From: a virus
Strand: one strand, 5' to 3'
DNA: 37,987 bases
IMG/VR virus record: IMGVR_UViG_3300042553_000307
Coordinates: 1-37,987 of that record
Within the stretch, counting starts at the first letter, position 1; each line of letters opens with the position of its first letter. A model generated the notes under the pieces. It saw nothing but the letters and a program-made list of their open reading frames with translations. It ran no database searches and was not told where the DNA came from. This document shows positions 1 through 37,987 of this stretch, piece after piece. The position numbers were made by a program, and so were the translations under genes.

Positions 1-60
1 TTTTTATTTTTTTTTTTTGGCCCTTTGGCTTTTGTTTTCCCCCCCCCCCCCCCCCCCATT
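1..60. other. low-complexity contig end
   Basis: A T-run, a GGCCCTTTGGC word and a long C-run. The right end of the window (about 37911-37987) has the same order: T-run, GGCCCTTTGGC, then G and C homopolymers. This looks like a poorly resolved overlap of the two ends of a circular or terminally redundant molecule, or an assembly artefact. No gene is visible in it. Confidence 0.6.
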
Positions 61-116
61 TACACTCCTCCCCGCAATGGGGTTGGTGGACATGGGAACA
101 CAAAAGGAATCGCACG

Positions 117-353
117 ATGATCACGAATGAATCAAGCCCCGCCGAAAACGAGTACCTCGCCGCCGTCGCCGGCCTGCACGAGCAGACGGTGAGCCCCGCC
201 CCGAAGGTCACCTACGCCGTTGGTGACTTCGTAAGCGGATGCTCAGCCGGCAAGCGTTGGCAGGGACGCATCTGGAACGTCGATGGCGACCGACTCAGCA
301 TCGAGATTGACGGCGGATGGCTGGCCGTTTCGGCCAAGGACGTGACGCACTGA
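117..353 (+). CDS. small hypothetical protein, 78 aa
   Basis: First gene of the rightward block. The ATG at 117 follows an AAAAGGAAT ribosome site at suitable distance. The N-terminal 30 residues are acidic and probably flexible. The C-terminal half (about residues 32-75, with VGDFV, WQGRIWNVDGDRLSIEID and a GWLAV segment) has the alternating pattern of a small beta-barrel of SH3 or KOW type, but I do not recognise the family. A 131-bp gap separates it from the next gene. If the contig ends are joined, it is the first early gene after the control region. Function unknown. Confidence 0.6.
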   Translation: MITNESSPAENEYLAAVAGLHEQTVSPAPKVTYAVGDFVSGCSAGKRWQGRIWNVDGDRLSIEIDGGWLAVSAKDVTH

Positions 354-484
354 ACGCAGAAAGGACCGGCGGCAAGCGGAGCTAGTTGCCGGAAGGAGAG
401 CGGTGGAACCGCAGTAGCAGGGACGCACTTACCACCCGCCGAGCAGGACGCAGAGCGGGCTTTTTCAACAGCAAAGGACGCGAG
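354..484 (+). other. structured gap with hairpins and a weak terminator-like element
   Basis: No gene. It starts with AACGCAGAAAGGA (355-367), nearly the same string as the ribosome site before the Bet gene (AACGCAGAAAGGG, 919-931), but here no start codon follows at a usable distance. It holds a GCGGT/ACCGC hairpin with a GGA loop and, at 435-465, CCCGC and GCGGG arms followed by CTTTTTC, which resembles a weak intrinsic terminator or attenuator. The stem is only 5 bp, so the call is tentative. Confidence 0.35.
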
Positions 485-913
485 ATGAGGCGATTTAAAA
501 CAAAGGTGATCACTGACGAGTCGCAAGTGCCTGACGGTTTCAAGCGTATTTCTGTGCTGGCAGACTCGCTTACCGACCAGAAGAAGTTGAGTGACGCACA
601 CACAGATGGCGTGATTGCGGCCGTCAAGCTGATGCGTAGCACCGACGACCGCACTGGGCCGGTGTGGGTAGATGCAGATGCTGCACGCCAAGTGCTCACA
701 GGCGACAAGCCCAAAGCCAAGGCAAAGCAGCAGACAGATCTGCAGTACGAGTCGGTGTGCGAGTCAATGGCTGACATCGCCACTTCGCTGGCGGGCGTTG
801 AGCGGCTGCTTGAGCGGCTAGCCGCTGCCGCCGAGCAGATTGCCAAGCATCCGCTGGCCCGACTTGAAGACGTTGGCATTGTCGAGACGAGCAGTAACGG
901 TTTCCAAGAGTAA
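485..913 (+). CDS. hypothetical protein, 142 aa, early region
   Basis: The ATG at 485 is preferred over the upstream in-frame TTG at 386 because AAAGGA lies about 8 bases before it, matching the ribosome sites of neighbouring genes. The longer reading would also cross the structured gap. The C-terminal half (about residues 75-130) is helical and Leu/Ala-rich with heptad-like spacing (SLAGVERLLERLAAAAEQ), suggesting a short coiled coil for oligomerisation, after a Lys/Ala-rich linker (GDKPKAKAKQQ). It sits 24 bp upstream of the Bet gene. No family recognised; an accessory to recombination or host takeover is only inferred from position. Confidence 0.7.
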   Translation: MRRFKTKVITDESQVPDGFKRISVLADSLTDQKKLSDAHTDGVIAAVKLMRSTDDRTGPVWVDADAARQVLTGDKPKAKAKQQTDLQYESVCESMADIATSLAGVERLLERLAAAAEQIAKHPLARLEDVGIVETSSNGFQE

Positions 914-937
914 CACCACAACGCAGAAAGGGACGCG

Positions 938-1627
938 ATGACCACGACGATTGCAAACACGAACGACCGCAAGAGCATCTTGCTGAGCATGGCCACCAAG
1001 TTTGGCATGGAGCCAGCGGCCTTTGAGGCCACGGTGCGTGCCACCTGTGGCTGCGACAAGGCCACAAAGGAGCAGTTCGCTGCCTTCCTGCTGGTGGCCA
1101 ACGAGTACGGGCTGAACCCGGTGACGAAGGAAATCTACGCCTTCCCAACACGGGCCGGCGGCATACAGCCCATCGTTGGCATCGACGGGTGGATGACGAT
1201 GGCGAACAACCATGCTGCCTACGACGGCATCACGTTCGTTGACCGCCTGGGCGATGACGGGCAGCTGGTGGCGATCACGGCCCAGGTTCACCGCAAGGAC
1301 CGCAGCCACCCGGTTGAGGTCACCGAGTACCTAGCCGAGTGCCGCCAGGGCACGGAGCCATGGAAGAAGTGGCCTGCCCGAATGCTTCGTCACAAGGCAG
1401 CCATCCAAGCCATCCGCTACGCCTTTGGGTTCAGCGGCATTGTTGACCCAGACGAGGCCGACCGGATGCGTCAGCCACAGGTGAGCGTGACGGTGAACCA
1501 CCACGCCGAGCCGCTTCAGCACCGAAGGTTTTCCGGCAAGCAGGAAGTGCCGGCGTTGACCGTTGAGCCAGAAGACCGTGGCACCGACTTCCCGCACGAG
1601 GCCGCCGAGCACGAGGTGACTGCATGA
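938..1627 (+). CDS. bet: phage recombination protein Bet (RecT-like ssDNA-annealing protein)
   Basis: Anneals complementary single strands during phage recombination and replication, normally together with a 5'-3' exonuclease. The 229-aa protein carries the typical Bet core: VANEYGLNPVTKEIYAFP (about residues 51-68), then GGIQPIVGIDGW (about 73-84) and a helix-rich MLRHKAAIQAIRYAFGFSGI segment (about 150-168). The C-terminal 50 residues are acidic and variable, as in the family. The ATG at 938 has AGAAAGGGACGCG before it. It overlaps the next ORF by 4 bases (ATGA). The likely partner nuclease is not adjacent but at 3922-4467. Family call is confident; the partnership is inferred. Confidence 0.93.
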   Translation: MTTTIANTNDRKSILLSMATKFGMEPAAFEATVRATCGCDKATKEQFAAFLLVANEYGLNPVTKEIYAFPTRAGGIQPIVGIDGWMTMANNHAAYDGITFVDRLGDDGQLVAITAQVHRKDRSHPVEVTEYLAECRQGTEPWKKWPARMLRHKAAIQAIRYAFGFSGIVDPDEADRMRQPQVSVTVNHHAEPLQHRRFSGKQEVPALTVEPEDRGTDFPHEAAEHEVTA

Positions 1628-1842
1628 CGCTTGACGAGGCCATCACGGCAATCCAGACGGCTGGCAACAAGCACGACGCCATGAAGATCGCCAACGCCGT
1701 CTCTATGGAATCAATGGCCCTGACTCGGCCATACGCAGACGAGTTGGCTGTGCGTCAGGCGTGGCGTGAGCGTTGGGGCAAGGAGCCCCAAACGCTTGGC
1801 GACGCAGGGCCACGGCCGGGCACGAACTGGACAGGAGACTAA
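1624..1842 (+). CDS. small hypothetical protein, 72 aa, coupled to bet
   Basis: Starts at the ATGA overlap with the Bet stop codon, so it is probably translationally coupled. Mostly helical (TLDEAITAIQTAGNKHDAMKIANAVSMES), with a C-terminal Pro/Gly tail. No recognised domain. It may be a small helper of Bet, but only the coupling supports that. Confidence 0.65.
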   Translation: MTLDEAITAIQTAGNKHDAMKIANAVSMESMALTRPYADELAVRQAWRERWGKEPQTLGDAGPRPGTNWTGD

Positions 1843-1990
1843 CGCCACGCCATTGGCGACGCAGGCTGACGAACACAGCCGCATTGGCCGCCTAGCGGTA
1901 GGTGGCGAGTAACAACCGCAGCCGACGCCGTTGATCCGGCGGTGAGTCGGACGCGCCGGGCGTAACCCGGCAAATACACAAGGACGTGAA
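1843..1990 (+). other. 148-bp gap with four successive hairpins
   Basis: No convincing ORF. Visible inverted repeats: CGCCA/TGGCG (1843-1857); GCCGCCTA/TAGGTGGC around a GCGG loop (1887-1906, 8 bp with one G-T pair); a nested CCGAC-GCCG/CGGC-GTCGG element (about 1921-1950); and GCCGGG/CCCGGC around CGTAA (1955-1971). The last ends 19 bases before the next start. No T-run follows any of them, so terminators are unlikely. A structured mRNA leader, processing site or small RNA are the alternatives. Confidence 0.4.
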
Positions 1991-2308
1991 ATGAATCACT
2001 ACGGAATACCAGACGCCGACGCCGGCCCGCTGTTCGCCACGCGAGCACCGAGCGTGAACGGCTCGGCAACCTCGGCCGCCGCTGCGGACTCGCTGGGGCC
2101 CGCAACGCTAAACGCCATGCAGCGGCGCGTCTACGAGTTCCTGTGCCGCACGCCAAGCACGGACGAAGAGATAACGAACGAGCTCGGCATGAACGCGAGC
2201 ACCGTCAGGCCCAGGCGGATTGAGTTGGCACGGCGTGGCCTGATCGTGGAGGCCGGCACCAGGCGGACTGCGAGCGGACGGATGGCTGTCATATGGAGAA
2301 AAGCGTGA
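1991..2308 (+). CDS. winged-helix DNA-binding protein, 105 aa
   Basis: After a flexible 35-residue N-terminus, residues about 36-103 form a winged helix: LNAMQRRVYEFLCRTPSTDEEI, then recognition helix NASTVRPRRIELARRGLI, then a wing VEAGTRRTASGRMAVIW. This layout is common in small phage regulators and resembles MarR or LexA DNA-binding domains. ATG at 1991 with AAGGACGTGAA before it. It is flanked on both sides by hairpin-containing gaps, which could be its own regulatory targets. It probably acts as a dimeric transcription or replication regulator, but its DNA target is unknown. Confidence 0.8.
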   Translation: MNHYGIPDADAGPLFATRAPSVNGSATSAAAADSLGPATLNAMQRRVYEFLCRTPSTDEEITNELGMNASTVRPRRIELARRGLIVEAGTRRTASGRMAVIWRKA

Positions 2309-2336
2309 GCGGTGACGGCGAAAGCAACGTCACCGC
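2309..2336 (+). other. strong hairpin directly after a stop codon
   Basis: Perfect 9-bp arms GCGGTGACG (2309-2317) and CGTCACCGC (2328-2336), with an inner GC-GAAA-GC cap that would form a GNRA tetraloop. It begins at the base after the TGA of the winged-helix gene. No T-run follows, so it is not a classical terminator. It could stabilise or process mRNA, or be a protein-binding inverted repeat upstream of the ParB-like gene. A weaker GCCGG/CCGGC hairpin follows within the same 102-bp gap. Confidence 0.6.
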
Positions 2337-2410
2337 ATGACAAGACACAGAAGCCGGGTGTTCCGGCGGCCGGATGGTGAAAGGACAAGTAAGCAAAGGA
2401 GCGATTACTA

Positions 2411-3286
2411 ATGGTTACGACGCAAGTTCAATACCGGAACGGAGTTGATAAGCGAGCCGGACAGTGTGTTGAAAAGGTTTTTGTGACCCCAGAAATAGCC
2501 GGTCAGTGGCTCGCCAGAAACACCGCCAACAGGCGACTGAGCAAGGGACATGTAGATTCCCTGGAAGCTGTTCTTGTGCGAGGCGAATGGATGCTGAATG
2601 GAGAAACAATCAAGTTCTCAGGCGACGGAAGACTATTGGACGGCCAGCACCGTCTGCACGCATGCGTGAATTCCGGCGTCGGGTTCTGGACGTACGTCGC
2701 TTACGGCGTGGAGTCGGATGCGTTCGACACGATCGACACCAATCTGCGCACGCGACGGACGAGCGACATTCTTGGGATCCACGGAAAAGAGAACGCAACT
2801 CATTTGGCGGCTTGCGTTAAGTTGCTTTGGGTGTTCGGAATGACTGGGCAGTTCTACGAGGGAGGCGGCGGCTGCAACGGATTCAGCCCGAGGGTCTGCC
2901 TGGACATCCTGTCGCGTAGGCCAGGCATCAACGACTCCGTAGCTAGGTGCGCTGGAGTTCGCGTTTTCTCTTCGCCTTCTCTTCTGGCAGCAGTGCATTA
3001 TCTGTTTGCCTGCTCTAACGCGGAAATGGCTAGCGAGTTCGTGTCTGTGATGGCCGACGGCAGCTCGGAGTTGGAGCGTCCGTTTCACATCCTGCGAGAG
3101 TCAGTAATCAACAGGCGTCTGAGTGTTCGTCGTATTGGAGGACGGCAGCTTGCGTTCATGGCGATCAGGGCGTGGAACTCCGAGATTACGGCAAACTGGA
3201 TTAAGAAGGTTTATTACAAGCCCAACGAGGATTTTCCTCAGATTGCTGGACTCAACTACGAGCGGCTTAGCTCCGACTACGTCTGA
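2411..3286 (+). CDS. ParB-like N-terminal domain protein (DGQHR motif)
   Basis: 291 aa. Residues about 22-100 carry the ParB/Srx-fold signature: VTPEIAGQWLA, a GEWMLNGETIKFS strand, then LLDGQHRLHA with the DGQHR motif at 77-81. In this superfamily that motif lies in a nucleotide-binding pocket (CTPase or ATPase). The rest (about 110-285) is helical and lacks an obvious ParB HTH, so this is not a standard partition protein. Similar single-domain proteins are frequent in phages, with unknown roles. The ATG at 2411 follows GCAAAGGAGCG. No ParA partner is present, so a partition role is not supported. An 82-bp stretch without a gene separates it from the SSB-like protein. Confidence 0.75.
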   Translation: MVTTQVQYRNGVDKRAGQCVEKVFVTPEIAGQWLARNTANRRLSKGHVDSLEAVLVRGEWMLNGETIKFSGDGRLLDGQHRLHACVNSGVGFWTYVAYGVESDAFDTIDTNLRTRRTSDILGIHGKENATHLAACVKLLWVFGMTGQFYEGGGGCNGFSPRVCLDILSRRPGINDSVARCAGVRVFSSPSLLAAVHYLFACSNAEMASEFVSVMADGSSELERPFHILRESVINRRLSVRRIGGRQLAFMAIRAWNSEITANWIKKVYYKPNEDFPQIAGLNYERLSSDYV

Positions 3287-3376
3287 CTATGGCAGTGATC
3301 TGGAAAGCAACTGCGGCGTCTCGTTGACGTGCGGCAGAGGATGGCAACGGAACTACGGACAACAGAAAGGGACAAG

Positions 3377-3850
3377 ATGGACTTCATCATTGAAGACGAA
3401 CAGTCGCAGCTATCGACCATGGATCGTGAGATTGTTCCTGCCGGTGTTCACGAAATGACCGTGAAACACGCTGAGGAAGGGCCTAACGAGTACAAGGTCA
3501 CAGACGCAAACCCGCACGGGCTGTGCCTCAAGCTGCGTCTGGCAACGTCATCTGGCAACCACAAGTTTGTGTTTGATGACATTCCCAAGCACCTGGGCTG
3601 GCGTGCCAAGCAGCTGGCCGACGCGATCGGCGTCTCTGCCGCTGGCGGAAAGGTCAGCCTTGATCCGGCGTCGCTAGTTGGTGCAACGCTGACAGCTGAA
3701 GTCAGCCACTACACCAGCAAGAGCGGCAAGGTGTCGGCAGTCGTGAAGAGGTACGTGGCGACAGAGCCCAAGCCTCAGCCAAAGGCCAAGCCGAGGACGG
3801 TTGCGGCGAAGATCACGGCCACGCTGCCTACGGATGACGTTCCCTTCTAA
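3377..3850 (+). CDS. DUF669-like / OB-fold-like protein with SSB-type acidic tip
   Basis: 157 aa from the ATG at 3377, chosen over the upstream GTG at 3329 because AGAAAGGGACAAG precedes it. Residues about 20-128 are beta-rich (VPAGVHEMTVKHAEE, LCLKLRLATSSGNHKFVFDD, LTAEVSHYTSKSGK), resembling the DUF669 single-strand-binding family of phages. A Pro/Lys/Ala linker (129-147) then leads to the end sequence TDDVPF. Bacterial SSB proteins end in DDDIPF, the tip that recruits repair and replication proteins. Position between the ParB-like protein and the nuclease, in a recombination module, fits a single-strand DNA coating role. Domain call is moderate; the C-terminal tip is seen directly. Confidence 0.65.
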   Translation: MDFIIEDEQSQLSTMDREIVPAGVHEMTVKHAEEGPNEYKVTDANPHGLCLKLRLATSSGNHKFVFDDIPKHLGWRAKQLADAIGVSAAGGKVSLDPASLVGATLTAEVSHYTSKSGKVSAVVKRYVATEPKPQPKAKPRTVAAKITATLPTDDVPF

Positions 3851-3921
3851 CACGCACCGCCACGCGATAGGCGCGGACGCCGCTTCGACGCGGCATGGCG
3901 GGATTGAAAAGGAATACACGG

Positions 3922-4467
3922 ATGTATCCAGACCAAGTGCTGACGTGCGGCGAATACGCAACGGAGCCAGACGCCGTTGCGGCTTTGCTGTCAGTTGTCA
4001 ATCCGACGCACTGGCACGTGCTGCAAGAGGTTCATGGATGGATGCTCCACCCGCGCATCGACACCACCGGAACAGGCAGGCCACGCATTGATGTTCTTCT
4101 TCAGCCAAAGAAGTTGCTCATTGAGAGCGGATGGCGTTGGGGTCATGTTGGAATCGAATGCAAAAAGTCTGGTGCGAAACTCGGTCGTGTCATCTCGCAG
4201 GTGATGGACTACACGCGATGCGTGTGGGAGACCCCCAACGGGTTTAACGTCATGTCACGGCTGAATTTTATTTGGCCGTGCGATCCCGTAAAGAACGACC
4301 TTGAGTCAGTGATGATCCAGAATCGGATCGGCGTTGCCTTTCTTCAGCACCGTCTCCCGCGTCTGAGGCTGTCGTACGGCGGCACGGCTGCTTATGCAGA
4401 CAACGGGCATGCACTGCCGTGCATTGCAACTGAGCTCCGTGGCGGAAACAAGCAGGGGAGCCGTTGA
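3922..4467 (+). CDS. PD-(D/E)XK superfamily nuclease
   Basis: 181 aa from the ATG at 3922, which has AAAAGGAATACACGG before it; the upstream in-frame ATG at 3895 lacks such a site. The active-site pattern is complete: E36 (LQEVHGW), D57 (RPRIDVLL), E79-x-K81 (GIECKKS) and a Q93-xxx-Y97 helix motif (SQVMDY). These residues bind the metal and cut the phosphodiester bond in this fold. It lies 71 bp after the SSB-like gene and is a candidate exonuclease partner of Bet, in place of YqaJ or lambda Exo. It could instead be a structure-specific endonuclease. The stop overlaps the next start (TGATG). Confidence 0.72.
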   Translation: MYPDQVLTCGEYATEPDAVAALLSVVNPTHWHVLQEVHGWMLHPRIDTTGTGRPRIDVLLQPKKLLIESGWRWGHVGIECKKSGAKLGRVISQVMDYTRCVWETPNGFNVMSRLNFIWPCDPVKNDLESVMIQNRIGVAFLQHRLPRLRLSYGGTAAYADNGHALPCIATELRGGNKQGSR

Positions 4468-6230
4468 TGGACGCCCTTTCGCAGTGCATCGATTTCCTTG
4501 GCGCTATCTTTGAGCCCGAGGACATCATTGAGTTTCGTCCGCTTCCTCCTGCCGCTGGCCGGCGGTGGTCAACGCTGACTGAAATACCGGACATCATCGA
4601 CTGGCTCGAGCGGCTGAACCGCGACGAAAACCAGCGAGTTCACGCTTACTTTGGGGCAAATCCTCGCAAGGAAAAGAACTCCTCCCAGGCTGAAGGCGTA
4701 GCCCTGGCCCGGTGTGTGTTTGCAGACTTTGACGGTGGTGTTGTAGTCGAGGACGCCCTGGCCCGCGTTCGTGCCGCTGGCTTCCCGATGCCCACAGCCA
4801 TCATTGAAAGCGGTGGCGGAGTTCATTTGTGGTGGCGGCTGTCAGAGCCAATGCGCGACGCAGCTGCGTGGCACGAGCGGATGAAGGCCATTGCCTCCTC
4901 ACTTGGCTCTGATCAATCAATCTGCGACTGGCCGCGCATCATGCGTCTTCCTGGGTTTGTGAACTGGAAGTACGAGCAGACGCCCAGGGCGCACCTCTGG
5001 GACTGCGACCCGACTCGGATCTACTCGCTGGACGTGTTCCGTGGCCAGGCGGTGCAGTCCATCGTCGTAAAGCCGAAGAGCATGAGCGACCTAACGCGGC
5101 GGTTCCTCGAGGAAGGATTCGCGCTTGCAGCTGGCCGGCGTCAAACCATGTTTACGGTTGCGTGCGACATGGCTGCCCGTGGATGGGGTGTTGCTGAGGC
5201 AACTACGGCCATTATGGAGCGCATGCGTCGCGTTGGCCTGCGGCAGGATGACCTTGACGATTGCCCACGGCAGATTGCCAACGCCTGGAAGAGGACGCGA
5301 CTTCCGGTCCTAGGGTCTGCAGATGAGGCCGTTCCTGTTGTCGATGCCGCAGACGAAACTCCCACGCCGACGCTGCTAGACGCGATCAAGGCTTGGCGAG
5401 AGCAGGAAGAGACGCCTGCCCTTCCCACCGGCATTCGAGCCCTAGACAAGCTCTTTGGCGGCGGCCTTCCGCTAGGGCAAATGACAGCCATCGCTGCTGC
5501 TCCTGGCCTTGGGAAGTCCGCTCTTGCCCTGCAGCTGGTTCTTCAATGCCTCGGGCAAAACCCAGAGATGGTTGCGGCTTGGTGCCTTGGGGAAATGACT
5601 CGGGCAGCGCTCGCAGCCAGGGCCATTACGAACTTTGGCGGACAGCCAGAGAAGCTAACTTTGCAGGACGTAATCCAGAAGCGAGAGCCAAGCGACCGCG
5701 TAGCGTCTGACCTTGGTGCAGCTATCGGCAATCGCCTGAAACTGATTGAGGCTCCTCTCATCATTGACAGGATTGAGCGTGCAGTCACGAAGGACGGCCC
5801 GACGTTGCTCATCGTTGACTACCTGCAGTTGGTTCGTTCCACGAGGCATTTCAACGACAAAACTGGCGAGATTAACGAGGTTCTGCTGAAGCTCCGCGAG
5901 ATTACGACAACACGGAACATCGCAACGCTTCTCGTCACGAATATCGCCAAAGGATGCGACGCCAGCACCGAGATCGGCAACATCGGCAAGGGCTCAAATC
6001 AGATCGACTTTGACGTGGACAACTTCCTTTTCGGGCACCGCATAGGCGAAACCGGCGAGGCTGGCGAAATCAAGATTGAGTGGAAGTGCAAGAAGCTCCG
6101 CCAGGGCCAGATGGCTGACGTGGAAATGTGGTTCCACGGGCAGTACCAGTACTTTGAGGACGCCTGCGAAATCCCAGACTTCCCCGAGTTTTCCGGACAC
6201 GCTCCAACCCAGAACTGGGGTGCAGTGTGA
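4467..6230 (+). CDS. bifunctional primase-helicase (AEP primase + DnaB/RecA-type ATPase)
   Basis: 587 aa. N-terminal residues about 60-180 match an archaeo-eukaryotic primase of the RepB/PrimPol type: metal motif FADFDGG (D87, D89), nucleotide motif ESGGGVH (H120) and RIMRLPGFVNWK (157-168). Middle residues 205-290 are helical, with a CDMAARGW..A segment. C-terminal residues about 315-565 are a hexameric RecA-fold helicase: GIRALDKLFGGG, Walker A APGLGKS (345-351), Walker B LLIVDYLQL (D451) and an arginine/lysine-rich KCKKLRQG end segment. One protein would prime and unwind, a known compact phage arrangement. ATG at 4467 (TGATG overlap) is preferred to the TTG at 4464. The next gene starts at a GTGA overlap and carries the candidate origin. 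Confidence 0.9.
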   Translation: MDALSQCIDFLGAIFEPEDIIEFRPLPPAAGRRWSTLTEIPDIIDWLERLNRDENQRVHAYFGANPRKEKNSSQAEGVALARCVFADFDGGVVVEDALARVRAAGFPMPTAIIESGGGVHLWWRLSEPMRDAAAWHERMKAIASSLGSDQSICDWPRIMRLPGFVNWKYEQTPRAHLWDCDPTRIYSLDVFRGQAVQSIVVKPKSMSDLTRRFLEEGFALAAGRRQTMFTVACDMAARGWGVAEATTAIMERMRRVGLRQDDLDDCPRQIANAWKRTRLPVLGSADEAVPVVDAADETPTPTLLDAIKAWREQEETPALPTGIRALDKLFGGGLPLGQMTAIAAAPGLGKSALALQLVLQCLGQNPEMVAAWCLGEMTRAALAARAITNFGGQPEKLTLQDVIQKREPSDRVASDLGAAIGNRLKLIEAPLIIDRIERAVTKDGPTLLIVDYLQLVRSTRHFNDKTGEINEVLLKLREITTTRNIATLLVTNIAKGCDASTEIGNIGKGSNQIDFDVDNFLFGHRIGETGEAGEIKIEWKCKKLRQGQMADVEMWFHGQYQYFEDACEIPDFPEFSGHAPTQNWGAV

Positions 6231-6817
6231 CGTTTGAGAAACGACCCGGAAAGGAGCCTTCACGCCAGGGCGAAATGCGTCGCCGCTGGAGGGCGATGCT
6301 CGAGGACGGCTCTCTAGCCTCGCTCAGATCAGAAGGGCGTCTGGCGGCTTTGTACGTGCTCTACGCGGCTGACTTCTCGACGTGCCAAGTCAGGATGTCC
6401 ATCCGGCGTGCCGCCAAGCTTGTTGGAGTACATCCAACGACCATTCGCAGAGGCATCACGCAGATGATTTCCTGTGGGGTTCTGGAGGTTTTGGAGAAGC
6501 CCGAGGGCTCTGGCCGCACCGTTTTTCTTGTCACGGCGCGCGCACCAGTGGTGCCCCCCCCGGGCACGAGTGGTGTCCAGGAGCGCGCACAAGGCGTGCC
6601 CCCCCCGGGCACGAGTGGTGCGCGCTCCGGACACGAGCCGTGCGCGGAGCGCGCACGAGTGGTGCGCGGAGCGCGCACACTCTGTGCCCGCAATTCATTT
6701 AGATCCATTGGTAGTCCAAGTACTACCAATGGGATCTCAATTGAGGATTCTTCCGGTGCCGGTCAGGAGCCGGCACCGTCGAATCCCAAAAGTGGATTTG
6801 TTGACGAGAGCTGTTAA
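6227..6817 (+). CDS. winged-helix replication initiator-like protein containing the candidate origin
   Basis: 196 aa, starting with GTG at the GTGA overlap. Residues about 38-103 form a winged helix typical of phage replication initiators: LAALYVLYAADFS, MSIRRAAKLVGVHPTTIRRGI, then MISCGVLEVLEKPEGSGRTVFLV. Residues about 105-155 are low-complexity (VPPPGTSG twice, then Arg/Ala/Gly-rich) because the DNA there is an iteron array. The C-terminal tail is Ser/Pro-rich. The layout resembles lambda O, whose gene contains the phage origin and whose N-terminal domain binds the iterons. It follows the primase-helicase gene directly. The domain is confident; the initiator role is inferred from architecture. 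Confidence 0.8.
   Translation: MTFEKRPGKEPSRQGEMRRRWRAMLEDGSLASLRSEGRLAALYVLYAADFSTCQVRMSIRRAAKLVGVHPTTIRRGITQMISCGVLEVLEKPEGSGRTVFLVTARAPVVPPPGTSGVQERAQGVPPPGTSGARSGHEPCAERARVVRGARTLCARNSFRSIGSPSTTNGISIEDSSGAGQEPAPSNPKSGFVDESC
6542..6687 (+). repeat. iteron array, seven 13-bp palindromic units at 22-bp spacing
   Basis: Units start at 6542, 6564, 6587, 6609, 6631, 6653 and 6675, giving steps of 22, 23, 22, 22, 22 and 22 bp. Consensus is GCACGAGTGGTGC, always GCAC-N5-GTGC apart from one end-base change in units 2 and 5. Spacers alternate between CCCCCCCGG and GCGGAGCGC types. The step is about two helical turns, putting all units on one face of the DNA, and is not a multiple of three, so the conservation is at DNA rather than protein level. 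An A+T-richer segment with hairpins follows (6690-6750). Best read as a replication origin bound by the protein that the same gene encodes. Confidence 0.8.
6691..6778 (+). other. A+T-richer segment and hairpins flanking the iterons
   Basis: Next to the iterons lies the least GC-rich stretch of the gene (about 6691-6750). It contains an inverted repeat with arms CATTGGTAGT and ACTACCAATG (about 6706-6731, extended by GATC with a 1-base bulge to 6702-6736), a CTCAATTGAG palindrome (6736-6745), and perfect 9-bp arms CGGTGCCGG/CCGGCACCG with a 7-base loop (6754-6778). No T-run follows, so these are not terminators. They may be the unwinding element and single-strand loading hairpins of the origin. 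Confidence 0.55.
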
Positions 6818-6834
6818 CTCAAGGAGGAGCATCC

Positions 6835-7074
6835 ATGACCCCAGAAAACACCACCGCTACCGAAGAGCGACAACCGCTCACGCCTCGCCAGAAAGAGGCA
6901 TACGACTTCATTTGCAGAACTGCTGGCATGTGGGGCCCTGCCGTCAGAGAAATCGCCGCCGGCATTGGCGTCTCATCGCCCAACGCTGTCGCCGGGTTGC
7001 TTAAACGCCTGGAGCGTAAGGGCTACATCACCATTGAGCCCGGCAAGTCCCGTGGAATCAGGGTGCGAACATGA
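6835..7074 (+). CDS. LexA-type DNA-binding domain without the peptidase domain
   Basis: 79 aa. Residues about 14-78 match the LexA N-terminal domain closely: PLTPRQKEAYDFI, AVREIAAGIGVSSPNAV (recognition helix with SPNA as in E. coli LexA), LLKRLERKGYITI and GKSRGIRV at the end. LexA continues for about 130 residues with a hinge and a Ser/Lys autoprotease and dimerisation domain; here the ORF simply stops. It has the strongest ribosome site of the region (AAGGAGGAGC) and overlaps the next gene by ATGA. It may be a non-cleavable repressor, a competitor at host SOS operators, or a regulator of this phage. Domain assignment is strong, role open. Confidence 0.85.
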   Translation: MTPENTTATEERQPLTPRQKEAYDFICRTAGMWGPAVREIAAGIGVSSPNAVAGLLKRLERKGYITIEPGKSRGIRVRT

Positions 7075-7343
7075 CAACCGAAAGACTTATCAAGCGTCTG
7101 CTGCGTCTGCAGGGTGGTTGCATCCACGCCAGTGAAGACGCTGACAACTGGAGCATGCACGACTCACTCGTTGCGAACGCTCGCACCATCGGGATTGCCA
7201 TTGCGTCCATCAAGACGCTCAAGGCTGAGAACGACGAACTGCGGGCCAGGCTTGTCAGACAGGCCTGCTACTTCGAGCACATCGAAGCACGCGAGCAGCC
7301 GAAGACGTGGCCGCTGCTTGAAGACACGGGAGAAGAACTATGA
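7071..7343 (+). CDS. small coiled-coil hypothetical protein, 90 aa
   Basis: Begins at the ATGA overlap with the LexA-like gene and ends at an ATGA overlap with the next ORF. Residues about 30-68 form a helix with heptad-like hydrophobics (TIGIAIASIKTLKAENDELRARL), probably a coiled coil. The C-terminus is acidic. No family recognised. Confidence 0.7.
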   Translation: MTTERLIKRLLRLQGGCIHASEDADNWSMHDSLVANARTIGIAIASIKTLKAENDELRARLVRQACYFEHIEAREQPKTWPLLEDTGEEL

Positions 7344-7588
7344 CGCTCTCGGATTTCGTCTGGCTGGCAATCGGTGAAACACTTCTCGCGGGCACTTTCG
7401 CTCTCGGGATTCTTGTAGGGGTATCTCTCAATCGAAAGGGGCCAAGGAATGGCGACTGCAACACGGGAACGGAAGGCAACTGGAATCACGCTGGCAACGT
7501 CAACGCTCAGGGCGGCACTTGCCGACGTGCTCAGGGCTGTGCCGACAAGGCACGCGAAGCCAATCCTGGGCAACGTCAGACTAGGTGA
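7340..7588 (+). CDS. putative small membrane protein overlapping the clamp gene
   Basis: 82 aa, starting at an ATGA overlap. Residues about 5-30 (VWLAIGETLLAGTFALGILVGV) form one transmembrane segment followed by a Lys/Arg stop-transfer patch (NRKGPR). The remaining residues are Gly/Asn/Gln-rich and lie in a second frame over the first 140 bases of the sliding-clamp gene. Translational coupling at the start and the clear membrane helix argue that at least the N-terminal part is real. The tail could merely be the readable shadow of the clamp gene. A frame error between the two is less likely because the clamp has its own start and ribosome site. Confidence 0.5.
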   Translation: MTLSDFVWLAIGETLLAGTFALGILVGVSLNRKGPRNGDCNTGTEGNWNHAGNVNAQGGTCRRAQGCADKAREANPGQRQTR

Positions 7589-8567
7589 CGGGCTGCTGAC
7601 GGGCACGGATCTCGAGGTGCGTATTGACCGCGAGATTGACTACCACGGCGACGCCATGCTGCTGCCGGCTCATCGGCTCAGCGCCATCCTGCGGGCCGCG
7701 ACCGGCGACGAGGTGTTTCTGATTCCGAAGGAAAGCAGCGTAACGGTGAAGTGCGGTGCTGGCTCGTGGACTCTACCAACGGAAGACGCCGCAGAGTTCC
7801 CAACGTGGGACGCTGGCGATCTGAAGGCAATCTGCCGCCTGCCGGCTGACCAGTTCTGCCGGGCCGCCAAGGCCACGACGTACGCCACGGACGCCGAGTC
7901 CAGCCGCTACGCACTGGGCGGCGTCATGCTGGACGTGGAGTCAACCGCAGACGGTTCGCGGCAGCACTGGGTTGGCACTGACGGGCGACGCCTGGCGTGC
8001 GTGGAGACTGAGAGCGACGATGCCGTTGACGCCTCGCAGACCATCGTGCCGGCCAGGTTGCTGGCGACGGTGGCAAGCATGGCCACGGGTGACGGCAGCG
8101 TTCAGGTTGAGTCCAACGGAAAAGAGGTCCGCTTCTCGCTGGACGGCTGCACGATCACGGGCCGGCTCGTGGACGGTCGCTATCCACGGTGGCGTGACGT
8201 GGTTGGCGAGGCGGAAGGCGAGCCTACGGTGATTGACGTGGTGGAGCTGCTCCAGGCGGTGCAGTCCGCAGCCATCGTCACCAGCGAGCAGTCCAAGGGC
8301 ATCAGCCTGACGTGGACGGCCAACACGCTGGTGCTCGTGGGCCGCTCGAGCGAGTACGGGGAGAGCAAGGTGATCTGCCCGACGATCGCGGCGGGCTCAA
8401 CGGCAAGCACGAAGCTGGACCCGAAGTATCTGGCCCAGTTCTTGGCGAACCTGCCAGCCGACGAAGAGCCGCATGTTGACGTGTACGTGAAGGACGCCCA
8501 GAGCCGCGTGCTCCTTCGCTGCGGCCCGTACACCGGAGTCATCATGCCTCTGGCGGAGGACGCATGA
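7449..8567 (+). CDS. dnaN: DNA polymerase III beta subunit (sliding clamp)
   Basis: 372 aa, the usual length of a bacterial clamp. It forms a dimeric ring that holds the polymerase on DNA. Recognisable segments: RAVPTRHAKPILGNVRL (about 29-45), GTDLEVRID (about 52-60), RYALGGVMLDV (second domain), GTDGRRLACVE, GRLVDGRYPRWRDV (about 238-251), and a C-terminal LLRCGPYTGVIMPLAEDA where clamps carry the IMPMR-type ending. ATG at 7449 follows GCCAAGGA. No polymerase or clamp loader is encoded nearby, so it presumably works with the host holoenzyme. It overlaps the next gene by ATGA. Confidence 0.93.
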   Translation: MATATRERKATGITLATSTLRAALADVLRAVPTRHAKPILGNVRLGDGLLTGTDLEVRIDREIDYHGDAMLLPAHRLSAILRAATGDEVFLIPKESSVTVKCGAGSWTLPTEDAAEFPTWDAGDLKAICRLPADQFCRAAKATTYATDAESSRYALGGVMLDVESTADGSRQHWVGTDGRRLACVETESDDAVDASQTIVPARLLATVASMATGDGSVQVESNGKEVRFSLDGCTITGRLVDGRYPRWRDVVGEAEGEPTVIDVVELLQAVQSAAIVTSEQSKGISLTWTANTLVLVGRSSEYGESKVICPTIAAGSTASTKLDPKYLAQFLANLPADEEPHVDVYVKDAQSRVLLRCGPYTGVIMPLAEDA

Positions 8568-8938
8568 AAGCCAGCGAAGCATCACGCAACCACTCTCGGG
8601 CTGATCTCGTGCTGCTCCACCAACTGTGGGCGGAAGGCGTTACCTCGTCAGAGATTGCCAAGCGGTTTGGCGTGGCCTATTCCACAGTCACAAAGTGGGC
8701 ACAGCGGTACAAGTTGCCACGCAGGACGCTGCACCCAGCTGACGAACCTGAGGCACCGACACCTGAGGACGATGCCGCATCGCTAGACGGACTGGCGTTG
8801 TCGCCGTGGGTTGAGGAGCGGGCAAAGGTGGTGAGGGAAAAGCACTACGACAGCAGACGGCGAGAGGAGCCTTGCAACACGCAAAGCAAAGTCAGCAAGT
8901 GGCGTCACGGGATCTGCCAGCCGAGAGGTGTGGCGTGA
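8564..8938 (+). CDS. helix-turn-helix protein, 124 aa
   Basis: Starts at the ATGA overlap with the clamp. Residues about 17-52 form a homeodomain-like HTH: VLLHQLWAEGVTSSEIAKRF, then GVAYSTVTKWAQRYKLPRR. This resembles the DNA-binding part of GcrA-like or transposase-type HTHs. A Pro/Glu/Asp linker (about 57-80) leads to a basic C-terminal helix (SPWVEERAKVVREKHYDSRR). A second protein of this plan is at 12321-12701. It is likely a regulator of later genes; target unknown. Confidence 0.75.
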   Translation: MKASEASRNHSRADLVLLHQLWAEGVTSSEIAKRFGVAYSTVTKWAQRYKLPRRTLHPADEPEAPTPEDDAASLDGLALSPWVEERAKVVREKHYDSRRREEPCNTQSKVSKWRHGICQPRGVA

Positions 8939-9072
8939 GTGACATCGTGGAGCGGCTACGGAACTGGCGAACCGTGCATCTGGCGAGGTTGCACCTACTC
9001 ATGGAAGAGGCCGCAGACGAGATGGAGCGGCTGCGAAACGGTTCACTAGTGGCCTGCGAAACGGTGCAGTGA
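8935..9072 (+). CDS. small DIVERLR-type phage protein, 45 aa
   Basis: GTG at 8935 overlaps the preceding TGA (GTGA), giving a 45-aa product beginning MSDIVERLRNW and containing LLMEEAADEMERLRNG. Short phage proteins of the pattern DIVERLR followed by EAADEIERLR are widespread and of unknown function, probably a helical hairpin or coiled coil. The end closes the tightly coupled early operon. Confidence 0.7.
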   Translation: MSDIVERLRNWRTVHLARLHLLMEEAADEMERLRNGSLVACETVQ

Positions 9073-9350
9073 GAACTAGTGGATAAGCAGACCCGTGTAT
9101 TTTCTTTTCTGGCCGTATATCTCCAAGCCGTAAGTGCCGTGCAGCCGCTAGCCGCAAGCTTGTCGCGCTAACGCGGATTATCTGCCGCATATCTCGCAGT
9201 CGTGTCACGCCCCGCGACATGACGCCAGAACGTATCCCAAAAGCGACGAAAAGCGAACACTTTTGCTTACGAGTAGGGCGGCCCTGATTCCTTGACACGT
9301 TTGCAATCCTGCTGGCTGTGGATTTGTTCCCCAGTCACAGGAGGACTGCT
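9073..9350 (+). other. 278-bp noncoding gap with hairpins and a possible promoter
   Basis: No convincing gene. It contains a CACTAGT repeat in both orientations near its left edge (about 9047-9083), a GCGG/CCGC hairpin, and a long imperfect hairpin GTCGTGTCACG / CGCGACATGAC with a CCC loop (9199-9223). A TTGACA box lies at 9292-9297, but the region 16-19 bp downstream offers only a poor -10 (GCTGTG to TGTGGA). The strong AGGAGG before the next ATG and the break in gene overlap suggest a new transcription unit begins here. Confidence 0.4.
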
Positions 9351-9647
9351 ATGCGTTTCGTTTTGCTTCTCGCCGCCCTGGCGTTCGCTTCCGTTGCCAA
9401 CGCTGACACCACCGTGGTGGCTCGTCGTGGCTCTGTCATCAGTGCCCAGGATCACGCCGTCGTGATCGCTCGCCGTGGCTCGCTGGTTCACAGCAGCTGC
9501 GGCCAGTACGAGGGCATTGGCACCGGCTCAACGCCTGAGCAGGCCCGGCGTAACTGCTGCTTCTTCGGGAAGCGTGTCATCGTTGAGGAAGGCGTGGCCT
9601 ACTCGCCCGTGGCCCGTCGCTGGTTCGCGGTGATTCGCTACCGCTGA
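9351..9647 (+). CDS. small secreted protein with Sec signal peptide, 98 aa
   Basis: The ATG at 9351 follows ACAGGAGGACTGCT, the best ribosome site of this area. Residues 1-19 are a classic signal peptide (MRFVLLLAALAFASVANA) with predicted cleavage before DTTVV. The mature part has two VARRGS/IARRGS segments spaced about 20 residues apart and three Cys residues (SSCGQ, NCCFFG), plus a STPEQARRNCC stretch. It is likely exported to the periplasm or outside the cell. No catalytic motif seen. Possible roles such as superinfection exclusion or envelope alteration are speculative. The TGA overlaps the next ATG. Confidence 0.75.
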   Translation: MRFVLLLAALAFASVANADTTVVARRGSVISAQDHAVVIARRGSLVHSSCGQYEGIGTGSTPEQARRNCCFFGKRVIVEEGVAYSPVARRWFAVIRYR

Positions 9648-10048
9648 TGCACGCCGTGTCGTTCACCGTCGCAGGGCAGCCCGTCCCACAGCCGAGGCCG
9701 CGAGTCTCGACTGCGGGCGGGTTCGCCCGTGCGTACGTCCCAGGGAAGCACCCGGTGCATGCGTACCGCGAGGCTATCGCAGCAGCTGCTCAAAGTGCCG
9801 GGCTCACGACAACCGGCGAGGTGCTCAACGTGGTGATAGATGCGGTGTTTGAGCGTCCGAAGTCCCACATGCGAAAGGCTGGCGTCAAGGCCGACGCGCC
9901 GAAGTTGCCTAGGCCCGACGTAGACAACATCGCCAAGGCCGTGCTTGACGCACTGCAGGACGTGATCGGCGATGACTCTCTGGTTGGCCGATTGGTGGTG
10001 GAGAAGAGCTACGGAACGGAGGCACGGACTACCGTGCGAGTGTCGTGA
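9647..10048 (+). CDS. rusA: RusA-family Holliday junction resolvase
   Basis: 133 aa, the usual RusA length. It is a dimeric metal-dependent endonuclease that cuts four-way junctions. Seen: GQPVPQPRPRV near the start (about 10-20), FERPKSH (about 68-74), then the catalytic acidic run PDVDNIAKAVLDAL (about 89-102) and DDSLVGRL (about 109-116), which carry the conserved aspartates. It starts with TGATG coupling after the secreted protein and ends with GTGA coupling to the methyltransferase. In phages it resolves recombination intermediates before packaging, which suits the Bet system upstream. Confidence 0.92.
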   Translation: MHAVSFTVAGQPVPQPRPRVSTAGGFARAYVPGKHPVHAYREAIAAAAQSAGLTTTGEVLNVVIDAVFERPKSHMRKAGVKADAPKLPRPDVDNIAKAVLDALQDVIGDDSLVGRLVVEKSYGTEARTTVRVS

Positions 10049-10707
10049 GAGAATCGCAATACGATTCGCTCTGTGGATACCAGCGGCATTCGCTTGGGCT
10101 GATGTCTTCGCACACCTACGAGGTGGACGCCAAGCGACTGGGGTTCACACTGGCCAGGTACAAGTTCGTAGCCAAGGTGCTGGCTAGTGCAGATTGCGTG
10201 CTTGAGGTTGGGTGCGGCGACGGCTTCGCCACTCGCGTGGTGGCTCAGTCTGTCGGCAACGTGATGGCCACAGACTTTGACGAGGGATTCATTTCAGAGG
10301 CATGCAGCCGACAGCATCTGGCAAACGTCACGTTTCAACAACACGACATGATTGCAGGCCCAAGGCTCACGCCTAGCGGCCTGCAGTTCGATGCTGCCTA
10401 CGCCTTGGACGTGCTTGAGCACATACGCCAGGAGCAAGAGGGCGCATTTCTTGGCAACGTCGCTTTGAGCATCGGGCAGCATGGCGCGTTCATCTGCGGC
10501 ATGCCGTCGCTTGAGTCTCAGCCGCATGCGTCAGATCTCAGCAAGGCCGGGCATGTGAACTGCAAAACCGAAGGCGAGTTTAGGGCCACGCTGAAACGCT
10601 ACTGGCGAAACGTGTTTGTGTTCGGGATGAACGACGAGACGTTGCACACCGGCTTTGGCCCGATGTGTCACTACCGGCTAGCCATCTGCACTGGGGCCAA
10701 ACTATGA
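10045..10707 (+). CDS. class I SAM-dependent methyltransferase
   Basis: 220 aa, GTG start at a GTGA overlap. Rossmann-fold signature: motif I VLEVGCGDGFAT (52-63), acidic residue D77 after the second strand (MATDFDEGF), and LDVLEHI (121-127) as motif IV-like. No DNA base target-recognition motif such as DPPY or NPPY is present, so a small-molecule, sugar or protein substrate is more likely than DNA. The two next genes are glycosyltransferases, so it may methylate the glycan they build. It resembles the UbiE/COQ5-type group in general form. Confidence 0.82.
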   Translation: MRESQYDSLCGYQRHSLGLMSSHTYEVDAKRLGFTLARYKFVAKVLASADCVLEVGCGDGFATRVVAQSVGNVMATDFDEGFISEACSRQHLANVTFQQHDMIAGPRLTPSGLQFDAAYALDVLEHIRQEQEGAFLGNVALSIGQHGAFICGMPSLESQPHASDLSKAGHVNCKTEGEFRATLKRYWRNVFVFGMNDETLHTGFGPMCHYRLAICTGAKL

Positions 10708-11468
10708 GCGTTTCCGTTGTCATTCCCACCCGCAACAGGGCGGCCACGCTCAGCCGTGCCATTGTCTCGGCTGCTTCGCAGAACCCGGCTGAGGTGCTTG
10801 TCGTAGATGACGCCAGCACCGATGACACGCCCGGCATCGTTGAGCAGCTGCTTGGCGTGTACCCGTGCATTAGGTACGAGCGTTATGGGTCCAAGGCCGC
10901 CGATTGGCAGGAGGCCATGGCTGGTTTCTATCGCACGCTCCAGGGCTCGCACGTCATCCAAATGGGCGCGGACGATTGGCTGGCCAATGGCGTTGTGGAT
11001 AGCGTCAACCGTCACCCCAATGCCGCTGTAGTGTTCCACGACTACTGGGTTGCTAACACGGACGGCACGCAAATCGGTGCCGTCTCGAACGGCTTTGAGT
11101 CGGTGACTCACATGAGCTCCGCGCAGGTGTGCAGCAGGCTGGTGGAATATCCGTACCCAACAGAAACCGGCATTGGCAGTGGCCTGCGTCTGGATTGTCT
11201 GCGATGGCTAGAGGCCAAGCACTTCTGGCGCATGGGGCCGTGGTCTGACGCCATCGGGTTTGCAGCAGTCGCCGCGTTGTGGGGCTGCGTGTTTGTCCCC
11301 GGTGCCGGCGCGACATTCACGCAGGACGATCACGGTTACGGTGCAACAAATCGAAACAGTTCAGATTCGATTCGCTACATGGCTGAGTGCGTTTCGTTTC
11401 TGGCATCGTCTGGCGTCCCAGGTGACGCAGCAGCAGCCCTGTGCAGAAAGCGGGGCGTGCATGCCTGA
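10704..11468 (+). CDS. family 2 glycosyltransferase (GT-A)
   Basis: 254 aa from the ATG in the ATGA overlap at 10704. N-terminus MSVSVVIPTRNRAATLSRAI is the standard GT2 start; VLVVDDASTDDT (32-42) binds the nucleotide; GADDW (88-92) is the metal-binding acidic motif. It transfers a sugar from a nucleotide donor. No transmembrane segment, so cytosolic. It lies between the methyltransferase and a second glycosyltransferase, forming a three-gene modification cassette. The acceptor is unknown: virion protein, host surface glycan and phage DNA are all possible. Confidence 0.85.
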   Translation: MSVSVVIPTRNRAATLSRAIVSAASQNPAEVLVVDDASTDDTPGIVEQLLGVYPCIRYERYGSKAADWQEAMAGFYRTLQGSHVIQMGADDWLANGVVDSVNRHPNAAVVFHDYWVANTDGTQIGAVSNGFESVTHMSSAQVCSRLVEYPYPTETGIGSGLRLDCLRWLEAKHFWRMGPWSDAIGFAAVAALWGCVFVPGAGATFTQDDHGYGATNRNSSDSIRYMAECVSFLASSGVPGDAAAALCRKRGVHA

Positions 11469-12345
11469 GATGCCAGAACGCCTGTGGCAACCGCACGAGC
11501 CCTTTTCCAAGGACTATGCCCAGCGTGCCGAAGAAGGCGTGCCCCGGCTGCGGAACTCAAAGGTGGCATTCGTTGGGCTGGCCCGAAACTGTGCGGTAAG
11601 GCTCGCCCAAAACCTTGGCCTGCTTGAGCAGCTGCAGGATCTGTGCGGCTCGTGGTCGCTGCACATTGAGAGCAACGACTGCACTGACGCCACGCTGGAA
11701 GTGCTGCACGACTACTGCCGCGAGAAGCCGCAGGCCACGTTCCACTATCAGATTCTGGGCCGCGAACAGCACGGCGCAGAGTTCGCCGGCCGTCGCACGA
11801 TCGCCTTGGCGGAATACCGAGACTCATGCCAGCGGTGGGTGAAGTCGTGTTCCGCTGATGCGGACTACGTTTGCGTCATTGATTGGGATGCGTGGGGCGG
11901 ATGGAACACCAACGGCGTGCTGAACGGGCTCGGCTGGCTCGTTGAGTTACCCGGTGCCTACGGCATGGCGAGCTTCAGTTTGTTTCAGTACGACTTCGGC
12001 CACGGGCCGCAGTGGCACCATTACGACTTGTGGGCCTTGCGTGGCGTTGGGCAGGCCGAGTGCTACTTCGACACGTACCAGAGCGGCTACGGGGGCTTCG
12101 GCTACACATGGCTGCCGCCTGTTGGCTCGCCGCCCGTGCTCGTCTCGTCAGCATTTGGTGGCATGGCGATTTACCGCACCGACGCCTATCTCAAGGGAAC
12201 GTATGACGGCGTGAGAGACTGCGAGCACGTTCCGTTTCATCAAAGCATCGCACGAGTGACAGGCCAGCACCTGTACCTAAACCCGTCGCAGCGAATGCTG
12301 ATGAGTTGGATGCCTGAGCCATGCGCGGAATCACCTCAACCATAA
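11461..12345 (+). CDS. glycosyltransferase-like protein (CAP59/ANP1-like pattern)
   Basis: 294 aa from ATG 11461, 8 bases inside the previous gene. Seen: VAFVGLARNCAVRLAQNL (35-52), LHIESNDCTDATLEVLHDY (68-86), YVCVIDWDAWGGW (136-148) with an acidic D-x-D metal motif, and a C-terminal FGGMAIYRTDAYLKGTY and DCEHVPFHQSIA segment. This order is that of GT-A enzymes related to fungal CAP59/ANP1-type mannosyltransferases, which also have bacterial relatives. The fold is fairly clear; the family assignment is from pattern memory. Substrate unknown. Confidence 0.65.
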   Translation: MPEMPERLWQPHEPFSKDYAQRAEEGVPRLRNSKVAFVGLARNCAVRLAQNLGLLEQLQDLCGSWSLHIESNDCTDATLEVLHDYCREKPQATFHYQILGREQHGAEFAGRRTIALAEYRDSCQRWVKSCSADADYVCVIDWDAWGGWNTNGVLNGLGWLVELPGAYGMASFSLFQYDFGHGPQWHHYDLWALRGVGQAECYFDTYQSGYGGFGYTWLPPVGSPPVLVSSAFGGMAIYRTDAYLKGTYDGVRDCEHVPFHQSIARVTGQHLYLNPSQRMLMSWMPEPCAESPQP

Positions 12346-12701
12346 GCGTGGCCGCGTTCCACGCCGACTGGATGACTCACATGCCCATGCGGGCACTGTG
12401 TGAGCGTTGGACGATTTCGCGAGATCAGGTCATCCGCCTGGCCGTGGTCTGGGAGTTGCCTAGACGCCACGACAGGAAGCTCAGGGCAAAGCCACTAAGG
12501 CAGCGAGATCCCACAACCACAGAGATTCAGCAGGCGTGCATCCGCATCCAGGCAACGTGGAGCAAAGACGTGGAAGAGGAGCGGCGAGTCGTGAAGTCCC
12601 AGGCGTTCTCCATGAAACGCATACCGCTGGATAGCGCTACCCGTTCGCACATAGACGTGGAATACAACGGCGACTGTGACGTGTGGGAGGAACGACCGTG
12701 A
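12321..12701 (+). CDS. helix-turn-helix protein, second copy of the 8564-8938 plan
   Basis: 126 aa if started at ATG 12321, overlapping the glycosyltransferase by 25 bases; a GTG at 12348, just after its stop, is an alternative start. Residues about 22-48 are an HTH (MRALCERWTISRDQVIRLAVVWELPRR), followed by basic residues. The C-terminal half contains WSKDVEEERRVVKSQAF. Order and spacing (HTH, LPRR, linker, W..EER.KVV) resemble the protein at 8564-8938, suggesting distant paralogues. It may activate the late genes downstream, but no target is identifiable. Confidence 0.65.
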   Translation: MRGITSTISVAAFHADWMTHMPMRALCERWTISRDQVIRLAVVWELPRRHDRKLRAKPLRQRDPTTTEIQQACIRIQATWSKDVEEERRVVKSQAFSMKRIPLDSATRSHIDVEYNGDCDVWEERP

Positions 12702-12970
12702 ACGCACCGAAAGGCAAGGAAGACGTGCTGCGGCGCATCGTCATCGAATACGGGCAGCTGTACGCCTACATCTACATGACCGATGGAAACGGGAAACTTC
12801 TGGATGAAGAGGTTTTCAAGCAGCCATTCCGGCTGGAGCGAAGGGAAGCCCACGAGGAGGCCAAGGACGCCTACGACGCTGCCTACGACTGGATGAATGA
12901 AATCGTCAACGTGACGCCGCCACTGCAAGGAGACGAGGACGGCGAGGCACAATCAGAAGCGGAGGACTAG
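12698..12970 (+). CDS. small acidic hypothetical protein, 90 aa
   Basis: GTG at 12698 (GTGA overlap) with GGGAGGAACGACC before it. A short beta segment (LYAYIYMTDGNGKLLDEEVF) precedes a long helix (RLERREAHEEAKDAYDAAYDWMNEIV) and a very acidic tail (GDEDGEAQSEAED). No recognised family. Charge and size resemble small phage DNA mimics or chaperone-like proteins, but that is only a resemblance. Confidence 0.6.
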   Translation: MNAPKGKEDVLRRIVIEYGQLYAYIYMTDGNGKLLDEEVFKQPFRLERREAHEEAKDAYDAAYDWMNEIVNVTPPLQGDEDGEAQSEAED

Positions 12971-12972
12971 CC

Positions 12973-13275
12973 ATGCCTGCATACGAAGCCACGCCCGCCG
13001 AGCTCGAACAGTACGGATCGAAACTCACGATATGGCAGCAACTCGCCCTGCTGCAGGCTTGGTCGCCGCTCATTGGCTACGGCCAGCGGTTCATCAACGA
13101 GGCAGACCCGTACAAGCGAAGCATCATCGTCAGCGAGGCTTCCGAGTGGCTTGCGTCCAAGACAAACTCCCAGGCCGATGACCAGCTGGTGCGTTTGCTG
13201 GGCGATCTGTTGAAGACCAAGGAAGGTGAAGCCCTGGTTCGGTGGTGCCTGCTGCAGGTGGAGGCCGCCCGTTGA
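12973..13275 (+). CDS. hypothetical helical protein, 100 aa
   Basis: ATG at 12973, two bases after the previous stop. Predominantly alpha-helical (LTIWQQLALLQAWSPLIGYG; ADDQLVRLLGDLLKTKEGEALVRW). No signal peptide, membrane segment or motif recognised. It is linked to the next gene through a TTGA overlap. It belongs to the cluster of small genes before the peptidase and membrane proteins. Confidence 0.65.
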   Translation: MPAYEATPAELEQYGSKLTIWQQLALLQAWSPLIGYGQRFINEADPYKRSIIVSEASEWLASKTNSQADDQLVRLLGDLLKTKEGEALVRWCLLQVEAAR

Positions 13276-13880
13276 GCGATGAAAGCGTCATACGCCTCGC
13301 AGCCGTGGTGGCGGCGGTTGCTCTGCTGGCCGCCCCGTACCGGGACCGGATCGCTGGCTGGCTCTCTACGGCCGCCCAGGCCTGCTACGCCGAGCGTGCC
13401 ACCCTCGGCCGAATCGCCGCCGCACTCCTCCTAGTGGCTGCGGCTTGGGGCAAGCTGCCTGTGCCAAGGCTTCCGGCGGCTCCTGCCGTCAGCGTGAACG
13501 TGGAGACTCCGAGCGTGGAGATGCAGCAGCTGGTGAAGCCGGTGGCCGAGGCTCTGAAGTCGCTCCCAATGGGCGACCGGATGCTATGGGCTCAGGTCTG
13601 GAGCAAGGCAGCCGTGGTTGTGGCCGGCGACGCGGTGACAACGGAAGTGGCGTTCACGGATACTCGCTCGCTGCGGATGTTCACCACGCTGGCACTCGAC
13701 ATCGCTTGGCGTCGGATTGGGCAGCATCAGCCGGGAAGCAATGAGCCGCTCAGGAATGCCGTGGAGACTGCCTACGGGCAGGCTGTTGGCACGGACGTGG
13801 TTGCAGTCACTGCTGACGTGCGAAGCCGCTACACCGCATTTGCGAAGGCCGTAGCGTGGGCCGGCGTCGGCAAGGAGTGA
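13272..13880 (+). CDS. membrane-anchored hypothetical protein, 202 aa
   Basis: A TTG at 13272 overlapping the previous TGA gives an N-terminus MSDESVIRLAAVVAAV; an upstream GTG at 13242 is less likely. Two hydrophobic segments lie at about residues 7-23 (LAAVVAAVALLAAPY) and 45-62 (IAAALLLVAAAWGKLP), followed by a soluble domain of about 135 residues. That arrangement gives a membrane hairpin with the domain on the cytoplasmic side if both segments span. No catalytic motif. Its position before the peptidase and holin-like genes suggests a lysis or envelope function, but this is inference. Confidence 0.6.
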   Translation: MSDESVIRLAAVVAAVALLAAPYRDRIAGWLSTAAQACYAERATLGRIAAALLLVAAAWGKLPVPRLPAAPAVSVNVETPSVEMQQLVKPVAEALKSLPMGDRMLWAQVWSKAAVVVAGDAVTTEVAFTDTRSLRMFTTLALDIAWRRIGQHQPGSNEPLRNAVETAYGQAVGTDVVAVTADVRSRYTAFAKAVAWAGVGKE

Positions 13881-13883
13881 CGC

Positions 13884-14807
13884 ATGGCCGACCATGGCAT
13901 GGGCTACCTGCCCGATCCAGAAGGTGCTGAAGCGTTCGTTGCGACGTTGCCACACCCCACGCTTGCGACTGCCGGCCCAGACCTAAAGGCCGCAGACCAA
14001 GATGTGATGCTGTACCCGGCTCTGCTGGCGTGTGACAGCAAGTGGAAGCGTGGCTCTCAGGGCAACGTGGGCTCGTGCGTCGGCTGGGGCGCGAGCCTTG
14101 CGGTGGACGTGCTCGCCGCCTGCGACATTCACTGGCGGAAAGAGCCAGAGGCATGGAAGGGCCGCACGATTGAAGCCAGTTTGTATGGCTTTTCCCGAGT
14201 TGAGGCTCGCGGGCAGAAGAGCAACCAAGGCGGCGACGGTTCCACGGGCTTCCATGCCGCCAAGGCCATTCGGGATTTTGGCTCGCTGCATTACGGCGTG
14301 GACTACGGCGGCACCGTGATCCGCGAGGAAGGCAAGCAGCAGCGGGACCGCGAGTGGGGACGCAATGGCGTGCCAAACGTGCTCGAGCCGTTTGCCAAGG
14401 AGCGGCGGTGCAGCGAAACGACGCTGGCCACAAACTTCAATGAGGCTGCCGCAGCGATCAGCAACGGCTACCCGGTGGTGGTGTGCAGTGGCCAGGGCTT
14501 CAGCATGAGCCGAGACGATGACGGTTTTTGCAAGGCCGGTGGCGTTTGGTGGCACGCAATGTGCCTGATTGGCCTGCGTGGTGGCAAGCGTCCAGGCCTG
14601 CTGTGTGCCAACTCGTGGGGAGAGTCCAACACGGTTGGCAAGCATTACCCGCACGACATTCCGCCTGCCGTCCGCAACTGTTCTTTCTGGATCGACGCCG
14701 ACGTGTGCGACCGCATGCTCTCAGGGCGTGATTCCTACGTCTACGCCGGCTACAGCGGGTTCAAGCCGTCCACGCTCCCAGATAACTGGCTCCGAGGTGT
14801 GCTGTGA
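13884..14807 (+). CDS. papain-fold (C1-like) cysteine peptidase
   Basis: 307 aa. The complete papain active site can be read: Q59 and C65 in SQGNVGSCVGWGAS, with the same six-residue Gln-to-Cys spacing as papain Q19-C25; H224 in GGVWWHAMCLIGL; and N243 in CANSWGES, the NSWG motif. No signal peptide or propeptide is obvious, so it acts in the cytoplasm, in the virion or after release through membrane damage. Neighbours are small membrane proteins, so a role in lysis, virion entry or host-protein cleavage is plausible. It shares a GTGA overlap with the lipoprotein-like gene. Confidence 0.82.
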   Translation: MADHGMGYLPDPEGAEAFVATLPHPTLATAGPDLKAADQDVMLYPALLACDSKWKRGSQGNVGSCVGWGASLAVDVLAACDIHWRKEPEAWKGRTIEASLYGFSRVEARGQKSNQGGDGSTGFHAAKAIRDFGSLHYGVDYGGTVIREEGKQQRDREWGRNGVPNVLEPFAKERRCSETTLATNFNEAAAAISNGYPVVVCSGQGFSMSRDDDGFCKAGGVWWHAMCLIGLRGGKRPGLLCANSWGESNTVGKHYPHDIPPAVRNCSFWIDADVCDRMLSGRDSYVYAGYSGFKPSTLPDNWLRGVL

Positions 14808-15043
14808 GATTTCTTATCTGCCTTGTTGTCGTGCTGATTGGCTGCGTGGCCACGCTGCCCGATGACCAGGGCGTATCAGCCGACATGGCATGCGAAACAG
14901 CCCGCATGGTGACGCAGCTTCGGCACGAGATCGCACCCACGCCGGCAAGCGACAAGTGCGACAACTGCGACGGCACCGGCAAGATCGGAGACGGCCGCAT
15001 TGTGCTTGAGTGCCCAGCGTGCAAAGGAACCGGCAAGAAATGA
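14804..15043 (+). CDS. lipoprotein-like small protein with two CxxCxGxG motifs
   Basis: 79 aa, GTG start at a GTGA overlap. The N-terminus MRFLICLVVVLIGCVATLP is hydrophobic and ends in LIGC, a plausible lipobox with the lipidated Cys at 14. The C-terminus has CDNCDGTGKIG and ECPACKGTGKK, two CxxCxGxG repeats as in the zinc-binding region of DnaJ. A predicted outer- or inner-membrane anchored protein with a minimal zinc ribbon is unusual. In its position between peptidase and holin-like genes it could be a spanin-like o-component, but the zinc motifs are not typical of Rz1. Confidence 0.65.
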   Translation: MRFLICLVVVLIGCVATLPDDQGVSADMACETARMVTQLRHEIAPTPASDKCDNCDGTGKIGDGRIVLECPACKGTGKK

Positions 15044-15384
15044 CGCTCGCCGACTTGGAAACGCACGTCTGGGATCGCCTGCCCACGCTCCAGCGTGTTG
15101 CCGGCCGACGCATTGCTAACCGTGTCGTGCGTCGAGCCGTCGCCGGCTGGCCCATCCCGGTGCTTGAGCAGTGCGACGATGCCGAGGCTGCCGTGGTGGC
15201 GAAGTACTACACCCGCACGGTGGAACGCTCAGTGCGTGCCGACATGCAGATGGGCTTCTTTACGCTGCTCATCTTCTCGGCACTGGTGCAAGAGATCGTC
15301 AAGATTCTTGTACGGTGGTGGATGGAGAAGAGCGAGAACCGCAGCCAGATGCGGCTTCTGTCCAGTGAGGCCCGCAATGACTGA
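15040..15384 (+). CDS. small membrane protein, 114 aa
   Basis: ATG at the ATGA overlap at 15040. Amphipathic, basic N-terminal 60 residues, then one hydrophobic segment at about 71-90 (FFTLLIFSALVQEIVKIL) followed by a charged tail (RWWMEKSENRSQ). One membrane span near the C-terminus. Holin or envelope-complex membership is possible given the adjacent second membrane protein, but there is no family hallmark. Confidence 0.6.
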   Translation: MTLADLETHVWDRLPTLQRVAGRRIANRVVRRAVAGWPIPVLEQCDDAEAAVVAKYYTRTVERSVRADMQMGFFTLLIFSALVQEIVKILVRWWMEKSENRSQMRLLSSEARND

Positions 15385-15619
15385 TGCTGCGAAGGAAACC
15401 GTTTACGGCATCATCGAGCGGTGGGGATTTCCCACTTTGGTAGCAATTGCTTGCGGCTGGGTGCTTCGCGCCGATGTTTTGCTCCCTCTTGTTGAGGAGC
15501 ACCGGGCTTTCGTGAAGAGCCTCAGCGAGACGCAGCGTGAGATCAGCAAGGCCGTGAGCGAGCAGACACGGCTGCTGTATGCGTTGCAGCCACGGGCCGG
15601 CGAAAGCCAGGAGAACTGA
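15377..15619 (+). CDS. holin-like small membrane protein, 80 aa
   Basis: ATG at 15377, inside the end of the previous gene. A hydrophobic segment (about 14-32, RWGFPTLVAIACGWVLRAD) is followed by a helical, coiled-coil-like region (about 37-66) with polar and charged residues (EEHRAFVKSLSETQREISKAVSEQTRLL). Small proteins with one N-terminal span and a coiled coil occur commonly in phage lysis regions as holins, holin inhibitors or spanin parts. The assignment is by size, topology and position only. Confidence 0.5.
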   Translation: MTDAAKETVYGIIERWGFPTLVAIACGWVLRADVLLPLVEEHRAFVKSLSETQREISKAVSEQTRLLYALQPRAGESQEN

Positions 15620-15622
15620 GCC

Positions 15623-16921
15623 ATGGCGATGAGTCCACGACTGCTGAGGCCAAGACAAACGCTGCACCCAGAAGCGGCGGCATGGGCGGCTCGAGTTGTG
15701 TCGAACGGCGGCAGTGTGAGCGGCACGACCCTCTCAGCCGTGTCTAAGTTCTGTGCGGCTATCGCATCGGCATCGCTTCGGGATCGCTTCTACCGGCTCA
15801 ACCTGTTCTGCGGCACGGGACTGAACGCCGCGCTGGTTCCGCTTTACCTGACGCCCGACAAGACGGTCACCAACCTGTTCCAGTTCGGCACAGACCCCAC
15901 CAACGCGGCGTGGCTTGCTGGCGGGAACGGCGCTATCACAAGAGCCGCAACGGCGGAGGTCGGGCCGCTTGGATATGGATACGCGACCAAACTCACAACG
16001 CCGTCAGCCCCGTTTGATGTTCGTCAGATGTACCAGCAGATGCCACTTGATGGGCGTCAGGTGACCGTGTCTGCGTGGATGAAAACAAACTCTGGAACTC
16101 GCCAAATCCAGTGGCTTGCTGGCAACGTATACTCCGACACCGTCACAGTCACAACAACGTGGCAGCGGTTCACAAAGACATTCACGCTTCCGACTTCTAC
16201 AGACGCTCGCACCGGCTTTTCGACCGTCAGCGAACTCAGCGATGCCGCAGGGTTCATTTACGTTTGGGGGATGCAGTGCGAGTACGGCGCGACTGCGACC
16301 TCGTACAACCAGCCGAGATACGGCAACACCACCGACACCAACGTGGGGCCGTTTGTCACTGGCGACTACGCGGAGACGGGGGCGAGTGGCGGGCTGGCGG
16401 CTGGAACTGGATCAAAGCACCTTCGCACAGGACTCACGCAAGCCAACGTCGGCGTGTCCAGTTGCCACCTTGCTTGCTATGAAATCGCGAGGGCGACTAA
16501 TGCTTATGCGAATCGCATTGGAAGCAGAGGTGCCGGCGACACTAATGAGCACGCGATCACCAACATCGATGTATCAACAACGATTGACTACGCCTCGTCG
16601 GCTATCGCCGGAAATCAACGCGCGAGATCGACTGGCTACACGCAAACAGGCGCGTTCTGGCTTGGCGTAAACACATCCGCTACGTCAGCCGCGATCTACA
16701 AGAACGGAGCATCTTCCGCAACGTCCACGCCTACGGCGCGTACAGCGCAAAGCGTGGAATACTATGTCTTCGCGCTCAACAACAACGGAGTCTTGGACTC
16801 TGCGCAGACCACTGGCCGGAGCGGCGGCTACAGCATCGGCTTGTCAATGACCGCCTCGCAAGCTGCCGCCTACTACACCGCCATGCAGGCATTCCAAACA
16901 GCCCTGACGAGGAACGTCTGA
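15623..16921 (+). CDS. tail fibre / receptor-binding-like protein
   Basis: 432 aa. The N-terminus (LRPRQTLHPEAAAWAARVV, then LRDRFYRLNLFCGTGLNAALVPLYL) looks like the virion-attached start seen in many aquatic phage adhesins. The middle (about 90-235) is a jelly-roll carbohydrate-binding-like domain ending in FIYVWGMQCEYGATATSYNQP, a very common fibre signature. The C-terminal third (about 245-430) is Ser/Thr/Ala/Gly-rich and concanavalin/LamG-like, with a TGDYAETG and LRTGLT start. It probably binds a surface glycan of the host. It lies before the packaging genes rather than after the tail genes, which is somewhat unusual. Confidence 0.75.
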   Translation: MAMSPRLLRPRQTLHPEAAAWAARVVSNGGSVSGTTLSAVSKFCAAIASASLRDRFYRLNLFCGTGLNAALVPLYLTPDKTVTNLFQFGTDPTNAAWLAGGNGAITRAATAEVGPLGYGYATKLTTPSAPFDVRQMYQQMPLDGRQVTVSAWMKTNSGTRQIQWLAGNVYSDTVTVTTTWQRFTKTFTLPTSTDARTGFSTVSELSDAAGFIYVWGMQCEYGATATSYNQPRYGNTTDTNVGPFVTGDYAETGASGGLAAGTGSKHLRTGLTQANVGVSSCHLACYEIARATNAYANRIGSRGAGDTNEHAITNIDVSTTIDYASSAIAGNQRARSTGYTQTGAFWLGVNTSATSAAIYKNGASSATSTPTARTAQSVEYYVFALNNNGVLDSAQTTGRSGGYSIGLSMTASQAAAYYTAMQAFQTALTRNV

Positions 16922-17247
16922 TGCTTCTCTCCGAGATGACGCTCCCCGTTCCCTACGCCGACTGCAAAGACCTCGCACTGGTCTACCCCTACGAGATCGC
17001 TGTCGCCCTGTACGGTGTGCAGGAGGAGCACGGCGATCCGCGACACGTCCCGGCAGGCCGACAACTCACTGATCGCCGATGGATGCTATGCGGCGATGTG
17101 CTGAGCGAAGTAGGTAGCAAAGGCATTCTTGCCAAGGCGTTTGGCTATATCACCACGGAGATGATGGCCAATGTTGAAGTCATTCCTATGAGCGAGGCAC
17201 TGGCGTTGCTTCCGCTGGACGAGCCAGCAATTCCACTGCAAGAGTAA
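16921..17247 (+). CDS. hypothetical protein, 108 aa, downstream of the fibre gene
   Basis: Starts at TGATG overlap with the fibre stop, so it is likely co-translated. Contains LVYPYEIAVALYGVQ and GRQLTDRRWMLCGDVLSEV. No recognised domain. Its coupling suggests a chaperone or small accessory of the fibre protein. Confidence 0.6.
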   Translation: MLLSEMTLPVPYADCKDLALVYPYEIAVALYGVQEEHGDPRHVPAGRQLTDRRWMLCGDVLSEVGSKGILAKAFGYITTEMMANVEVIPMSEALALLPLDEPAIPLQE

Positions 17248-17286
17248 CCACCCCAGCCCATACCCTAGACCGCACAGGAGAGACTC

Positions 17287-17643
17287 ATGGCCGACAACAT
17301 CATCAGCCGCAAGAACCGTGACATTGACATCACCCTACACACTGCCACGGCATCGGCTACCACGCTGGACATGCGTGATGTAGCTGGTGCTGTAGTGTCG
17401 CTGGGCACGATGAGCACGAACGCCAGCACGCTCCAGATGTGGGTAGGCACCAGCACGGCTGGCACGTTCCGCCGACTCTACAAGTCTGATGGCAGCGTGG
17501 CAGACCTCACGCTCTCTGCCTCAAGCACGGACGGGCGAGCGTATGCCCTGCCTGACGAAGTGTTTGGCACCGAGTACCTGAAGATCGTCTCGGCCACGAC
17601 CAACAGCACGGGCACCGCTGGCGTGGTCATGCTGAAGAGCTAG
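17287..17643 (+). CDS. putative small virion or decoration-like protein, 118 aa
   Basis: ATG at 17287 with a good CACAGGAGAGACTC ribosome site, better than most genes here, suggesting high expression. The protein is Ser/Thr/Ala-rich and beta-rich (ITLHTATASATTLDM, LQMWVGTSTAGTFRRLYKSDG, EYLKIVSATTNSTGTAGVVML). That composition is typical of exposed virion proteins such as fibre-tip or capsid decoration proteins. No family recognised. Confidence 0.6.
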   Translation: MADNIISRKNRDIDITLHTATASATTLDMRDVAGAVVSLGTMSTNASTLQMWVGTSTAGTFRRLYKSDGSVADLTLSASSTDGRAYALPDEVFGTEYLKIVSATTNSTGTAGVVMLKS

Positions 17644-17645
17644 AC

Positions 17646-17966
17646 GTGCCTACCAAGATCCCCAGCCATAGGCCGCTGCGTCTGCGTTCGTCCCGCCCTC
17701 AGCGAGACGACAGCGCCAGACCCAACGCGGCAGCCCGTGGCTATTGCGACAAGGCTCACAAGAAGTGGCGTCAGGCTGTACTGAACAGATGCCACTGGCA
17801 ATGCGTGGATTGTGGCCGCGTAGCCTACGGGCGAGAGATGCACGCGGATCACGTAATCCCCATCAGCCAAGGTGGCGACAGGTACGACGTTGCCAACGGG
17901 CAAGCCAGGTGCTCTGCGTGCCACGCACGCAAGACGCTGCGGGAAACGAGGGCAGGGGTAGGGTAG
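17646..17966 (+). CDS. HNH endonuclease
   Basis: 106 aa, GTG start. Basic N-terminus, then CVDCGRV (C53, C56), the catalytic HADHVIPISQGG (H66, D68, H69), N84 and CSACHARKT (C89, C92, H93). This is a complete HNH fold with a zinc site. HNH proteins immediately upstream of terminase genes are frequent in HK97-like phages, where they assist genome packaging and cut DNA together with TerL. Placement just before TerS supports that role rather than a homing nuclease. Confidence 0.88.
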   Translation: MPTKIPSHRPLRLRSSRPQRDDSARPNAAARGYCDKAHKKWRQAVLNRCHWQCVDCGRVAYGREMHADHVIPISQGGDRYDVANGQARCSACHARKTLRETRAGVG

Positions 17967-18047
17967 GTCGGATCTCTATGGCGTGCGTGGATACAAACCC
18001 CACGGTTTCCTCAAACGCACGCGGGGCCGAAATTGGGAGTTTGCAAC

Positions 18048-18506
18048 ATGGGCCGGGGCCGCAAGCCGACGCCTAAGCCGCTACTTAAGCTTCGCGGCGC
18101 TCGCGTTAGGGGCCCGCACAAGTCAGGCATCGACGCGGTTCCTGGCATCCCGCCTGCTCCGCACTGGCTCTCGGATCTCGCCCGCGAGGAGTGGGAGCGA
18201 ATCGTGCCGATGCTTGAGGCGTCCAAAGTGATGAGCCCCAGGCACCAGCAGACGCTGGCAGCCTACTGCGATTCGCTTGCAGACATGATTGAGGCAGACC
18301 GTGAGCTCAAGGCCAACGGGGCCACGTTCATGGACGATCGCGGTAGGGTAAGCAATCACCCGGCGTGGAACCGCAAACGCGACGCGAGAAACCAGATGCT
18401 TAAGTTCGCGGCCGAGTTCGGCCTGACGGCCTCGGCGCTGGCCCGTGTTTCGGCGGTTGAGAATGGCCCGCAAGCAGACGAAGAAGACGCCCGAATGTTC
18501 GCTTGA
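18048..18506 (+). CDS. terS: terminase small subunit, P27 family
   Basis: 152 aa from ATG 18048; the upstream in-frame ATG at 18033 has no ribosome site. Typical P27 pattern: MGRGRKPTPKPLLKLRG at the start, then PPAPHWLSDLAREEWERIVPML (about 37-58) and HQQTLAAYCDSLADMIEADREL. It recognises phage DNA and feeds it to the large subunit. Overlaps the TerL ORF by about 44 bases. An 81-bp gap lies upstream. Confidence 0.88.
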   Translation: MGRGRKPTPKPLLKLRGARVRGPHKSGIDAVPGIPPAPHWLSDLAREEWERIVPMLEASKVMSPRHQQTLAAYCDSLADMIEADRELKANGATFMDDRGRVSNHPAWNRKRDARNQMLKFAAEFGLTASALARVSAVENGPQADEEDARMFA

Positions 18507-20028
18507 GCACCCATGCGAAAAGTGCTCCTCGTGTCTGGCGGTGCGTTTCTTCCACAAGCACCTGACGCACGCCAAAGGCGAGCTCGGCGGCAAGCCGTTC
18601 ACGCTTGAGCCGTGGCAGCAGGACTACGTGCGAAAGCTCTTCGCCACTGATGGCGACGTGCGCAAAGTCCGCACCAGCCTACTGGCGATTCCGCGCAAGA
18701 ACGGAAAGAGCAGCCTTTGTGCTGGCATCGCCCTCAAGCTGCTGATGGAGAACGAGCCCGGCTGTGAAGTCTATTCCTGTGCAGCCTCACGCGATCAGGC
18801 CCGGCTCGTCTTCGACATGGCCCGCGTCTACGTCGAGCAGTCGCCGGTTCTTCGGCAGCATCTCAAGGTTTACAGAAACGCCATCGTGCGGGAGGCGACG
18901 CACGGAACGTACAAGGCGTTGAGTGCGGAGGCCGGTATTCAACATGGGCTCTCGGCACATGGTGTCATTTTCGATGAGCTCCACGTCTCGAACCGCGAGA
19001 TGTGGGAAGTAATGCTGAGCAGCCAAGGTGCTCGGCGTCAACCGCTTACGGTCGCGCTCACCACGGCAGGATTTGACCGCAAAAGCGTCTGCTGGGAAAT
19101 CTGGAAATACGCTGAGGCTGTGGCCGCTGGCACGGTAAAAGACGAGACGTTCCTGCCGGCCATCTATGCCGCCCCGATTGAGGCCGATTGGAAAGACGAA
19201 AAAACGTGGGAGCGTGCCAACCCCAACCTAGGCGTCTCGGTACGGCTCGACTTCCTGCGGAGCGAATGTGCTCGAGCGGTTGAGATGCCGACGTATGAGA
19301 ACACTTTCCGGCAGCTGTACTTGAACCAGTGGACAGAGCAGAGCACGAGGTGGCTGCGAATGGATCACTGGGCCCAAGGTGACAAGCCATGCCCCGTGGA
19401 TCTCGCTGGACGCGAGTGCTGGGCCGGGCTGGACTTGGCCACGACGTTTGACACCACAGCCCTGGTTCTGCTGTTCCCGCTAGACGATGGCACGTTTTGG
19501 ATTGAGCCGCACTTCTGGATACCGAGCGACAACGCCCACCAGCGAGAGCGACGCGACAAGGTGCCGTACCTAACGTGGCATCGGCAGGGGCATCTGAACA
19601 TGACCGATGGCAACGTCACTGACTTTGACCAAGTGCGGTCAGACATCAACGCCATAGCCAGCAAGTACAAGGTCTGCGGCATCGGCCTGGACCCGTGGAA
19701 CTCCGCGCAACTCGGCCAACAACTGCAAGGCGACGGCCTTCCCATGTCAGACTTTCGACAGGGCTATGGATCTTTATCCGCGCCCTCGAAGCAACTCGAA
19801 AACTGGTGCGTGTCTGGAAAACTGATACACGGTGGGCACCCAGTGCTGTCGTGGCAGGCTTCCAACGTGGCCATCCAGCAGGATTCCGCAGCCGGAAACA
19901 TTAAGCCGAGCAAGGCCAAAAGCACAGAACGCATAGACGGCATCGTGTCGCTGGTCATGGCCATCGGGCTGTGGCAAAAGGCAACCGCAGCCACGCCGGA
20001 ACAGTCCTGGGACATGATGACGCTATGA
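18463..20028 (+). CDS. terL: terminase large subunit
   Basis: About 521 aa from ATG 18463, though this start is uncertain. N-terminal ATPase: Walker A in AIPRKNGKSS (75-84) and Walker B VIFDE (168-172). C-terminal RNase H-like nuclease beginning at CWAGLDLATTFDTTALVLLF (D324). It pumps DNA into proheads and cuts concatemers. Its N-terminus carries an extra Cys cluster (CSLEHPCEKCSSC, 12-24), possibly a small zinc knuckle, which is not part of the usual core. The stop shares ATGA with the portal gene. Confidence 0.95.
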   Translation: MARKQTKKTPECSLEHPCEKCSSCLAVRFFHKHLTHAKGELGGKPFTLEPWQQDYVRKLFATDGDVRKVRTSLLAIPRKNGKSSLCAGIALKLLMENEPGCEVYSCAASRDQARLVFDMARVYVEQSPVLRQHLKVYRNAIVREATHGTYKALSAEAGIQHGLSAHGVIFDELHVSNREMWEVMLSSQGARRQPLTVALTTAGFDRKSVCWEIWKYAEAVAAGTVKDETFLPAIYAAPIEADWKDEKTWERANPNLGVSVRLDFLRSECARAVEMPTYENTFRQLYLNQWTEQSTRWLRMDHWAQGDKPCPVDLAGRECWAGLDLATTFDTTALVLLFPLDDGTFWIEPHFWIPSDNAHQRERRDKVPYLTWHRQGHLNMTDGNVTDFDQVRSDINAIASKYKVCGIGLDPWNSAQLGQQLQGDGLPMSDFRQGYGSLSAPSKQLENWCVSGKLIHGGHPVLSWQASNVAIQQDSAAGNIKPSKAKSTERIDGIVSLVMAIGLWQKATAATPEQSWDMMTL

Positions 20029-21326
20029 GCGAAAACGCAGCCGCTGACTTCAAGATGTTCGACCTGCGTGGCATCGACTGGCCCGAAGTGAGTTCCAGCC
20101 GCACGCCTTCCGGCATCCGCGTCAACGCTGACAACTCAATGGCGTGCTCGGCCTACACGGCCTGCATCCGTGTCATATCGGATGCGGTATCTGCCCTGCC
20201 GCTGCACATCTACGAGCGGATGGCCAACGGCGGGAAACAGAAGGCCACGAGTCATCCTGTGTATCGGCTCCTGCACCAGCAGCCCAACCCGTGGCAGACG
20301 GCCCAAGAGTTCCGAGATTGGATGACCGGCATGTACCTCCACTACGGTGCGAGCTACGCCGAGATCCGCCCAGGTGCTCGAGGTGCCGTGTCTGAGTTGT
20401 GGCCGCTGCACTCCAGCCGCATGGAGGCAGAGCGGTTGACTGACGGCACGCTGCGGTATCGCTACCGCGAGCCAAGTGGCCAGCAGACGATCTACAGCCA
20501 GGAGCAGATCTTCGCCCTGCGATTCACGACCGAAGACGGCATCAAGGCGATCCCGACATACAAGATTTTCCAGAACGCCATTGGCCTGGCCCAGGCCCTT
20601 GAGACACACGGCAGTACGTACTTCGGCAACGGTGCCCGGCCCGGCATCGTGCTGGAGAGCGACAACCCGATTCCCATTGAGGCTGCCGAGCGACTCCGCG
20701 AGCAGTGGGAACGCATGCACCGTGGTGCCGATCGGGCTTTCCGCACAGCTGTGCTGCCTAACGGCGTGAAGGCCCACGAGCTCAGCGGCTCAAACGAAGC
20801 AGCCCAGATGCTTGAGAGCCGGGCTTTCCAAGTGGTTGAAATCTGTCGGGCGTTTCGCGTGCCGCCGCACATGATCCAGATGCTGGACCGCAGCACGTTC
20901 AACAACATCGAGGTGCAGGGCACAGAGTTTGTGCAGCACTGCCTGCTGCCGCACTTGAAGCGGTGGGAGGCCGCGATCAGCCGCGACCTAATCGTAGATG
21001 ACGAGAAATACTTCGCTGAGCACAGCGTGAGTGGCCTGCTTCGCGGCGACCACGCGAGCCGGTCTGCCTACTACGTTTCCGCCCTGCAGAATGGCTGGAT
21101 GACGGTGAACGAGATTCGTGAGCTTGAGAACCTCAACCCGATCGGCCCGCAAGGCGATCAGCACTTCATTCAGCTGAACATGACCACGCTGGAGAAGGCA
21201 GGCCAGGAGCCGCAAGATCCGCAGCCGATGCCGCAGGACACGCCGGGCGAGCCAGCGGACGGCACGCCAGAAGACGATGCCGAAGACACGACTACCGCCC
21301 AGGAGGACACGCCCGATGGAACTTGA
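20025..21326 (+). CDS. HK97-type portal protein
   Basis: 433 aa from the ATGA start at 20025. Family features: SACSAYTACIRVISDAVSALPLHIYER (about 38-66), RLLHQQPNPWQTAQEFRDW, GNAYAEI-like GASYAEIRPG, and the helix-rich VVEICRAFRVPPHMIQML segment (about 284-303). It forms the dodecameric ring at the capsid vertex. The tail (about 395-433) is Pro/Glu/Asp-rich and disordered. It overlaps the protease gene by 11 bases. Confidence 0.93.
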   Translation: MSENAAADFKMFDLRGIDWPEVSSSRTPSGIRVNADNSMACSAYTACIRVISDAVSALPLHIYERMANGGKQKATSHPVYRLLHQQPNPWQTAQEFRDWMTGMYLHYGASYAEIRPGARGAVSELWPLHSSRMEAERLTDGTLRYRYREPSGQQTIYSQEQIFALRFTTEDGIKAIPTYKIFQNAIGLAQALETHGSTYFGNGARPGIVLESDNPIPIEAAERLREQWERMHRGADRAFRTAVLPNGVKAHELSGSNEAAQMLESRAFQVVEICRAFRVPPHMIQMLDRSTFNNIEVQGTEFVQHCLLPHLKRWEAAISRDLIVDDEKYFAEHSVSGLLRGDHASRSAYYVSALQNGWMTVNEIRELENLNPIGPQGDQHFIQLNMTTLEKAGQEPQDPQPMPQDTPGEPADGTPEDDAEDTTTAQEDTPDGT

Positions 21327-21960
21327 GCGCCGCGACTTCGCCTTTGACGAGACTGACGAGCTCATCGTTGAGCAGCGTGCTGACGGCCGGGCAGCCATCA
21401 TCGGCTACGCCGCTGTGTACAACCGCATGAGCCTTGACCTGGGCGGGTTCAAGGAAGAAATCCTGCCGGGTGCTTTTGACAAGGTGCTGAGCCGCCAGCG
21501 TGGCAAGCAGGACGTGGTGGCCCTGTTCAACCATGACAGCAACATCGTGCTCGGTCGCACTTCGAGCGGCACGCTGGAACTCACGAGCGACAGCAAGGGC
21601 CTGCGGTACGTGGTCACTCCGCCCGTGAGCCGTGCCGACGTACTTGAGCTCATCGCTCGCAAGGACGTTGCCGGCAGTTCATTCGCGTTCACGGTTGGCA
21701 AAGACGGGGAAGCGTTCCGCACTGGCGACGGTGGCCAAGCCATCCGCCAGATCCGCGAGGTGAGCGGCCTGTACGACGTTGGCCCGGTGCTCACGCCTGC
21801 GTACCCGTCAACGTCTGCCAGCGTCGCCATGCGTTCCTACGAGGCATGGATTGCATCGCAGTCCGCCGAAGAGCCGGCAGTTCGGGCGGTTAGTTCGCGT
21901 TCGGCCTTGCGGGGCGTCGCCGCCGCCTGGGCTGCCACCTTAAGGCTCAAGAATGTCTGA
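21316..21960 (+). CDS. HK97-type prohead protease
   Basis: 214 aa from ATG 21316 with AGGAGGACACG before it. Seen: IIGYAAVYNRMSLDLGGFKEEILPGAFDKVL (about 28-59), ALFNHDSNIVLGRTSSGTLEL with the conserved His (about 73-93), the GSSFAFTV segment containing the catalytic Ser (about 118-125), and YDVGPVLTPAYPSTSASV near the end. It cleaves the scaffold domain of the capsid protein during maturation. Usual order portal-protease-capsid is kept. Confidence 0.93.
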   Translation: MELERRDFAFDETDELIVEQRADGRAAIIGYAAVYNRMSLDLGGFKEEILPGAFDKVLSRQRGKQDVVALFNHDSNIVLGRTSSGTLELTSDSKGLRYVVTPPVSRADVLELIARKDVAGSSFAFTVGKDGEAFRTGDGGQAIRQIREVSGLYDVGPVLTPAYPSTSASVAMRSYEAWIASQSAEEPAVRAVSSRSALRGVAAAWAATLRLKNV

Positions 21961-22123
21961 GGCCCGCTGCACCTGCGGCGAGAAGTTGCGGTGCCGTTCC
22001 TCTCGCCCGTGTGGCGAAGAGCGTCAGCAGTATTTGCGTTGCCCGCGATGCGGCGCTCGTGCTGTCGTGTTTGTAAAAACAACACATTCGGAAGTCCGGT
22101 TCTGCAAGAGGCCGGCACGCTAG
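21953..22123 (+). CDS. small Cys-rich zinc-ribbon-like protein, 56 aa
   Basis: ATG at 21953 lies 8 bases before the protease stop; the frame ends at TAG 22121-22123. The product has CTCGEKLRC, CGEERQQYLRC and CPRCGARAVVF, six or seven Cys in a zinc-ribbon spacing. The plan (Cys pair, RSSR, then YLRCPRCGA and hydrophobic tail) recalls the small Ogr/Delta late activators of P2-type phages, but conserved lengths differ. It lies between protease and capsid genes and was too short for common cut-offs. Real gene status is supported by the coupled start and absence of another gene in the 210-bp interval. Confidence 0.55.
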   Translation: MSEARCTCGEKLRCRSSRPCGEERQQYLRCPRCGARAVVFVKTTHSEVRFCKRPAR

Positions 22124-22170
22124 AGGCACAGTGGAATCCATCGGCAATACCGCCGGCGGAGATATACCAC

Positions 22171-23493
22171 GTGGACAACCTTAAGAAGCTTCAGGACGAG
22201 GCCGTTAACCTCGCCAACCGTATCGACGCCGTGCGTGCGATCGAGAGCACCGATGCCGACAAGATTGCCGAGCGCGATCTTGAACTCGAGGCGATGAACA
22301 CCGAGGCCGGCAAGCTGGCCAAGCGGATCGACTTTGAGAAGTCGGTGGCCGAGTCGGCCAAGAATCTCCGCAGCGTGGTTGACCGCTGCACGCCGGCTCC
22401 CGAAGTGACCGAAGAGCGTAGCGAGAAGGTCCGCGTCGAGGCGGTGCCGTTCTCGGGCCGGCTCCGTGCGTTCGAGAACGCCCGCGACGCCTACTCGGTG
22501 GGCATGTGGTTCAAGGCCAAGAGCGGCGATGCTGACGCGAAGCGGTGGTGCCAGGACCACGGCGTTGAGGCTCGTGCCCAGGGCTCGACCGGCAGCACCA
22601 CGGGTGCGGCTTTCGTGCCTGATGTGCTCTCCTCGACCGTGATCCGACTCGTGGATCAGTACTCGGCCTTTGCTCAGAACGCCACCAACGTGGTGATGCC
22701 GAGCGACGTGCTGCTGTTCCCACGCCGCACGGCCGGTGCGACCGCGTACTGGATCAATGAGAACTCGGCCATCACTGCCAGCGACCCCACTTCCAATCAG
22801 GTCACCCTGACTGCGAAGAAGGTCACGGGCGCGGTGACGATTGCGAGCGAGCTCCTGCAGGACTCAATCGTGTCGATCGCAGACTGGATCGCTGCTGAGC
22901 TGGCTTTGACGCTCTCCAACGCCGTGGAAGAGGCTGCGTGGAGCGGCAACCCCAGCAACGCTCCAGCGGTTGCCGGGCTCGTCACGACCTACACGGGTGG
23001 CCTGCTGGCGGCGTCTGCTGCCACCTACGCCGCCTCGCTCGTGACGGCTGCCGGTGACACGCCCGACGAGGTGACCAAGGCGAACCTGCTGGCCATGATG
23101 GCCAGGGTTCCGCAGCACTCGCGTGCGGGTGCCAAGTGGTTCTGCTCGCCGTTCTTCTTCGCGGCGTGCATGCAGAACCTTGACCTTGCCCAGGGCGGGT
23201 CGGTTGGTCTGTCGCAGGGCATGGGGCCGACCTTCCTTGGTTCGGAAGTGGTTCTCACCGACCGGCTCCCAAGCGGTGCGGACTCGACGGGTGCCATCAT
23301 GGCGCTGTACGGCAACATGGCCAACAGCTCCTACTACGGCATCCGCCAGGCCATCGAGATCGCCAGCAGCGATCAGGTGAACTTCCTGAGCGACCAGACC
23401 GTGATTCGGGCAGTGGCTCGCGTCGCCATCACGCACGCGAACCTGGGCACCGACACCGTGGCCGGCCCGATGATCGGCCTCGTGGGTGCGTGA
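22171..23493 (+). CDS. HK97-type major capsid protein
   Basis: 440 aa from GTG 22171, which has GGCGGAG at proper distance; the longer in-frame ORF would run over the zinc-ribbon gene. The N-terminal 100 residues (MDNLKKLQDEAVNLANRID onward) are a long coiled coil, the delta domain removed by the protease. The mature part begins near residue 120-140 and has HK97-fold segments: PDVLSSTVIRLVDQYSAF, VVMPSDVLLFPRRTAGATAYW, KVTGAVTIASELLQDS and the C-terminal FLSDQTVIRAVARVAI. A strong terminator lies 30 bp downstream. Confidence 0.94.
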   Translation: MDNLKKLQDEAVNLANRIDAVRAIESTDADKIAERDLELEAMNTEAGKLAKRIDFEKSVAESAKNLRSVVDRCTPAPEVTEERSEKVRVEAVPFSGRLRAFENARDAYSVGMWFKAKSGDADAKRWCQDHGVEARAQGSTGSTTGAAFVPDVLSSTVIRLVDQYSAFAQNATNVVMPSDVLLFPRRTAGATAYWINENSAITASDPTSNQVTLTAKKVTGAVTIASELLQDSIVSIADWIAAELALTLSNAVEEAAWSGNPSNAPAVAGLVTTYTGGLLAASAATYAASLVTAAGDTPDEVTKANLLAMMARVPQHSRAGAKWFCSPFFFAACMQNLDLAQGGSVGLSQGMGPTFLGSEVVLTDRLPSGADSTGAIMALYGNMANSSYYGIRQAIEIASSDQVNFLSDQTVIRAVARVAITHANLGTDTVAGPMIGLVGA

Positions 23494-23522
23494 GCCTGAC
23501 GGCTTGACGAGTGTGCAATCTT

Positions 23523-23564
23523 GAGCGGGCGGCTTCCACGACGGGGCCGCCCGCTCTCTTTCTT
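23523..23564 (+). terminator. intrinsic terminator after the major capsid gene
   Basis: Perfect 11-bp arms GAGCGGGCGGC (23523-23533) and GCCGCCCGCTC (23546-23556) around a 12-base loop, followed by TCTTTCTT. It sits 30 bp after the capsid stop and 10 bp before the next start. It would lower transcription into the downstream genes and so keep capsid mRNA in excess. Confidence 0.88.
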
Positions 23565-23573
23565 GAGGCACGC

Positions 23574-24305
23574 ATGCTGGTCAAGGTAGGTGGCACCGAA
23601 GTTGATATCAGGGTGGAGGCCGTGCTCTCCATGCCACGGCTCTCGTTCACGTCCAACCACTTCGCCTGGGCCCAGGCCCTGATGCCGCTTGGCATTCGCC
23701 CCACGATGGGCACGGGTGCGTTCTGGGATCAGGTAAACACCCGCGTGATGGAGCAGTTCATCGACTCGTGCGAGTACCTGCTGGCCATCGACTACGACAC
23801 CTTTTTCACAAAGCAGGACGTTGAGCAGCTGTTCGCCATGGCGATGACGTTTCAGTGCGACGCCATCACTGGCATGCAGACCAAGCGTGAAGACGGCCGC
23901 CCGATGCTGACGCTGAAAGGCACGCTGGACAATCCGCCAGATGATGGCCACACGCAGGTGCCGAAAGAGTGGTTTGCTGAGCCCGTGCAGGAAGTGGATA
24001 CGGCGCACTTTGGCTGTACCGTCATCAGCACGGCGGCTCTCAAGCGAACAAAGAAACCGTGGTTCTGGAGCAAGCCAGACCCGCAAGGCGGGTGGGGTGA
24101 CGGCAGAATTGATTCTGACATTGCGTTCTGGAAAACCTGGAGAGACAGCGGCAACCGCGTCTTCGTCTCGCCGCGTGTCGTTTTGGGCCATGGCGAGTAC
24201 GTCGTGACGTGGCCCGGCAAGAACCTTACCGCCCCTGTTTTTCAGTGGACTACTGAGTTCACGAACACGGGCAAGCCGCCAGAATCTGCATGGAGTGTGG
24301 GCTAA
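23574..24305 (+). CDS. glycosyltransferase-like protein directly after the capsid gene
   Basis: 243 aa from ATG 23574. The upstream GTG at 23511 would run through the terminator and is rejected. CEYLLAIDYDTFFTKQDVEQLF (66-87) is a GT-A core with metal-binding D73-x-D75, followed by DAITGMQTKREDGRP. Near the C-terminus are VDTAHFGCTVISTAALKR, GGWGDGRIDSDIAFWKTW and VSPRVVLGHGEYV, again GT-A like. It probably uses a nucleotide sugar. Its place inside the head genes, beside the capsid protein, suggests glycosylation of a virion protein. Fold call moderate to good; substrate inferred. Confidence 0.68.
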   Translation: MLVKVGGTEVDIRVEAVLSMPRLSFTSNHFAWAQALMPLGIRPTMGTGAFWDQVNTRVMEQFIDSCEYLLAIDYDTFFTKQDVEQLFAMAMTFQCDAITGMQTKREDGRPMLTLKGTLDNPPDDGHTQVPKEWFAEPVQEVDTAHFGCTVISTAALKRTKKPWFWSKPDPQGGWGDGRIDSDIAFWKTWRDSGNRVFVSPRVVLGHGEYVVTWPGKNLTAPVFQWTTEFTNTGKPPESAWSVG

Positions 24306-24544
24306 TGCGCAAGATTAAGTTCACCCGCGCGTGGCGTGGCTACCGCAAGGGGCAAGTGGCTGAGCTTCCTGGCGGGATCACCACGCAGCTGCTCGCTCAG
24401 CGTGTCGCGGTAGAAGACAACCAGCCGACGCTGATCGAAACGGCTGCCCTCGAGCACGACGCAGAAACCGCAGACGCCACGCCGAAGAGGAGAGGCCGCC
24501 GTGCAGTATCGAAGCCTGACTCGACAGACGCCGCCAGCCGTTGA
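24305..24544 (+). CDS. small phage head-region protein, 79 aa
   Basis: Starts at TAATG overlap. Short N-terminal beta motif MRKIKFTRAWRGYRKGQVAELPGG with ITTQLLAQRVAVED, a layout seen in small proteins between capsid and connector genes of many phages. C-terminus is low complexity and basic/acidic (DATPKRRGRRAVSKPD). It overlaps the connector gene by 44 bases. No biochemical role known to me. Confidence 0.7.
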   Translation: MRKIKFTRAWRGYRKGQVAELPGGITTQLLAQRVAVEDNQPTLIETAALEHDAETADATPKRRGRRAVSKPDSTDAASR

Positions 24545-25112
24545 GCCCGTCACGCTCGCGGAGGCAAAGGCGCATCTGCGAGTGGACGTGTCGGACGATG
24601 ACGCCTACATCGGAACGCTCATTACTGCGGCCCGCGAGTGGTGCGAGCAGTACCTAGATCGCACGCTGGTGAATACGCAGTGGGTGATGCGGTTTGACTC
24701 GTTCCCGCCAGACGGCACCCACGACATTGAGCTACCACGGCCGCCAATGGCGACGGCCGGCACGACCACGGCGGTGGCCCTCACGTTCACCTACGAGAAC
24801 GGCACGACAGCCACCTATTCCACGGCCAGCTACCGCGTGGACCGAAGCAGCACGCCAGGGGCGGTAAAGACTTTGTACGGCCAGACGTGGCCGCCCCACC
24901 TCATGGACGACAACGCCATCAGCGTGACGTGGTGGGCCGGCTACGGGGCCGCTGGCTCAAGCGTGCCTGCCGCTGTCCGCCACGCCTGCCTGATGCTTGT
25001 GGGCTTCTGGTACGAGAACCGCAGCACGGTGCTCGTTGGCAGCATCAGCAAGCAGCTGGAGTTTGCTGTTGAATCGCTTCTCTCGTCGCAGAAATGGGGC
25101 AGCTACCAATGA
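24501..25112 (+). CDS. head-tail connector protein (HK97 gp6-like)
   Basis: 203 aa, GTG start after AGAGGAGAGGCC. N-terminus VEPVTLAEAKAHLRVDVSDDDAYIGTLITAAREWCEQYLDRTL (about 15-57) is the hallmark of the gp6/gp15-type connector. It continues with a beta region and an AVRHACLMLVGFWYENRSTV helix. It forms the ring below the portal. Gene order before head closure and gp10-like genes is canonical. Confidence 0.9.
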   Translation: MQYRSLTRQTPPAVEPVTLAEAKAHLRVDVSDDDAYIGTLITAAREWCEQYLDRTLVNTQWVMRFDSFPPDGTHDIELPRPPMATAGTTTAVALTFTYENGTTATYSTASYRVDRSSTPGAVKTLYGQTWPPHLMDDNAISVTWWAGYGAAGSSVPAAVRHACLMLVGFWYENRSTVLVGSISKQLEFAVESLLSSQKWGSYQ

Positions 25113-25513
25113 GCATCGAAGGGCGGATAAACGTAGACGTGCTTTTCCACGACAAGGACGGCACGGCATCGCTCAAGGTGGTGAGCCTGCAGGACTCGCA
25201 GGCCTACACCACGGGCAAGGTTGCGGTGATCACTGGGACGCTAAGCACGGCGAGCTCAACAATCACGCACACCGGCTCGTTTCGTGGTGCTGACGGCGAG
25301 TACGTATCCATTACCTCTGTGAACTACGCCGTCTTTCGCTTTGACGGCACGGGCGGAAGCTTCAAGCGTCTAGCTATTGGCAACGCCACCATCAGGTCAA
25401 ACGACAGCATCGTGGCTGCTTCCTGCGTTGGTGGTGACGATACCGGGCAGTTCACAATCAGCGGAAACCAAGGAAGCACGGGCACCTACGCCGTCGTGCT
25501 CTACGGCACATGA
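25109..25513 (+). CDS. hypothetical virion-region protein, 134 aa
   Basis: ATG at the ATGA overlap 25109. All-beta, Gly/Ser/Thr-rich (TTGKVAVITGTLSTASSTITHTG, YVSITSVNYAVFRFDGTGGSF). The position between connector and head-closure genes is often used for small decoration or minor head proteins. It has no Cys-rich or catalytic motif. Function not known. Confidence 0.65.
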   Translation: MSIEGRINVDVLFHDKDGTASLKVVSLQDSQAYTTGKVAVITGTLSTASSTITHTGSFRGADGEYVSITSVNYAVFRFDGTGGSFKRLAIGNATIRSNDSIVAASCVGGDDTGQFTISGNQGSTGTYAVVLYGT

Positions 25514-25830
25514 TTGACGCCGGCAAGCTCCGCGAGCGAGTGACGTGGCAGCAGGCCACCGAGACTAGAAACAGTCTCGGTGAAACAATCGTTTCATGGG
25601 CTACGTTCTCAACTGTGTGGGCCAGCGTTGAAGGCGTAACGGCCCGCGAGGCTCTGGCTGCCGGCCAGATGGACGTAACCATCACGCACAAGGTGCGAAT
25701 GCGTCACTTGACTGGCCTGACGCAGCAGATGCGTGGATTGTGGCGCGGGCGCGTGCTGGAGATTGTGAGCCTGCTTGAGCACGGAAACCGCAGTGAGCAT
25801 GAAGCCATCTGCCAAGAGGTGGTGGCATGA
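25510..25830 (+). CDS. phage head closure protein (SPP1 gp16-like)
   Basis: 106 aa with the family pattern: MIDAGKLRERVTWQQATETRNSLGE, TIVSWATFSTVWASVEGVTARE, and QMDVTITHKVRMRHLTGLTQQMR with GRVLEIVSLLEHGNR. It seals the connector after packaging. ATGA overlaps on both sides. Confidence 0.9.
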   Translation: MIDAGKLRERVTWQQATETRNSLGETIVSWATFSTVWASVEGVTAREALAAGQMDVTITHKVRMRHLTGLTQQMRGLWRGRVLEIVSLLEHGNRSEHEAICQEVVA

Positions 25831-26597
25831 GCAACATATTTGCCGAAGGCCCGTCGCTGATTCAGTTGTCGCTCGGCAAGAGCAAGACAGCCAAAGGGCT
25901 GTATGGCCTCAAGGCTCTTGATGATATTGTCCGTGAGCTCAAGAAGCTGCCGAAAGAAATAAGCCTTAAGTACCAGAGCCAGGCGTTGCGAAAGGCAGCC
26001 AAGCCTGGGCAGGACGCTCTGCGGAATGAAGTTTCAGCACTTGGCCAAGTCACCGGAAACCTACTTGCCAGCGTCACCAGCGTTGACCGCAAGTACACAA
26101 ACAACAGGGCCAACATCCCGGTGAGCGTGGTGGTTGTCGGGTTTCGACGCCCAACCAACACAGCGAGTCAAAAGGGCGCAGTGCCTGCCTTCACTGGCGG
26201 ATCTGTGCTCAAGGGGCCGAATCGGGCCTACCACTCGCACCTAGTGGAGTTCGGCACCAGGCCGCGATCTCCAGGCAAGAGCAGGCAGGTTGCCAAGAAG
26301 AAAGTGGTTCTCGGTGGCCGCATTCGCACTTTCGCTGTACGGGTAAAGCAGCAATCCTCAGGCGGCTTGCTTTCGTCTTTTCGCTCTCGCGGGCCCTTCA
26401 CTGGCCGAGGGCTGTACCCCGTGGACTTCATTGCTCGAGGATCAGTTGCGGGATCTCCTGCGCGTCATCCGCTGCAGAAAGCTTTCAATAAATCGAAGAG
26501 CCAGATGCAGACAACTCTCGACGTGGAAATGCGGAAGGCGTTGACCCGTGCCGCCACTGAATACCAACGCAAGTTCCGCGATGCAGGAGGACTCTGA
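25827..26597 (+). CDS. HK97 gp10-like tail completion protein
   Basis: 256 aa, longer than the usual 130-170 aa. Family parts: LDDIVRELKKLPKEISLKYQSQALRKAAKP (about 30-60), LRNEVSALGQVTGNLLASV, and the diagnostic AYHSHLVEFGTRPRSPGK (about 135-152). The inserted C-terminal half is basic (KQQSSGGLLSSFRSRGPFTG) and then PARHPLQKAFNKSKSQM closes it as in gp10 proteins. It is needed for joining the tail to the head. Confidence 0.87.
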   Translation: MSNIFAEGPSLIQLSLGKSKTAKGLYGLKALDDIVRELKKLPKEISLKYQSQALRKAAKPGQDALRNEVSALGQVTGNLLASVTSVDRKYTNNRANIPVSVVVVGFRRPTNTASQKGAVPAFTGGSVLKGPNRAYHSHLVEFGTRPRSPGKSRQVAKKKVVLGGRIRTFAVRVKQQSSGGLLSSFRSRGPFTGRGLYPVDFIARGSVAGSPARHPLQKAFNKSKSQMQTTLDVEMRKALTRAATEYQRKFRDAGGL

Positions 26598-27007
26598 TGC
26601 TGAAGTCGCCAGAAGCCGCCCTGAAGCGTGTGCTTGATGCCAGCCCAGAAGTTGCCATCCTCATCGGAACCGGGACGTACCCAACGCTCGCCCCTGCATC
26701 TGCGTCGCTGCCGTTTGTGACGTGGAGGCGTACGGCGATCAGACGCACGCAGACGCTCCAAAGTCCTGCCGGAATCCCGCAGGTGACGGTGGAGTACAGC
26801 ATTTACGCAGCCACCTACGAACAGGCCCGCCAGGTCGCAGATGCCATGCGTTCGGTTCTGGATGGATACGGGGGCCAAGTTCTAGGCTGCACTGTGTCGC
26901 AGGTGTCGCTTGAAAACGAAACCGACGACTTGGTAACGCTGGCCGGTTCCGACCTACCGCCGGCGTATCAAATCACCCAACAGTACGACGTTTGGTGGCA
27001 GGAGTAA
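26597..27007 (+). CDS. tail terminator-like protein (DUF3168)
   Basis: 136 aa, TGATG start. Matches the DUF3168 pattern: LKRVLDASPEVAILIGTGTYP, LPFVTWRRTAIRRTQT, VTVEYSIYAATYEQARQVADAMRSVLDGY, and an AYQITQQYDVWWQE end. It would sit at the top of the tail tube and set its end. Follows gp10-like as in HK97-like gene order. Confidence 0.85.
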   Translation: MLKSPEAALKRVLDASPEVAILIGTGTYPTLAPASASLPFVTWRRTAIRRTQTLQSPAGIPQVTVEYSIYAATYEQARQVADAMRSVLDGYGGQVLGCTVSQVSLENETDDLVTLAGSDLPPAYQITQQYDVWWQE

Positions 27008-27010
27008 CAA

Positions 27011-27394
27011 ATGCCCGCAACGCCTCATGACAGTTCCGGCACGACGTTCACTTTCGCAAGCGTGAACTACACGGTCACGAACATCACCTATACGATTGCC
27101 GACAACAACGCCACCGATTCCATTGACGTTTCCCACCTGGGTCAAACGACTGGCGCGACTGTCGCCACGCTCTCGCGCCCCCTCAAGGGCTCTGCTGGAG
27201 ACACTGGCAAAGAAGTCACCATTGACTACCTTGCGAATGCAGGCGCATCCCCGATCGCGCAGGGCGCCACCGGAACGCTCACGATTGCTGGCGGCATCAC
27301 GCTCACTGGCGTTGCCGCTACGTGCAAGTCCTCAACCGTGACTCTGGCGACTAACGACGCCATCAAGGGCTCGGCCTCGTTCCAGGTTGCTTGA
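27011..27394 (+). CDS. major tail tube-like protein, copy A
   Basis: 127 aa. Beta-rich and Thr/Ser/Ala-rich: GTTFTFASVNYTVTNITYTIADN, IDVSHLGQTTGATVATLSRPL, KEVTIDYLANAGASPIAQG, TLTIAGGITLTGVAA. The start (T-F-x-F, then an ITNITY-type strand and an IDVSHLG motif) matches small tail tube proteins. Tail tubes are normally encoded once, just before the chaperones; here a second tube-like gene follows 18 bp later. Confidence 0.72.
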   Translation: MPATPHDSSGTTFTFASVNYTVTNITYTIADNNATDSIDVSHLGQTTGATVATLSRPLKGSAGDTGKEVTIDYLANAGASPIAQGATGTLTIAGGITLTGVAATCKSSTVTLATNDAIKGSASFQVA

Positions 27395-27412
27395 TCGCCA
27401 GCGGAGGAAGCC

Positions 27413-27733
27413 GTGGCGACTCACTCAACCGGCCTGTCTGTAACGTGGGGCGGCGTCGCGTTCACTGAGGTCACAGGCCTGCAGGTGTCTTACGCAGGCG
27501 GCCCCTCTAAGGGCCGCAGCGTTGTGTGGACTGACGATGCCGGCAGCGTTTCCGTGGAGTGCCTCGGGACCGCAAACATCAGCACCAGCGAATGGGGCTT
27601 GAGGAAGTCCCTAGTCGTTTCCGGCGCAGGCGTTTCCTTGACATCGTATGCAGTCTATGAGGGATGGACTGCCCAGCCGGAACTCAACGGAGTTACCCGG
27701 TATTCGGTGACGTTCAAACTACTAGACGGGTGA
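27413..27733 (+). CDS. major tail tube-like protein, copy B
   Basis: 106 aa, GTG start after GCGGAGGAAGCC. The same plan as the preceding gene but different sequence: LSVTWGGVAFTEVTGLQVSYAGGPSKGRS, VECLGTANISTSEWGLRKSLVVSGAG, NGVTRYSVTFKLLDG. It could be a second tube subunit, a tail-tip tube ring or an outer domain protein. Direct homology between the copies is not obvious by eye. Confidence 0.65.
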   Translation: MATHSTGLSVTWGGVAFTEVTGLQVSYAGGPSKGRSVVWTDDAGSVSVECLGTANISTSEWGLRKSLVVSGAGVSLTSYAVYEGWTAQPELNGVTRYSVTFKLLDG

Positions 27734-27736
27734 GCA

Positions 27737-28090
27737 ATGCCACTGACTCGAGATCAGATAGACAACGCCCCAGACGCAAAGATCATCACCGTCGACGCAC
27801 CAGAACTTGGTGGAGACGGGAAGATATGTATTCGCCTTATGTCTGTAGGTGATCGTGACTCCTACGAGATCAAGGCACTTGAGTCTTCCAACGGTGCCAT
27901 CGTTGACTTCCGATCTGAGTTGCTCTGCCGCACGCTCTGCGACGAGAAGGGCGGCCTGCTCTACCCAGGCGAGGAAGGCAAGGAAGCCATCAAGCGTCGC
28001 AGCAGCGACGTGATGCACCGCCTGTGGCATGCGGCCCTCAAGCACAACGCACTGACCGAGGAGGAAATAAAGAAGCTAGCGGGGGAATAA
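27737..28090 (+). CDS. tail assembly chaperone, G-type
   Basis: 117 aa. Helical and acidic, with DAPELGGDGKICIRLMSVGDRDSYEIKAL at the start. Placed between tube and tape-measure genes as all tail assembly chaperones are. Its end carries a GGGGGAA run (28081-28087) just before the TAA stop, where a -1 shift would fuse it to the next frame. The chaperone binds the tape measure while the tube is built around it. Confidence 0.8.
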   Translation: MPLTRDQIDNAPDAKIITVDAPELGGDGKICIRLMSVGDRDSYEIKALESSNGAIVDFRSELLCRTLCDEKGGLLYPGEEGKEAIKRRSSDVMHRLWHAALKHNALTEEEIKKLAGE

Positions 28091-28392
28091 ACGCCCGCCC
28101 TACGCTGCAGTTCAAGCTGCGTCTGGCGGGTCACCTCAAGAAAACGCTGCGCGAAATCGACGCGATGGACTCGCGCGAGTTCTCGCAGTGGATTGCTTGG
28201 GCCAGGTGGTTCCAGCCGCTGGACGATACCTGGGGGCAGACAGCAATGCTCGTGACTTCTGTGCTCGCCCCCTACTCCAAGCAGACGCCAGACCCAGAGA
28301 AGTTCATTCCGATTGAAGATAGGGCCCCGAAGCATCCAACTCAGATAGCCGAGACTTTAAAGCGGATGGCCGCCGACCTTGGCAAAAAGTGA
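28084..28392 (+). CDS. tail assembly chaperone, T extension (probable -1 frameshift product)
   Basis: The open frame following the G gene is in the -1 frame and has no well-placed start near the junction; a GTG at 28024 exists but has no ribosome site. Read through the slippery run, the product continues as GGINARPTLQFKLRLAGHLKKTLREIDAMDSREFSQW and ends LKRMAADLGKK, about 102 residues. FSQWIAWARWFQP with DDTWGQTAMLVTS resembles the DUF4035/T-type chaperone part. The GT fusion pattern is standard in siphoviruses. An independent start cannot be excluded. Confidence 0.7.
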   Translation, partial: GINARPTLQFKLRLAGHLKKTLREIDAMDSREFSQWIAWARWFQPLDDTWGQTAMLVTSVLAPYSKQTPDPEKFIPIEDRAPKHPTQIAETLKRMAADLGKK

Positions 28393-28395
28393 CGT

Positions 28396-30582
28396 ATGGC
28401 AACCATTTCTCTTGGATTCAACCTCTCGGCGTCTGCGGTGCAGATGGCCAGCGGCATCAATGCCGGCGTGGTGGAACTTGAGAAGTTGGGACTGGCCGCC
28501 AAGAAGACACAGCGTGACGTTTCAACGCTGAAGACCATTGAGCTCTCGCGGGCTTTCATCTCCACGGTACGCACTGCGAGCAGCGCTTTCGCGTCGTTCA
28601 TTAATGGAACTGCTGGAGCTGTCGCCAGCATTGATGACTTATCAAAACGCACGGGCATCACGACTGACGTTCTCCAGGCGTACTCGCTCGCAGCGAATCA
28701 GTCTGGCGTTGGCCTTGAGACGTTCGGGCGTGCAGTTCAAAAGCTGACGATCAACCTTGGCGAAGCCCAGACTGGCAATAAGGCTGCAGTCAAGTCGTTC
28801 GCTGACCTCGGGCTTTCGGTTGGCGATCTTTCCAACCTTAACCCAGAGCAAGCATTTAACGCAGTTGTGGCTGCAATCAGCAAGCTGCCAAACCCTGCAC
28901 AGCAGGCAGCTGCTGCAGTGTCGCTGTTTGGAAAGTCTGGTGTTGAGCTCGTGCCGATCTTCCAAGAAGGCGCAACGTACCTTCAGCAGATGACAGCAGA
29001 GGCCAAGCGTCTCGGCATTGTCTTGAGCCCGCAGCAGACTGATGGAATCGGCAAACTTGATGACTCGCTTCAGAAGACGCAGTTGACTCTTCAATCGTTT
29101 GCGGCTCGAGTTGTGGCAGAGCTTGCCCCTGCACTTACTCGCGCCGCTGAAGAGGCGTCTACGTTCATCGCAAGCATTGACATCAAGAACGTAGCAAGCG
29201 CACTCACGTCAACCGTCTCAAATCTTGCTAGCGTCTTTCAGTTGCTCGCAACGTCTGCGGCCCCACTGGCCGGAAACATCCTGCCGCTGATTGGCGGGTA
29301 CTTGGCATTCATCAACCGGCAGGTTGTTGCGTCAGCCGTCTCAAACCTCAGCGGCACATTCATTGCAGCCGCTGCTTCAGCGTATAGGTTTGCTGGCGCT
29401 GCTGGCGTTGCTGCCGTTGGCGTGCGAACGCTTGCGGCATCTATTCGCGGGCTGTTGGCGTCAACCGGCATCGGAATCCTTGTGACGGTCTTGGGCTTGC
29501 TGGCAGGGAAGGTGGTTGAGTGGTCACTGGCCACCAACACGGCTGGCCAGGAAGTTGCCACAGCCATCGACAGCCCAACGAAAGCAGCTGCTGGCTACCG
29601 TGCTGCTATCGCTGCGGCGACAAAGGAAACCCAAGACTTCGGCAAGAAGGCTAAGGACGCGCTGAAGGTGCCGACGTTCACGGCGCAGGATCTTGCCCAG
29701 GAAGCCATTGACGAAGCGAGCTCTGCGGTGAAGTCCCTAGCCAAGGAACTTGGCGGACTCAATCGCGTGCCCGCCGCAGTGCTTGAGCGGTTCCGAGAAA
29801 TCAAGGGCTTTGCCGAGGGCATCACGACAGACTCGCTCGCATTTGGTGACGCAATACAGTTGGCCAGCCGTGACGCGCAGGCGCTGACAACAGAAGTCCG
29901 CAACATCACTGACGCCAGGAAGGCCGACGCCGAAGCAGCAAAGGCTGCGGCAGACGCCGCAAGAAAGGCAGCAGAAGAGGCACGGCAGCGCACCGCAGAA
30001 CTGGCCAACGCCGGGCTGAGCGACGCAGAGAAGAGTAGGCTGCAACTCAATAAGGATCTGCTGGCAATCGTCACTGAGCAGCGTGCTGCTGAAGAGGCGC
30101 TGGCTGCCGCCAAGCGTGCAGGCGACTCCAAGTCGCTTGCAGACGCTAGGCAGCGTCTCGCGTTATCGCAGGCGGCTACGAAAGAGGCGAAGGCTCAGGA
30201 CCGCGAGCGTCAGCTGCAGGCTCTCGGCGTAGACGAGAAGCTCTTGAAGCCAGCGACCACTTTGGCAGACCAGTTCAAGGCTGTGCGTGAGGCATTCGAC
30301 AAGAAGCTGATTGACGGTGGCGAGGCCCAGACCGCTCTCAGGAATCTTGCCAAGGAAGGCATCGACATCCGCAAGGAAATCTCACGAGAGCTTTCGCGGC
30401 CAGCTGCCTCGGCGCTTAACGTCAATGACATCCGAACCAGCGAAGGCATCTCTTCGCTGTTTGCCCTTGGCCGCGAAGACCCAGCGATTGCTCAGCGGCG
30501 AGATCAGTTGAAGAAGCTCGAAGAGATCAAGCAGGGCCTGCTTGCAATCGGCGCATCGCCGGTAGAAATACTGGGCAGCTAA
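28396..30582 (+). CDS. tail tape measure protein
   Basis: 728 aa, the longest gene. N-terminal TMP pattern: FNLSASAVQMASGINAGVVELEKLG, then SIDDLSKRTGITTDVLQAYSLAANQSGVGLETFGRAV, LLGKSG-type SLFGKSGVELVPIFQEG. Hydrophobic central part about 300-380 (ILPLIGGYLAFINRQV, GIGILVTVLGLLAGKV) and a long Ala/Lys/Glu-rich coiled coil about 510-610. At about 0.15 nm per residue this predicts a tail near 110 nm, so a siphovirus. The next gene starts at TAATG. Confidence 0.93.
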   Translation: MATISLGFNLSASAVQMASGINAGVVELEKLGLAAKKTQRDVSTLKTIELSRAFISTVRTASSAFASFINGTAGAVASIDDLSKRTGITTDVLQAYSLAANQSGVGLETFGRAVQKLTINLGEAQTGNKAAVKSFADLGLSVGDLSNLNPEQAFNAVVAAISKLPNPAQQAAAAVSLFGKSGVELVPIFQEGATYLQQMTAEAKRLGIVLSPQQTDGIGKLDDSLQKTQLTLQSFAARVVAELAPALTRAAEEASTFIASIDIKNVASALTSTVSNLASVFQLLATSAAPLAGNILPLIGGYLAFINRQVVASAVSNLSGTFIAAAASAYRFAGAAGVAAVGVRTLAASIRGLLASTGIGILVTVLGLLAGKVVEWSLATNTAGQEVATAIDSPTKAAAGYRAAIAAATKETQDFGKKAKDALKVPTFTAQDLAQEAIDEASSAVKSLAKELGGLNRVPAAVLERFREIKGFAEGITTDSLAFGDAIQLASRDAQALTTEVRNITDARKADAEAAKAAADAARKAAEEARQRTAELANAGLSDAEKSRLQLNKDLLAIVTEQRAAEEALAAAKRAGDSKSLADARQRLALSQAATKEAKAQDRERQLQALGVDEKLLKPATTLADQFKAVREAFDKKLIDGGEAQTALRNLAKEGIDIRKEISRELSRPAASALNVNDIRTSEGISSLFALGREDPAIAQRRDQLKKLEEIKQGLLAIGASPVEILGS

Positions 30583-31448
30583 TGGCAGTCATAGGGTTTC
30601 GAGAAGTCCTGCCGCGCACGTTCTCGCACAAGTTCGGCGAAAGTCCGACTGCCGAGCGAAAGGTTGTTATCACGGTAGATGGTCCTGAGAGCCATCAGGC
30701 TGTCATCGGTGCTGTCGGCATTCTGCACGGCGACTCTCACCCAGAGTTCACCTACCTGCGAATGCTTGATGCCCAGATGTCAGAGACTGACAGGCACCAC
30801 GTTGAGATCACGTACAAGTACGAGCTACCGAAGCAGCAGGATCTTGACCCCAACCCGCTTGCACGGCCAGACGTGTGGTCGTTCTCGACAGGCGGTGCCC
30901 AGGTGCCGGCGCTCGTGTACTACGAAGGCAGCGGCAACGGCAGCCGCAAGCCACTTCAAAACTCTGCCAAAGACTTTTTTGAGGGGCTGACCGTAACTGA
31001 AGCAGAAGTGCGGGCAACCATTTCTGGCAATCGGGCAGCGTTTCCGCTGGATCTAGCAGCTGGAGTGACGAACTCGGTGAACTCTTCTTCGTACCTTGGC
31101 GGCGATGCTCATACGTGGTTTTGCTCTGGCATCGGTGGGCAGCAGGCGTCAGAGGTGGTGAACGGCCAGGAGATCAGATACTGGCAAGTCACGGTTGAAC
31201 TCATCTTCCGTGCGAGCGGGCACAGCCTGCTTCTGCCTGACGTTGGGTGGAACTACCTAGAGGATGGCGAGAAAAAACGTGTGTGGGTCAAGGACTCAGA
31301 AACTAAAGAGAAGGTGGCATCCTCATCTCCTCGAGCCCTGACAACTGCCGGGGCGATGAAGGGCGACAATGAAGAACCTGACATTCTGACTCGCCGCGTG
31401 TACCCAGAGGCAGACTTCGCTTCGTACTTTGGAACGCCGAGCTTCTGA
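30582..31448 (+). CDS. tail-tip associated protein, 288 aa
   Basis: TAATG start directly after the tape measure. Contains FREVLPRTFSHKFGESPTAERKVVITVDG and later YWQVTVELIFRASGHSLLLPDVGWNYLEDGEKKR. The second part is a beta-rich tail-protein-like end (VTVELIFR, then a description of columns LLPDVGWNYL as in minor tail proteins that bind tube ends). Position suggests a distal tail or baseplate component. Family not identified. Confidence 0.7.
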   Translation: MAVIGFREVLPRTFSHKFGESPTAERKVVITVDGPESHQAVIGAVGILHGDSHPEFTYLRMLDAQMSETDRHHVEITYKYELPKQQDLDPNPLARPDVWSFSTGGAQVPALVYYEGSGNGSRKPLQNSAKDFFEGLTVTEAEVRATISGNRAAFPLDLAAGVTNSVNSSSYLGGDAHTWFCSGIGGQQASEVVNGQEIRYWQVTVELIFRASGHSLLLPDVGWNYLEDGEKKRVWVKDSETKEKVASSSPRALTTAGAMKGDNEEPDILTRRVYPEADFASYFGTPSF

Positions 31449-31451
31449 CCC

Positions 31452-31952
31452 ATGGCATACCAACGAAATATCTCCATCGCGTCGGCAGGCACGGCTGGCA
31501 TCCGCGTCACGTTCTGCAGCACCGCGTACTCAGGTTCTTTCTCCTGCACCTCGTACCCTGTGTTTTCCGCAGCAACGACTGACGGCACCAACCGCTACGC
31601 AGCCAACACGCCGCTTAAGCAGCTGTCGCCTGCGGGTAGCTTCCGGGCCGCCAATAACCCGGCAGTGTCTTTCAGTAGTGCCAGCGGCACTGCGCTGGTG
31701 ACTTTCCCGTATGGCACGTCATTCAGCAGCACTTCGCAAGAGTACGAGTCTGGCGGCAGCCCGCGACGCTACAAGTACATCCTGCACACATCAGAGCACA
31801 CGCCCGCAACTGCCTACTCTGCGAGTGTCTCGGCCAGCACGGCCGTGGTGATGTTTGGATCAGTTGACGTGCGTGTGGTCAGCACGGCGTCTGCGTCATT
31901 TGTCAGTGTTTGCGCAGACGCTGTTGAAGGCAGCGCAGGCGGAGGGCTGTAG
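31452..31952 (+). CDS. hypothetical virion-like beta protein, 166 aa
   Basis: ATG 31452. Highly Ser/Thr/Ala-rich and beta-rich (ISIASAGTAGIRVTFCSTAYSGSFSCTSYPV; AYSASVSASTAVVMFGSVDVRVV). No helix-rich domain, no catalytic motif. Composition fits a tail-tip or fibre-like surface protein. Two bases separate it from the next gene. Confidence 0.6.
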   Translation: MAYQRNISIASAGTAGIRVTFCSTAYSGSFSCTSYPVFSAATTDGTNRYAANTPLKQLSPAGSFRAANNPAVSFSSASGTALVTFPYGTSFSSTSQEYESGGSPRRYKYILHTSEHTPATAYSASVSASTAVVMFGSVDVRVVSTASASFVSVCADAVEGSAGGGL

Positions 31953-31954
31953 GC

Positions 31955-32437
31955 ATGGCCCAAAAGCCAGACGGGAAACCGGCGAAGACTGAGCGGGTCA
32001 CTTTCACGCGGCCAGCTGCTGAGCGGATAGCAAAGGTGGTACGAGAGGTTGAGGCTGGCGACCGCGACCAGGCTGGGATGACTTTCGGCAATCGCGCTGG
32101 CGGATTATCTGGCAAGGTCTTCCGCGTCTGCACGTTCACTGGTGCGTGGTCTATGGGCTCCAGCAAGAACGTCACGTTTAAGTACCAGCCCACGACACCA
32201 AACACGGCGGTAGTGCAAAACGATTTAATCAATCTGCCAAGTGCTGGCACGCGCAACTGCGTCATCGGCCGCGAAGGCACCGCCTGGCATCTCATCAACT
32301 GGCAGTGGGATGTTGCATACGCTGCGACTGCGGCTACGCTCACTACGACATCGCTGCGGTTTGACACGCTGCCCGTTGGCGTAGTTGGCACATCGTCAGT
32401 AAGCTCGTTCTCAATTTCCGTTACTGCCTGCACGTAG
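31955..32437 (+). CDS. hypothetical virion-like beta protein, 160 aa
   Basis: Basic N-terminal helix (PDGKPAKTERVTFTRPAAERIAKVVREVEAGDRDQAG) followed by beta-rich segments (FRVCTFTGAWSMGSSKNVTFKYQP, RFDTLPVGVVGTSSVSSFSISVTA). It resembles small adapters with a helical attachment part and a beta head, such as tail-tip accessory proteins. No recognised family. Confidence 0.6.
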   Translation: MAQKPDGKPAKTERVTFTRPAAERIAKVVREVEAGDRDQAGMTFGNRAGGLSGKVFRVCTFTGAWSMGSSKNVTFKYQPTTPNTAVVQNDLINLPSAGTRNCVIGREGTAWHLINWQWDVAYAATAATLTTTSLRFDTLPVGVVGTSSVSSFSISVTACT

Positions 32438-32444
32438 TCTTAAA

Positions 32445-32927
32445 ATGCCAATTGCCGCGAAGTCCGGAAAAATACTTATCAAAGATACAATGCTTGCCAC
32501 TACGTGCTCTTGCTGCTGTTCTTACCCTTCTGAAATCAGTATCACATTTGGCATTCAAACGTACACAAACGTTAGCTGCCCGGCAGTTGCTCAAGCGGCT
32601 ACCGATGCTTTCTCTGGAACTACTTATGTTCTCACTGGAGGAAGCACGTCTGCCAACACTGCTGGTTACGTATACGATGTCGGAGGCGTGAGAATTATAG
32701 TTGAATTCATCAACTCCTCAACCAGTGTTATCGCAATTACATCCAACATTCCAGTTGATTGCGATGGACTTCCTGGCAGAGCGGACACGTATAGGTTTTA
32801 TCCTTTTAATGGAGGTACGGCCCCTGTCTACGACATTTGCACAAACCAAAACGTGAATCCATTGAGATACCCATTTTTCGCAAACATGGTCGTGGACGTG
32901 TTTCCGTTTTTTACCTTTTCGCGATGA
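32445..32927 (+). CDS. Cys-rich hypothetical protein in an AT-richer island
   Basis: 160 aa from ATG 32445; no good ribosome site is visible. Residues about 20-26 are a CSCCCSY cluster, with further Cys at CPAV, VDCDG and ICTNQ. The rest is beta-rich (SITFGIQTYTNV, TYVLTGGSTSANTAGYVYDV, IIVEFINSSTSVIAIT). The DNA (32438-33010) is clearly more AT-rich than its neighbours, with codons ending in A/T, which suggests recent acquisition of this part. It may be an adhesin-like tip protein. Confidence 0.6.
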   Translation: MPIAAKSGKILIKDTMLATTCSCCCSYPSEISITFGIQTYTNVSCPAVAQAATDAFSGTTYVLTGGSTSANTAGYVYDVGGVRIIVEFINSSTSVIAITSNIPVDCDGLPGRADTYRFYPFNGGTAPVYDICTNQNVNPLRYPFFANMVVDVFPFFTFSR

Positions 32928-33289
32928 TTTGCCAACTAGATTCGAAAACCTCGTGCTGTATCGTGTGTGGCAGACATGCCCGCTCTCTGAAAACATTTCG
33001 CGTCTGTACCGAAATTACTCAGGGGCGGCGTGTACAAAATCCTGGCACTGAGCTTAGCAACATACTGCGAGACTGGCTCGGCATTGAGTCCACGCCGACG
33101 TGCTCGTGCAACGCGATGGCCCGAAAGATGGACGAGCGTGGCCCAGACTGGTGCAGGTCTGACGAAGGCATGGCTGAGATTCTTGGCGTCATGCGGACAG
33201 AGCACGCCAAGCGGAAAACAATCTTGCCGTGGTCCGACATCGCTGCTCGGCAGCTGGTGCTTCTCGCCTGTCGCAGGGCTGCCGGTTGA
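32924..33289 (+). CDS. Cys-containing hypothetical protein, 121 aa
   Basis: ATG at the ATGA overlap 32924. N-terminal SKTSCCIVCGRHARSLKTFRVC is a zinc-ribbon-like Cys arrangement, and CSCNAMARKMDERGPDWCRSD follows with three more Cys. The C-terminal half (about 85-121) is helical (MAEILGVMRTEHAKRKTILPWSDIAARQLVLLACRRA). Composition returns to the GC-rich norm from about 33010 on. Function unknown. Confidence 0.6.
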   Translation: MICQLDSKTSCCIVCGRHARSLKTFRVCTEITQGRRVQNPGTELSNILRDWLGIESTPTCSCNAMARKMDERGPDWCRSDEGMAEILGVMRTEHAKRKTILPWSDIAARQLVLLACRRAAG

Positions 33290-33324
33290 CGCCCCCGCTA
33301 CGGTGGTAAGCGAAAGGGCGAGCC

Positions 33325-33612
33325 GTGGAAGATCACCACTTCACACTCAACGGCGACGAGCGGTGGCTAGTCCGTTTCACGGACCTCAAGGGCCAGGCGT
33401 ACGGCTACACCTTTTCGCAGAAGTCCAAGCGGCCACGCATCTTGATTCACAGCGGGCTTAAGGGCCGGCACAAGCTCACGATCCTGACGCACGAACTACT
33501 CCATGCGCTTTTTCCAACCGCAAGCGAGGAGCACGTCGAGCAGGCCGGCAAGGACATCAGCAAGGTGCTCTATAGCCTGGGCTACAGGGAGGTAAACGAT
33601 GGCGAAGGGTAG
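33325..33612 (+). CDS. HExxH zinc metallopeptidase-like small protein, 95 aa
   Basis: GTG 33325 after GAAAGGGCGAGCC. Motif HELLH at 56-60 in ILTHELLHALFPTASEEHVEQ, with acidic residues E68/E69 nine residues later, which fits the gluzincin-type third ligand. Upstream strands LVRFTDLKGQAYGYTF and RPRILIHSGLKG are consistent with a minimal metzincin-like fold. Much shorter than SprT or ImmA proteins. Might be a toxin-antitoxin-like or host-protein protease; no target known. Overlaps the next gene. Confidence 0.68.
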   Translation: MEDHHFTLNGDERWLVRFTDLKGQAYGYTFSQKSKRPRILIHSGLKGRHKLTILTHELLHALFPTASEEHVEQAGKDISKVLYSLGYREVNDGEG

Positions 33613-33847
33613 CAGTCTCACTGAGTCTGTCGGGGATGCGGTGAGGGCGTGCAAGCCAGGGAACTGGTGGGACGCACTGCCGAAGGAAACGCAGACGGAA
33701 CTTCTTGACATTCGCAAGAGGTTTCAGAACGGCGAGTATCCGGTGAAGCGTCTGACGCTGGCGCGGATTCTCTCAGACAAATGCCGCGAGCGTGGCATCC
33801 ACTCGTGCAAGGAAAAAAGGTTTGCCGAATGGCTGTCAAAAAACTAG
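33599..33847 (+). CDS. small helical hypothetical protein, 82 aa
   Basis: ATG 33599 inside the end of the HExxH gene. Helical, basic (ETQTELLDIRKRFQNGEYPVKRLTLARILSDKC, then GIHSCKEKRFAEWLSK). The form recalls small DNA-binding or regulatory proteins. It overlaps the phosphoesterase gene by about 19 bases. Confidence 0.65.
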   Translation: MAKGSSLTESVGDAVRACKPGNWWDALPKETQTELLDIRKRFQNGEYPVKRLTLARILSDKCRERGIHSCKEKRFAEWLSKN

Positions 33848-34902
33848 ACATCGCCGTGGCTGATGCCGTGGCCGATGCTTCTCGGCTAGCAACGGACGCC
33901 GAACTAGCACGCCTCCGCTCCGAAGTGGCGACGCTGAAAGGCCGCTACAAGGCGGCACTCCAGGCCATCGACGCCGCGAATGAGCGGGCAAACGCTATCG
34001 CAGGGCTCTCGGGCATTAAGGCCGCGAAGCAGCATGCGCCGAAGAAGGTACGTCATGCGAAGCACGACGCGACGGCGGTGCTGATGCTCTCGGACGTGCA
34101 TTGTGAAGAGCGTGTGCTGCCGGAGACTGTGAACGGCGAGAACGACTACTCGCTTGACGTGTGCCAGCGGCGGTTAGGTGAACTCGAGGAGCGGTTCATC
34201 GCCTGCCTCCAGCACGAACGCAATCAAGCGAACATTCGTCGCGTGCTCATCTGGCTCGGAGGGGATTTCATCACGGGCCACATTCACCCTGACTGCATGG
34301 AAGTTGCGGCACTTTCGCCCATGAACGCAACGCGGTGGATCGCTGAGCGGCTGCGGAGAATGATTGACGCGATCGCCGCAGAGGCTGATCAAGTCATCGT
34401 CTGCACGAACGCCGGCAACCACGGCAGGAGCACCGAGAAAAACCGCATCGCCACAGAGCTTGAGCACTCGTGGGAGCAGATGATGTATTTCACGCTGGCC
34501 CGCGAGGAGGCCAACGCGAACGTCGAATGGCGGATTGCTGAGGGGCATCTGGGCTACGTGGACCTCGACGGCTTTCTCGTACGCACGACGCACGGCCACA
34601 GCATCCGTTTCGCTGGTGGCGTCTACGGCCTGGCTCTGCCAGCAAGTAAGGCGATTGCTAGATGGGACGCAGGACGCAAAGCGAACCTGACGATATTCGG
34701 GCACTACCACTCGTTCGGCTGGCTGCGCGGTGCCCGCTACGTCGCCAACGGCTCAGTGATTGGACACAGCCCATACGCTGAGCGGGTTGCATCGCCAGAG
34801 CGACCGTGCCAAGGGATGGCAATCATCGACCACGGCCGCAACGAAGTGACGCGGGCGTACCCATTGTTTTGCGACAGAGACTTGAGAAAGGGAACCAAAT
34901 GA
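33829..34902 (+). CDS. calcineurin-like metallophosphoesterase
   Basis: 357 aa from ATG 33829. N-terminal coiled coil about 12-58. Complete dimetal site: SDVH (D89, H91), GGD (144-146, in IWLGGDFITG), GNH (196-198, TNAGNHGR), THGHS (254-258) and GHYHS (291-295). Phosphodiester or phosphomonoester hydrolysis with a nucleotide or nucleic acid substrate is typical; family members in phages may cut host cyclic-nucleotide signals or DNA ends. It is followed by an ATGA-coupled gene. Confidence 0.88.
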   Translation: MAVKKLDIAVADAVADASRLATDAELARLRSEVATLKGRYKAALQAIDAANERANAIAGLSGIKAAKQHAPKKVRHAKHDATAVLMLSDVHCEERVLPETVNGENDYSLDVCQRRLGELEERFIACLQHERNQANIRRVLIWLGGDFITGHIHPDCMEVAALSPMNATRWIAERLRRMIDAIAAEADQVIVCTNAGNHGRSTEKNRIATELEHSWEQMMYFTLAREEANANVEWRIAEGHLGYVDLDGFLVRTTHGHSIRFAGGVYGLALPASKAIARWDAGRKANLTIFGHYHSFGWLRGARYVANGSVIGHSPYAERVASPERPCQGMAIIDHGRNEVTRAYPLFCDRDLRKGTK

Positions 34903-35471
34903 CGACCACGATTGAAGACGCCAACGAGTTGCTGCGTGCTGCTGTCGAGATCCGCCGCGAGAACCAAGCGGCTGGGAAGCCACGCGAGGAGTGGTACGAC
35001 GTGTCGCAGGCGGCGACAGAACCTAGGTGCTTTGATGCAAGTACCGAGGAAACGCAACACGTCGATGAGCCATACATCGAGCACCTGCTGCACGAGCACC
35101 ACCTGCACCGGGCTGGCCTAACGCAAGACGAACTAGACGAAGCCCTTGAGCGTCTGGCCGGCGACGGCATCACGCACGAGCAGCGGCCCGGTTCGCTGCC
35201 GTTTCTTGAACTGCTCGAGGAGTTGCGGCAGCTGCACTACGAAAAGACTGCCTCGTATGGCGGTGCGGCGGACCCATTTGAGAACGTCACCGCATCGGCC
35301 AAGTGTGGCGTTGAGCCCTGGCGGCGAGCGTTGTGTGACTTGTCTGACTGCGTGGTGCGGATGCAGAAGTACGCCAACGGCCAGCCCGTGGACTACGAGA
35401 ACGCCTTGATTGACGCCGCCAACTGGTCGCTCATCTGTCTGCTTAAGTTGCGGGAGGCCAAGCGTGGCTGA
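34899..35471 (+). CDS. DUF1599-like (nucleotide modification associated) protein
   Basis: 190 aa. The N-terminal 100 residues (MTTTIEDANELLRAAVEIRRENQ, then a His-rich EHLLHEHHLHRAGL stretch) are not recognised. The C-terminal part (about 103-188) fits the pattern of DUF1599/nucleotide-modification-associated domains: LLEELRQLHYEKTASYGGAADPFENV, then GVEPWRRALCDLSDCVVRMQKYANG and ENALIDAANWSLICLLKL. These helices resemble the MazG-like nucleotide-binding class. A link to nucleotide metabolism is inferred only. Confidence 0.5.
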   Translation: MTTTIEDANELLRAAVEIRRENQAAGKPREEWYDVSQAATEPRCFDASTEETQHVDEPYIEHLLHEHHLHRAGLTQDELDEALERLAGDGITHEQRPGSLPFLELLEELRQLHYEKTASYGGAADPFENVTASAKCGVEPWRRALCDLSDCVVRMQKYANGQPVDYENALIDAANWSLICLLKLREAKRG

Positions 35472-35646
35472 GCCGCTCACTGACGCCTACCTGCAGCAGT
35501 GCGAGTGGGACGCCCGCAAGTTCTCCGGCTGCTGGGACCAGGGCACAAGCGGCGTATTGGCGGCACACGTCATGCGGTTGTTGGCCGAGCTCAGCCGCGT
35601 GAAGGGCGAGGCCGCTGTGCAGCGGGCGAGGCACTTTGACTCATGA
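35464..35646 (+). CDS. small hypothetical protein, 60 aa
   Basis: GTG 35464 overlapping the previous stop region. Contains LTDAYLQQCEWDARKFSGCWDQG and a helix (VLAAHVMRLLAELSRVKGEAAVQ). No family recognised. It is the last gene of the rightward block; the convergent integrase ends 66 bp later. Confidence 0.6.
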   Translation: MAEPLTDAYLQQCEWDARKFSGCWDQGTSGVLAAHVMRLLAELSRVKGEAAVQRARHFDS

Positions 35647-35661
35647 CCTAGGCCAGGGCTT

Positions 35662-35698
35662 GAGCGGCGGCGGTTTTATCCCTTTCCCGCCGTCGCTC
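35662..35698. other. inverted repeat between convergent genes (possible terminator or attP)
   Basis: Arms GAGCGGCGGCGG (35662-35673) and CCGCCGTCGCTC (35687-35698), 12 bp with one G-T mismatch pair, loop TTTTATCCCTTTC. There is no T-run on either side, so a Rho-independent terminator is not certain; as a bidirectional stem it would still suit convergent genes. The 66-bp gap between the integrase end and the last rightward gene is also the expected place of attP. Confidence 0.5.
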
Positions 35699-35712
35699 GC
35701 CCTGTGCCTGGT

Positions 35713-36654
35713 TCATCTCGGCCTGCCCGGCCCAGCATCTGGCCTGTCTTCCGGCCGCTGCGTGATGTCTGGCAGGTAGTCGAGGTTGGATTCCCTGCCC
35801 GTGATCTCCTCGTCGTAGTAGTGGGTTTCCGCCATCTCCTCGCTGCTGTGCCCCAGCTGCTTCTTGGCAGACACGCCTGCTTTCTTGAGGTAACTGGCCG
35901 TCGATTTGCGGATGCTGTGAAACGGGTGGTACGGCACCCCCGCTGTGCGACACAGCACCCGCAAACTTCCGTAGATGGACAGGAACTCACGATCCTCCAC
36001 CCAAGGCCACACACGCTCGCTGGGGGCCCCTTTGCACATAGCCAGCATCTTGGCCAGTTCTGGCGTGATCGCCCGTGTAATCGTCTCCCTGTGCCCTTTA
36101 CGGGTGGCAGCCAGGAACGTCAGCGTGTGCCGCTCAAGATCCACCTCTGACCACCGGAGCTCGAGCACGGCACCAATGCGCTCGCCCGTCTGGAACATGG
36201 CGAGAATCTTGGTCACCCAGTACCAGGCGGCTGGCTTGCCGCATATGTGGCCTTTGCGGTGGCGTGCGGCCTCCACCAGCTGGGACAGTTGGGTGGCGTT
36301 GAAAGCCTTTGGCACCGGCTTAGGGACGCGAGGCCGGGCGTAGTCGGGGAACTCCACCAGCTCGCCGTTGCTGCGTTTCCATCGTTTCTTGGCCAGCCAA
36401 GTCCACAGGCTCCGAAGGTGGGCGCTGTCTTTCGCCAGCGAGGCCGGCGAGATCTTCTTCCACTTGCTGTGCTGGGTAGCCTGCCGCCACCTCAGGAACT
36501 TTGCGGCCGTTAAATCATCCAGATCGTCCACCGTGGGCTCATGCCCCAGGTAGTCGCGGAACCTGTCCAGGCTGCTCAGGTACATCACCACCGAGCGGTC
36601 AGAGAGCCCTTTGAGCGGGGCCACTCGGTCAATCAGCAAATCCCTCAAAGTCAT
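35713..36654 (-). CDS. int: tyrosine-type site-specific integrase
   Basis: 313 aa, the only - strand gene. N-terminal SAM-like domain about 1-110 (SDRSVVMYLSSLDRFRDYLG). Catalytic domain with R159 (FQTGERIGAV), K186 (ATRKGHRE), H246-x-x-R249 (PFHSIRKS), H269 (QLGHSS) and the nucleophile Y279 or Y280 (ETHYYDE). It integrates and, with an excisionase, excises the phage. ATG at 36652-36654 has GGGAGGCGTGCG before it on the - strand. Upstream is a predicted promoter with a CTGTACAG element between its boxes. Confidence 0.93.
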   Translation of the reverse strand: MTLRDLLIDRVAPLKGLSDRSVVMYLSSLDRFRDYLGHEPTVDDLDDLTAAKFLRWRQATQHSKWKKISPASLAKDSAHLRSLWTWLAKKRWKRSNGELVEFPDYARPRVPKPVPKAFNATQLSQLVEAARHRKGHICGKPAAWYWVTKILAMFQTGERIGAVLELRWSEVDLERHTLTFLAATRKGHRETITRAITPELAKMLAMCKGAPSERVWPWVEDREFLSIYGSLRVLCRTAGVPYHPFHSIRKSTASYLKKAGVSAKKQLGHSSEEMAETHYYDEEITGRESNLDYLPDITQRPEDRPDAGPGRPR

Positions 36655-36686
36655 CGCACGCCTCCCATTTTCTTGTCAAAAAGGCG

Positions 36687-36715
36687 ATGCTACCGGATAC
36701 TGTACAGATGTTCAA
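36687..36715 (-). promoter_or_regulatory. predicted integrase promoter
   Basis: On the - strand: TTGAAC (-35, plus-strand 36710-36715), 17-bp spacer, TAGCAT (-10, plus-strand 36687-36692), then the ribosome site and ATG at 36654. The spacer contains a CTGTACAG palindrome. Matches to consensus are 4 of 6 in each box, so this is a medium-quality prediction. Confidence 0.55.
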
Positions 36716-36761
36716 TCTACACCCCATCCGTTAGAAACATCGCCGCGAATCTACTGTACAG
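36698..36761. promoter_or_regulatory. pair of TACTGTACAG operator-like palindromes
   Basis: TACTGTACAG occurs at 36698-36707 and again at 36752-36761, 54 bp apart (centre to centre about five helical turns). Each contains the 8-bp palindrome CTGTACAG. The first lies in the spacer of the integrase promoter. TACTGT and ACAG are the half-sites of an E. coli LexA box, but with the central spacer missing. I saw no further copy of this string in the window, though I could not search exhaustively. Likely binding sites for a phage repressor. Confidence 0.6.
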
Positions 36762-36797
36762 CGTTTCCAGAAAAGCAGGCAAGGCGAGTTTGGCGGT

Positions 36798-36825
36798 TTG
36801 ACGAACTAGCAGATAGCGTTAGCAT
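36798..36825 (+). promoter_or_regulatory. predicted rightward promoter for the HTH gene
   Basis: TTGACG (36798-36803), 16-bp spacer, TAGCAT (36820-36825). The expected start site, near 36832, lies close to the ATG at 36833 and 10 bp before ATG 36842. The same -10 hexamer TAGCAT is used by the predicted integrase promoter, and the same -35 TTGACG by the one at 37152. Confidence 0.55.
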
Positions 36826-36841
36826 CTGAGGGATGGTTGCA

Positions 36842-37105
36842 ATGACTCCACACACACTAGACGGCGGCGAATACCTCACGGTGCTTGAGGCCGTCGAGCA
36901 CATGGGCTGCTCTGAGGCATGGGTTCGCACGCTTCTAGGGCGGGGCCAGCTGCCCGGCGCAAAGCGGATCGGCCAACGTGTCTGGCTCATTCCCAAGTCT
37001 GCCGCCACTGAAGCCAAGTCAGCCTTGACCAGCAGGGCGACCGGCAAGCGGCACCTAGCCAAGCGTCCCGCTGCCAAGCGGAAGAAGGCGAAGCGGAAGA
37101 AGTAG
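36842..37105 (+). CDS. excisionase-like helix-turn-helix (HTH_17 / MerR-type) protein
   Basis: 87 aa from ATG 36842; ATG 36833 is in frame and would give 90 aa. Residues about 8-50 match the HTH_17/excisionase pattern: GGEYLTVLEAVEHMGCSEAWVRTLLGRGQLPGAKRIGQRVWLI. The C-terminal third is a very Lys/Arg/Ala-rich tail (KRHLAKRPAAKRKKAKRKK), like a histone-type nonspecific DNA contact. Divergent from the integrase; it may act as Xis or as a regulator of the shared control region. Confidence 0.8.
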   Translation: MTPHTLDGGEYLTVLEAVEHMGCSEAWVRTLLGRGQLPGAKRIGQRVWLIPKSAATEAKSALTSRATGKRHLAKRPAAKRKKAKRKK

Positions 37106-37151
37106 CGTTTTTCCGCTGGAAACGCCCCCCAAAAAATCTTTTCTCTCCCCA

Positions 37152-37180
37152 TTGACGCCTAACTGACGATAGCCTAAACT
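37152..37180 (+). promoter_or_regulatory. predicted rightward promoter
   Basis: TTGACG (37152-37157), 17-bp spacer, TAAACT (37175-37180). A TGACGATAGCC word (37164-37174) lies in the spacer. It would produce a transcript starting near 37187, so the ATG at 37232 gives a 45-base leader, with AACGGGAGACGAC as the ribosome site. On a circular genome it would also read into the early genes at 117. Confidence 0.6.
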
Positions 37181-37231
37181 ACACCCATGCGAGCAAGTGA
37201 GACTCGCGGGACAAAAACGGGAGACGACAAC

Positions 37232-37459
37232 ATGAAGACGATCAAGCTGGCCTACGACGCCGAAGGCATCACGCAAACTTGGCTGGCTGAGCACGATTCG
37301 CGGAATGGCGGTTGGATCGTGACCGACCACGAAGGCGACAAGAAGTTTTTCTCTGGTTGCTTTGCCGAGGCGCTGGACCACATGCAAGCCTTCACGCTGC
37401 CGAACTGGGGTATGCGTGTGATCGGAATCGGCGGCGCTCCTTGGAACCCCGGCTGGTGA
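37232..37459 (+). CDS. small hypothetical protein, 75 aa
   Basis: ATG 37232 with AACGGGAGACGACAAC before it, preferred to ATG 37187, which lies at the predicted transcription start. Contains MKTIKLAYDAEGITQTWLAEHDSRNGGWIVTDHEGDK and FAEALDHMQAFTLPNWGM. No family recognised. First rightward gene in the control-to-early region. Confidence 0.6.
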   Translation: MKTIKLAYDAEGITQTWLAEHDSRNGGWIVTDHEGDKKFFSGCFAEALDHMQAFTLPNWGMRVIGIGGAPWNPGW

Positions 37460-37549
37460 ACGGCGCAAGGTGGGGCCACCCGGCCTGCCGACAGCTGCGA
37501 AACGGTTGGCAATCCCACACAGGATTCTTTGGCCAAGGAGGGCCACCAA

Positions 37550-37693
37550 ATGCAACGCCGATGGAATGCCGCCCTGCAATCGCTCGTCTTGGTCCGCCTG
37601 GGCCAGGAGCTTGGCACCGACTCAAGCCTAGCCCAGACCGTGGCTCACGCGATTGATTTCGCTGTAGGCACACTCGCCAGATTTCTGCCTTGA
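37550..37693 (+). CDS. small hypothetical protein, 47 aa
   Basis: ATG 37550 follows CCAAGGAGGGCCACCAA, a strong ribosome site; the frame ends at TGA 37691-37693. The product is helical (RWNAALQSLVLVRLGQELG, TVAHAIDFAVGTLARF). It was too short for the usual cut-offs. A good ribosome site and the position in a compact gene row support it; no homolog known to me. Confidence 0.55.
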   Translation: MQRRWNAALQSLVLVRLGQELGTDSSLAQTVAHAIDFAVGTLARFLP

Positions 37694-37987
37694 CGAAGTG
37701 ACGCTAGCCAATACCCTAAGTGACGCTACCCACATGCGGCAGCAGGGAGGACTAACACCACAGCACTGGAATCTTCGTACAGACGCTTGCCCTGTAGGTG
37801 GACGCTTGTACACTACCGCAACCACATCGGGTGGGGCTGCCACCACGCTTCAATCGTCAACCCAAAACGCTTCTGATTCGACAAGTTACGCACCGCACAA
37901 AGCAAAGGATTTCTCTTTTTTTCTAGGCCCTTTGGCCTGAGTATTGGGGGGGGGGGCCCCCCCCCCGCCGCGGGCGCCCCCCGCGCC
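37694..37987 (+). other. right-end noncoding stretch and low-complexity terminus
   Basis: Holds two of the TGACGMTASCC words, a TTGACG box (37690-37695) with only a poor -10 (TACCCT), and after about 37905 a T-run, AGGCCCTTTGGCCT (a small 5-bp hairpin), then G and C homopolymers. An 80-codon frame in this stretch has no ribosome site or recognisable protein pattern and is not called. The end resembles the window's left end. Confidence 0.5.

Follow-up and report, generated by a model that had tools for sequence, protein, structure and literature searches.

A predicted papain-type cysteine peptidase with a constant membrane-protein cassette in environmental tailed phages

The peptidase gene, its relatives and its predicted fold

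The window, i.e. the whole 37,987-nt stretch of freshwater phage DNA analysed here (IMG/VR record IMGVR_UViG_3300042553_000307, positions 1–37,987), carries at positions 13884–14807 of the plus strand an uninterrupted and intact open reading frame of 307 amino acids, which we assign to the C1A papain-type cysteine peptidases on the basis of a fold model and an alignment of relatives. A sequence-only reading of this DNA had noticed a complete papain-type catalytic set in the encoded protein; Q59, C65, H224 and N243, as well as the NSWG motif at residues 243–246, were confirmed at these positions and the observation stands.

Used as a single query, the window peptidase matched 73 loci in IMG/VR, while an alignment of 25 sequences matched 178 stretches and a broader alignment matched 318 stretches that encode relatives; the best 80 of the 178 and the best 80 of the 318 were retained. 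The peptidase gene is present in all 249 loci collected at this stage (the window copy counted, some contigs represented twice). They yielded 235 full-length frames and 151 distinct sequences, the most distant of which is 46% identical to the window protein. Among 50,697 named phage records no match to the peptidase was found at E 1e-5, and a further peptidase query gave only short matches to tail fibres (E 0.7). The earlier statement that such enzymes are uncommon in tailed phages thus holds for sequenced isolates, but fails for environmental phages in view of the 318 IMG/VR stretches and a published survey (PMC10380794) that describes xylellain-type C1A enzymes from both Myo- and Siphoviridae.

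Alignment of the window protein with 64 full-length relatives (65 sequences, 9 partial loci of the 73 excluded) showed Q59, C65, H224, N243, S244, W245 and G246 to be invariant. In the larger set, which comprises 151 distinct full-length sequences and counts the window protein among them, the catalytic Gln, Cys and His are each present in 151, the Asn in 150, S244 and W245 in 150 each and G246 in 136. The four putative catalytic residues are therefore found in the order known from C1A peptidases and are conserved among the relatives. In one relative (L115:5576-6442) an in-frame gap removes the NSWG stretch and retains Q, C and H; either the contig was misassembled here or the enzyme has been inactivated in nature. 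The spacing of 6 from Q to C, taken earlier as part of the papain signature, applies to the window protein and altogether to 75 of 151 sequences; the other half shows a step of 5, counted in 75 sequences and read by eye in the remaining one (QPIGSC). A median dN/dS of 0.13 (200 pairs sampled from 685 eligible) indicates that the gene is under purifying selection.

Profile methods recognised little in this protein. The three matches given by Pfam (E 0.026 to 0.66) were weak and stayed below cut-off, PHROGs gave nothing at E 1, and a sequence search of the PDB returned one unrelated match (E 0.7). Further PDB queries by sequence or profile reached at best E 0.3 to 1 with unrelated proteins, and one of them returned no match. 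The Pfam profile Peptidase_C1, which is a detection aid and no defining trait of the C1A family, was absent from the matches of the window protein and hit 0 of 48 records, i.e. the window and 47 relatives with a length of at least 33 kb (control: 3 of 14 genomes).

A first AlphaFold2 model, for which 25 close sequences were used, was of low quality (pLDDT 50.8, pTM 0.60); the 50 Foldseek matches listed for it were C1A enzymes by title. It was replaced by a second model from 82 diverse sequences, which is confident (pLDDT 91.0, pTM 0.90), and both models point to C1A folds. The best VIA-align match of the second model is xylellain (PDB 3OIS; Z 21.7, rmsd 2.7, 235 residues aligned, 15% identity, model residues 1–291). 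Ranks 2 to 50 comprise procathepsins, pro-Der p 1, propapain, Cwp84 and others with Z 16.1 to 18.7, and all 50 PDB matches listed are C1A enzymes by title. The papain fold is characterised by a helix bearing the catalytic Cys and, after it, a beta-barrel half with the His and the Asn, and the match to this fold implies that Q59, C65, H224 and N243 would cluster in space. The papain fold which the sequence-only reading had suspected is thus confidently predicted, and we consider it nearly certain that the fold of the protein is of the C1A peptidase type and that its active site is intact.

The enzyme had also been described as free of signal peptide and propeptide. No signal peptide is evident, with 0 of 151 sequences reaching a hydropathy of 1.6 within the N-terminal 45 residues of the aligned domain, and a SAR-type N-terminal signal anchor helix was likewise found in 0 of 151 members of the window clade. 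The absence of a propeptide is less certain. Matching proenzyme structures mostly begin at model residue 1 to 7 and mature enzymes at about 37, so that residues 1–36 ahead of the catalytic core (13884–13991, plus strand), which lie within the range aligned with several proenzymes, may form a short built-in prosegment. Within this candidate prosegment G7, Y8, F18, L22 and A30 are invariant in 82 sequences.

A fixed cassette around the peptidase

The peptidase gene belongs to a cassette of fixed order, consisting of a membrane protein, the peptidase, a Cys-knuckle lipoprotein and two further membrane proteins, and each of the partners was found wherever the flank was long enough (125 to 148 loci); all genes described here lie on the plus strand of the window. 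The upstream membrane protein (13272–13880, 125 of 125 loci with enough flank) has 202 amino acids, a TTG start and a hydrophobic N-terminal part. Its gene stops 3 bases upstream of the peptidase gene, and its hydropathy is at least 1.5 in 142 of 148 cases, with a value of 1.95 in the window. It is preceded by an equally constant neighbour (12973–13275, 117 of 117 loci with enough flank) encoding a 100-aa protein with no hydrophobic segment (hydropathy 0.76). On the downstream side the peptidase stop overlaps the start of the next gene (GTGA), and a start-like codon overlapping this stop was found in 132 of 151 loci. This gene (14804–15043, 148 of 148 loci with enough flank) encodes a small lipoprotein-like protein of 79 amino acids, in which a VLIGC lipobox is followed by a double Cys knuckle; the paired Cys pattern is present in 151 of 151 and the lipobox-like pattern in 121 of 151 loci, while Pfam gave weak matches to Anti-TRAP and DnaJ CXXCXGXG, both under cut-off. 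A DnaJ-like Cys knuckle at the C-terminal end is odd for a lipoprotein-like protein, and a thiol or metal role is possible.

The two remaining members follow with overlapping frames. The start of the first (15040–15384, 144 of 144 loci with enough flank) overlaps the preceding stop (ATGA) and the gene encodes a membrane protein of 114 amino acids with a hydrophobic segment at about residues 71–91. Its hydropathy is at least 1.5 in 151 of 151 cases and it has no match in named phages. Overlapping it by 8 bases, the second (15377–15619, 141 of 141 loci with enough flank) encodes a small membrane protein of 80 amino acids with a hydrophobic segment near residue 21 and, as judged by eye, a coiled-coil-like tail behind it (hydropathy at least 1.5 in 147 of 150, 1.96 in the window). 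By shape only this protein is holin- or inner-spanin-like; it has no Pfam or PHROG match. The adjacent gene at 15623–16921, with a weak match to the carbohydrate-binding family CBM_4_9 (E 7.5e-4, below cut-off), occurs in 50 of the 120 loci whose flank is long enough and is a variable neighbour outside the core cassette.

Four of the five fixed partners are hydrophobic or lipoprotein-like. A cytoplasmic enzyme serving host takeover or counter-defence, as could be imagined from the missing export signal of the window clade, would hardly be accompanied by constant membrane and lipoprotein partners, and the membrane anchors of the sister clade and of the plasmid homologue described below are equally out of keeping with such a role, which we regard as very improbable.

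The peptidase had been placed by the first reading in a lysis neighbourhood. This label is plausible as an interpretation. The cassette is rich in membrane proteins and includes a lipoprotein, but in the scanned ORFs of the window (smaller ORFs partly covered) Pfam and PHROGs recognised neither a holin or spanin nor a peptidoglycan hydrolase. None of the cassette partners matches a holin or spanin profile in either collection, and Amidase_2, Phage_lysozyme and Peptidase_M15_3 each hit 0 of 48 records, with positive controls in 6, 3 and 3 of 14 genomes, respectively. Absent profile hits for lysis genes are weak evidence, since the papain fold of the peptidase itself goes along with no Peptidase_C1 hit in the 48 records and a divergent endolysin could likewise escape the profiles. 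By eye, a 95-aa ORF at 33325–33612 (plus strand) contains the stretch THELLHAL, which resembles the HExxH motif of zinc metallopeptidases, and could be another candidate hydrolase.

The NlpC/P60 and CHAP folds are distantly related to the papain fold and cleave peptidoglycan. By analogy, the peptidase might be a true endolysin on a papain scaffold, whose C1A fold would cleave the peptide stems or cross-links of peptidoglycan, and this would account for the fact that no other endolysin was recognised among the scanned window ORFs and in the 48 records. Among viral models, the fold matched proteins named Peptidase C1 from uncultured Caudovirales and giant viruses and, more weakly, Lysin A proteins; some matching phage models are labelled N-acetylmuramidase fragment or peptidoglycan-binding-like, and these names are labels only. 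However, the structural matches are protein-cutting C1A enzymes, and Pfam recognised no cell-wall binding domain in the window peptidase. An endolysin of this kind appears improbable. NlpC/P60 and CHAP folds are absent among the structural matches listed and have no Pfam match in the window peptidase, although an affiliation with these families is still conceivable. The available text of one article (PMC10318531) names phage endolysins solely under CHAP.

Further genes of the window bear on the lifestyle of the phage. A RecT gene is located at 938–1627 and an integrase gene at 35713–36654 on the opposite strand (Phage_integrase, E 6e-10), and because of these two genes the phage is probably temperate; integrase and exonuclease genes found no match in the 151 loci. 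A DNA polymerase III sliding clamp (Pfam) is encoded at 7449–8567 (plus strand) with about 25% identity to its best matches in named phages. The contig ends (1–60 and 37928–37987) contain long T, C or G runs that look like assembly artefacts. The small and large terminase subunits (18033–20028, plus strand, PHROGs) mark the start of the packaging and head module, in which a head maturation protease is located at 21277–21960.

A temperate phage could employ an envelope-held peptidase together with the lipoprotein to trim host surface proteins such as receptors during lysogeny or infection, resulting in surface modification or superinfection exclusion. The envelope-type partners and the membrane anchor of the sister clade are compatible with this, as is a family 2 glycosyltransferase (Pfam) upstream of the cassette. 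The glycosyltransferase, however, is present in 18 of 95 loci with enough flank while the cassette is constant, and the unidirectional genes leading into the packaging module suggest late expression. We consider surface modification unlikely.

The sister clade and a planctomycete plasmid

A distant homologue on contig L251 led us to 118 IMG/VR stretches that match a sister-clade query and may overlap the 318 mentioned above; the best 80 of the 118 were retained. By profile, a relative is encoded at 80 of 80 of these loci, with NSWG in 80 of 80 frames, and the 56 distinct full-length members all share the active-site stretch QGIGDC. An N-terminal membrane helix precedes the domain in 55 of these 56 members, the exception beginning at a contig end. 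This predicted helix suggests that the peptidase acts outside the cytoplasm, and we find it rather likely that the enzyme works at or beyond the inner membrane.

The surroundings of the sister-clade gene are similar in kind. Directly after the peptidase, 35 of 60 loci encode a small hydrophobic protein of 83–85 amino acids, and in 47 of 60 a Cys-rich protein follows (loci with short flanks kept in both counts). The Cys-rich protein resembles the knuckle protein of the window by eye only; its motif was found in 46 of 80 loci, and the hydropathy is at least 1.5 in 20 of those 46. The gene order in L260 runs from the portal through the head maturation protease, two small hydrophobic proteins, the peptidase, a small membrane protein and the Cys-rich protein to the major capsid protein, where portal, protease and capsid were confirmed by PHROGs. 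The peptidase with hydrophobic and Cys-rich neighbours occurs in two genome layouts. Two distinct phage contigs carrying members of this enzyme family, L133 and L251 (genome G048), were binned into one alphaproteobacterial MAG.

The L260 location, flanked by the genes for head protease and capsid, the proximity to packaging genes in the window and the missing signal peptide of the window enzyme could all be understood if the peptidase were a virion or morphogenesis protease, which is packaged and processes a structural protein or aids DNA entry by cutting envelope proteins. Both genomes already encode a head maturation protease, however; no virion family is matched by the constant partners, which have a hydrophobic or lipoprotein-like character, and the N-terminal membrane helix of the relatives is unfit for a role in the head. 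A virion function is, in our estimate, rather unlikely.

Among 72,556 plasmids a single tblastn match was obtained, to pPLIM01 of Planctopirus limnophila (26.4% identity, 89% covered), whose E value of 0.07 is weak alone. The 82-sequence profile matched the reading frames of pPLIM01 with E 3e-11 (1.6e-11 in a further search), and the homologue is the hypothetical protein WP_013112484.1 (PLIM_RS21800) of strain DSM 3776. Judged by its 54 annotated genes, which include terminase, portal, a ClpP-related head protease, capsid and tail genes, pPLIM01 is a phage genome. Eight window proteins match it in the same order: the peptidase, TerS, TerL (40%), portal, head-tail connector, head closure and two more near the tail genes; the head protease and capsid of the window did not reach E 1e-3 against pPLIM01. 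The pPLIM01 peptidase has an N-terminal membrane helix. By eye, the next gene, which overlaps by 4 bases, encodes a membrane protein with Cys pairs, and the protein encoded upstream combines hydrophobic segments with a lipobox-like stretch; profiles of the window cassette partners gave no match on pPLIM01.

These gene matches point to a planctomycete as the probable host. For the large terminase, gut Firmicutes phages are nearer relatives (46%) than pPLIM01 (40%), and a planctomycete host is therefore not proven. An alphaproteobacterial host was considered and rejected. The sole matching GTDB contig belongs to an alphaproteobacterial MAG which also holds a second phage contig; the one match among 33 genomes of its order and the one match among 385 genomes of the class sample are that MAG itself, and for this reason the contig was judged to be mis-binned phage DNA. 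No host DNA was recognised by eye at the ends of five long phage contigs.

Proposed role and comparison with known systems

We propose, with a probability of roughly 40%, that the peptidase is a C1A endopeptidase which cuts host-envelope proteins for lysis or virion release. The xylellain-type enzyme would attack proteins of the cell envelope late in infection and thereby allow virions to exit. At least one of the small membrane proteins would let the signal-less window enzyme through the inner membrane in a holin-like manner, whereas the sister-clade enzyme would cross by its own N-terminal anchor; the Cys-knuckle lipoprotein would work at the outer membrane. In favour of a release function we count the fold and active site, the fixed partners, the membrane helices in the sister clade and on pPLIM01 and the fact that no peptidoglycan hydrolase was recognised. 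Against it we count that the window protein itself lacks an export signal and that no holin or spanin was recognised, that the sister-clade gene is embedded in the head module, where lysis genes are not usually located, that the upstream glycosyltransferase would fit surface modification equally, that the sister-clade Cys-rich partner is weakly hydrophobic, and that the window-partner profiles miss pPLIM01.

According to the accessible part of PMC5394234, P. limnophila possesses an outer membrane and a peptidoglycan layer. As C1A enzymes are not known to cut peptidoglycan, an unrecognised endolysin may exist in addition. Another planctomycete phage is released chronically and without lysis, as given in the available text of PMC10945688, and lysis can therefore not be presumed. 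This case and the head-module position in L260 led us to weigh the release role slightly lower and the virion role slightly higher. Our literature search on lysis genes of planctomycete tailed phages found, within the text accessible, only the chronic release just cited (PMC10945688). It is a doubtful extension of the release role that planctomycete phages exit through a protein-cutting system, in which a papain-type peptidase, carried across the inner membrane or fixed in it, would act with an outer-membrane Cys-knuckle lipoprotein and either take the place of a peptidoglycan-cutting endolysin or be indispensable alongside it. If true, this would be a further class of release enzyme beside glycosidases, amidases and inhibitors of wall synthesis. 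The exit of tailed phages from planctomycetes is little known, and with PLIM_RS21800 the question becomes testable in a cultivated host that is mutable and in which gene deletion works (PMC4910669, available text).

The kind of enzyme is known: as far as the accessible text of PMC10380794 goes, xylellain-type C1A peptidases occur in Myo- and Siphoviridae and tailed phages acquired short bacterial C1A peptidases. The window peptidase belongs to the same family and the same virus class as these published enzymes, with Peptidase_C1 hits in 0 of 48 records here. Our literature search found, within the text accessible, no paper on this lineage, its cassette or the planctomycete link, and these three are what the present analysis adds. 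A large family of phage papain-type proteases, missed by sequence profiles, can now be named together with a constant membrane and lipoprotein cassette.

The closest known structure, the C1A cysteine protease xylellain of Xylella fastidiosa, matches nearly the whole window protein, but shares 15% identity with it and is a bacterial enzyme with no phage cassette of fixed membrane partners. Cathepsins B, L, S and X, papain, Der p 1 and Cwp84 have the fold and the catalytic set in common with the window peptidase; they are secreted and mostly made with longer propeptides. WP_013112484.1 occupies the same position as the window gene, upstream of HNH, TerL and portal, and its Q, C, H and Asn could be placed by eye, whereas its 26% identity, the N-terminal membrane helix, a Q-to-C step of 5 and an inexact NSWG set it apart; its neighbours are window-like in shape (membrane protein and Cys pairs, by eye), not by profile. 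Endolysins are exported in two modes, as canonical enzymes released by holins or as signal-anchor (SAR) endolysins. The window clade without a helix and the sister clade with one parallel these two modes, although endolysins cut peptidoglycan and have other folds.
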